DNA of 36,603 bases. Source: a virus. The first letter of the stretch is position 1, and each line of letters starts with the position of its first letter. Under the pieces are notes generated by a model. The model was given only the letters and a program-made list of their open reading frames with translations, did no database searches and was not told the DNA's origin. Positions 1-36,603 of the stretch are shown piece after piece. Both the position numbers and the translations under genes were made by a program. The stretch covers positions 1 through 36,603 of IMG/VR virus record IMGVR_UViG_3300037493_005225; one strand, given 5' to 3'.

Positions 1-2538
1 AACGCAATAGATGTTGGCCGAATTACTGGCGAAAATCATGAGTCTGAAATTGCCATAGCACCAAACACAGAATTCCGTGTTGTTTCGAATCAAAACAAAG
101 GAGGCACAACTTACATCAAGCTAGAATCAGTTGCTGGTGCAGGCTCCAAAGCACTCCCAAAAGACCTCAGCCAAGTCACGCTCGATGAGCGCAAGGCTAA
201 TTTGCCGAAATACAGGTCTCGCATAAATTTTGGAGGAAGACAACCATATGTTGCAATTTACCAGGATAATGATAAAGGAATTCAAATTGGAAAAGCAGAA
301 TATTTTATCGAGCCAGACGCGAGTGGAGATCCTGTGATGTGGGTTGAGTCTGCAAAAGTCGACGATCAATACAGAAACAAAGGTTATGGTGAAGCTCTTT
401 ATAGAGAACTTGCAAAATTAGCACAGACAGAAGGCGTGACAAGAATTGAAGGACTGGCAAACAAAGACGCAGTAAAAGTAAGAGAAAAGCTATTTGAACG
501 AAAACCAGATCCACTCGGTTTGGACATGAACAGGATTGATATGGTCAATCCCTCCACAAAATACCTGCCAAAGTCTGAGCAAGATTTCTACTCGCGCCTA
601 CAGCGTGGCATCGCAGCAAGCCAGCAGAACACCATGTCGCCAGAGCAAGCCAAGTCACTGGCTAAGAAGTCCACAAACCAAGAGGAACTGAAGTGGTCTG
701 GCATTGAGCAAGCTATTGACAACATAGCTGAGGAAAACAATGGCAAGGTGCCAAAGCAAGCTCTGTTGGATTATATGGCTGATGCTGGTGATGTGCAGTT
801 TGAAGAGGTCGTGCTGCAGGAAGAAGGAAATACGCCTGAAGAAAAAGAGTTAGACTTATTATTGAACAAAGAAAGTCTAACAACTGAAGAACAAGATAGA
901 GTTCGTGCGTTAAAGCGAGTTATTTGGGCCAATCGTGGCATAGGAGGTGCTTGGTCGTCATCGCCAAGAACTTTACAGACTGCAAAGTATGGCCCAAAAG
1001 GAATGAACAAAGTCATTCCTGGAGGTGAAAACTATCGTGAGATTGTTTTGACGATGCCGACCAAAACAGAAGATGAAATTGCTGAAAAAATACTTCAAAA
1101 GGCAGGTCTTGTTTTGGGAAAATCACGAAATAATAGATGGGCTCGTGATATAAATGGGATGCGTGTGTATCCATCTGATGCAGATGTAGATTTGATAAAA
1201 GAAGGAAGCAGAAAAGCAACTCCAGAAGAAGATGTGGCTATAAAAGCTGCAAGAAATGCAAAAGCACCTGAATCATATACCTCTTCTCACTACCAAAACA
1301 TCCCAAACTATGTCGCTCACATTCGTTTGAATGAACGGAAAGACGCCGAAGGAAAAGAAGGATTGTTTATTGAGGAAATTCAATCTGACAGGGCGCAGCA
1401 ATTAAGAAAAGAAAAAGAAAAATATGCAATAAAGACTTTTGGCAGGAAAGAAAAGTTTTCTGATTACACAAAAGAGCAACAGCAAGAAGCAATTAATTAT
1501 GCACTGACAGTGATTCCTAATGCTCCTTTTATTCAAAATACAAGTCAATGGTCTGTCGCTTTATTTAAGCGTGCATTGCGTGATGCAGTTGCTGATGGCA
1601 AAGAATGGATTGGTTGGACAGATGGTGAAACGCAAGCGGATAGGTATGATTTAAGCACACAGGTTGATGCTATTGCTTACAAAAAAATCGGTGAAGAGTT
1701 TTCAATTTCCACAAAAGAGAAAGGTCAGCGATACCAGGTTTTAGGGAGTTTCCTGCCTGATAAGCTCGATGATGTTATAGGAAAAGAACTTGCTCAAAAA
1801 ATAATCAAAGACGAAGGCGAAGATATTGATCCTGATGATACAGGACCAGAATACAAAGGAGGAGTTAAAACATTTTCAGGTATCGACCTCAAAGTCGGAG
1901 GCGAAGGAATGAAAGGATTCTACGACACCATGCTTCCGAAAGAGATCGGCAAGTATGTTGGTAAGATGGGCGGCAAAGTTGAGCAAGACAAAATAGGGAC
2001 AGAATCTTCTGGTGCTGCTCCAAATTTAGAAGGATTTTCAGAAAACGACTGGGACACATTTGCTGGAGCTGTAGAATTCCCGAGCGGAGACAAGCCTCTT
2101 ATTGGAGAGGTTAGATTGCACCATATCAACACAGACAAGAATTTTACAATTGTTGCGACAGGAGAAGGATTTCAACTCTTTGATGAAAATGGAGAATACT
2201 ACACGCTAAGCAAAGAATTCCAAACTGCAGAGGAAGCAAAAAATTATTTGAAAGAAAATTTTGAAGACGGATGGTTTCATCAAGAACTTTCTAACAAGAA
2301 TCCAGGTGAATATTTTAACGAGCCACAGCAAAAAAGCAACACAATATGGCGCATAAACATCACACCAGAAATGCGTAATTTGATCTCATCCGAAGGACAA
2401 GCAAAATTCCTGCCAAAGTCCGAGCAGCAATCAAGCCAGCCAGTGCAAGCTCCAAAAGAGCGTGGGCTTCAGTTCCTCAAATATGCCGAGGAAGAAGAAG
2501 AGCGTCCTGCACCTCTTTCCAGCCTGATGATGAATTGA
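1..2538 (+). CDS. Large polyvalent protein, C-terminal part (ADP-ribosyltransferase end, GNAT, phage polyvalent domains)
   Basis: The frame is open from base 1 with no stop, so the 845 residues seen are the 3' part of a longer gene. Residues 11-17 contain E-S-E followed by a strand like the ExE end of arginine-type ADP-ribosyltransferases. Residues about 68-170 look like a GNAT acetyltransferase, with the acetyl-CoA loop QYRNKGYGEAL near 121-131. The rest has segments typical of large phage polyvalent proteins: a Y-R-E-I-V-L-T-M-P strand, FIEEIQSDRAQQLRK, GWTDGETQADRYDLSTQVD and GMKGFYDTMLPKEIGKY. Such proteins are thought to be packaged and injected to modify host targets; that role is inferred. 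YLPKSEQ and FLPKSEQ flank the central region. The last 62 bp overlap the convergent nuclease gene. A TTG at 202 is an internal codon, not the start. Confidence 0.8.
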   Translation, partial: NAIDVGRITGENHESEIAIAPNTEFRVVSNQNKGGTTYIKLESVAGAGSKALPKDLSQVTLDERKANLPKYRSRINFGGRQPYVAIYQDNDKGIQIGKAEYFIEPDASGDPVMWVESAKVDDQYRNKGYGEALYRELAKLAQTEGVTRIEGLANKDAVKVREKLFERKPDPLGLDMNRIDMVNPSTKYLPKSEQDFYSRLQRGIAASQQNTMSPEQAKSLAKKSTNQEELKWSGIEQAIDNIAEENNGKVPKQALLDYMADAGDVQFEEVVLQEEGNTPEEKELDLLLNKESLTTEEQDRVRALKRVIWANRGIGGAWSSSPRTLQTAKYGPKGMNKVIPGGENYREIVLTMPTKTEDEIAEKILQKAGLVLGKSRNNRWARDINGMRVYPSDADVDLIKEGSRKATPEEDVAIKAARNAKAPESYTSSHYQNIPNYVAHIRLNERKDAEGKEGLFIEEIQSDRAQQLRKEKEKYAIKTFGRKEKFSDYTKEQQQEAINYALTVIPNAPFIQNTSQWSVALFKRALRDAVADGKEWIGWTDGETQADRYDLSTQVDAIAYKKIGEEFSISTKEKGQRYQVLGSFLPDKLDDVIGKELAQKIIKDEGEDIDPDDTGPEYKGGVKTFSGIDLKVGGEGMKGFYDTMLPKEIGKYVGKMGGKVEQDKIGTESSGAAPNLEGFSENDWDTFAGAVEFPSGDKPLIGEVRLHHINTDKNFTIVATGEGFQLFDENGEYYTLSKEFQTAEEAKNYLKENFEDGWFHQELSNKNPGEYFNEPQQKSNTIWRINITPEMRNLISSEGQAKFLPKSEQQSSQPVQAPKERGLQFLKYAEEEEERPAPLSSLMMN

Positions 2539-2905
2539 TGTTTTCGATGCAGGTGACTCTGTTCTTGGTTATGATTGACTCAACAGAGGACTCGCCACAG
2601 AAGGAAACAATTTTGTCGCTGATCAAGTAGGCAGAATTGTCCTCATCATTCCAAACAAGAACAATGGCTTTTCCTCCAGCGAGCATGTGATCGCGAATCC
2701 ACTTTTGCTGCCCAGATCGAAATGGAATTTTTTGTCTTATATTTTTAACAAATTTCAATTCAATCCAAAATGGACCATGAATCTTGCTAACACAGTAAAG
2801 GTCTGGTGTGGAAAAATAGCCAGAAAATTCAAACGACCAGAATCTTAGTCCTTTGCTGGTGCATTTCTTGCGCACTGTTTGGCTAAGCCATTTTTCATTC
2901 CTCAT
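2477..2905 (-). CDS. PD-(D/E)XK (VRR-NUC/resolvase-like) nuclease
   Basis: A 142-residue protein that looks like a small nuclease of the PD-(D/E)XK fold. The core is TPDLY near residue 32, then WIELKFVK around 47, giving the D...ExK catalytic set. It is followed by a Q-K-W-I-R helix and a hydrophobic strand (KAIVLVW), as in VRR-NUC and phage resolvase-like nucleases. It is last in the operon after the SNF2-type helicase, overlapping it by 11 bp, a pairing that fits recombination or branch processing. Its 3' end runs 62 bp into the convergent polyvalent gene. The substrate (Holliday junction, flap or other DNA) cannot be read from sequence. Confidence 0.65.
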   Translation of the reverse strand: MRNEKWLSQTVRKKCTSKGLRFWSFEFSGYFSTPDLYCVSKIHGPFWIELKFVKNIRQKIPFRSGQQKWIRDHMLAGGKAIVLVWNDEDNSAYLISDKIVSFCGESSVESIITKNRVTCIENINSSSGWKEVQDALLLPRHI

Positions 2906-4679
2906 ATTTCAAGAAGAAGTTGTCGGGATCTTGCATGATTAAATTTGCAAGATCTTTCTTCCAACGGAATGCTGTGATGATCTTGTGATCTTGAGTTTTC
3001 CTAGCCTTGAGATCCCAAACAATGAGCTTGTGCTTCAGGCCAGTCCTGTGGGCTCGCTTTTCACATTCCTCGCGCAAGCGCAGGGAAGGATCATTGCTGT
3101 AGAAAATAACATGCTTGGCAGCAGTTAGTGTATGGCCAATGCCAGCAGATCTTGGCTGGCCAATGAAATACTTTGTTTTGTCACATTCCATGAATTTCTT
3201 CTTGGCCAATGCCCTGTCCTCTTCATTAATTCCACCATGATAACTGACTGCTGCTTTTCCGAGCGTCTTTTGAATAATTTCAAGGTCTGCACGAAATCTT
3301 GCAAATATGAGTGCTTTGCCAGGATTTGCTTCCAAGAGCATCAAAAGTGCCTTCAGGCGACTTGGCATTTCGTCTTCGAGTTGTTTGATCCCATCCAATG
3401 GCCACCATCCGCTGGAAATCTGCTGAAGACGCAAGTTTTTTACCATTGCAGAGTGCTCTTCTATGCTGTCGGAACTAGAAGCTCCAGTATCAGGTGATTC
3501 GAAATCTTCTTCGACGATTTCTAGACCCATCCCTGTGGTTTCTGCATGCGTTCCTTGTGCAGAAAAGAACGCAAGATTCTTTAAATTTAGCTCGTCGAAC
3601 ACTCTGCGCTCGTTTTCAGCCAAATCGAATGGCCACTCTTTGTAAATTCTGTCTGGGAGATCCAAACAATCGTCAGCCAGCACCCTGTAGCAATGGCCAT
3701 CGATCCTGCGACGCAACTCGTCAAGATTCTTGTAGCCTTTGATCTCATTGAAATAGCCAATCTCGCAGAACTCTGCTTTGAAACCAGTCCACGTGTCATG
3801 TCCAATGATCCAAGGATCCAGGAATTTGAATTGGCTAAAGAGCTCGTCTGCACCCTCAGCCACTGGTGCTCCATCCAACACTCTGCGATACTTGGCCAAT
3901 TTGCTGCACTTGTCAATGAGGAACTTGGTGCGCTTGGCTTGTGGATTCTTGATGCTCGCGCTCTGATCAATAACGAGCATGCATCGCCACTTTCCGAGCA
4001 TCTTCATAATCATGTTCTGGGCATGTTCGCCAACAAATGCCTCGACATTGAATGCCATGATGCGGAATTTGTCTTTCTCTTCAATAAGCTTGGCGAATGC
4101 TTCTTGTTTGAATTTCGCCTTGTAATTGCCAGACCAATATTCTGCTGAATAAGGAATGCTCATGTCCTTGGGCAACTCATAGTCAATCCAGTTGCGATGA
4201 ACGCCATTTGGCCAAGCCACAATGATAAGAGCATCAATCTTGTCTTGTTGGTGAAGCCAGCAGGCATTGTCAATGGTCACTTTTGTCTTTCCTGTGCCTT
4301 GCTCCATGAACAAGCCAAAGGAGTCGCGCTCTCTTGAGATGGCGAATGCCTTGCGTTGGTGATCCATCGGATCCCGTTTGTATTTGTAGTCGCTGTCGTC
4401 TGGGACAACAGCAGGATCGGATTTTGCTCTGACGATTTCCTCACCACGCTCTTCTTTGAGCAAATATTGTTTGCGAATGGACTCGGATCCACCAATCCAT
4501 TCGGCATCTGGCCAGTCGTTGAGAATCCGACGAATGTTTTCGCCAGAAACTCTAACGATGGCATTTCTTCCCTGCCACTTGAAGTGACCAGGAAGCCCAG
4601 AGATCTTGGCGAAGTTTCCTCCGCCAAGACTCTCTGGGATGAGCAAAATGTGATTTTCTCTATGTGGAGAAATGATCAC
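2895..4679 (-). CDS. SNF2-like superfamily 2 helicase/ATPase with altered motif II
   Basis: A 594-residue SF2 protein of the phage SNF2-like type. Motif I is GTGKT at 128-132. Motif Ia follows as IIVAWPNGVHRNW. Motif II reads V-I-D-Q-S-A at 236-241, where the family normally has D-E; motif III reads L-D-G-A-P at 268-272 instead of L-T-G-T-P. The C-terminal RecA domain is intact: LIFARF, SYHGGI, a motif V region AGIGHTLTAAKHVIFYSND and motif VI with R-A-H-R. The likely role is DNA translocation in recombination or replication restart. The start codon is GTG, in a GTGA overlap with the upstream gene's stop. The Glu-to-Gln change may weaken ATP hydrolysis or mark a subfamily. The nuclease downstream overlaps it by 11 bp. 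Confidence 0.85.
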   Translation of the reverse strand: MIISPHRENHILLIPESLGGGNFAKISGLPGHFKWQGRNAIVRVSGENIRRILNDWPDAEWIGGSESIRKQYLLKEERGEEIVRAKSDPAVVPDDSDYKYKRDPMDHQRKAFAISRERDSFGLFMEQGTGKTKVTIDNACWLHQQDKIDALIIVAWPNGVHRNWIDYELPKDMSIPYSAEYWSGNYKAKFKQEAFAKLIEEKDKFRIMAFNVEAFVGEHAQNMIMKMLGKWRCMLVIDQSASIKNPQAKRTKFLIDKCSKLAKYRRVLDGAPVAEGADELFSQFKFLDPWIIGHDTWTGFKAEFCEIGYFNEIKGYKNLDELRRRIDGHCYRVLADDCLDLPDRIYKEWPFDLAENERRVFDELNLKNLAFFSAQGTHAETTGMGLEIVEEDFESPDTGASSSDSIEEHSAMVKNLRLQQISSGWWPLDGIKQLEDEMPSRLKALLMLLEANPGKALIFARFRADLEIIQKTLGKAAVSYHGGINEEDRALAKKKFMECDKTKYFIGQPRSAGIGHTLTAAKHVIFYSNDPSLRLREECEKRAHRTGLKHKLIVWDLKARKTQDHKIITAFRWKKDLANLIMQDPDNFFLKYEE

Positions 4680-5125
4680 ACCAACTCAATGTTTCCTGCT
4701 TTGATATCCCAAGCCAGATCGACACGACGACCGCCAGCAGCGATGAACTGCTCATAGGTCATTCCTTCGCTGATGAGATTCCAGCTCTTCCAGCCATTTG
4801 TGCCTTCGCGACGTGGATTTTCAGCAGATAGCTTAACGAGCGTTTTGCCAGCCAGCGAGCTAGTGCGGCCACGAGCGGATTTTTCAGTTGTCGGTGCGAT
4901 TGGTGCTTCAGTCATTTTCTTGGTTTTTGTTTCTTTGCTGGTTGGACCAGCGAGTTCATTGTGTGCTTTGATCAATTCGGCAACACGCTGTTCAGCTGTC
5001 GCACGATCCCGAAATTTCAAGATGTGCTTGCTGCCAGAGTTATCATTATAGAATTTAACCAACTCAGCAGTTGTTGATGAGCTGATGTTGATGTTGATTG
5101 TGCCGATTATGCTAATTGATTTCAT
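4676..5125 (-). CDS. Conserved phage protein with DUF3489-like N-terminus
   Basis: A 149-residue protein of unknown function, first gene of the unit that continues with the SNF2-like helicase. The N-terminal half contains L-V-K-F-Y-N and FRDRATAEQRVAELI, which resembles the amino part of DUF3489-type proteins. A Lys/Thr/Ala-rich linker follows (about 60-90). The C-terminal 40 residues, with W-K-S-W, MTYEQFIAAGGRR and DLAWDIK, look like a compact DNA-binding-type module; that reading is inference. The start at 5125 is supported by an AGAAAGA tract 10 bp upstream and a promoter-hairpin leader. It ends in a GTGA overlap with the helicase. Confidence 0.65.
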   Translation of the reverse strand: MKSISIIGTININISSSTTAELVKFYNDNSGSKHILKFRDRATAEQRVAELIKAHNELAGPTSKETKTKKMTEAPIAPTTEKSARGRTSSLAGKTLVKLSAENPRREGTNGWKSWNLISEGMTYEQFIAAGGRRVDLAWDIKAGNIELV

Positions 5126-5134
5126 GTTAGTTTT

Positions 5135-5213
5135 TCTTTCTGTATTTTTAGTTAGTTCGAGGAACCATTCCTTGAACTACTGATACTATTCTTCGGATTC
5201 TTTAAATGGGCAA
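5135..5213 (-). promoter_or_regulatory. Promoter plus 5' hairpin leader (minus-strand copy)
   Basis: Read on the minus strand: -35 TTGCCC (5213-5208), 17-bp spacer, -10 AATAGT (5190-5185). A hairpin at 5176-5156 follows, with a 9-bp stem carrying one A-C mismatch and the loop context GGAATGGTTCC. After it come an A-rich stretch and AGAAAGA (5141-5135), just before the ATG at 5125. It lies between the polymerase gene and the helicase operon, so that operon has its own promoter. The layout matches copies at 18150, 21364, 22232 and 22864 on the other strand. Confidence 0.65.
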
Positions 5214-5218
5214 CATAA

Positions 5219-8053
5219 TTATTCAGCAAACTGAATACAACCAGTTAGCTTCTTCCATCGCTGAATGTGGATTTTCCTGAATCCACGCTTGTTTTCTCCT
5301 TTAATTAAATACCACTCTCCAATCTTGCCTTCTTCGACAATTGGCAGTCCATATTGGAGATATTTGTATTTGTTAATTGTGCAGATCATACTGCTTGTGT
5401 CGTCCTCAACAGTGATGTTCAAGAACAGTGTTTGTCCTTCCATGCGCTTTCCTCCACGCTTGGCCAAGTTCTGAATTTCATTATGGTCGCGAAGGTTCTT
5501 CTCAGACAACTTGGCAATAAAGACAAACATCCCATCGCTGTCTTGCTTGATGTCGTCAAGATTCACGATCTTGCTTTCAATGCCATATTTTGAAGGCTCG
5601 CGCTTGATATGTCCCCATAGATCTCTGGCTTCAAAAACAGAATCCCAAGGCGTTGTTCCTTCTGCAAGCAATCGCTCTTCACGAGGAGTAAACTTGGCAC
5701 CAGCATCACGCTTGCGGATCATGCTTTCTGCCAACTTAGCACCAACACCCTTGATGCTGATCAATCCGCCGATAAGTTTGCCTTCCTGCACAGACCAGTT
5801 GATTTTTGAATGCTTGGCATCGTATGGCTTGTATTCATAACCTTCATTGACCAACTCGCGCAGGATCTTTACAGATTGATCATCGTCCTTGGCATTGCGC
5901 AGACAACTGGCAGCAAACTCCAGCGGGAAGTGTGCCTTCATGACGCAGCACCAGTAACTCATCAAGCCATAAGCAACAGCGTGCGAGCGATTGAATGCCC
6001 AAGAGCCCATAGTGTTAATGTTGTCCCAAATAACCTTGGCTTGAGGTTCTTCAATCTCATTATTCTTGGCACCAACCTTGAACTTCTCCCAGTATTTGTC
6101 GAAGAATTCTTTGCCGAGCGATTTGCTCATCGCTTTGCGTAGCTGGCTGACATCCTCCCAAGAAAGTCCGCCAATCTCACGAGCAATCTGCATGACCTGC
6201 TCTTGATAAACAATAACACCAAAAGTAACTTTTGTGATTCCTTCAGCCATTGGGTGCAGGTAGGTTGTTTCACTCAAGTTCATGCGACGCTTGAGGAACT
6301 CAGTTGCACCACCAGAACTTAGTGGCCCTGGACGAGCCAAGGCTGTGATGCTGACAATGTCCTCAAGGCTGCTAATTTCCATCTGCTTCGTGAGGGATTG
6401 CAGTGCGTACCCTTCGAACTGAAATACGCCACTGAATTTTCCAGCATTCAGGACATCGAATGCCTTCTGGTCAGCGAGCATGTAATTCTGCAGATCTTGG
6501 CGTGTCCATCCAGCCTGATCAAGCGTGTCTTGAATAACACTAAGCGTCCGCAAGCCAAGAGCATCAATCTTCAGCAGATTCAACTTTTCCGCATCATACT
6601 TATCCAGCATGACAGCACCAGTTTGCTGGTTCACTGCGCAATAGTTGGTAATTGGGTGTGCCGTTACAACAATTCCTGCTGCGTGCACGCCTGTGTGGCG
6701 AGCGTGTCCTTCAAGGTCTGCCGAGTAACGGAGCTCTGGGTATTTTTCAAGTGTCTTTCTGCCAATGTCGAGTTGCTCAAATGTATCAAGAATACAGAAT
6801 GCTGCTCGTGAGTCACCAGTGCTTCGTTCGATGATTGAATCTTTGAGATCCTGCACCTCCCAAACTGGAATTCGCAATTGCTTGGCCACGTCGGTTATGG
6901 CGGACTTTGCTTTGAACACACTAATTGTCCCAAGGCGACTCACCCTATCATGGCCATATTTCTGGCGCATGTATTCAAAAACCATTTCACGCTTGTCATC
7001 CTGAAAATCAATGTCAATGTCGGGATAGTCTTCACGATTTATGTCAATGAATCGCTCGAAAAGCAGGTCGTACGGAATTGGGTCGATGCCTGTGATTCCG
7101 ATAAGGTAGCAAACCAAGCTACCACAGGAAGAACCTCGTGCTGGGCCAACGAGCATGTGCTCGCGAGCGTAGTTGACCATGTCAGCAACAACATAAAAGT
7201 AGTCCTCGAATTTCTTTTCTTTGATCAAATCCAATTCACGCTTGAGACGCTGCTTGTAAATTTCATCCTTCAAGTCGATCTTGAGTTGCTTGGCGCCAAT
7301 AACACACATTTCCTTGAGTGTTTTGTCAACAACAGGATGCACCATCTCGGCATTTGGCAGGTTGGCACAGCACATCTCAGCAATCTCAGCTGCATTGGCA
7401 ATTGCCTCATCTTGATCTGGCCAAATTTCCTGCCATTCCCATATATTAAGAATGTGACCAGGAGCTGTTCTGCTGACACGATTTTCACCTATTACGATTT
7501 CGTATGCTGCTTTGTCCTGTGGTCTTGGGTAAAGATTGTCGCCAGCAGCCACAAGCTTGTATCCAAGTTTCCTGGCATTCCCAACAAAGAATTTTGGACA
7601 AAGTTGATTCAGCTCAATGCAGAAATTCTTCATTCCTGGTTTGATCAATGAAAAGTCTGGTGCTGATCCACTAAGACAAACAAGATTCCCTGTTTGAAGC
7701 AGGTCTGCAACACAATTGTAGTCAAGTCTTGGGAAGTAGTAGAATTTCTCTGTTGAAAGAGTTACCAACTCGTAAAGCTCGCGAAGGCCATCATTGTTTA
7801 TGGCAAGGAATGTCATGCCGTTTGCTGGTTGCTTTTCGCGAAGTTCCATGTCTCTGACAATAGCAATTTCTGCGCCAAAAATTGGCTTTATTCCTTTTGC
7901 TTTGCAGAGCTTGCTCCAGCGGACGTGCCCCCAAGTGCCATTCTTGTCAGTGATTGCTGCTGAATTTGTCTTCTGGCAATCAAGGACGCTTTCCAGTTTT
8001 CCGTAAGCAATCCTGTGCGAGTGTTCAGTTCTGTTCCTGAGTTGTGTTAGCAT
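5219..8053 (-). CDS. dnaE: DNA polymerase III alpha subunit (C-family, DnaE-like)
   Basis: A 944-residue C-family replicative polymerase, shorter than the roughly 1160 residues of bacterial DnaE. The N-terminus matches a PHP domain, but the metal-binding H-x-H is replaced by R-N-R (L-R-N-R-T-E-H-S), so PHP exonuclease activity is unlikely. The palm carries VGPARGSSCGSLVCYLIGIT near 303-322, PDIDIDF near 343-349 (two catalytic Asp) and LLKIDALGLRTL with the third Asp. Thumb and fingers segments follow (EYALQSL-like, YQEQVMQIA, FNRSHAVAYG). The last 100 residues look like an OB fold. A separate DnaQ-like exonuclease upstream could supply proofreading. It overlaps the 5'-3' exonuclease gene by 29 bp; no strong ribosome site is visible. 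Confidence 0.93.
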   Translation of the reverse strand: MLTQLRNRTEHSHRIAYGKLESVLDCQKTNSAAITDKNGTWGHVRWSKLCKAKGIKPIFGAEIAIVRDMELREKQPANGMTFLAINNDGLRELYELVTLSTEKFYYFPRLDYNCVADLLQTGNLVCLSGSAPDFSLIKPGMKNFCIELNQLCPKFFVGNARKLGYKLVAAGDNLYPRPQDKAAYEIVIGENRVSRTAPGHILNIWEWQEIWPDQDEAIANAAEIAEMCCANLPNAEMVHPVVDKTLKEMCVIGAKQLKIDLKDEIYKQRLKRELDLIKEKKFEDYFYVVADMVNYAREHMLVGPARGSSCGSLVCYLIGITGIDPIPYDLLFERFIDINREDYPDIDIDFQDDKREMVFEYMRQKYGHDRVSRLGTISVFKAKSAITDVAKQLRIPVWEVQDLKDSIIERSTGDSRAAFCILDTFEQLDIGRKTLEKYPELRYSADLEGHARHTGVHAAGIVVTAHPITNYCAVNQQTGAVMLDKYDAEKLNLLKIDALGLRTLSVIQDTLDQAGWTRQDLQNYMLADQKAFDVLNAGKFSGVFQFEGYALQSLTKQMEISSLEDIVSITALARPGPLSSGGATEFLKRRMNLSETTYLHPMAEGITKVTFGVIVYQEQVMQIAREIGGLSWEDVSQLRKAMSKSLGKEFFDKYWEKFKVGAKNNEIEEPQAKVIWDNINTMGSWAFNRSHAVAYGLMSYWCCVMKAHFPLEFAASCLRNAKDDDQSVKILRELVNEGYEYKPYDAKHSKINWSVQEGKLIGGLISIKGVGAKLAESMIRKRDAGAKFTPREERLLAEGTTPWDSVFEARDLWGHIKREPSKYGIESKIVNLDDIKQDSDGMFVFIAKLSEKNLRDHNEIQNLAKRGGKRMEGQTLFLNITVEDDTSSMICTINKYKYLQYGLPIVEEGKIGEWYLIKGENKRGFRKIHIQRWKKLTGCIQFAE

Positions 8054-8948
8054 GATTTGTGATATTTTTGAATTGTTGTATTCTTTCTTTATGTCTTGTC
8101 ATATCGTATCTTGAGAATTCTTCAAGCAGTGCTTCTTCCTGAAAAGCACCAACTCTTAGGCCTGCCAAGATCTTTTCATTATCTGCTATCGAGGCTGCAT
8201 ATTCAAGACTCATCATATTGTAATTTCGCATGACAATTGATGAGAATGTTTCTCGATTAAGTTGGCTAATTACCTTGCCAGACTTTTCAGCTTTCTTGAA
8301 AACATTTTCTGAAGACAAGTTGTGAATGGAGGCTGGGTTTATTTTCTTTATGAATTTTAGAGCAGTCGGAATCCCAACTCCTCGGAAACCCGAAATATTG
8401 TCTGATGAGTCGCCAGCCATGCACTTGGCATACAAATAATGCCTAGCAGAGCAGTCGTATTTTTTCAGCACTTCAGTTGGCTCGTCATTTTTAGGATTTA
8501 TAACAGAAACGCCAAAATCAACAAGCTGAACAAAGTCCTCGTCACTTGAATAAATCTTGATGTTGCTGTAGTTTTCCTTGAGAGCAAACACGCGAGCAGC
8601 AATCAAGTCGTCTGCTTCATAACCAATGACATGGAGTGTTTGAACATTGTTCAGCATGTCGCATATCCTGCGGATAACTTCCAGTTGTGGGTAGAAAAGA
8701 TCAGCAGATTCACTCCTGACACGATTGGCTTTATATTCAGGATAAAGCTCCTTGCGCCATGCTGCTCGTCCACCATCCCAACAGACAAGAAACTCGTCTG
8801 GCTTGAACTTGTTGTCGAGCAGCAGCAGGGTGTTGAAGAATCCATAAATTGCACCAGTTGATTCGCCAGCAGAGTTGCGAAGCTCTGGGAGTTTATGGAA
8901 ATTGCGCATGGCAATATTGTTGCCATCAATAATGATTGTATTTTTCAT
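8025..8948 (-). CDS. 5'-3' exonuclease / flap endonuclease (PIN, H3TH)
   Basis: A 307-residue member of the T5 D15/Pol I N-domain family. IIDGNNIAMRN gives the first metal-binding Asp. LVCWDGGRAAWRKELYPEYKANR matches the helical arch region. GYEADDLIA and YSSDEDFVQLV supply acidic metal ligands, and AGDSSDNISGFRGVGIPTALKFI is the helix-three-turn-helix. It would remove RNA primers and flaps during lagging-strand synthesis. The start overlaps the stop of the upstream SF1 helicase by 4 bp (ATGA) and the end overlaps the polymerase gene, fitting a single replication operon. Confidence 0.92.
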   Translation of the reverse strand: MKNTIIIDGNNIAMRNFHKLPELRNSAGESTGAIYGFFNTLLLLDNKFKPDEFLVCWDGGRAAWRKELYPEYKANRVRSESADLFYPQLEVIRRICDMLNNVQTLHVIGYEADDLIAARVFALKENYSNIKIYSSDEDFVQLVDFGVSVINPKNDEPTEVLKKYDCSARHYLYAKCMAGDSSDNISGFRGVGIPTALKFIKKINPASIHNLSSENVFKKAEKSGKVISQLNRETFSSIVMRNYNMMSLEYAASIADNEKILAGLRVGAFQEEALLEEFSRYDMTRHKERIQQFKNITNHANTTQEQN

Positions 8949-10198
8949 TGTGTTAGGATTAGTTTTTTCTTAGCTCTTGTCACAGCAGTGTAAAGCCACT
9001 TGGCTCGGAATTCTTTGTCGTCTTCGCGCATTTTGTCGTCAGCAACAATCACTCTGTCCCACTCGCTGCCTTGAGACTTGTGGCATGTGATGGCATACGC
9101 ATAATCACATTCAAACAAGCCATCACGCATTGTTATGTCAAGTTTCTCAGCGTCTTTTTTGTAGTGGCTTAGGCAGTCATACTCATAAAACTCTTGGCCA
9201 TTAAAGTGAACACCTTCATACTCTGCAAACAAGCCCATATTGCCTCCTTCTGAAATTCCACAATCAGAAGTCGTCCTAAACTGAACACCATTAATCCAGC
9301 ATGGCATTCTGTAGTGGTCGTTTTTTAGGCAGATCATTTTTTCACCAGCAAGAGGAAGTTCACTTTTCTCAAATCCAAGCCTCTTGCGGAAAAAACGATT
9401 TATTCGCTGGCGAGAATTATTGCTGCCAGTCAAAACTTGGTCGCAATTCAGCCAGTCATCGGGAGACAATTTATCCTTCGTGCAAAGAACACAATCGCCA
9501 GATGTGAAGTCTGATATTTTGATATCACGCTCGCGTATCTGCATGCTCAAGCGAATGATTGGCGAGTCGAGTGCTTGGCGCATGACTTCTGTCAAATTGG
9601 CATCATGGTCTCGTTCTGCAAACCATGACTTTGAGTTTACAGGAGGAAGTTGGAATGGATCCCCAACCATGAGCACCTTGCAGCCGACTCTTGAGAAGTC
9701 TTCAAGCATCTTTGTGCTCACCATTGATCCCTCGTCGATAAATACAAGCTTGTTGCGGAGCTTTTCTGTGTTTTCCTTCATGCTGAAATAAACCTTCATT
9801 GCAGCAATCCTGTCTTTTTCCTGTGAAATTTCAGTGTCCAGCCTTTTGACTATTTTTACATCAGGAGCTGGATTCTCAGCAATATAGGCAACCTTGGCTG
9901 AAACAAGTTTGTCGAGCATGTCAAGATTCTTCGAGTTTGGTTTGTAAAGGATCTGATGGATGGTTTGAACGGAAATCCCAGGAAGCTTGCTGCTCAAAAC
10001 ACTAGCAGCCTTACCTGTGGGCGCGCAGCAGATGGGTTTGTCGCCAAGTCCATTAATAAGATGCTGAAGGAGTGTTGTCTTCCCTGTCCCAGCAAAGCCA
10101 GAAATCGTGAAGAGCCAATTTTCAGGAGTTATTGAGCGTTCTTTGAGCCACTTGCTGATGCTTGCAAGAGCCTGTTCCTGTTGTTTTGTCAGCTTCAT
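8945..10198 (-). CDS. SF1B DNA helicase (Dda/RecD2-like)
   Basis: A 417-residue superfamily 1 helicase. Motif I is GFAGTGKTTLLQHL, motif Ia CCAPTGKAASVL, motif II FIDEGSMVS, motif III GDPFQLPPV, motif V/Va AITCHKSQGSEWD and motif VI LYTAVTRAKKKLIL. This fits 5'-3' helicases such as T4 Dda. An insertion between motifs I and II (about residues 85-140) looks helical. I place the start at 10198 rather than at an upstream ATG in the same frame, because AAGGAGGAA sits 7 bp before it and it forms an ATGA overlap with the exonuclease stop. Confidence 0.9.
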   Translation of the reverse strand: MKLTKQQEQALASISKWLKERSITPENWLFTISGFAGTGKTTLLQHLINGLGDKPICCAPTGKAASVLSSKLPGISVQTIHQILYKPNSKNLDMLDKLVSAKVAYIAENPAPDVKIVKRLDTEISQEKDRIAAMKVYFSMKENTEKLRNKLVFIDEGSMVSTKMLEDFSRVGCKVLMVGDPFQLPPVNSKSWFAERDHDANLTEVMRQALDSPIIRLSMQIRERDIKISDFTSGDCVLCTKDKLSPDDWLNCDQVLTGSNNSRQRINRFFRKRLGFEKSELPLAGEKMICLKNDHYRMPCWINGVQFRTTSDCGISEGGNMGLFAEYEGVHFNGQEFYEYDCLSHYKKDAEKLDITMRDGLFECDYAYAITCHKSQGSEWDRVIVADDKMREDDKEFRAKWLYTAVTRAKKKLILTQ

Positions 10199-10734
10199 AG
10201 TAGTTCCTCCTTCTTCATCCATCGAACGCACACTGCAAGAGCCTTCACGTCGGCAATTGCTCGGTGTGCATCCTTGAATGAGCCACCATCTGTTGCCAGC
10301 TCATAAAGGTCTGCCAATTTTAATCTGTAGCCTTTGATGTGAGTTGTAGCTTCGACTGTGCAGAATCGCTTTATTGGCCAAGGGAAGTAAAATTGCTTTC
10401 CATTCCTACGCAGATTTATCTCAAGCAATTTGCAGTCAAACTCGCAGTTGTGTGCGATGATGATTCTTTCGCCAAGAAAGAATTCCTGCAACTTTGGGAT
10501 CCATGCACTGAATGGCTTTTTGTCAGCAAGATCAGCGTCTGTTATTCCTGTGATCTTGATGATCTCGTCTGACAACTTCATGCCAGGATTTGATAGGAAT
10601 TCAATCTCGTCCGTTTGAACAAGTGTTTCATCGTTCAACTTCACAGCAGCGAATTCAATGATGTGGGGCTGCTTGTCGAGCAGCATTGCTTCTGGTCCTG
10701 GAAGGCCAGTGGTTTCGGTGTCAAATATGATCAT
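10195..10734 (-). CDS. DnaQ-like 3'-5' exonuclease (DEDDh)
   Basis: A 179-residue exonuclease of the DEDDh class, like the DNA polymerase III epsilon subunit. Exo I is IIFDTETTGL at the N-terminus (D and E), Exo II IIAHNCEFDCKLL, and Exo III DAHRAIADVKAL with the His and Asp. As the phage polymerase has no exonuclease domain of its own, proofreading is the natural role, though no clamp-binding motif is clear. AGAAAGA precedes the ATG. The start overlaps the stop of the SEC-C gene (ATGA) and the end overlaps the SF1 helicase start (ATGA). Confidence 0.92.
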   Translation of the reverse strand: MIIFDTETTGLPGPEAMLLDKQPHIIEFAAVKLNDETLVQTDEIEFLSNPGMKLSDEIIKITGITDADLADKKPFSAWIPKLQEFFLGERIIIAHNCEFDCKLLEINLRRNGKQFYFPWPIKRFCTVEATTHIKGYRLKLADLYELATDGGSFKDAHRAIADVKALAVCVRWMKKEELL

Positions 10735-10874
10735 GGTTTTGTCTTTCTGTCGTTTGGGTTGTATTTAGCACAGCAGTGCTTGGCTCTTTTGCCACTGCCA
10801 CACTTGCATGGTGCATTTCTTTTTACTTTTTGGTCGCGCTTTGAGAAGTTGAGTTCTTCAGAATGGGTCTTCAT
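10731..10874 (-). CDS. Small SEC-C zinc-motif protein (47 aa)
   Basis: A 47-residue reading frame between the HNH and exonuclease genes. It holds a clear SEC-C motif, PCKCGSGKRAKHCC, at residues 22-35, with a lysine-rich N-terminal half. SEC-C binds zinc and is known from the SecA C-terminus, where it contacts SecB, and as an appendage on other proteins. Here it stands almost alone. The ATG at 10874 lies inside the end of the HNH gene (17-bp overlap); the stop overlaps the exonuclease start (ATGA). The motif and the coupling support a real gene; the role is unknown. Confidence 0.7.
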   Translation of the reverse strand: MKTHSEELNFSKRDQKVKRNAPCKCGSGKRAKHCCAKYNPNDRKTKP

Positions 10875-11346
10875 CATTGGTTTGTCTTTTAAATCGCTCT
10901 CTGTTTCCTTTTGCTATATTTTCTGAACATTCCAGAACTTGCAAATTTCCAAATGAATAGCCAAGTTCTGAGTCGATTCTGTCTATGTGCAAATTTCCTC
11001 TGCGTGTTCCTTTGTTTCCTATGTAGTTTGTTTTGGATATGAGTATTTCAAATTCCTTGTATTTTATGGTAAATGGAATGTCTCTCTTTTTTGCTGATCC
11101 TCTAAGTTGTCTATAAGCATCTTTTATTGGATTGTTCGCTCTGTAGAGCCTGCTTCTGCACTTGTTGCAGGTCCTCCTATTGGTTTTTATTAGTTTACCT
11201 TGGGAATGGTAAACTTCTTCTGTGCGAGGATTCCTGCAACATTTAACAGAGCAGTTTCTTCCTTTGCTTTCCTTGGCAAAAATAAGCTTATATTTTCCTG
11301 TCGATTCATCAATCCCGAGACCCTGCCATTCTGTTTTTATGCTCAT
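10858..11346 (-). CDS. HNH endonuclease, free-standing homing type
   Basis: A 162-residue protein. The C-terminal half has an HNH core, NLHIDRIDSELGYSFGNLQVL, followed by C-S-E-N-I-A-K-G-N. The N-terminal part has Cys pairs (C-S-V-K-C-C near 33-37 and C-N-K-C near 60-63) that may bind zinc. The start at 11346 is supported by GAGGAG 8 bp upstream. It overlaps the upstream gene by 38 bp and the SEC-C gene by 17 bp, unlike the 4-bp overlaps around it, which suggests later insertion. Its substrate is not known. Confidence 0.82.
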   Translation of the reverse strand: MSIKTEWQGLGIDESTGKYKLIFAKESKGRNCSVKCCRNPRTEEVYHSQGKLIKTNRRTCNKCRSRLYRANNPIKDAYRQLRGSAKKRDIPFTIKYKEFEILISKTNYIGNKGTRRGNLHIDRIDSELGYSFGNLQVLECSENIAKGNRERFKRQTNDEDPF

Positions 11347-11632
11347 GAGTTAGCTCCTCAAGAATTGCAGCATAGACGCTGAGATCATGTGCAGAATCAA
11401 CGTGGTCAAGATTGTTGCAGTAGCGAGCCAACTTTGTAACACAAGCTTGAACAACACCAAGCCTGTTCCAACTCTCAATATCAGAAACAAAAATGCCCTT
11501 TGGAAACAAACCTATCATGATTTGGCCATACTGTCGGTATGTTGGGCCATATGTTGCTTGTCTTTCTTTGTAGGTCTTGATGTTTTCTTCGAAGATCTCT
11601 GGAACTGTTGGGGTGCAATTGCTTTCTTTCAT
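11309..11632 (-). CDS. DUF6378-like phage protein
   Basis: A 107-residue protein. The end of the domain, with KLARYCNNLDHVDSAHDLSVYAAIL, resembles DUF6378-type phage proteins, which recall helical MazG-like nucleotide hydrolases. A YGPTY segment in the first half also fits. It sits between HAD and HNH genes in a nucleotide-metabolism stretch, so a role in nucleotide pools is possible but unproven. ATGA overlap with the HAD gene at the start; AGAAAG lies just before the ATG. Confidence 0.65.
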   Translation of the reverse strand: MKESNCTPTVPEIFEENIKTYKERQATYGPTYRQYGQIMIGLFPKGIFVSDIESWNRLGVVQACVTKLARYCNNLDHVDSAHDLSVYAAILEELTHEHKNRMAGSRD

Positions 11633-12063
11633 ACTTTCTGTAATTTTGATAATTTAACGATTGCTTCTTTGAATTGATCAATGTCAATGATTCTGGCCTG
11701 GAGTTCATTGACGATTTTTACAAGCTCGTCTTCAATGCATATGCCTGTGTTTGACATAACTTGCTTTGATCTGTCGTCATAGCAAGAAATCATAAGTTGA
11801 TCTTTCTCAGATGTCACAGGAATGTCAAATCCAATGTGTTTTATGCACCATTCTGAAATCGTCTTCCTGCACTCATCAACCTGCTGAGGATATGCACTGC
11901 CAACGCGAGCAGTAAAGATCTTGATGTTGTGTTTTTTAGACAGAAGTTTTAGCAAATTCACCATATGTGGAATTGGTTCACCAATGTGTCCAGTGCCACG
12001 CCAGTGATCATAATGAGCAAGCGTGCCATCAAGATCAAATCCGATCCAGAAATTTCTGCTCAT
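11629..12063 (-). CDS. HAD-superfamily hydrolase
   Basis: A 144-residue HAD-type phosphatase. Motif I is FDLDGTLA (residues 9-16) with the nucleophile Asp and the acid/base Asp. Motif II is probably IFTARVG, and motif IV-like acids lie in CYDDRS near 94-99. It lacks a large cap and resembles the small phage HAD proteins annotated as nucleotidases or polynucleotide phosphatases. ATGA overlaps link it to thyX upstream and the DUF6378-like gene downstream, which favours a nucleotide substrate. Confidence 0.82.
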   Translation of the reverse strand: MSRNFWIGFDLDGTLAHYDHWRGTGHIGEPIPHMVNLLKLLSKKHNIKIFTARVGSAYPQQVDECRKTISEWCIKHIGFDIPVTSEKDQLMISCYDDRSKQVMSNTGICIEDELVKIVNELQARIIDIDQFKEAIVKLSKLQKV

Positions 12064-12791
12064 TTCACTCTCCTTTTGATTGTGTCAAAGGTTTTGAGAG
12101 CACTGAATCGCTCATCCTTGGTGATCTTTCCTTCCGCAAGAAGCTGCTCAATGAATTCTTCGAGTTTCCGCACTTGCTTTGATACGTCTGGATACAAGAA
12201 CAATTCAGCCCAAGGATGAACTTCAACAACTGCATCAGCCATGGCCTGCATAACTGAGCGATATTCGCCTTGTGTGCGACCGCCAGTGCGACTCTTTGCC
12301 ATTTCAGACAGCGTCCGCAGACTAAACTGAGCAATGATATTGGTGCAGATGTTTGTCGGAAGAACACCACGTGCGTCTTCAACCTCGGCACCCATCTCGA
12401 CCAGAGCTTGATAGGCTGCATTGATATCAGCCATGCACTTGTCGTAAATGTGCTGCCGTGCAGGATCTGATTCGATGGTTGGCCCAGTGACATACTTGAA
12501 TCGCTCCATGTTCAGCATACGCATGGTTTGCTGCGCGTAGGAGCCTGTTCTAGTGCGCACGAACTGGTGGGTAAAGGCTCGGGACACATCCAAGATTTCA
12601 AATGTGTAATTCACAAATTCCCAGGAAGAGGGAATTGTTGCTGCCATGTAGATGAGTTCCTGGGCTTGCTCGTATTCATCCATTGCTTGGATTTTTTCAC
12701 GAGTGTCTTTGCCTTGTGTTAGGCGAGTGGATTTTGTGTAGATTAATTTTTCTACAGCGTCTTGAGTATAATCGATTAAATTGACTTTCAT
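12060..12791 (-). CDS. thyX: Flavin-dependent thymidylate synthase ThyX
   Basis: A 243-residue ThyX-like enzyme, making dTMP from dUMP with FAD and methylene-THF. The signature region reads FVRTRTGSYAQQTMRM, a divergent form of RHRxxSxNExSxR that keeps the Arg, Ser and Gln/Arg spacing. Downstream, DARGVLPTNICTNIIAQFSL and MAKSRTGGRTQGEYRSVM match the ThyX C-terminal helices with the substrate Arg. The N-terminus VNLIDYTQDAVEKL fits too. The dCMP deaminase at 26023 would feed it dUMP. It lies 4 bp after the FAD oxidoreductase gene and overlaps the HAD gene (ATGA). Confidence 0.85.
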   Translation of the reverse strand: MKVNLIDYTQDAVEKLIYTKSTRLTQGKDTREKIQAMDEYEQAQELIYMAATIPSSWEFVNYTFEILDVSRAFTHQFVRTRTGSYAQQTMRMLNMERFKYVTGPTIESDPARQHIYDKCMADINAAYQALVEMGAEVEDARGVLPTNICTNIIAQFSLRTLSEMAKSRTGGRTQGEYRSVMQAMADAVVEVHPWAELFLYPDVSKQVRKLEEFIEQLLAEGKITKDERFSALKTFDTIKRRVK

Positions 12792-12795
12792 AATT

Positions 12796-13749
12796 TTAGT
12801 AGGTTGTTAAGCGTCTTTCGTAGTTGCAGCCATTGGTGATCATTTTTTCGATGTGCTTGATGTCATCGACAAGATTGTCGAGCAACAAGGATCGCCAAGT
12901 GGCAAATCGGCCAAGCGAATAAATGTTCCACTTGTCTGTGAGGTGGAGAATGAATCTCCTGCGAAGTCCTTCATCAATCGGAGAAATCTTGCCAAATGGC
13001 TGGTGATTGACTGTGGCATCTTCGATTTGGATGTGAACATGATTGCTGTTCAATCCATGACCAGTAATAATTTCCATGGCCTCCTGGCAAACATTGCCAA
13101 GGCCAAGATTTGATGGGTCTCTGGTGAATTCAAGGATCAGCAAATCTTTTTGAAGAGTTGCGCGATACCATGAATCATCACAGACGCTGTATATTGTTTG
13201 ATACACGTGGCATGATGGAGTTATAACTTTGCACCTGACAGTCCAAATTGGCTCAAAGGAGAATTTTGGAACGCCATCCCAACCAACCATCTTCATCATT
13301 ACTGGCATTGGCATGGTTGAAATAACTGGACAGTCCTGTCTTGGCCTGTCGCAAGATACTCCGAATTCAATTTTGAGATTCTTAGCCATCTGTGTAACAA
13401 AATCATTCGGCGCAATATAGCGTGTTTCAGATTCAAGGTTCTTGATGCTGCGGGAATAGATGTGGCCATTAGTGACTCGGTAGGAATACAAATTGGCCTG
13501 CGCTAAGTTAACTAATGAGCAAATGCGTTCGCCGTCCCAGAATGCCTTGTCGACTTTAACCTTGTCGAATGGAATTCCAGTTGCATCGCTAACTGCTGTG
13601 CTACGGAAACGCAATACTGCTGTGTGATTTTCTGGAAGGAACTGCTTCCGCTCCATAATTGTGACTTGGTGCCGACGCAGCATATTGCCAGCGAGCAATC
13701 CTGCCATTCCAGCACCAATGATACTGATCTGATTGGTTCTTTGTTGCAT
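12796..13749 (-). CDS. FAD-dependent oxidoreductase
   Basis: A 317-residue Rossmann flavoprotein. Residues about 6-20 read ISIIGAGMAGLLAGN, the GxGxxG dinucleotide loop, with an acidic residue near the end of the next strand (VTIMERKQF). The C-terminal segment IYSLGRFATW followed by LVDDIKHIEKMI resembles the last FAD-contacting part of amine-oxidase or UDP-galactopyranose-mutase-like proteins. The substrate is unknown. A link to the flavin chemistry of the adjacent ThyX, or to base modification, is speculation. I use the ATG at 13749 because AGAAAGA and a strong leader hairpin lie just upstream. An earlier in-frame start at 13818 would put the hairpin inside the gene. Confidence 0.75.
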   Translation of the reverse strand: MQQRTNQISIIGAGMAGLLAGNMLRRHQVTIMERKQFLPENHTAVLRFRSTAVSDATGIPFDKVKVDKAFWDGERICSLVNLAQANLYSYRVTNGHIYSRSIKNLESETRYIAPNDFVTQMAKNLKIEFGVSCDRPRQDCPVISTMPMPVMMKMVGWDGVPKFSFEPIWTVRCKVITPSCHVYQTIYSVCDDSWYRATLQKDLLILEFTRDPSNLGLGNVCQEAMEIITGHGLNSNHVHIQIEDATVNHQPFGKISPIDEGLRRRFILHLTDKWNIYSLGRFATWRSLLLDNLVDDIKHIEKMITNGCNYERRLTTY

Positions 13750-13776
13750 AAAATTTCTTTCTGAATTTTTGAATGG

Positions 13777-13808
13777 TCGCTGGCTGGCCATGTAAGACCA
13801 GCCAGCGA
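13777..13808 (-). promoter_or_regulatory. Leader hairpin before the FAD oxidoreductase
   Basis: A perfect 11-bp stem, TCGCTGGCTGG paired with CCAGCCAGCGA, around a 10-nt loop. It lies between the stop of the SSB-like gene and the start of the flavoprotein gene. On the minus strand it is followed by an A-rich stretch and AGAAAGA, then the ATG. This is the same hairpin, A-rich tract and start layout as the other leaders. No clear -35/-10 pair precedes it, so it may be an internal processing or stabilising element, or a terminator. Confidence 0.6.
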
Positions 13809-13814
13809 GTTCAA

Positions 13815-14654
13815 TCACATTGGGGACTCTTCGGAGTCGATGGCGACCTCGGAGGTGTCTTCGCTCTGCTGGACTTTGACAGCACCAGCTGCAATCTGCT
13901 TGCGGAACTCACGCGCAGCCAAGTAGAGCTGCTCGCCGTCTGGCAACTCAACAGTGGATTTGTCTGGTGTGATGTGCCATCCGAACCAGCTACCTTGCTC
14001 GTTGCGCTCTGGCTCAGTGGAGAGCTTGTAGGTTCGGTAGAACATGGCTGGGTTGATCGTTCCACTGCCACTCGGATGTTGAATGCGCAGCTGATTGATC
14101 ATGGTGTTCCAGCGTCGGCTCTTCTTAAGCTGTGTGCCAGACATTCCGAGCACATACGGAGTGTGCGAGCCAGTGGTCGCATCCACAACAAACACGAAGT
14201 ATTCCGCATTGATTGTGATCTGGTTGCCATTGGGCAGGATCGCACGTCCACGATCGTCCTTCTTGGTCTGGTCGATGATGGCGCCATCAGCACCATGGTC
14301 GGCAACAATTCCGCCACCTTTCTCACGTGTGCGCCATTCGATGTGGGAGCGACGATAGGAGATTGGGATGACGAGGACGCCATGCTCTCCGCTGAACACT
14401 TGCTCAGACACAGGATCGCAGATCATGCCTGCTTCGGCACCTTTGATGTAGCCTTGCTCAGTTTTCTTGACCTGAGGAGACAAATCCTGAAGGATGCGGA
14501 TGCGCGGGATTGCGTAGTCGTTGCGATCCATGTTTTCCTGTCCGACGCCAGCATCTTCAGCGAACATGGAGTTGATTGGTGCTGCTGTTGCCAGTGTTTG
14601 CTGGACAGGCACGAGTTGCTTTTCTGCAGTTTTAGTTTTTTGCACTTTTGGCAT
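13815..14654 (-). CDS. Conserved phage protein, possibly ssDNA-binding
   Basis: A 279-residue protein of a type common in environmental phages. Residues about 45-110 include DYAIPRIRILQDLSPQVKK, KGAEAGMI and GVLVIPISYRRSHIEW, and a glycine-rich loop follows. The middle looks beta-rich, and TYKLSTEPERNEQGSWFGW follows later. The last 20 residues are acidic (SEDTSEVAIDSEESPM), as in SSB tails that bind partner proteins. This tail and the gene's place at the head of the replication operon suggest a single-strand-binding or recombination-mediator role; that is inference. AGAAAG precedes the ATG. Confidence 0.6.
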   Translation of the reverse strand: MPKVQKTKTAEKQLVPVQQTLATAAPINSMFAEDAGVGQENMDRNDYAIPRIRILQDLSPQVKKTEQGYIKGAEAGMICDPVSEQVFSGEHGVLVIPISYRRSHIEWRTREKGGGIVADHGADGAIIDQTKKDDRGRAILPNGNQITINAEYFVFVVDATTGSHTPYVLGMSGTQLKKSRRWNTMINQLRIQHPSGSGTINPAMFYRTYKLSTEPERNEQGSWFGWHITPDKSTVELPDGEQLYLAAREFRKQIAAGAVKVQQSEDTSEVAIDSEESPM

Positions 14655-14673
14655 ATTACACTTTCTAGTTTTT

Positions 14674-14686
14674 GGACGTATCGCCC
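14674..14686 (-). promoter_or_regulatory. Small leader hairpin
   Basis: A 5-bp stem with one wobble pair and a 3-nt loop (GGGCG-ATA-CGTCC on the minus strand), followed by AAAAACTAGAAAG and the start at 14654. It repeats the hairpin-plus-A-rich-tract layout of the other leaders but is weak on its own. No promoter is clear upstream. Confidence 0.35.
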
Positions 14687-14720
14687 AGTGGTTTTTGCAA
14701 GGTCTGATCTGACACTTTGG

Positions 14721-15350
14721 TCAGAATCCCTTCTTGCTTTTTGGTTGCTTCACTTCGGCTTTTGAGCCAGAGTAAATTTTAAAAATATCATGATCAATGT
14801 CAGCACCAGAAGCCATACGCTCCTTGATCCATGCATTGAGCGACATTGGGTTTACGCCACGAGTTACTGATGGATCAATGCCAAGGTCGCGCAGTGCTTC
14901 AACAGCAGCACTAGCCAGCTCATTGCTATCCTTGCCGAGCTCGGCAGATACAAGGTTCTTGATGAGTGCTCCTGCACCACTCTTGCTGAGGAAAATCAAT
15001 CCTTGCTCGAATCGCTCGCGCAGTTCTGCTCGTTTTTCTGGATCGGTTTCTTTCTGAATGGCAGACTCAGTTGGCAAGCCACCTTTAATGATTGGTTTGA
15101 CGACGACTGTTTCGCCAGTGCTCAAGGTGAATGTCTTCAGGCCAATTTGATCCATCAATCCTGGCAGGTCTGCTGATTGGATTCGATCATACTCGTCGTC
15201 GAGCTTTGAGATCTGCTCATACAGGCTCGTCTTGGCATTGTCGATCTGAATAAGACGACTGGCCAATGCGCTAACTTGCACAAGCTCTCCAGAGCTTGGC
15301 TGTTGGTTTTCCGCTGAGTCTTCAGCGAAGTCTACAATTTGTTTGCTCAT
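14721..15350 (-). CDS. Conserved phage protein of unknown function
   Basis: A 209-residue soluble protein. It has a helical N-terminal half (about 25-60, probably coiled coil), then LKTFTLSTGETVVVKPIIKGGLP, a small beta unit seen in related phage proteins. A helical C-terminal half contains A-L-I-K-N-L-V-S-A-E-L-G-K and M-S-L-N-A-W-I-K-E-R. The end is Lys-rich (KQPKSKKGF). It lies between two other conserved proteins at the head of the replication operon. Start at 15350, with CAGAAAGACAAAA directly before it and a short 5-bp hairpin further upstream. Confidence 0.65.
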   Translation of the reverse strand: MSKQIVDFAEDSAENQQPSSGELVQVSALASRLIQIDNAKTSLYEQISKLDDEYDRIQSADLPGLMDQIGLKTFTLSTGETVVVKPIIKGGLPTESAIQKETDPEKRAELRERFEQGLIFLSKSGAGALIKNLVSAELGKDSNELASAAVEALRDLGIDPSVTRGVNPMSLNAWIKERMASGADIDHDIFKIYSGSKAEVKQPKSKKGF

Positions 15351-15376
15351 TTTTGTCTTTCTGTTTGTTGCTGCTT

Positions 15377-15766
15377 TTAACGAGAAATGCTCGTCACATC
15401 CAGTTCAACTGGGAAATAAAATCCATTGTCATTACTCATGCCAGTGGCTGATTTGCCACGTGACCAGTAGAGGTATCTGATCTTGGTGCGTCCAGTGGCA
15501 ACAAGTGTCATAATGGTCATCCACAGACAAGCTGGGTCGCCAAAATTGGCCCACAGCAGGAAGTCCTTCTCACAATTGAAATCGGCCAGCCTGCTGATGA
15601 TCTTCTTGCGTGCTGCAGTTGGATCGGCATACGCACGATCACCAGCATCGAAAACTGTTGCAAGCTTGCCATACTTTGTGGCAGGTTCAAAATTAGGAGT
15701 CCATCCATTTTCCTTTGGTCTAGGTTGCTGGATGATGTATACGGTTGATTGATCTATTTCGGTCAT
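15377..15766 (-). CDS. Conserved phage protein, first gene of the minus operon
   Basis: A 129-residue protein of unknown function. It opens with VYIIQQPRPK and W-T-P-N-F, then a central DFNCEKDFLLWANFGDPACLW segment and IRYLYWSR near the end. This pattern recurs in tailed phages next to SSB-like and replication genes, but no activity is known to me. It is promoter-proximal in the minus operon, with CACAGAAAGAAAAAA before the ATG at 15766 and a promoter at 15834-15806. Confidence 0.65.
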   Translation of the reverse strand: MTEIDQSTVYIIQQPRPKENGWTPNFEPATKYGKLATVFDAGDRAYADPTAARKKIISRLADFNCEKDFLLWANFGDPACLWMTIMTLVATGRTKIRYLYWSRGKSATGMSNDNGFYFPVELDVTSISR

Positions 15767-15805
15767 GTATGTTTTTTCTTTCTGTGTGTTTGGGGTTGTG
15801 CACGG

Positions 15806-15834
15806 ATGATGCTCGACTTTTTCTTTCTCGGCAA
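15806..15834 (-). promoter_or_regulatory. Promoter of the minus-strand replication operon
   Basis: On the minus strand TTATTGTTGCCG is followed, after 17 bp, by CATCAT. The -35 TTGCCG (15834-15829), the spacer length and the TTGTTGCCGA context match the promoters at 18150 and 21364. A long A/T tract lies just upstream (15837-15858), like an UP element. The leader before the ATG at 15766 is about 30-35 nt and lacks the long hairpin of the other copies. Confidence 0.55.
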
Positions 15835-15849
15835 CAATAAATTTTTTTA

Positions 15850-15922
15850 TTTTTTTCGTCTTGCTCTGCGCGAAACTAAAGATCGATGATACCGATCCTG
15901 GTATTCATAAATACAAAAAGAT
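15850..15922 (+). promoter_or_regulatory. Leader of the primase-helicase gene
   Basis: The region carries a weak promoter-like pair (TTGCTC, 18 bp, GATGAT), a small hairpin (ATACC-GATCCT-GGTAT) and then the tract AAATACAAAAAGAT against the ATG at 15923. The layout agrees with the other leaders, but the promoter match is poor. Together with the minus promoter this makes a divergent control region of about 156 bp. Confidence 0.4.
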
Positions 15923-18139
15923 ATGACAAAACAAAGATCAACAATAAGAGATAAATTAAAAACGCAAAACATTGCCAAGACATCCAAAGGTGTGCCGCTG
16001 GATGTTGTGTATGAAACGCTGATTGGCAAACTCGAACTTTCGCAAGATAACCTGCAGACACTGTTGTCGCGTGGTTTTGCCAAGAATGAGATTGAAATTT
16101 TACAATACAAAACTTTCCCAACACGGCGCAGAGAACTCATCGATAAAGTTGTCAATGAAATTGGGCGCGACACACTGATTGCTTCCGAGGTGCCTGGATT
16201 TTACATCAATCAGTCTGGAGAAATTGATCTTGCTGGTCGCAGTGGAATTGCCATCCCATTGCGGAATCAAGATGGGAAAATCCATGGCATTAAAATTCGC
16301 GTCGACAATCCATCAACACCAGCTTCGAAGTATCTTTTATTGAGCAGCAATCCTTCACCAAACAAAAAGACAGGCGAAGTTAAGTATGTTAATGGCACAG
16401 GAGCCAAGGCACAAATTCACTGGCCACTGGCTCGTCCGAAGGTCATTCAAACTCTGCGCATCACTGAAGGTGAATTCAAAGCGGACATCGCCACATCGAT
16501 GACCGACACCTACACGATCAGTCTTCCTGGGATTTCAGTTTGGCGTCAAGCCATTGATGCCATCAAGCTCGTCAAGCCACAGCGTGTGTTGTTGTCGTTT
16601 GATGCTGACAAGGGCAAAGGCACAAACATCGCCTACGACAAAAATGCTGGCTCTGGGGAGTATTTAGAGGACGAGCCTATCACCAAGGAAGAATACATCG
16701 TAGGAAAGGCTGTTAGCTCACTCTATTTGTCCCTCCGCTCAGAGCTCGCCAACCTTGGAGTAAAAGAAATCTGCATCGAGGACTGGCCAGACGATGTCGG
16801 AAAGGGCATTGATGATGTTTTGCTGAATGGCGCCACAGACAAAATCAGAATCTTGTCAGGGGAAGAGGCAGATGCTTTTGCTCACTCAATGCTGGCTGAC
16901 GACTTGCCAGATGGTTGGGTGTATGTGATCGGAGTGAAGCGATTTTATCATGCCCAGACGCTGCTCGAACTCGACAAGGAGCAGTATTCCGACCGCTACG
17001 CACATAGCGAAAAAGGAAGTCCATCAGGGAACGCACTGCGCAATCCTGCACTGCCAAAGGTTGATCTTCCAATCTACATGCCAAACAGAGAGATCGTCTA
17101 CGAAGAGCAAAACAAGCGATTCTTCAACACTTGGCGACCAGGAAATTTGTTGCCAATGGAAGGCTATGTTCAGCCATTCCTTGATCATTGTGAGTATGTT
17201 CTGCCAGACAAATATGAGCGTGATATTTTCCTGGACTGGCTAGCCTTCAATGTTCAAAATCATGGAGTCAAAATCCTATGGGCAGTATTGCTCAAAGGCG
17301 AGCCAGGAACTGGCAAGAGCTATTTTGGTGCATTGATGCGGTGGATGCTTGGGGACAACAATGTGAGTTTCCCAACCAATGAAATGATCCATGAAATTTA
17401 CACAGCATGGGTGAAGAGTTGCCAGATGATCATCATCGAGGAAATTATGGCTCGTGGTCGCATGGAGCTTATGAACAAGCTCAAGCCAATGATTACTCAA
17501 CCGACGACTATTGTGCGCGAAATGCACAAGCCAGCATATGAGCAACCGAATGTTTTCAACATTCTTATGTTCAGCAACCACGATGATGCTTTGCTCATTG
17601 ACAAGGAAGACCGACGCTATTGTGTGCTCTTTTCGCCAGCAAAGCCCAAGGAGCACACTTACTATGCAGACCTGTGGGATTGGACCAAAACAAGTCTTCC
17701 TGCGATCCTGCATTGGTTTAAACAAAGGGATCTGAGCAACTTCAAGAATCTTGCACACGCACCGATGACAAAAGGAAAAACAGAGATCATTAGCGAGGGC
17801 ATGACGGATGTTCAAGCTTGGGTGATTGAAGGCATTGCTGAAGGATCTTGGCCATTTGTTGGGGATCTTGTCGGCATCAACCATCTTGTTGATTGTGCTC
17901 CGAAGAATCTACGCTTTGTCAGTCGGCAAAATATTGCCAAGGCACTCAAGACAAATGGTGCAATAAAAATCGAATCTCCAATTCTGCTGAGCTCTGGGTC
18001 TCAGGTGAGACTTTGGTCAATTCGCCGCCACGAAATGTGGGCATCAGCAGAGCGTGAAACATTGGCTGCAGAATATGAAAGATGGTCATCAGCAAACGAA
18101 CCAGGAGGCAATCCACTGCTTGAGGCAAGACCGATGTAA
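15923..18139 (+). CDS. Primase-helicase (DUF3854 TOPRIM-like plus DUF5906 NTPase)
   Basis: A 738-residue replication protein. The N-terminal part (about 85-290) resembles DUF3854: TLRITEGEFKADIA near 178 and RVLLSFDADKG near 227 look like TOPRIM acidic motifs. The C-terminal part is an SF3/D5-like NTPase: KGEPGTGKSYFGALM near 458 (Walker A), CQMIIIEEIMARGRM near 500 (Walker B) and NILMFSNHDDALLIDKEDRRYCV near 550 (sensor 1 and Arg finger region). A C-terminal winged-helix-like tail follows. No zinc finger is seen. It would unwind DNA and make primers for the phage polymerase. It opens the plus-strand early operon, and a promoter-hairpin leader follows its stop. Confidence 0.85.
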   Translation: MTKQRSTIRDKLKTQNIAKTSKGVPLDVVYETLIGKLELSQDNLQTLLSRGFAKNEIEILQYKTFPTRRRELIDKVVNEIGRDTLIASEVPGFYINQSGEIDLAGRSGIAIPLRNQDGKIHGIKIRVDNPSTPASKYLLLSSNPSPNKKTGEVKYVNGTGAKAQIHWPLARPKVIQTLRITEGEFKADIATSMTDTYTISLPGISVWRQAIDAIKLVKPQRVLLSFDADKGKGTNIAYDKNAGSGEYLEDEPITKEEYIVGKAVSSLYLSLRSELANLGVKEICIEDWPDDVGKGIDDVLLNGATDKIRILSGEEADAFAHSMLADDLPDGWVYVIGVKRFYHAQTLLELDKEQYSDRYAHSEKGSPSGNALRNPALPKVDLPIYMPNREIVYEEQNKRFFNTWRPGNLLPMEGYVQPFLDHCEYVLPDKYERDIFLDWLAFNVQNHGVKILWAVLLKGEPGTGKSYFGALMRWMLGDNNVSFPTNEMIHEIYTAWVKSCQMIIIEEIMARGRMELMNKLKPMITQPTTIVREMHKPAYEQPNVFNILMFSNHDDALLIDKEDRRYCVLFSPAKPKEHTYYADLWDWTKTSLPAILHWFKQRDLSNFKNLAHAPMTKGKTEIISEGMTDVQAWVIEGIAEGSWPFVGDLVGINHLVDCAPKNLRFVSRQNIAKALKTNGAIKIESPILLSSGSQVRLWSIRRHEMWASAERETLAAEYERWSSANEPGGNPLLEARPM

Positions 18140-18149
18140 AAAATAGTTG

Positions 18150-18207
18150 TTGCCGAAATTCGATAAATCAGAAATACTCTGCTCACCATCGGAATGGTTC
18201 TGGTGGT
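18150..18207 (+). promoter_or_regulatory. Promoter plus 5' hairpin leader, copy A
   Basis: TTGCCG (18150-18155), 17-bp spacer, AATACT (18173-18178), then a hairpin at 18185-18207. The 10-bp stem ACCATCGGAA/TTCTGGTGGT pairs fully only if two G-U wobbles are allowed, which points to selection on RNA. The loop is TGG. The expected transcript start lies close to the base of the hairpin. ACAAAAATACAAAAAGATA and the ATG at 18233 follow. Confidence 0.65.
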
Positions 18208-18232
18208 AACAAAAATACAAAAAGATAAAAAT

Positions 18233-18403
18233 ATGAAAACATTCAACTACCTCGCAAAAAATAAAATCACAGGTCTTTATTTTGATGGCGATTCATTCAA
18301 AGCAGACCGAGCAAATGCTAAAATCATCGATGTTAACAAAGCATTTTTTAAGTTGGTCTGGAATTACAATGACAATCTGGAACTCATAGATCTGGAAAAC
18401 TAA
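18233..18403 (+). CDS. Small protein of unknown function (56 aa)
   Basis: A 56-residue protein that I do not recognise. It is rich in Asn, Lys and aromatic residues, with no cysteines and no membrane segment. I choose the ATG at 18233 because AAAAAGATAAAAAT stands right before it and the promoter-hairpin leader ends there; the reading frame is open further upstream, but that would read through the hairpin. The gene is followed after 23 bp by another small gene with the same A-rich start context. Confidence 0.6.
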   Translation: MKTFNYLAKNKITGLYFDGDSFKADRANAKIIDVNKAFFKLVWNYNDNLELIDLEN

Positions 18404-18426
18404 AAGGCAACCAGAAAGATAAAAAT

Positions 18427-18633
18427 ATGAATCGTTACGCTGCAATCCTCCAAATCTGCGACGCTGTCGTAGAATCAATCAAAGCTGCTGGGCCAATGGG
18501 TGCTCCCTCAGGAGTCATCTATGCATCGCTGATGCAATTTGGCTGCAACTTGTCACAATATGAATCTTTGATCGGAATCCTCGTCAAGGCTGGCAAAATC
18601 CGCCAGCAAGGTGATCTCCTCTTCGCAATCTGA
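18427..18633 (+). CDS. Small winged-helix-like protein (68 aa)
   Basis: A 68-residue protein. GAPSGVIYASLMQFGCNLS followed by YESLIGILVKAGKIRQQGDLLF has the spacing of a winged-helix domain: two helices, a recognition helix, then a wing around K-I-R-Q-Q-G-D. This could be a small DNA-binding regulator of the phage early region; the fold is inferred from pattern only. CCAGAAAGATAAAAAT precedes the ATG. Confidence 0.6.
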   Translation: MNRYAAILQICDAVVESIKAAGPMGAPSGVIYASLMQFGCNLSQYESLIGILVKAGKIRQQGDLLFAI

Positions 18634-18677
18634 ACAATGTTCCTCCCAGAACACCAACCACAACCAGAAAGATAAAA

Positions 18678-18941
18678 ATGAATATAACAGCTCCACTAAT
18701 TCACAGCAATGGCTCTTCAGCAAAAACACTCTTTGCTGAATACCAAGAAGCATACGATGCTGTGCGTGATGCCATATCAAAATTCGCCATGATTGAATTT
18801 CACAGTCGTGACTACTATGTGCAAGACGCAGGTGCTTGGACGAAAGCACTTGATCATCGCACTGAGCAGCGTCAAGCATTGGGCAAGGTCGAAGACTACT
18901 TGTTCGAGCATTTAATTGCAATTCAAAACCAAGAAAAATGA
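18678..18941 (+). CDS. Conserved small phage protein (87 aa)
   Basis: An 87-residue helical protein. It starts with a short ...LIHSNGSSAKTLF segment and continues with AYDAVRDAISKFAMIEFHSRDYYVQ, a pattern (helix, then R-D-Y-Y) I associate with a small phage family of unknown function. ACCAGAAAGATAAAA lies directly before the ATG. Its stop overlaps the next start (ATGA), the first of several coupled small genes. Confidence 0.65.
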   Translation: MNITAPLIHSNGSSAKTLFAEYQEAYDAVRDAISKFAMIEFHSRDYYVQDAGAWTKALDHRTEQRQALGKVEDYLFEHLIAIQNQEK

Positions 18942-19114
18942 ACATCAAGACAGCACAGGATAAAATGGACAACTTGGAAACGCTATGGCTTTGTGCCAAG
19001 GAGCAAGGCCATTCGTTGGGGATCATGCTTGATGAGGATGGTTATTACATCATTGGCCAGCGCATGTTTGCTGAATACAAGGATGCGCTCAAATACATCG
19101 TCAATGAACTATGA
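18938..19114 (+). CDS. Small protein of unknown function (58 aa)
   Basis: A 58-residue reading frame linked by ATGA overlaps to the genes on both sides. It has a helical first half (NLETLWLCAKEQG) and a second half L-D-E-D-G-Y-Y-I-I-G-Q-R-M-F that reads like a short beta hairpin, followed by a helix. I do not recognise the family. The coupling at both ends is the main support for it being a gene. Confidence 0.6.
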   Translation: MNIKTAQDKMDNLETLWLCAKEQGHSLGIMLDEDGYYIIGQRMFAEYKDALKYIVNEL

Positions 19115-19290
19115 AGTTGATGATCTTTTCAATGTTCTTGCTCTCAGGCTGCACAAGCATGAGCGTGCAGTTTACCAAGGAGGAGCGAATCTTCCAGTGC
19201 AAAGGAGAATGTGTAAAGGGTCTCCAAGCTCAGAACGATGTTCTTGAGCAACAAGTCTATGCCTCAATCCTTCAGAGCATGCTCAAATGA
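19111..19290 (+). CDS. Small lipoprotein (59 aa)
   Basis: A 59-residue protein with a lipoprotein signal: MKLMIFSMFLLSGC, where L-S-G-C is a lipobox and Cys14 the lipid site. The mature part is about 45 residues with two more Cys (residues 30 and 34) and a helical end. It would sit in a bacterial membrane, probably the outer membrane of a Gram-negative host. Size and lipobox recall Rz1-type spanins, but no partner Rz gene is adjacent, and superinfection exclusion is an alternative. Coupled by ATGA at both ends. Confidence 0.7.
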   Translation: MKLMIFSMFLLSGCTSMSVQFTKEERIFQCKGECVKGLQAQNDVLEQQVYASILQSMLK

Positions 19291-19412
19291 GCAAGAAGAT
19301 TCCCTGCAAGAATTGCAACAAGTCATCCGCAGTGGCCAAGAAGCGCATGCGCGAAATCGAACGCAAGGAGCTCGCACTCCTCAAAGCAAGAATCAAGAAG
19401 CGCAACTATTGA
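19287..19412 (+). CDS. Very small basic protein (41 aa)
   Basis: A 41-residue, strongly basic protein, with one C-x-x-C pair (PCKNC at 6-10) and a Lys/Arg-rich helix (KKRMREIERKELALLKARIKKR). It is coupled to the lipoprotein gene by ATGA. It could bind nucleic acid, or be a half zinc-knuckle; neither can be shown. The next gene starts 1 bp after its stop. Confidence 0.5.
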   Translation: MSKKIPCKNCNKSSAVAKKRMREIERKELALLKARIKKRNY

Positions 19413-19413
19413 A

Positions 19414-19692
19414 ATGAACTACGATTGTCAAGCATGTGGAGCGTGTTGTGCGTTCAAGTGGTCTTGGCCACTTTTGCGCAAGGACAGGCGTGATGCTGAC
19501 AATATCCCTGAGCACATGAAGCATGCCAGCCTTCCGCTGATGCGCACAGTGGACGGGAGGTGTGTGGCATTGTGCGGGGATGTGGGTAAGGCGTGTTCAT
19601 GCACTGTTTACCTAGTCAGGCCACAAGCTTGCCGATCGTTTGTCCCAGGATCCGACCTATGCCTCGAAGCAAGAGCAAAGTTCAAATTGTAA
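19414..19692 (+). CDS. YkgJ-like cysteine cluster protein
   Basis: A 92-residue protein of the YkgJ (CxxCGxCC) cysteine cluster type. The N-terminus has DCQACGACCAFKW; the middle has RCVALCGDVGKACSCTVYLVRPQACRSF, and a final Cys follows at G-S-D-L-C. This spacing of about eight Cys and the C-x-V-Y-x-x-R-P-x-x-C-R signature are those of the family, thought to bind metal (zinc or Fe-S). The cellular role is unknown. It lies in a run of cysteine-rich small genes. Confidence 0.85.
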   Translation: MNYDCQACGACCAFKWSWPLLRKDRRDADNIPEHMKHASLPLMRTVDGRCVALCGDVGKACSCTVYLVRPQACRSFVPGSDLCLEARAKFKL

Positions 19693-19880
19693 GGAATTGC
19701 CGACATAGTGCAGAGTTTGAGCAATATGTGCTCAGTCGTGATCTGGCAGAAGAACCAATGCTGATAGCAAGACACCTCATGCAGGGACACATGTCTGTTG
19801 ATGGTGAAGATATGCGCAGAACAACAAGAAGAGTGGAAACAATACGCAGAACAAACAGGAAACCAAAATATGGAAATTAA
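19659..19880 (+). CDS. Doubtful small basic protein (73 aa)
   Basis: A 73-residue frame starting within the end of the YkgJ-like gene (34-bp overlap) and ending 80 bp inside the next gene. It is the only sizeable plus-strand frame covering 19693-19800. The N-terminal part is ordinary; the tail is rich in Arg and Thr, which can arise when a frame reads across another gene. I give it modest weight; the alternative is a 108-bp intergenic gap. Confidence 0.35.
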   Translation: MPRSKSKVQIVRNCRHSAEFEQYVLSRDLAEEPMLIARHLMQGHMSVDGEDMRRTTRRVETIRRTNRKPKYGN

Positions 19881-20202
19881 ATATTATTCAGAACGCAATC
19901 CAGGTGATGGTGAGTGGGGAGTGGTCGGGACATTCCTCAACTTCCAAATCCGCGAAGAAGATGTCAGCGACGACGAGTGCTACCAGACTTCATGGTCTGT
20001 AAAAATACTTGGTGAATGGGTTGAGGTAAACACATTCAACACAGGAAAGGTATTTTACTCCGAGGAAGCCATTGAGCGCATCGTCAGGCATCTCACGAAA
20101 TCACTGAACAATGAGCGACAATCAAAAATTGAATTGCTCAATCTTATCAAAGAAAGATGGGAGTATGACAATGACAAGGTGCCAGACACAGCAACAGATT
20201 AA
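19801..20202 (+). CDS. Phage protein of unknown function (133 aa)
   Basis: A 133-residue acidic protein. The core alternates strands and loops, with E-W-G-V-V-G-T-F-L-N-F and TSWSVKILGEWVEVNTFN, then a helical end (EEAIERIVRHLTKSL). No family is recognised. The start is uncertain: ATG at 19801, or the ATG at 19870 (M-E-I-K-Y-Y), which would remove most of the overlap with the doubtful upstream frame. Its last 38 bp overlap the next gene. Confidence 0.6.
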   Translation: MVKICAEQQEEWKQYAEQTGNQNMEIKYYSERNPGDGEWGVVGTFLNFQIREEDVSDDECYQTSWSVKILGEWVEVNTFNTGKVFYSEEAIERIVRHLTKSLNNERQSKIELLNLIKERWEYDNDKVPDTATD

Positions 20203-20350
20203 TGAGCTTTATGCTCAAGGCAAGATTAGCCGTGAGGAGTGGAGCCAGAGGTTTGATGAATTGTCCAGCAGCCAATGGAATGCTGCTGGGCCAGTGAAAC
20301 TAAAAAAAGAAAGGAAAAAAGAAAATGAGCCAGTTCACGATGACAGGTGA
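20165..20350 (+). CDS. Small SHOCT-like protein (61 aa)
   Basis: A 61-residue protein. INELYAQGKISREEWSQRFDEL matches the short two-helix SHOCT pattern (L-x-x-G-x-I-[ST]-x-E-E-[FWY]) often found at protein ends. A Lys/Glu-rich tail follows. I choose the ATG at 20165 because AGAAAGATGGGAG precedes it; an upstream in-frame ATG at 20111 would enlarge the overlap with the previous gene. Its end overlaps the next gene by 26 bp, and its AAAGAAAGG tract likely serves as that gene's ribosome site. Confidence 0.6.
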   Translation: MTMTRCQTQQQINELYAQGKISREEWSQRFDELSSSQWNAAGPVKLKKERKKENEPVHDDR

Positions 20351-20903
20351 GTTACCAAAGCACAAATATGTGCTTGTTGATAGGGAATTTGTCGAGTGCC
20401 AAGTTGACAAAAAGGATTCACGCTTCATGCCAGCGGTCTGGTATGGGCTTGTGTGCATTCCTGGCAGAGCTTGGGGATGCACAGTGATGTTGGAAAGTGG
20501 TGCTGTTTATCGCAACCTGCCTCCGCATGCTTTGGCCTTCAACTACGACCCAGAAGCTGTCGACTGGTCAATCGAATTGGCACAACTGTGGGACTGTTAC
20601 AGCGAACGCTTCACAACGCTTGAATACAAGTTCCTCAAGAGCCAGATGTGCGAGGCTTTGATTGGCGAACAGAGGTTGAGAGGTTGGTATTTGTTCAGTG
20701 CGTCGCAAATTGGTGACGGATGGACAGAAGAGCCAAGCCAGAACAAAGAATTCATGTTCATTGAGCTGGAGTGTGGCAGATTGACCATTCAGCCGACAAA
20801 CAAAGTTCTGTTCATGGACAAGTCATTTTGCAGCAGTGATGGCAATGTGCCAAAGTTGGTCCTGCAAGAAACAATTTACTCATGCGAGGGATTTGAACAA
20901 TGA
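20325..20903 (+). CDS. Conserved phage protein (192 aa)
   Basis: A 192-residue protein. IPGRAWGCTVMLESGAVYRNLPPHAL is the most distinctive part; I recognise similar text from environmental phage proteins of unknown function. The protein is rich in Trp and Cys, with a mix of strand and helix, no signal and no membrane helix. GAAAGGAAAAAAGAAA precedes the ATG at 20325. Its stop overlaps the next start (ATGA). Confidence 0.65.
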   Translation: MSQFTMTGELPKHKYVLVDREFVECQVDKKDSRFMPAVWYGLVCIPGRAWGCTVMLESGAVYRNLPPHALAFNYDPEAVDWSIELAQLWDCYSERFTTLEYKFLKSQMCEALIGEQRLRGWYLFSASQIGDGWTEEPSQNKEFMFIELECGRLTIQPTNKVLFMDKSFCSSDGNVPKLVLQETIYSCEGFEQ

Positions 20904-21121
20904 GTGCCAAAGAAATCAATTGTGGCACATGTCTGCCACCAGAAGCTTACATGCGTCTGTGGTCATCAGCATCACAACACCAGCAACCAAAATTCAAAAG
21001 TTCCATATTCCCAATAAAAAATGAAGTGCTCCGAATGCCAACAAAAAACAAAAGTCGTGGACAGTCGTCAGTTGACCAGCAAAACTGGTCAGCCATTTAC
21101 TTGGCGCAGGTTGAAGTGTGA
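20900..21121 (+). CDS. Doubtful small protein with a C-x-x-C pair (73 aa)
   Basis: A 73-residue frame coupled by ATGA to the gene upstream, with INCGTCLPPEAYMRLW near the start. The first 40 residues look ordinary; the rest, rich in Ser and Gln, overlaps the next gene by 101 bp. This may be the real coupled gene with a long overlap, or only its first part may matter. The coupling argues for it, the long overlap against. Confidence 0.4.
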   Translation: MSAKEINCGTCLPPEAYMRLWSSASQHQQPKFKSSIFPIKNEVLRMPTKNKSRGQSSVDQQNWSAIYLAQVEV

Positions 21122-21353
21122 GAATGAACACATAAGCTACAGCCATGAAGTGCACGAAAAGATTTCTCCAATCCATGAGAAGGTTCGCTACATAATTCGT
21201 TGTGGAGAGTTGAAAGGATCAGGCACTGCCAAGAAGAAAGTCAGAAAGGAAAGAGCTGCACAATTTGAAGAAATTGTTGTGATGAAGGCTGGGATAAATA
21301 TAAAAAAGAGCAGCCCAGAGTGGTTGAAGAAGATAGCTTTGCAACTTGAGTGA
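21021..21353 (+). CDS. Zinc-ribbon protein with NrdR-like N-terminus
   Basis: A 110-residue protein. The N-terminus M-K-C-S-E-C followed by V-V-D-S-R-Q and RRLKCENEHISY copies the layout of the NrdR zinc ribbon (MKCPxC...VVDSR...RRR-C), though the fourth ligand may be His rather than Cys. The rest is lysine-rich and helical, and the NrdR ATP-cone is absent. NrdR represses ribonucleotide reductase genes; whether this ribbon binds DNA is unknown. A promoter-hairpin leader begins right after its stop. Confidence 0.7.
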   Translation: MKCSECQQKTKVVDSRQLTSKTGQPFTWRRLKCENEHISYSHEVHEKISPIHEKVRYIIRCGELKGSGTAKKKVRKERAAQFEEIVVMKAGINIKKSSPEWLKKIALQLE

Positions 21354-21363
21354 AAAATAGTTG

Positions 21364-21425
21364 TTGCCGAACTGATCAAAATCAGAGAGAGTAGTTTCGC
21401 AGTCGGAATGGTTCCGACTGCGAAA
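21364..21425 (+). promoter_or_regulatory. Promoter plus 5' hairpin leader, copy B
   Basis: TTGCCG (21364-21369), 17-bp spacer with CTGAT-CAAA-ATCAG inside it, and a weak -10 GAGAGT (21387-21392). A perfect 14-bp stem follows: TTTCGCAGTCGGAA, loop TGG, TTCCGACTGCGAAA (21395-21425). ACAAAAATACAGAAAGATA and the ATG at 21450 come next. It is the strongest hairpin of the set. The -10 is poor, so an activator may be needed, or a phage factor may read the CTGAT...ATCAG palindrome. Confidence 0.65.
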
Positions 21426-21449
21426 CAAAAATACAGAAAGATAAAAATT

Positions 21450-22145
21450 ATGAAAGACAAAGCCACCCACTACGGAACATGCCAACTCTGCGGATCATTT
21501 CAAAAGCTCCCAGGAGGAGTTCTTGCCTCGCACGGATACAACATCAGCTGGGGATCGTTTGTTGGCACGTGCCACGGATCTGGTCGTGCTCCATTTGAGC
21601 AGTCAAAAGCATATGTTGAAGCTGAGATCGCCAATGGCAAAAGAATCCTTGCCAACTTGGCACCTGTTGAGAATCCTGGTTACATGGTTGTTTCCCGCAT
21701 GCCTCAGTTCCTGTCCGACGAGGACAAGGCCAAGAAGGTTGAGTGGTCAAAATACTGCAACACAAAAAACAGCTGGGAGCGATTCATCGCCTACCAAGTG
21801 CCACGCTGCGCAGCATGGGCACCCAAGGAGCTGACACCAGTGGTTGAGGAGGATGCTCGTCGTGATGCTTCAAAGAAGTCAGTAAAAGGCATCCGCGAGT
21901 TGGCTCGCATGCGTGACCTGACCAAGCGCGAGTTGATCAAGGCTGTTGAGCAAATTGAGAAGGCTGTGTCCTGCTGGCCAGAGCTCTCCTATCCCACCAC
22001 TGCCAATGCGCACAAGTATGCCAACCTCGCTCGTTCGGCTGGCGAAGTTGAGTTGGCCGACAACGTGACCAGCAAGCTCGCAGCCTTCAAAGCTGCCAAG
22101 GCTAGCTACGACGCTGCCAAGCACTGGTGTGCCCCTTGTCGCTAG
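21450..22145 (+). CDS. Zinc-finger phage protein (231 aa)
   Basis: A 231-residue protein. The N-terminal part CQLCGSFQKLPGGVLASHGY, followed by W-G-S-F-V-G-T-C-H-G-S-G and P-F-E, is a zinc-finger pattern I know from phage proteins of unknown function: two Cys, then His, then Cys. The middle and end are helical and Ala/Lys-rich, ending C-A-P-C-R. The start at 21450 is set by CAGAAAGATAAAAAT just upstream. It is the only gene between two promoter leaders and has a terminator-like hairpin after it, so it may be transcribed alone. Confidence 0.75.
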   Translation: MKDKATHYGTCQLCGSFQKLPGGVLASHGYNISWGSFVGTCHGSGRAPFEQSKAYVEAEIANGKRILANLAPVENPGYMVVSRMPQFLSDEDKAKKVEWSKYCNTKNSWERFIAYQVPRCAAWAPKELTPVVEEDARRDASKKSVKGIRELARMRDLTKRELIKAVEQIEKAVSCWPELSYPTTANAHKYANLARSAGEVELADNVTSKLAAFKAAKASYDAAKHWCAPCR

Positions 22146-22172
22146 CAGCCTTTAAAATCGTTTTTATTCACT

Positions 22173-22203
22173 GGCTGTGGGGTTCTATCCCCCATGGCCT
22201 TTT
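22173..22203 (+). terminator. Terminator-like hairpin
   Basis: A 10-bp stem, GGCTGTGGGG with CCCCATGGCC (two adjacent G-T wobbles), a 7-nt loop, then TTTT before GGGG. It lies 27 bp after the stop of the zinc-finger gene and before the next promoter leader. The T tract is short, so termination may be partial. Confidence 0.5.
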
Positions 22204-22231
22204 GGGGCTGAAAATAATTTGAACAATTTTA

Positions 22232-22289
22232 TTGCCGAACTGATCAAAATCAGAAATAATGCTCCCACTGTCGGAATGACTCCGACGGT
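22232..22289 (+). promoter_or_regulatory. Promoter plus 5' hairpin leader, copy C
   Basis: TTGCCG (22232-22237), 17-bp spacer, AATAAT (22255-22260), the best -10 of the set. A hairpin at 22267-22289 follows, with a 9-bp stem ACTGTCGGA/TCCGACGGT including one T-G wobble and loop ATGAC. AAAAAGATAAAAAG and the ATG at 22315 come next. The spacer contains CTGAT-CAAA-ATCAG exactly as in copy B. Confidence 0.7.
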
Positions 22290-22314
22290 AACAAAAATTC
22301 AAAAAGATAAAAAG

Positions 22315-22854
22315 ATGAGCAAAATTAAATCCAGCGACAAACAAAAACCAGAAGCCTACCTCCGATTCACGCCAGACACGGAAAGGCACAACGAGAACAA
22401 CGACTGCACAGTCATAGCACTGGCTGCGGTGACTGGTGTCACGTATGATGAGGCACATGCTGCCTGTCGTGCACAAGGACGGAAGAATGGGAAAGGTTTG
22501 TTGCGCTCGAGCATGCATCAAGCACTTCGCAGTCTTGGGTTCGAAACTTTGGTCGTGAAGAGGGCAGAAATCATCGCCAAGTATCCTGGCAACCACAAGA
22601 ATCTTGGTTCTGTCACAACTCACCACCCAGCTCGCTTCAAGTCTGTTTGGCGCGATGGCAACAACTACCTTCTGCACCAGAAAGGGCACGTGAGTGCGTG
22701 CGTCAATGGCGAGCTTCAGGACTGGGCTGTTGGCCGCATGAAGCGTGTGCAGCTTGTTTGTAAGGTGCAGAAAATCGGAGGAGGAACACCGATGATTCCT
22801 CAAAATCAGGCACAGAGTTATTTGGCCAAAGTCACGCGGATGGCAAATGCCTAA
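22315..22854 (+). CDS. Papain-like-fold phage protein (Cys/His pattern)
   Basis: A 179-residue protein. NENNDCTVIALAAVTGVTYDEAH near residues 26-48 puts a Cys at the start of a helix, then RKNGKGL; later LLHQKGHVSACVNGELQDWA supplies His and Asp. The order Cys, His, Asp is that of papain-fold cysteine proteases or transferases such as C39-like proteins, and similar sequences are frequent in phages. Whether it cleaves anything is not known. The start at 22315 follows AAAAAGATAAAAAG and the leader hairpin. Transcribed from its own promoter. Confidence 0.7.
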   Translation: MSKIKSSDKQKPEAYLRFTPDTERHNENNDCTVIALAAVTGVTYDEAHAACRAQGRKNGKGLLRSSMHQALRSLGFETLVVKRAEIIAKYPGNHKNLGSVTTHHPARFKSVWRDGNNYLLHQKGHVSACVNGELQDWAVGRMKRVQLVCKVQKIGGGTPMIPQNQAQSYLAKVTRMANA

Positions 22855-22863
22855 AAATAGTTA

Positions 22864-22923
22864 TTGCCCAACTGACCATAATCAGCAAAACTACGCTCGC
22901 TGTCGGAATGGTTCCGACAGCGA
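22864..22923 (+). promoter_or_regulatory. Promoter plus 5' hairpin leader, copy D
   Basis: TTGCCC (22864-22869), 17-bp spacer with CTGA...TCAG, AAAACT (22887-22892). A perfect 12-bp stem follows: TCGCTGTCGGAA, loop TGG, TTCCGACAGCGA (22897-22923). CCAGAAAGATAAAAAG and the ATG at 22944 come next. The lower stem differs from copy B at several places, always with matching changes on the other arm. Confidence 0.7.
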
Positions 22924-22943
22924 ACAACCAGAAAGATAAAAAG

Positions 22944-24206
22944 ATGACCACAATAATTACCATCGAAAACTACTCCCGCCAGCACTTCGCAAAGTTCTTC
23001 AAGAAGCTGGCTCGCAAATGCACACGTTTGAGCATTGAGCATGCTCCGACCTACACGATCCTTGAGAACACTGTCCGTGAAGCTGACAAGATGCACATGG
23101 TTAAGGTTGAAGGCGACATTCACAGCCACAAGTATCAAGTCACTGTTGTTGATGTTGAGGTGACAGTGCCTGAGCCAGTGCGTGTGGCTGGTCAGTGGGA
23201 GTGCTTTGCTGTGCTTGAGCGCAATGACAATGGCACGCTGGAAGCCATGACCACTGGTCATAAGAACCAGCAGGATGCCAAGGCATTCATCGCCAGCGGC
23301 AATATGTGCTGCGGCCACTGCAACACCAAGCGTGTGCGCAACACAACGCTGCTCTTCCGCAGCGAGGACACAGGTGTGCTGATGCAAGTCGGCAAAGAGT
23401 GCGCCAAAGAATATGGCAGCGACGCTGCTCTGCTCATGGCTCAGTTTGAGTTCATCAGCGTCATCACCAGCATCCATGACGATGGCGAAGGTGACGAGGG
23501 ATTCTGGCATGGTGGTGGCGAACTCCGCATGAACAGGGTGCTGGACATGAATGAGGTGCTGGAAGTGCTGGCTGTTGACCAGATCAAACTCGCTCGCTCA
23601 TTTGTCAAGACCTACACTTGGGACGAGGTTTACCAAGTCAATGTGCGCAACACAAACTGCACCAAGAACGCCATCAAGCGCATGATGAACGATTGGTGCT
23701 CGCTGGACGAAAAGCCATGCTCCGAGGCACGTGCCAAGCTCGACGAGGCTGTCAAGTATTTCACCTCCCTGCCGACCGAGGAGCTTGAGGCCAGCGAATA
23801 CATTGCCGACTTGGCTGCTGCACTCGGCAATGACTACATTTCTGAGCGCAAGTTGGGGCTGGTTGTTTCGATGGTCAAAGCCTACAACACTGCAATGATC
23901 AAGAAAGAGGCAGTGGTGCCTACGACTCCTGCTCCTGCTGGCAAGACGATCGTCAAAGGACGCATCGCCAGCACCAAGGAGGTGACCAGTGACTGGGGCA
24001 CAACTTGGAAGATGCTCGTTGTGCTTGTTGATGGCAACAAAGTGTGGTGCTCGATTCCTGAAGGTGTCACAGGTGACACTGGTGAGGAAGTCACCTTCAA
24101 GGCTACCTTTGAGCGCAGCAGCAAGGATGCGCACTTTTCCTTTGGCTCCCGCCCATCCCTCAAGATCAACAAGAAGGATCTCAAAACTCTTCCATCAATT
24201 ATCTGA
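22944..24206 (+). CDS. Conserved phage/plasmid protein with zinc motif and OB-like end (420 aa)
   Basis: A 420-residue protein of a type found in phages and plasmids, function unknown. Around 120-155 it has CCGHCNTKRVRNTTLLF, then VGKECAKEY, a zinc-binding arrangement of C-x-x-C and a later Cys. The middle is helical. The last 90 residues (GKTIVKGRIASTKEV, W-K-M-L-V-V-L-V-D-G-N-K-V-W-C) look like an OB fold or small beta barrel, so nucleic-acid binding is plausible. The start at 22944 follows CCAGAAAGATAAAAAG. It is transcribed from leader D, with another hairpin leader after its stop. Confidence 0.75.
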   Translation: MTTIITIENYSRQHFAKFFKKLARKCTRLSIEHAPTYTILENTVREADKMHMVKVEGDIHSHKYQVTVVDVEVTVPEPVRVAGQWECFAVLERNDNGTLEAMTTGHKNQQDAKAFIASGNMCCGHCNTKRVRNTTLLFRSEDTGVLMQVGKECAKEYGSDAALLMAQFEFISVITSIHDDGEGDEGFWHGGGELRMNRVLDMNEVLEVLAVDQIKLARSFVKTYTWDEVYQVNVRNTNCTKNAIKRMMNDWCSLDEKPCSEARAKLDEAVKYFTSLPTEELEASEYIADLAAALGNDYISERKLGLVVSMVKAYNTAMIKKEAVVPTTPAPAGKTIVKGRIASTKEVTSDWGTTWKMLVVLVDGNKVWCSIPEGVTGDTGEEVTFKATFERSSKDAHFSFGSRPSLKINKKDLKTLPSII

Positions 24207-24227
24207 TTGACCAGAGAACAAATTTCC

Positions 24228-24254
24228 GCCACGCTCGTTCTATCCGAGCGTGGC
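24228..24254 (+). promoter_or_regulatory. Leader hairpin, copy G (no clear promoter)
   Basis: A perfect 10-bp stem, GCCACGCTCG and CGAGCGTGGC, with a 7-nt loop, followed by CAACAGAAAGACAAAAATAC and the ATG at 24286. Position and downstream tract match the other leaders, but the stem and loop differ and no TTGCC/-10 pair is seen upstream. It may act as a processing or stability element, or as a weak terminator after the 420-residue gene. Confidence 0.5.
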
Positions 24255-24285
24255 TCGGACAAACAACAGAAAGACAAAAATACAA

Positions 24286-24420
24286 ATGAACACAATAATC
24301 GAAACCTTCACGAGTGTGCCAGCCATGGTCACACTACAACACTCCATCGAGGCCATCAAGATCTTTGGTCCACTGGCTCTGGTGGTAATCGCAACTCACA
24401 TCCTGACAAAAACCAAATGA
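24286..24420 (+). CDS. Small membrane protein (44 aa)
   Basis: A 44-residue protein with one likely transmembrane helix: AIKIFGPLALVVIATHIL (residues 23-40), a short polar N-terminal part and a T-K-T-K end. It would sit in the host inner membrane. Function is open; exclusion or lysis-related roles are possible. It follows a leader hairpin and AGAAAGACAAAAA, and overlaps the next gene by ATGA. Confidence 0.6.
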   Translation: MNTIIETFTSVPAMVTLQHSIEAIKIFGPLALVVIATHILTKTK

Positions 24421-24899
24421 ACATCTTCGTCCTTGATTCATCCCCATTCAAGAGTGCCGAGGCACATTGCGATCGCCATGTGGTCAAGATGACTCTTGAA
24501 ACAGCCCAGATATTGTGCTCTGCAGCCCATCTGAATGGGGGCAAAGATCTGGCATACAAACCTACCCATCTTCACCATCCATGCGTGAAATGGGCTGCAG
24601 CGTCGCGGGACAACTATGCTTGGCTCATTGGGCTGGGCAATGGCTTGGCCAATGAATATTATCGTCGCTATGGTAAGATTCATAAGAGTGCGGACGTGAT
24701 CCGTGGTTGTGTTGGCTATTACACAATGCTGCCTGCTGGTGGTCGGACTGAGCACGTGCAGTGCATGCCTGAAGAGTATCAGGTGGCTGGCGATCCTGTT
24801 CAGGCTTACAGGAACTACTACCTTGGCACCAAGATGAGCTTTGCTCGGTGGAAAAATGTTGATGAGACTCCTGCTTGGGCGAAGGAGGAAACAAAATGA
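24417..24899 (+). CDS. Conserved phage protein with C-D-R-H-V motif (160 aa)
   Basis: A 160-residue protein. The N-terminus NIFVLDSSPFKSAEAHCDRHVVKMTLETAQIL, quoted here as NIFVLDSSPF, AHCDRHVVKM and LETAQIL, and the later THLHHPCVKWAAASRDNYAW and EYYRRYGK-IHKS segments are strongly conserved in a widespread phage family. The His, Cys, Asp, Arg and Lys residues could form an active site, but I know of no proven activity. ATGA overlaps on both sides. Confidence 0.7.
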   Translation: MNIFVLDSSPFKSAEAHCDRHVVKMTLETAQILCSAAHLNGGKDLAYKPTHLHHPCVKWAAASRDNYAWLIGLGNGLANEYYRRYGKIHKSADVIRGCVGYYTMLPAGGRTEHVQCMPEEYQVAGDPVQAYRNYYLGTKMSFARWKNVDETPAWAKEETK

Positions 24900-25237
24900 A
24901 AATTGAAATAATTAAAAGCACTGACAATAACCCAGTAGCAGAGTTTTTCTCATCGTCCAGCACACCAGAGACGGATAAAATAGAAAAGTATGATGGTTTC
25001 AAAATGAAAGAATCAGTAACTACTTGTGGAGATGAATCAAGTGCAGTTTACATCAAGATCTTCACTGCTCGCCAACTTGAAAGAAATCGCGACAAGTGGG
25101 CCAAGTTATGCGGACAATACAAACTGGAACGCGACAAGGCGAGGACAATCGCGCAGGAAGCAATAACTGGTTTATACAATCTTGGCGATTATGATTTGGC
25201 AAATCGACTTTTAAGCAATTTGGAGGAAACAAAATGA
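24896..25237 (+). CDS. Phage protein of unknown function (113 aa)
   Basis: A 113-residue protein. The N-terminal half is Ser/Thr-rich; the second half is helical, with LERNRDKWAKLCGQYKLERDKA as a probable coiled coil. No known family. The start at 24896 is set by GGAGGAAAC just upstream and an ATGA overlap with the previous gene; it overlaps the next gene likewise. Confidence 0.6.
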   Translation: MKIEIIKSTDNNPVAEFFSSSSTPETDKIEKYDGFKMKESVTTCGDESSAVYIKIFTARQLERNRDKWAKLCGQYKLERDKARTIAQEAITGLYNLGDYDLANRLLSNLEETK

Positions 25238-25401
25238 GCGACGAACTGAGAAGATTTGAGCGTTGGTATCCGAATGCTGTGCCTTACACAACGCCCAGTC
25301 AGGCTGACAGGATATTTGAGGAGCGCATGGAGCGTGAGATTGAACGCAACAGAGCCCAGGAGGCCAAGGCAAAGGAGGCGCAAGATGGAAAACAAGTGTG
25401 A
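25234..25401 (+). CDS. Small acidic/basic helical protein (55 aa)
   Basis: A 55-residue protein: a short N-terminal stretch FERWYPNAVPYTTPSQAD, then a charged helix IFEERMEREIERNRAQEAKAKEAQ. No family is recognised. The ribosome site TGGAGGAAAC 5-10 bp upstream is excellent, and ATGA overlaps the previous gene. Its last 17 bp overlap the next gene. Confidence 0.6.
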   Translation: MSDELRRFERWYPNAVPYTTPSQADRIFEERMEREIERNRAQEAKAKEAQDGKQV

Positions 25402-25696
25402 GGTGCCACCTCAGCCAACTGCAGTCATAGGTGAACTGGTGGCTAGGAGCCATGCTGCACTCGTCGAAGACCTCGAGGTGGGGGAAGCTCCTGCTCTGTA
25501 TGTCAACAAGGCATTTGCGCGTGCCGTACTGCGCGAGATGAAAATGGATCACGGAGCGAGCGTGTCGGAAGAGCAAATGGATAATCCTAAACATTTTAGC
25601 GTCTGTGGGTTGTTTGTTTTTGTGAATGATGCGATGTTTCCGAGTGATGAAAATCATCAGAATCACTACGCTGCTGTGTTTAGGAGGTGCTTGTAA
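25385..25696 (+). CDS. Phage protein of unknown function (103 aa)
   Basis: A 103-residue protein. It has a helical N-terminal half (VIGELVARSHAALVEDL) and a C-terminal half with FSVCGLFVFVNDAMFPS. No family is recognised. I choose the ATG at 25385, since AAAGGAGGCG lies 5-12 bp upstream. It is the last gene before the repeat-rich non-coding region. Confidence 0.6.
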   Translation: MENKCEVPPQPTAVIGELVARSHAALVEDLEVGEAPALYVNKAFARAVLREMKMDHGASVSEEQMDNPKHFSVCGLFVFVNDAMFPSDENHQNHYAAVFRRCL

Positions 25697-25786
25697 GTTG
25701 TTGAAATTCGAATGTGCTTCGTTGGAAATTCGTTTCTCCGAAATGTGCGTAAGTTGTTATAGGTGTGGTGTTAGTAGAATGAACAC

Positions 25787-25916
25787 TTCGGACTTCGGAG
25801 GCTCTTTATTTTTTATAAATAAATAAATATTATTAATAAAGGGATAGGCAAAAAGGAAACTATGGGAGCGGGAGAATCTCGGCTAGAAAGAAAGGTGGGG
25901 TTCTCCGAAGTCCGAA
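25787..25916. repeat. Inverted repeat TTCGGACTTCGGAG, 102 bp apart
   Basis: A perfect 14-bp inverted repeat: 25787-25800 against 25903-25916. Each arm contains the six-base core twice, a tandem arrangement spaced by one helical half turn or so. The arms flank the AT-rich core. Confidence 0.7.
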
Positions 25917-25928
25917 ATATATTTCGGA
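25911..25928. repeat. Perfect 18-bp palindrome
   Basis: TCCGAAATATATTTCGGA reads the same on both strands. It joins two facing copies of the core repeat and overlaps the right arm of the longer inverted repeat. Symmetry suggests a dimeric DNA-binding protein. Confidence 0.7.
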
Positions 25929-26022
25929 ATCACTTGTGGTTGTTGTGGTTTCGTACGAATGGAGCTGAAATGCTCCGAAATAAATGTGTCAATATGTGTG
26001 GAAGTAAATGAAAGGAAATAAT

Positions 26023-26421
26023 ATGAATTGGTCAGAATATGCGTTGGATATTGCTTTTACTGTGTCAACTAACAGCAAAGACCCATGGTGGAAGGTCGGT
26101 GCATGCCTGTTAAGACATGATAATACCGTGGCTGCTGTTGGCTATAATGGATACCCTGCTGGGATGGTTGAGGATTGGTCAGATAGGGATCGTCGGAGAT
26201 TGTTCGTTGTTCATGCGGAGCAAAATGCTCTGCGCTATGTCAGGCCAGGAGAGTGCTCGTTGTTGGCTGTGACGCTGCTGCCATGCAATGATTGCTTGAA
26301 GATGGTGGCCAGCTATGGCATCAAGAAGATCGTCTACGCTGAGGACTACGATCGTGATTTGAGCAGTCTTGAACTGGCGGAACACTTTGGCATAGAGCTT
26401 GAAAAAATCAACTTGACTTGA
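26023..26421 (+). CDS. dCMP deaminase family protein
   Basis: A 132-residue zinc deaminase. The motif is VVHAEQNAL (zinc His and catalytic Glu, residues about 65-73) and LLPCNDCLKM (two zinc Cys). The N-terminal text S-K-D-P-W-W-K-V-G-A and the G-Y-N-G-Y-P-A-G loop are those of dCMP deaminases. It makes dUMP, the ThyX substrate. I choose the ATG at 26023 because AAAGGAAATA lies 6-12 bp upstream; an in-frame ATG at 26008 would add five residues. It lies between the repeat region and the terminase genes. Confidence 0.88.
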   Translation: MNWSEYALDIAFTVSTNSKDPWWKVGACLLRHDNTVAAVGYNGYPAGMVEDWSDRDRRRLFVVHAEQNALRYVRPGECSLLAVTLLPCNDCLKMVASYGIKKIVYAEDYDRDLSSLELAEHFGIELEKINLT

Positions 26422-26470
26422 TCATTTTGTTGGCGGAGTTTGTCCTTGAAAGCAAAAACCAAGACAAATA

Positions 26471-26917
26471 ATGCCAGCTCTCAAGAACATCGTGCATGAG
26501 CGATTCGCTCGATATGTCGCCAAAGGCATGTCGTTGCGCAATGCTGCTCTCAAGGCGGATCCTGAATACAAAGGCAAAGCTCCGCACATGCTCGCCAATC
26601 AGCTGCGCAAGCGACCAGACGTGGATGCGCGAATCACAGAACTCGTCGATGAGGACTGCAAGAAGCTTGACCTAGGGAAGGACGATGTTCTGCGCATGTT
26701 GGCCCAGATGGTCCAGATGTCGCCAAGCGAGGCTTCATTGGACAGCAACCTATGCGACATCCGTTATGTCGGCAAGGATGCCATGCCTGTGGCAACGACA
26801 CCTGATCGCTTGCGCACGCTTGAGAGACTTGCCAAGATGCAAGGTTGGGACAAGGAAAACATTGCGATCAGTGCCAGCCAAGATGTGCTGGATATGCTGG
26901 AGGAATTTCGCGATTGA
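26471..26917 (+). CDS. Terminase small subunit
   Basis: A 148-residue protein just upstream of the large terminase. The N-terminal part, ERFARYVAKGMSLRNAALKA with helices after it, resembles the helix-turn-helix DNA-binding domain of small terminases (the pattern F-x-x-x-V-x-x-G-x-S-x-x-x-A). The C-terminal part is helical and acidic, ending V-L-D-M-L-E-E-F, likely the contact with the large subunit. It recognises the packaging site. The stop overlaps the TTG start of the next gene. Confidence 0.8.
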   Translation: MPALKNIVHERFARYVAKGMSLRNAALKADPEYKGKAPHMLANQLRKRPDVDARITELVDEDCKKLDLGKDDVLRMLAQMVQMSPSEASLDSNLCDIRYVGKDAMPVATTPDRLRTLERLAKMQGWDKENIAISASQDVLDMLEEFRD

Positions 26918-28887
26918 ACGAAAATGACAAGTATTCTGTCAAGCGTAAGGTCAATCCTCGCCTAGGACCAAGACCATCCGTCAAGAGCAGATGTGTGGTG
27001 CGTGACAAGCTCCATCCTGCCAAGAAAATTGCTCAAGGACATGGCGAAGACTTTCATCGCGAGCAAGCCTACAAGATCAGACAATTGCTCACTGAGAGCA
27101 AAAACATCTTCGAACCCACGAAGCACATCCTGCGTCACTGCACTGCCAAGCAGCCAGGAAAATCCATTAAGATCAGCAAGGTGGATTGTGAGACGACAAT
27201 CTGGCGATATGCTCAGTTCCTCATCAGCAAGCGATACTTCATCTCTGCTGCCATCCTGCTTTGGGGGCCAGAGCTGTTCACTCCTGAGCCACAATGCACA
27301 AAGCTGGTGTGGAAAGCTCTGACTAACCATAACAAAAATCTGATTCAAGGTGGTGGCTCGCTGAGCAAGTCCTACTCTGGTGCTGTTTATTTTGCGCTCG
27401 ATTGGTTGGACGATCCAGCATGGACGTGTCTCAAGGTGATGTCAGTGACTGGCGAGCATGCCAAGCGCAACATCTTTGCCAACATCAAGAACCTGCTCCA
27501 ATCGACAATTGTGCCACTGCCAGGAGTTATCATCAAGAGTGAGAGCATTCAAATTAATGACGATGACAAGCAAGGCATACACTTGGTTACGATTCCCATG
27601 GGCGACGATGGCAAGGGTCGTTTGCGTGGCTTCCATCCTGTGCCGAGGACAGGCGACGAACACAAGAACTTTGGTCGCCTGAGCAGGATTGGCGTGCTGT
27701 TGGATGAAGCTGAGGAAATTCCTGGCGGTGTTTGGGAGGACATCAACAACATCCTATTGACGGAAACTCAGGACAATAGTCGTGTAAAGATCTTTGCTGC
27801 CACTAACCCAAAGGATCGCAATAGCAAGTTTGGCGAGTATGCTGAGCCCAAGGATGGTTGGGCATCGCTGGACATTGACAGCTCGGAGTCATGGGACTCA
27901 TCGCGTGGCTGGCGAGTGACGCGACTCGATGGTGCCAAGTGCGAGAATGTTGCCCAAAGGAAACTGATCTATGAAGGTCTTCAGACAATTGAAGGATTTG
28001 AGAACCTGCTCAAGCTGGGCGAAAACAATCCAGAATACTTCACGATGGGCAGGGGTTGGTTCCCAGAGGCATCAGCTCAAGTCGTCATCATCAATGAGCA
28101 GCTGTTTGCCAAGGCCAAAGGATCATATACATTCAGTGGTCCGACAGTTACGGCAGCAGGTGTTGACATGGCATTTGATGGCAATGATAGCGTCATCTAC
28201 ACGCTCTTGCGTCATGGCTCTGCGATTGGCTGGACAGATACGCGTGGTGAGTTCCACAAGTTCAAGGACGAGCGAAGAGTGATCCAAATCGAGCAGCAGT
28301 TCTTGCTTGAGAAGCGTGACACCATTGAGCAGTCCAAAGCGATCATGAAGCTGAGCAACGAATTGTTCGTCAAGCCACGATGGCTGTCCACTGATCGCAC
28401 AGGCAATGGCACTGGCGTTCATGACGCACTTTGCTCGATGTTTGGGCCAGATGTGTTTGGCATTATGTTCGGTTGGGCAGCAACTGACACACGCATCCTT
28501 GATGATGACTCAAATGTTTGCTCCGAGGTTTACCACGACATCATCACTGAGATGGCATTTTCTGTCCGCAGGTTTATGGAAACTGATCTGATCAAGTTGA
28601 ATCCTGGCATCAACTGGAATCAACTCGAGCGCGAAACAGTGCCACGTCGCTACTCGCAGCAAGGTCGTGGAATCCTGCGCATTGAGAGCAAGAAGGATTT
28701 CAAGAAACGCAACTCTGGCAATTCACCTGATAGGTTTGACTCATTGATCATCGCTGTCCATGGAGTGAGGATGAATGAGGGCATATCAGGCAGGATGGTG
28801 GAGAATCCAAAACAAGAAAAACAATCTCCAAGCCGACAACAACATGGAGTTGTCGATGTGTTGGAGTTCTTAGATATGTCAACATGA
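26914..28887 (+). CDS. Terminase large subunit (TTG start)
   Basis: A 657-residue packaging motor and nuclease. Walker A is atypical, GGGSLSKSY near 146-154, with Ser in place of the usual Gly before Lys. Walker B is GVLLDEAEEI near 260, and a coupling motif AATNP follows. The nuclease domain has AAGVDMAFDGND, STDRTG and D-R-F-D-S-L-I, giving three acidic positions. The frame is open upstream, but TTG at 26914 overlaps the small-subunit stop (TTGA), with GGAGGAA upstream; no ATG occurs near this point in frame. This start is inferred. A four-base overlap joins the next gene. Confidence 0.88.
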   Translation: MNENDKYSVKRKVNPRLGPRPSVKSRCVVRDKLHPAKKIAQGHGEDFHREQAYKIRQLLTESKNIFEPTKHILRHCTAKQPGKSIKISKVDCETTIWRYAQFLISKRYFISAAILLWGPELFTPEPQCTKLVWKALTNHNKNLIQGGGSLSKSYSGAVYFALDWLDDPAWTCLKVMSVTGEHAKRNIFANIKNLLQSTIVPLPGVIIKSESIQINDDDKQGIHLVTIPMGDDGKGRLRGFHPVPRTGDEHKNFGRLSRIGVLLDEAEEIPGGVWEDINNILLTETQDNSRVKIFAATNPKDRNSKFGEYAEPKDGWASLDIDSSESWDSSRGWRVTRLDGAKCENVAQRKLIYEGLQTIEGFENLLKLGENNPEYFTMGRGWFPEASAQVVIINEQLFAKAKGSYTFSGPTVTAAGVDMAFDGNDSVIYTLLRHGSAIGWTDTRGEFHKFKDERRVIQIEQQFLLEKRDTIEQSKAIMKLSNELFVKPRWLSTDRTGNGTGVHDALCSMFGPDVFGIMFGWAATDTRILDDDSNVCSEVYHDIITEMAFSVRRFMETDLIKLNPGINWNQLERETVPRRYSQQGRGILRIESKKDFKKRNSGNSPDRFDSLIIAVHGVRMNEGISGRMVENPKQEKQSPSRQQHGVVDVLEFLDMST

Positions 28888-29489
28888 AACGAGAAATCAT
28901 TGAAGCCATGGTGATGCCAGGAGGATGGCACAAGCCAGAGAAGAGTCGTGCTGGGATGGATATGCCTGTGCCAATCCGTGCCGACACATACAAACAATTG
29001 ATCGAAGCTGTCATCAAATTTCGCGCCGACAATGTCATCCCGATCGGCGATGCAAAGGCTGATGTTGATGAGTATATTTGCTCAAATTTCCCACACATGT
29101 GTCATCCTGAAGGAGCAGTCTCAGTTGAGGTTTATGTGGACAATAAATCCAATGAAATCAAAACACTCACTGACCAGATGTTGCATTGGTTGGATCGCTC
29201 GATTGAGAATCACTCCATTGAGAATCTTGAGATGCGCACAGAGGCCATGCGTCGTGCTGACATTTGTCTTGGTTGTCGCTACAATACCAAGTGGAACTCA
29301 GGCTGTGGCTCTTGCTCGGAGGCAGTTGGTCGAATGAGCAATATCTTGCGCTTGAACAATGATGTTCCTCGCGGGGACAAATTGAAAGCATGCCAGATCC
29401 TCAAGCACGAAAATCGGTCAGCAGTTTGGCTGAAGAAAGAAAAGATCATGAGGAGCAATGATGTTCCGAATCACTGCTGGGCAAGATGA
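28884..29489 (+). CDS. Zinc-ribbon phage protein in the packaging operon (201 aa)
   Basis: A 201-residue protein of unknown function between large terminase and portal. The cysteine pattern RADICLGCRYN followed by C-G-S-C is a zinc ribbon, starting near residue 125. Further Cys lie near the end. The N-terminal half is mixed helix and strand. The R-x-D-I-C-x-x-C-x-x-N text is also present in the next gene. ATGA overlaps at both ends. Confidence 0.65.
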   Translation: MKREIIEAMVMPGGWHKPEKSRAGMDMPVPIRADTYKQLIEAVIKFRADNVIPIGDAKADVDEYICSNFPHMCHPEGAVSVEVYVDNKSNEIKTLTDQMLHWLDRSIENHSIENLEMRTEAMRRADICLGCRYNTKWNSGCGSCSEAVGRMSNILRLNNDVPRGDKLKACQILKHENRSAVWLKKEKIMRSNDVPNHCWAR

Positions 29490-29716
29490 AGATAACAACA
29501 CAAGGCATATCAAACTTTGTTGGTGCAGCTGGGCGACTGGCATCAGCAGCAATCACAGGTGATCAAATGATCGTGGACTCTTCAACAAAGCACAATAGGC
29601 TTGACATTTGCAAAACATGCGAACACAATGCTGGCAATCAATGCGATATTTGTGAATGTTTAATAATAGCCAAAGCAATTCTCGCCACAGAAACTTGTCC
29701 AAAAGGAAAATGGTAA
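29486..29716 (+). CDS. Small zinc-ribbon phage protein (76 aa)
   Basis: A 76-residue protein. RLDICKTCEHN, then CDICECLIIAKAILATETCPKGKW, is a well-known phage pattern with five or six Cys ending in C-P-x-G-K-W. It is usually found near terminase or portal genes; its function is unknown. The N-terminal 35 residues are Gly/Ala-rich. Coupled to the previous gene by ATGA, and the portal ATG is 2 bp after its stop. Confidence 0.7.
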   Translation: MKITTQGISNFVGAAGRLASAAITGDQMIVDSSTKHNRLDICKTCEHNAGNQCDICECLIIAKAILATETCPKGKW

Positions 29717-29717
29717 A

Positions 29718-31988
29718 ATGAATGATGCAACAATGAACGACATCGTGGATCCTTCGACAGGTGAAGTGGTGCCAGCAACAATAACATTCCAGCAAGCCTA
29801 CCAGACATACAAGAATTTCGTAAGCGACAATCGTGAACGCAATTCAAAGAATGCTGCAATAGGCAGGAAGCTCAATGGTGAGCAACCATGGAATCCTAGG
29901 AAACTGAGAGCCTCTGGCCAATCCTGGCGCAGCAATCGGCCAACTGGCTTCATGTCATCGTTGATGAAACGATTGACACCACCCTACAAGCAGATGATTG
30001 ATCAGCTTCCATTGCTGACATACAGCCACTTTCCAGAAAAGTCACTCGGCTTAGAAGCCCAGCAAGATATCTTCCGCAAGAACATCACTGACTGCATTCG
30101 CAATTGGTCTGGATGGTCAGACTTTGTTTCCCAGCTCATTGATGAGGACATTGGTTATGGCTATGCTGCCGTAGGTCGTGAGGATGAGTTTAGCTGGAAG
30201 CCAAAGTTGCATCGTTCGGACGAGGCGATGTTCTATGTCGGATGTCCACAGCAAGCTGACAAGGCAAAGATATGGGGACTAAAGCAGGACTACTTTGTTG
30301 ATGAGATTACGGCAATCCTTCAGAATCCTGATGCTGCACAATCAGCAGGATGGCGAGTGGAAAATCTTGTGAAGAAGCTCAACACTGCAGGAAAGCAGTT
30401 TGATGACCGATCAAATGAAGCCAACAGTCGAGTGTATGAAGACTTGATCCGTGAGAACAATTTGGCCAGCTCATTCACGTCCAGCATCCGTGTTGTCAAG
30501 GCTGGGCACATCTTCGCCTTGAACCCTGCTGGTGGAATTGACCATTACATCTTTGATCGTGACGATGGTGTGGCACTGTTCTTTCGTCGTGGCCGATACT
30601 CAAAGATGACAGAGTGCTTGACGCTTTTTAGTGCTGAGATTGGCGATCGCACTTTGCATGGTTCGCGTGGTGCTGGTCGTGCACTTTACAACACTCATGT
30701 GTCAGTTGAGCAGGCACGCAATTTGATTCAAGATGCACTGCATCTCAATGGTCTTTTGCTCATGAAGCGGACAACAAAGGTTGGCTCAGGAATGCTCGAA
30801 ACTCCTGGACTGACAGTTGTTCATCCATTTGCAGTTGTTGGTGAAGGATTTGAGGTGCTTGAGAAAGTAAGATTTGAAATTGATGCTGAGGCATTCTTCG
30901 CTCTTGATCGTCACGCCACTGGCTTGGCTGAAGTTCAAGTTGGCGCGTTCATGCCAGGACAACTCAATGGCCCACAAGGTGGCGGCCAAACTCGCACAGC
31001 GTCTGAGGTGAACTATGTTGCGAGCATCGATGCTCAGATCCGAGCTGGTGTGCTTGCTCGATTTGCTGAACAGATGTTCGAGTTGATTGATCAGATCCAG
31101 AAACGCATCTGCAATCCTGAGACAGTTGAGTATGCCAACACTGTTGCTGAACAGATCAAGAATCTTGGCAAGGTGCCAATCTACGACATTGATCTTTTCT
31201 CACAGATGACATCTCTTGGCATTGACGAAGATTTTGTTTTCATCGAGCTGCCTGAATACATTGAGTCGGACTCATTTGATTGTGTTCTGAAGATGGTCAA
31301 TGAAGGACTAAAACCTTCCCAGATCATGATCTTGGCCAATTCAAAGTCTCGCTCAAATGTTGATGACTCGATTGCTTCTCAGTCTGGATTGATTGATGCG
31401 ATTATGGCACGCTATGCTGCCGATCCCATCATTGATACAGTTGAACTCAAGCGTCGTGACATTTCCTCCAAGCTTGGTGCCGATGCCGCAGCTCGATTGA
31501 TGAATGTGGACTTGAACCCAAGCTCAGCACTCAAGCAGCAACGCCAACAGATCATGGAGCTTTCCTCCATCATGAATGGTCAGGACATTCCAGTTGATGT
31601 AACTGATGATGATGTTGTCCATCTTAAAACGATCATGGATCGCATGGCACCACTGCTCCAAGCGAGCCAGATTCCATACGAGATGAGCAAAGGATTCATG
31701 TCTGGTGCGCTCGCTCATGCTGAGCAGCACATTGAGTCTGCAATGAAGAAAGGTGTAAAACCAGGAGACTTGAAAGAATTCCAAGCAGTCATCGAGCAAG
31801 CTCGCCAGATGACTCAACAGCCAACAACAGAGGCTTCTGCAGTGCAAGCAGCAGCACCAGTTATGTCTGGAGGAGCAGTGCCAGCAACAGAGCTGGCTGT
31901 TGATGCAACAAGTGCTACAGCCACTCCTCAAACGATCATCGGATCTGTTGCTGACCCAACACGACCACAACCTCCGCGTAATTTATAA
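29718..31988 (+). CDS. Portal protein
   Basis: A 756-residue protein in the usual portal place, between terminase and scaffold. Text such as GGGQTRTASEVNYVASIDAQIRA, the long helical parts around 440-520 and the size resemble podovirus-type portals (head-tail connectors). The C-terminal 80 residues are rich in Ala, Thr and Pro and probably flexible. It would form the dodecameric ring at the capsid vertex, the channel for DNA. The family assignment rests on order, length and the A-S-E-V segment. Its stop overlaps the next start by one base. Confidence 0.75.
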   Translation: MNDATMNDIVDPSTGEVVPATITFQQAYQTYKNFVSDNRERNSKNAAIGRKLNGEQPWNPRKLRASGQSWRSNRPTGFMSSLMKRLTPPYKQMIDQLPLLTYSHFPEKSLGLEAQQDIFRKNITDCIRNWSGWSDFVSQLIDEDIGYGYAAVGREDEFSWKPKLHRSDEAMFYVGCPQQADKAKIWGLKQDYFVDEITAILQNPDAAQSAGWRVENLVKKLNTAGKQFDDRSNEANSRVYEDLIRENNLASSFTSSIRVVKAGHIFALNPAGGIDHYIFDRDDGVALFFRRGRYSKMTECLTLFSAEIGDRTLHGSRGAGRALYNTHVSVEQARNLIQDALHLNGLLLMKRTTKVGSGMLETPGLTVVHPFAVVGEGFEVLEKVRFEIDAEAFFALDRHATGLAEVQVGAFMPGQLNGPQGGGQTRTASEVNYVASIDAQIRAGVLARFAEQMFELIDQIQKRICNPETVEYANTVAEQIKNLGKVPIYDIDLFSQMTSLGIDEDFVFIELPEYIESDSFDCVLKMVNEGLKPSQIMILANSKSRSNVDDSIASQSGLIDAIMARYAADPIIDTVELKRRDISSKLGADAAARLMNVDLNPSSALKQQRQQIMELSSIMNGQDIPVDVTDDDVVHLKTIMDRMAPLLQASQIPYEMSKGFMSGALAHAEQHIESAMKKGVKPGDLKEFQAVIEQARQMTQQPTTEASAVQAAAPVMSGGAVPATELAVDATSATATPQTIIGSVADPTRPQPPRNL

Positions 31989-32248
31989 TGACAAACTGGG
32001 AAAATGAAGATGGCGTTGCGATGCGCGAGTTTCTTGCTCGTGTTCCAGCACAGAAAATCGAAAGCATTTTGGGTGAGATGTGTCCTGCAAGAATAACCTC
32101 TGACATGATACTATCAAACGACGCAGACTCAATCGCCAGAACTGCAGCAATGCAGGCTGGTTGGATGGGTTGCATAAAAGAATTTCTTGCATTGGCTGCA
32201 GTCAATCGCAAGAATCAGCAAGACTCTGGCTATCGCGACATGTCGTAG
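31988..32248 (+). CDS. Small phage protein between portal and scaffold (86 aa)
   Basis: An 86-residue protein of unknown function. It is helical: MREFLARVPAQKIESILGEM and then AGWMGCIKEFLALAAVNRK. The TAATG junction with the portal gene suggests translational coupling. Its place would fit a small structural or assembly protein; nothing more can be said. Confidence 0.6.
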   Translation: MTNWENEDGVAMREFLARVPAQKIESILGEMCPARITSDMILSNDADSIARTAAMQAGWMGCIKEFLALAAVNRKNQQDSGYRDMS

Positions 32249-32280
32249 CCTAAAAATACAAACTAGCAAAAATAAATAAT

Positions 32281-33525
32281 ATGGACAAATCAGTAACTGA
32301 TGAAGGAGTTCCGAGCGAGCTCGATCTTGGCAATGTGCCATCACCAAGTGTTGATGATATCAGCAATTTGGATAGCGCACTTGATGATGCAGGAGTTTTC
32401 GATGGTGACAAAGAGCCTGCTAAAATTGATGAGAATGCACAGACACAACCTACAGACGAATCAGGAGTCGATCAAAATCAAGCTCCTGCTCCAGAAACAG
32501 ATGCTGCTGGACAGCAGACGAAGAAGGAAGAAATTCCCGACATTGATCTTGACAACATTCAGCCACCTGCTGACATTAGTCCGAGGAATTTAGTCAACTT
32601 CAATAAGCTGCGCGAAGTTGCCAAGCACTACAAAGAGCAAGCAGAGTCTGTTCCAAAATACGAAGAGTATATTGAATATCTCAAGCAGCAGCAAAGTCAA
32701 CCGCCAGAGCAGCTTCTTGCCGAGCTGGAAGATCATCGTAGATTCCGCAAGATATTTGATGCTGAGAATGATCCTGAATTCCAACAGCAATTCAACAATC
32801 GCATCACAACACTTGACACTGATGTCATTGAGATCCTGAAGAAAAATGGCTTGCCAGAGGAAACTGAGAACAAACTAAAGTCAGTCGGCTTGGACAAGAT
32901 CCCTGCTGATTGGTGGGAGGAAAGTGTCCTTCCGAAATTGAATTTCTTGGAACGCGAGCGTGTTCAGAAGAAGCTCGCAGAACGAGCTGATGTTGTCGAT
33001 GCAAAACAGAAAGAGGTGGAGAAGTTTAGCGGTCGTAAAGATGAATACTTAGCAGAGCAGCAGCAATTGGCTCAGGAAGCTGTAGCACAAGAGAACAACC
33101 AGATCTATGGCCATCTTGATGTGATGACGCAGCAATTGCCTGTAGCAAGATATATTCCAATGCCTGAGAATGCTTCCAAGGAAGATCATGCAAGAATATC
33201 TGCCCATAATGCTACAGTTTCTGAAATGGAAAATCACTTCCAATCAGCACTCCATGCAAGTGATCCAAAAGAACGCACAGAAGTTGCCATGGCTGCAGTT
33301 GCCAGCATTTATTTTGCCAAGGAAATTGAAGCACTCCAGCAACAGCTCGCATCTGCCAACGGACAAGCAAGCAAATTCGCCAAAGAACTTGAAGCTGTCC
33401 GTTCTGCTGGACGAGCACCTTCGCCAAGGTCTGGCGTTCGCAAATCGAATGAAGGTGTTGATCAGATGAAGCTGTCTGACGAAGATGCCATCGAACAAGG
33501 TCTTCTTGCTGCGGAAGGAATCTGA
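32281..33525 (+). CDS. Capsid scaffolding protein
   Basis: A 414-residue acidic, helical protein in the usual scaffold place. The N-terminal 110 residues are Asp/Pro-rich and likely disordered, with several short acidic D-x-D segments. The middle has E-Q-A-E-S-V-P-K-Y-E and other heptad-like stretches (LQQQLASANGQASKFAKELEAV). A basic patch SPRSGVRKS near 388-396 could bind the capsid protein, as scaffold C-termini do. Its stop overlaps the next start (ATGA). The capsid gene follows only after four glycan-type genes. Confidence 0.78.
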   Translation: MDKSVTDEGVPSELDLGNVPSPSVDDISNLDSALDDAGVFDGDKEPAKIDENAQTQPTDESGVDQNQAPAPETDAAGQQTKKEEIPDIDLDNIQPPADISPRNLVNFNKLREVAKHYKEQAESVPKYEEYIEYLKQQQSQPPEQLLAELEDHRRFRKIFDAENDPEFQQQFNNRITTLDTDVIEILKKNGLPEETENKLKSVGLDKIPADWWEESVLPKLNFLERERVQKKLAERADVVDAKQKEVEKFSGRKDEYLAEQQQLAQEAVAQENNQIYGHLDVMTQQLPVARYIPMPENASKEDHARISAHNATVSEMENHFQSALHASDPKERTEVAMAAVASIYFAKEIEALQQQLASANGQASKFAKELEAVRSAGRAPSPRSGVRKSNEGVDQMKLSDEDAIEQGLLAAEGI

Positions 33526-34301
33526 TGAAAGTCGCCAAAAAGAAAAAAGAACCACTGGCTTCAACCAGTGGTTCTTCCGAGTGGTTGGGTCGCGATTTGT
33601 TTGTTGGTTTCCCATGCTACAAGCAAACAAATCCTGTGACAGCATGGTGTTTGTTGGCGATGGCTCTTGACATTGGCAAGGAAAAGATTCGCTTTGACAT
33701 GGAAATTGGCGATGCGATGATCTATCATGCACGCAATAGTCTTGCTATGAAATTCATGAAGACAGAAGCAAAATGGCTTTTGTTCATTGATGATGATATG
33801 ATTGTTCCGATTGGTCGTCCTCAGTTCATGCGCCAGATGTGCCGACTGCCAAACGACTATTCCGAATCAGCATTGGCACTCAGCACAATCCATAGGTTGA
33901 TCGAGCACGACAAGCCAATTGTTGGGGCGACATACTTTGGCCGCCACATTGATGGTCGTGCTATCAATAGCTTGCACAATGATTCTGAATACAGGGAGCG
34001 AGTGAATTCATTTGCCGACTCTGTCATGCCATGCAATTGGCTCGGAACTGGCTGCATGCTGATAAAGCGCGAAGTGTTCGAAACTATGATGACTCAGTTC
34101 CCAGAACTTGCGCCAGAAAATGACGAGTTGCCATGGAACTTCTTTCAACCTGACACGGATGGTGCTGGCGAAGACATTGCATTTTGTCGACGAGCTCGTG
34201 AGTGTGGTTTTCAGCCACATGTTGATACCAAGTTACAGGCCATCCATGTTGGCTATGGGACATACGGAGTTCACACATCAAACTTGAGCAAACCTCTATG
34301 A
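33525..34301 (+). CDS. Glycosyltransferase-like protein (GT-A type)
   Basis: A 258-residue protein. VGFPCYKQTNPVTAWCLLAM opens the catalytic part, and LLFIDDDMIVP near 86-96 is the DxD sugar-nucleotide motif. GAGEDIAFCRRARECGF near 216-232 matches the late ED motif of GT-A glycosyltransferases. I expect an inverting GT2-like enzyme; donor and acceptor are unknown. The first 20 residues are Lys/Ser-rich and include a 12-bp DNA hairpin. It is coupled to the scaffold gene by ATGA and to the methyltransferase by ATGA. Confidence 0.78.
   Translation: MKVAKKKKEPLASTSGSSEWLGRDLFVGFPCYKQTNPVTAWCLLAMALDIGKEKIRFDMEIGDAMIYHARNSLAMKFMKTEAKWLLFIDDDMIVPIGRPQFMRQMCRLPNDYSESALALSTIHRLIEHDKPIVGATYFGRHIDGRAINSLHNDSEYRERVNSFADSVMPCNWLGTGCMLIKREVFETMMTQFPELAPENDELPWNFFQPDTDGAGEDIAFCRRARECGFQPHVDTKLQAIHVGYGTYGVHTSNLSKPL
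33547..33576 (-). terminator. Strong hairpin with T-run on the minus strand
   Basis: A perfect 12-bp stem, AAGAACCACTGG and CCAGTGGTTCTT, with loop CTTCAA. On the minus strand it is followed by TTTTCTTTTT, as in an intrinsic terminator; on the plus strand no T-run follows. It lies in the first codons of the glycosyltransferase gene. It may stop antisense transcription or fold in the plus-strand mRNA between scaffold and glycosyltransferase. Confidence 0.5.
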
Positions 34302-34951
34302 AAATTGTCCATGGCAATATTGCAGTCATCGAAGGCGACACTCACATTTCAAAATGGGTTGAGGAATCTGGCCGACTTGATCACGACCAATATGCTTTGC
34401 CAATAATCCTCCAACACATAAAGTCAGGAGACAATGTCATTGATGCTGGGGCATTCATTGGCGATCACACTGCTGCTTACATAAAAGCAGTTGGGCCAAC
34501 AGGACAGGTCTATGCTTTTGAGCCGAACCCAGAGGCATTCGAGTGCCTCAAGCACAATTGTCCAGAGGCATTGAATTTCAATGTCGGAGTTTCTGACAAG
34601 TATGAATTTGTAAATTATTCAAAGAGTGACAATGCAGGAGCAGGAAGAATTTCCAGGAGCGGAATGGACAAAATTCAAACTGTTCCACTTGACACTTTAT
34701 CAATTGACAAATTGAATTTTTTGAAGATGGATGTTGAAGGTCATGAGTTAAAAGCTCTCATTGGTGCTCAGAAGATGATTGAAAAATTTAGGCCAGTGAT
34801 GTGGATTGAAATTAATGCTGGTGCACTTGAGCAAAATGGCACTTGTGAAGGAGAAATTTATTCCCTCATCTTGTCGATGAACTATTCCATTCAAGAGTTC
34901 CCAGAAGTTGGTGCCCAGTATGACATCTTATGCAAACCGAATTCAAGGTAG
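34298..34951 (+). CDS. FkbM-family methyltransferase
   Basis: A 217-residue SAM-dependent methyltransferase. NVIDAGAFIGDHT (about 46-58) is the SAM loop, and YAFEPNPEAFECLKHN the second acidic strand motif. FLKMDVEGHELKAL near 143-156 is the FkbM hallmark. FkbM enzymes methylate hydroxyls, often of sugars, which fits its place among glycosyltransferases. It is coupled to the first glycosyltransferase by ATGA and overlaps the next gene by 22 bp. Confidence 0.88.
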   Translation: MKIVHGNIAVIEGDTHISKWVEESGRLDHDQYALPIILQHIKSGDNVIDAGAFIGDHTAAYIKAVGPTGQVYAFEPNPEAFECLKHNCPEALNFNVGVSDKYEFVNYSKSDNAGAGRISRSGMDKIQTVPLDTLSIDKLNFLKMDVEGHELKALIGAQKMIEKFRPVMWIEINAGALEQNGTCEGEIYSLILSMNYSIQEFPEVGAQYDILCKPNSR

Positions 34952-35622
34952 ACATCTTCATTCGTTCTTACGAAAAAGACTTTGATTGGCTTTACTATTG
35001 TCTTCAGAGCATCAGGAAATTCTGCAAAGGATTCAACTCTGTCGTCATAGTTGTTCCGCATGGCGACAAAGAAAAAATAAATTTCTGCCAGGACGAACTG
35101 GTTCACGGGACATGCGACAATTGTGAAGGATACTTGGCCCAGCAAGTTTCAAAGTTGCATGCTGACAATTTCTGCAAAGCAGATTACATTCTTCATATTG
35201 ATAGCGATTGCATATTCACAAAAGAAACTCGTCCTGAGGATTTCTTCAGGCACGATAAGCCAGTTATACTTTATGAGGAAAATGTTCAGTCGCCTTGGCA
35301 AGAGATAGCCAGAATAACTCTTGGTTGGTTTGACACGCGAGAATACATGCGCAGGATGCCAATAATCTATCCATCTTGGATTTATCCTGAATTTAGAAAA
35401 TGGATAAAACAGAACCAGAAACACGATCTGGAAACATGGATATGTTCGCAGCCATTCAGACAATTTAGCGAGTTTAACACTGTCGGTCAGTGGGCAAACA
35501 AACTGCATAACGAAAAATTCACTTGGTTGCTTCCTAGCGAAATGGACGTGTTCGCAACACAACATTGGTCATGGGGTGGAATTGAAAGTGTAAAACAACA
35601 AATACAAGAAATACTAAAATGA
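34930..35622 (+). CDS. Glycosyltransferase-like protein (DUF6492-like)
   Basis: A 230-residue protein. YLAQQVSKLHADNFCKADYI, followed by HIDSDCIF (the DxD-like acid site near 92-99), matches DUF6492, a GT-A-like family. DIFIRSYEKDFDWLYYCL opens the Rossmann-like part. The C-terminal W-S-W-G-G fits too. Target sugar unknown. The start lies 22 bp inside the methyltransferase gene; AAACCGAATTCAAGG precedes no classic ribosome site, so coupling is likely. ATGA overlap with the next gene. Confidence 0.72.
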   Translation: MQTEFKVDIFIRSYEKDFDWLYYCLQSIRKFCKGFNSVVIVVPHGDKEKINFCQDELVHGTCDNCEGYLAQQVSKLHADNFCKADYILHIDSDCIFTKETRPEDFFRHDKPVILYEENVQSPWQEIARITLGWFDTREYMRRMPIIYPSWIYPEFRKWIKQNQKHDLETWICSQPFRQFSEFNTVGQWANKLHNEKFTWLLPSEMDVFATQHWSWGGIESVKQQIQEILK

Positions 35623-36329
35623 AAACATTCCTATACGCATTGCAAGTTTATCAAGACGAAATCCCACAAGCAATCAAAGTTGCCAAACTCCTTGCTCAGT
35701 TTGCAGGAGAGGAGCACTTTGGTTATTCAGATTGCTGCATTGTTTACAGGCGAGATTGTCCTGCAAGCAAAAAACTGGAAAGCATATTGGAAGAATGTTT
35801 CGAGACAGTCCACGTGCATAGGTCGTCACGTCGTGAGGTTGGTTTTCCTGGTGGTTCGAATGGAGTCTGGTGCGATTTTATGGATCATTCCGCAAATGAG
35901 CACTCAAAGAAGAAGTGGAAATACAAATTTATCCTGACAACAGAAGTTGATGCAATTCCAATGGCCAAAGACTGGCAAGAAAAATTGATTGCTGAATGGA
36001 AAGAAAATTTAGCAGTTGTTGGTTGCTGGCATGACAATGGTGAATTTCCATGCGGCCACATCAATGGCAATGCAATGTTCCATCCGATGATTTCACGCAT
36101 GAGTAGCAAGTTCATAGGTTGTTCAGAAAACAATGCATGGGATACTTTTTTCGCTGATGAATTTGAACGCATAGGATGGAAGAAGTCTTCTGCTATTCAA
36201 AATCTTTACAGAAAAAAAGAATTATCACAAAACGAATTTTCTGATCTTCAGAAGACAGGCTGCGTCTGGTTGCATGGGGTGAAAGACGATACGGCAATAA
36301 ATCTTGTTAAAGAAAATATTTTGAAATAA
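35619..36329 (+). CDS. Glycosyltransferase-like protein
   Basis: A 236-residue protein. FILTTEVDAIPMAKDWQEKL near 106-125 has the E-x-D version of the DxD sugar-nucleotide site, and MFHPMISRM and NAWDTFFADEF downstream resemble the acceptor side of GT-A enzymes. I am less certain here than for its neighbours. It is coupled to the previous gene by ATGA and is the last gene before the promoter-like region in front of the next structural gene. Confidence 0.62.
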   Translation: MKTFLYALQVYQDEIPQAIKVAKLLAQFAGEEHFGYSDCCIVYRRDCPASKKLESILEECFETVHVHRSSRREVGFPGGSNGVWCDFMDHSANEHSKKKWKYKFILTTEVDAIPMAKDWQEKLIAEWKENLAVVGCWHDNGEFPCGHINGNAMFHPMISRMSSKFIGCSENNAWDTFFADEFERIGWKKSSAIQNLYRKKELSQNEFSDLQKTGCVWLHGVKDDTAINLVKENILK

Positions 36330-36550
36330 AAATATTTTTGTTGACGATTGCATAAGCTGGAGCGATTCGAAAAGCACGATTGATTGCCGATAGCAATTGG
36401 GGAGCATCAGACCTGCTGCTGCAGACTGGCCGCAACAAATGTCCTAGCGTGCCGAGGACGAAAGATAGTGATGGCAATCATGTCATCAAAATTCAACCTC
36501 AACGATGTTTAACGACATCACAAAGCACAAAACTCAAATAAAATACTACT
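36330..36550 (+). promoter_or_regulatory. Intergenic region before the next structural gene
   Basis: A 221-bp region without a supportable gene. Near its left end TTTTTGTTGACGATTG resembles the TTGTTGCCGA of the promoters but lacks a convincing -10. GATGT-TTAACG-ACATC (36504-36519) is a small hairpin near the gene, followed by an A-rich stretch before the ATG. A long leader for an abundant capsid mRNA would fit. Confidence 0.35.
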
Positions 36551-36603
36551 ATGGCAAACGATTGTATTGACTTGTCTGCGGTCCAAAATTTCGCCGCAAA
36601 AGA
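36551..36603 (+). CDS. Start of the next structural gene (probable major capsid protein), partial
   Basis: Only 17 codons are visible: M-A-N-D-C-I-D-L-S-A-V-Q-N-F-A-A-K. The gene runs off the right edge. The major capsid protein usually follows the scaffold, and the longer leader suggests strong expression, so that is my guess. The few residues seen cannot confirm it. Confidence 0.45.
   Translation, partial: MANDCIDLSAVQNFAAK

Follow-up and report, generated by a model that had tools for sequence, protein, structure and literature searches.

The leaders and their setting

The DNA analysed here, referred to throughout as the window, corresponds to a linear IMG/VR virus record of 36.6 kb (36,603 nucleotides), whose leftward genes encode a PolIII-alpha-type DNA polymerase, helicases, a primase, and Pam3-like proteins, and whose rightward genes comprise small ORFs and a terminase. 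Among cultured phages, the best match of its DNA polymerase reaches ~40% identity. Two IMG/VR contigs, L004 and L005, overlap at 99.8% and represent one sister phage with ~84% DNA identity to the window, and a third phage (L153) is the next relative, with a polymerase identity of 65%. The DNA polymerase match of this third phage at L052:10001-13624 covers 3.6 kb for 943 residues, and may thus contain an intein or intron. ARAGORN found no tRNA in the window, from which the tRNA-Met (CAT) of the sister phage (L005:11980-12053, between the DNA polymerase and leader E) is absent.

Five intergenic sites in the window carry the same composite element, and the positions given for them in the preliminary description hold. 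Each consists of TTGCC followed by G or C, a spacer of exactly 17 bp, a -10 hexamer of the form nAnAnT (with A, A, and T invariant at positions 2, 4, and 6 across the five copies), 6-7 nt, and then a hairpin; spacers and hexamers are also as originally listed. On the plus strand, copy A has its promoter at 18150-18178 (TTGCCG, 17 bp, AATACT) and its 5' hairpin at 18185-18207 (10 bp including two G-U pairs, with a UGG triloop, from the predicted +1), ahead of a gene with its ATG at 18233. Copy B has its promoter at 21364-21392 (TTGCCG, 17 bp, GAGAGT) and a hairpin of 10 bp from the predicted +1 at 21399-21421, followed by an A-rich tail with a weak ribosome-binding site (AGAAAGATAAAAAT, 21422-21449) and the ATG at 21450. 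Just upstream of copy C, a terminator-like hairpin was recognised by reading at 22173-22199 (+); the equivalent hairpin before copy B2 of the sister phage combines a 10-bp stem with T6. Copy C itself comprises a promoter at 22232-22260 (TTGCCG, 17 bp, AATAAT) and a hairpin at 22267-22289 (9 bp, AUGAC loop), with the ATG at 22315, and copy D a promoter at 22864-22892 (TTGCCC, 17 bp, AAAACT) and a hairpin of 10 bp from the predicted +1 at 22899-22921, with the ATG at 22944. Copy E lies on the minus strand directly 3' of the DNA polymerase gene, with its promoter at 5185-5213 (TTGCCC, 17 bp, AATAGT), its hairpin at 5153-5179 (12 positions per arm), and the ATG of its gene at 5125.

The predicted +1 was counted 6 nt past the -10, a register predicted from sequence. 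By this count, the stem of copies A-D opens with +1 itself, a purine, and in copy E +1 falls within one nucleotide of the first stem base, the hairpin there starting at -1/+1, in agreement with the earlier proposal that the hairpins begin near the transcription start. Other details of that proposal had to be corrected. The palindrome of copy B measures 15 bp in the DNA (21394-21426), only 10 bp of which lie downstream of +1, and the stem of copy E is interrupted, on the transcribed strand, by one A.C mismatch. The sequence GGAATGGTTCC, thought to be kept in four of the five copies, is exact only in three (B, D, and E), since copy A ends in TTCT and copy C reads GGAATGACTCC. The conserved cap follows the -10 by 12 nt in copies A-D and by 13 nt in copy E. 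The A-rich tail after the hairpin (AACAAAAATACAGAAAGATAAAAAT-ATG), which had been overlooked, is conserved too, with an equivalent tail in every copy; its ribosome-binding part is also found without a hairpin, at 18413 and 18666.

The pattern TTGCC-N34-38-GGAAYGRYTC occurs five times in the window versus 0.005 times on average over 200 dinucleotide shuffles, and the hairpins have stabilities of -8.2 to -17 kcal/mol, with MFE z-scores of -2.7 to -5.8. Over the copies of the window and the sister phage, the probability that +1 is paired is at least 0.73 in 8 out of 10, and nucleotides 26-45 of the leaders are 79-97% unpaired; when longer segments were folded, the hairpin persisted in most copies. 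In the sister phage, copy II_B2 leaves +1 unpaired, and copy II_A can form a competing fold with the coding sequence.

Several other candidates were set aside. A further match, at 4912-4983 (-), falls within coding DNA and has no conserved counterpart in the sister phage. A leader peptide starting from an AUG in the cap, which is in frame with the gene in copies A-D, was rejected because the sister copies break either the AUG or the frame: II_C has ACG in its place, the frame in II_E ends after three codons, and in II_A and II_B1 the AUG is out of frame with the annotated start. An RNase III site was likewise rejected, a 10-bp stem being short for this enzyme. The window also holds hairpins of other kinds. 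A strong one (TCGCTGGCTGG/CCAGCCAGCGA) is present at 13777-13808 (-) between two genes, just before a ribosome-binding site and without a TTGCC promoter, and its counterpart in the sister phage (L004:9239-9266) keeps the stem and has a changed loop. A 10-bp hairpin at 24228-24254 (+) follows a stop codon and precedes AACAACAGAAAGACAAAAAT and a gene start, without a TTGCC promoter or T run, and a perfect 12-bp hairpin at 33547-33576 (+) lies inside gene 33525-34301, at the start of its coding sequence.

Covariation and conservation

The sister phage contributes five more copies, at site A, twice at site B (II_B1 and II_B2), and at sites C and E, which makes ten over two phages. In these, 94% of the cells pair versus 78% after shuffling (0/500), two-sided changes occur at six of the ten stem pairs, and the covariation score is 0.544, compared with 0.222 for shuffled copies and at most 0.140 with slid partners. 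RNAalifold, unaided, returned the same helix from the ten copies. The covariation in related phages on which the preliminary description had staked its reading was thus looked for and found, as compensatory changes between orthologous copies: from the window to the sister phage, CTGTC/GACGG of copy C becomes CCATC/GGTGG, and the second pair of copy E turns from A-T to T-A.

Among the eight copies of the A-D type, pairing is found in 7-8 at each position from +1 to +9, in six at +10 (which reflects the C-type loop), and in three at -1. The stem is therefore fitted to the predicted 5' end of the transcript, and this fall in pairing at the predicted +1 argues that selection acts on the transcript and not on the DNA duplex. 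When E-type copies are compared with the others, 3-7 of the 17 spacer positions and 0-2 of the six lower-stem positions agree, versus 8-11 of the 11 nucleotides of the cap. The cap has been kept while the spacer decayed and the lower stem became unrelated, so that stem structure and cap sequence look to be under separate constraint.

One-sided departures from pairing are about equally often G-U and A-C, meaning that the pair counts alone do not separate selection on the RNA from templated (quasipalindrome) mutation, and the presence of the full form in two phage lineages implies a modest number of independent changes. The promoter-leader architecture is well supported by the sequences, and its function is what we infer from them.

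Distribution in this phage and its relatives

The leader had been proposed to be phage-wide, but only five transcription units carry the hairpin. A sibling promoter (TTGCCG-17-CATCAT) at 15806-15834 (-), which heads the leftward operon and is kept in the sister phage (L004:7200-7272), has no conserved hairpin, and the hairpin would thus be an add-on to some promoters rather than a part of promoter recognition.

At the copy B site of the sister phage, an extra gene and a terminator-like hairpin are present between II_B1 and II_B2. This additional unit (L004:1240-1757) reads as a leader, a small ORF, and a terminator inserted as a cassette, and it suggests that the shared leaders may serve as recombination joints. 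The module fronts small gene cassettes and, by its appearance, would travel with them.

A covariance model built on the ten copies and run on the third phage detected two homologous leaders (36.4 and 27.0 bits; E 1.8e-4 and 0.009 per genome), at L153:233 and at L153:16987, the latter behind the DNA polymerase as in copy E. Their stems are weaker (GC-AA-GGGA..UCCC-AA-GC), and GGAAUAACUCC is present even there. In two more distant phages (L013 and L019), the site behind the DNA polymerase shows TTGACT-16-CATAGT or CATTTT, 9 nt, and a hairpin of unrelated sequence (GUUAGC-AAUUCU-GCURGC) followed by an A-rich tail. A second copy is present in L013, at 5809, and position 668 of L019 holds a related one whose loop differs. 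A hairpin near the predicted +1 would thus recur with unrelated sequence in distant phages, in a few cases. Matches to the marine-type hairpin in L159 and L161 were dismissed as coding look-alikes, and the genome-wide survey of generic promoter-like sites in the DNA-polymerase relatives gave no excess of +1 hairpins.

A loose pattern scan matched 47 contigs, most of which have no flanking stem and were set aside; stricter scans of IMG/VR returned the sister phage only, the pattern of the third phage matched just its own contig, and the GTDB scan found nothing. Leader B had no blastn match in 50,697 phage records, and Rfam gave no matches in the window at the gathering score.

Comparison with known systems

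The closest parallels are the stabilising stem-loops of ompA and papA in Escherichia coli and of aprE in Bacillus subtilis, where a hairpin at or near the 5' end is also followed by a single-stranded leader and an open ribosome-binding site. As in the ompA type, the stem begins at or next to the predicted 5' end, and the hairpin is stable and apparently selected for pairing, at the free energies given above and with six two-sided pairs. Contrary to those cases, here we find a phage multi-copy family fused to its promoter at a fixed distance, with a conserved cap and a covarying lower stem, and with stabilisation as a presumed function. What looks new is not the principle, which is known, but a family of several promoter-linked copies with a fixed cap.

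Phage systems offer further points of comparison. The leader RNA of T7 gene 10, whose 5' end can form a short stem-loop, raises expression, as the leaders described here might; however, it is made by T7 RNA polymerase and has another sequence, whereas here a sigma70-like promoter precedes. The promoters of the N4 virion RNA polymerase are short triloop hairpins with a changing stem, the hairpin being the promoter, whereas here the hairpin lies downstream of a complete -35/-10, every copy being preceded by TTGCC-17-nAnAnT; the proteins scanned, a subset of the ORFs of a partial contig, included no recognisable RNA polymerase. The translational operator of T4 gp43 also combines a conserved loop with a stem differing between phages, but is a single site overlapping the ribosome-binding region and not a promoter-linked multi-copy leader. 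The put RNA of HK022 is likewise a structure with which early phage transcripts begin, although it has two stem-loops over ~70 nt (PMC9378689) as well as a triplex, compared with the single 23-27-nt hairpin and unstructured A-rich tail found here. Nor do the leaders resemble an intrinsic terminator or attenuator, since the stem is followed by AACAAAAATA and not by a U run.

Possible functions of the leaders

The interpretation that we favour is that of a protective 5'-terminal leader. The sigma70-type promoter would start transcription at the first base of the hairpin, in such a way that the mRNA would begin base-paired, with almost no free 5' nucleotide, and the A-rich tail with its weak ribosome-binding site would stay open to ribosomes. 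Both RppH and RNase E of E. coli depend on a single-stranded 5' terminus, and the RppH of B. subtilis requires at least two unpaired nucleotides (PMC3997798). A paired 5' end would be expected to hinder nucleases that sense the 5' end (RNase E or RNase J) as well as pyrophosphate removal of the RppH type, and this hindered entry into decay may result in longer-lived transcripts; more speculatively, the near-invariant cap (GGAAYRRYUCC) might contact a phage or host factor or act as a stable folding nucleus. Because the transcript would start paired, with an open ribosome-binding site downstream, we consider the most likely function, with about even confidence, to be that the hairpin shields the mRNA start and leaves the ribosome site free, the cap being possibly read by a factor. 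Against this, pure protection would need no conserved cap.

It is mainly the conservation of the cap that keeps in play another, less probable reading, namely that the hairpin is chiefly a site for a phage or host RNA-binding protein controlling translation or decay of a regulon, the stem merely presenting the cap. The cap is retained where spacer and lower stem are at background, GGAAUAACUCC is kept as far as the third phage, and T4 gp43 provides the precedent of a phage protein that reads a loop kept constant on a variable stem (PMC3014915). However, such a site need not start exactly at +1 or span 10 bp, the hairpin, ~25 nt ahead of the start codon, leaves the ribosome-binding site uncovered, and the proteins scanned included no recognisable candidate for an RNA-binding protein. 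That the element acts at the DNA level with no RNA role, as a palindromic operator, an extruded N4-style hairpin promoter, or a palindrome kept perfect by templated mutation, seems unlikely: the palindrome of copy B does extend 5 bp upstream of +1, and templated correction can yield matching changes in both arms, but pairing ends at the predicted +1 in most copies, there is a normal and exactly spaced -35/-10, and the scanned proteins include no recognisable RNA polymerase. An operator in particular is disfavoured by arms that vary freely while keeping their complementarity.

We regard as improbable an antitermination mechanism of the put or nut type, by which the nascent hairpin would modify RNA polymerase to pass the terminators between cassettes. 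Terminator-like hairpins do occur there, the leaders lie immediately downstream of phage promoters, and HK022 putL likewise begins at the 5' end of its transcript (PMC9378689), but the size and single hairpin of these leaders do not fit a putRNA, and cassettes that restart from their own promoter past a terminator make read-through less necessary. A functionless hairpin, shared by recent duplicates spread with gene cassettes and alike through common descent, is very doubtful; the spacers of copies A-D are alike too, and the sister phage has its extra cassette at the copy B site, yet when the E-type copies are set beside the rest, the spacer agrees no better than background, and the cap, the -35, and the pairing are still there.

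A more tentative reading is that the hairpin could be a 5' tag of the phage, whose cap would be read by a specific factor that sorts tagged transcripts for protection or preferential translation, with related phages swapping the tag sequence and keeping the hairpin at +1. If the leaders work as proposed, this phage would have mRNA protection built into a reusable promoter part, and the conservation of the cap would point to a factor worth seeking. The ten stems sharing one cap form a compact natural series on 5'-end pairing versus mRNA life, and the promoter, leader, and ribosome-binding site would be usable together as a portable part.
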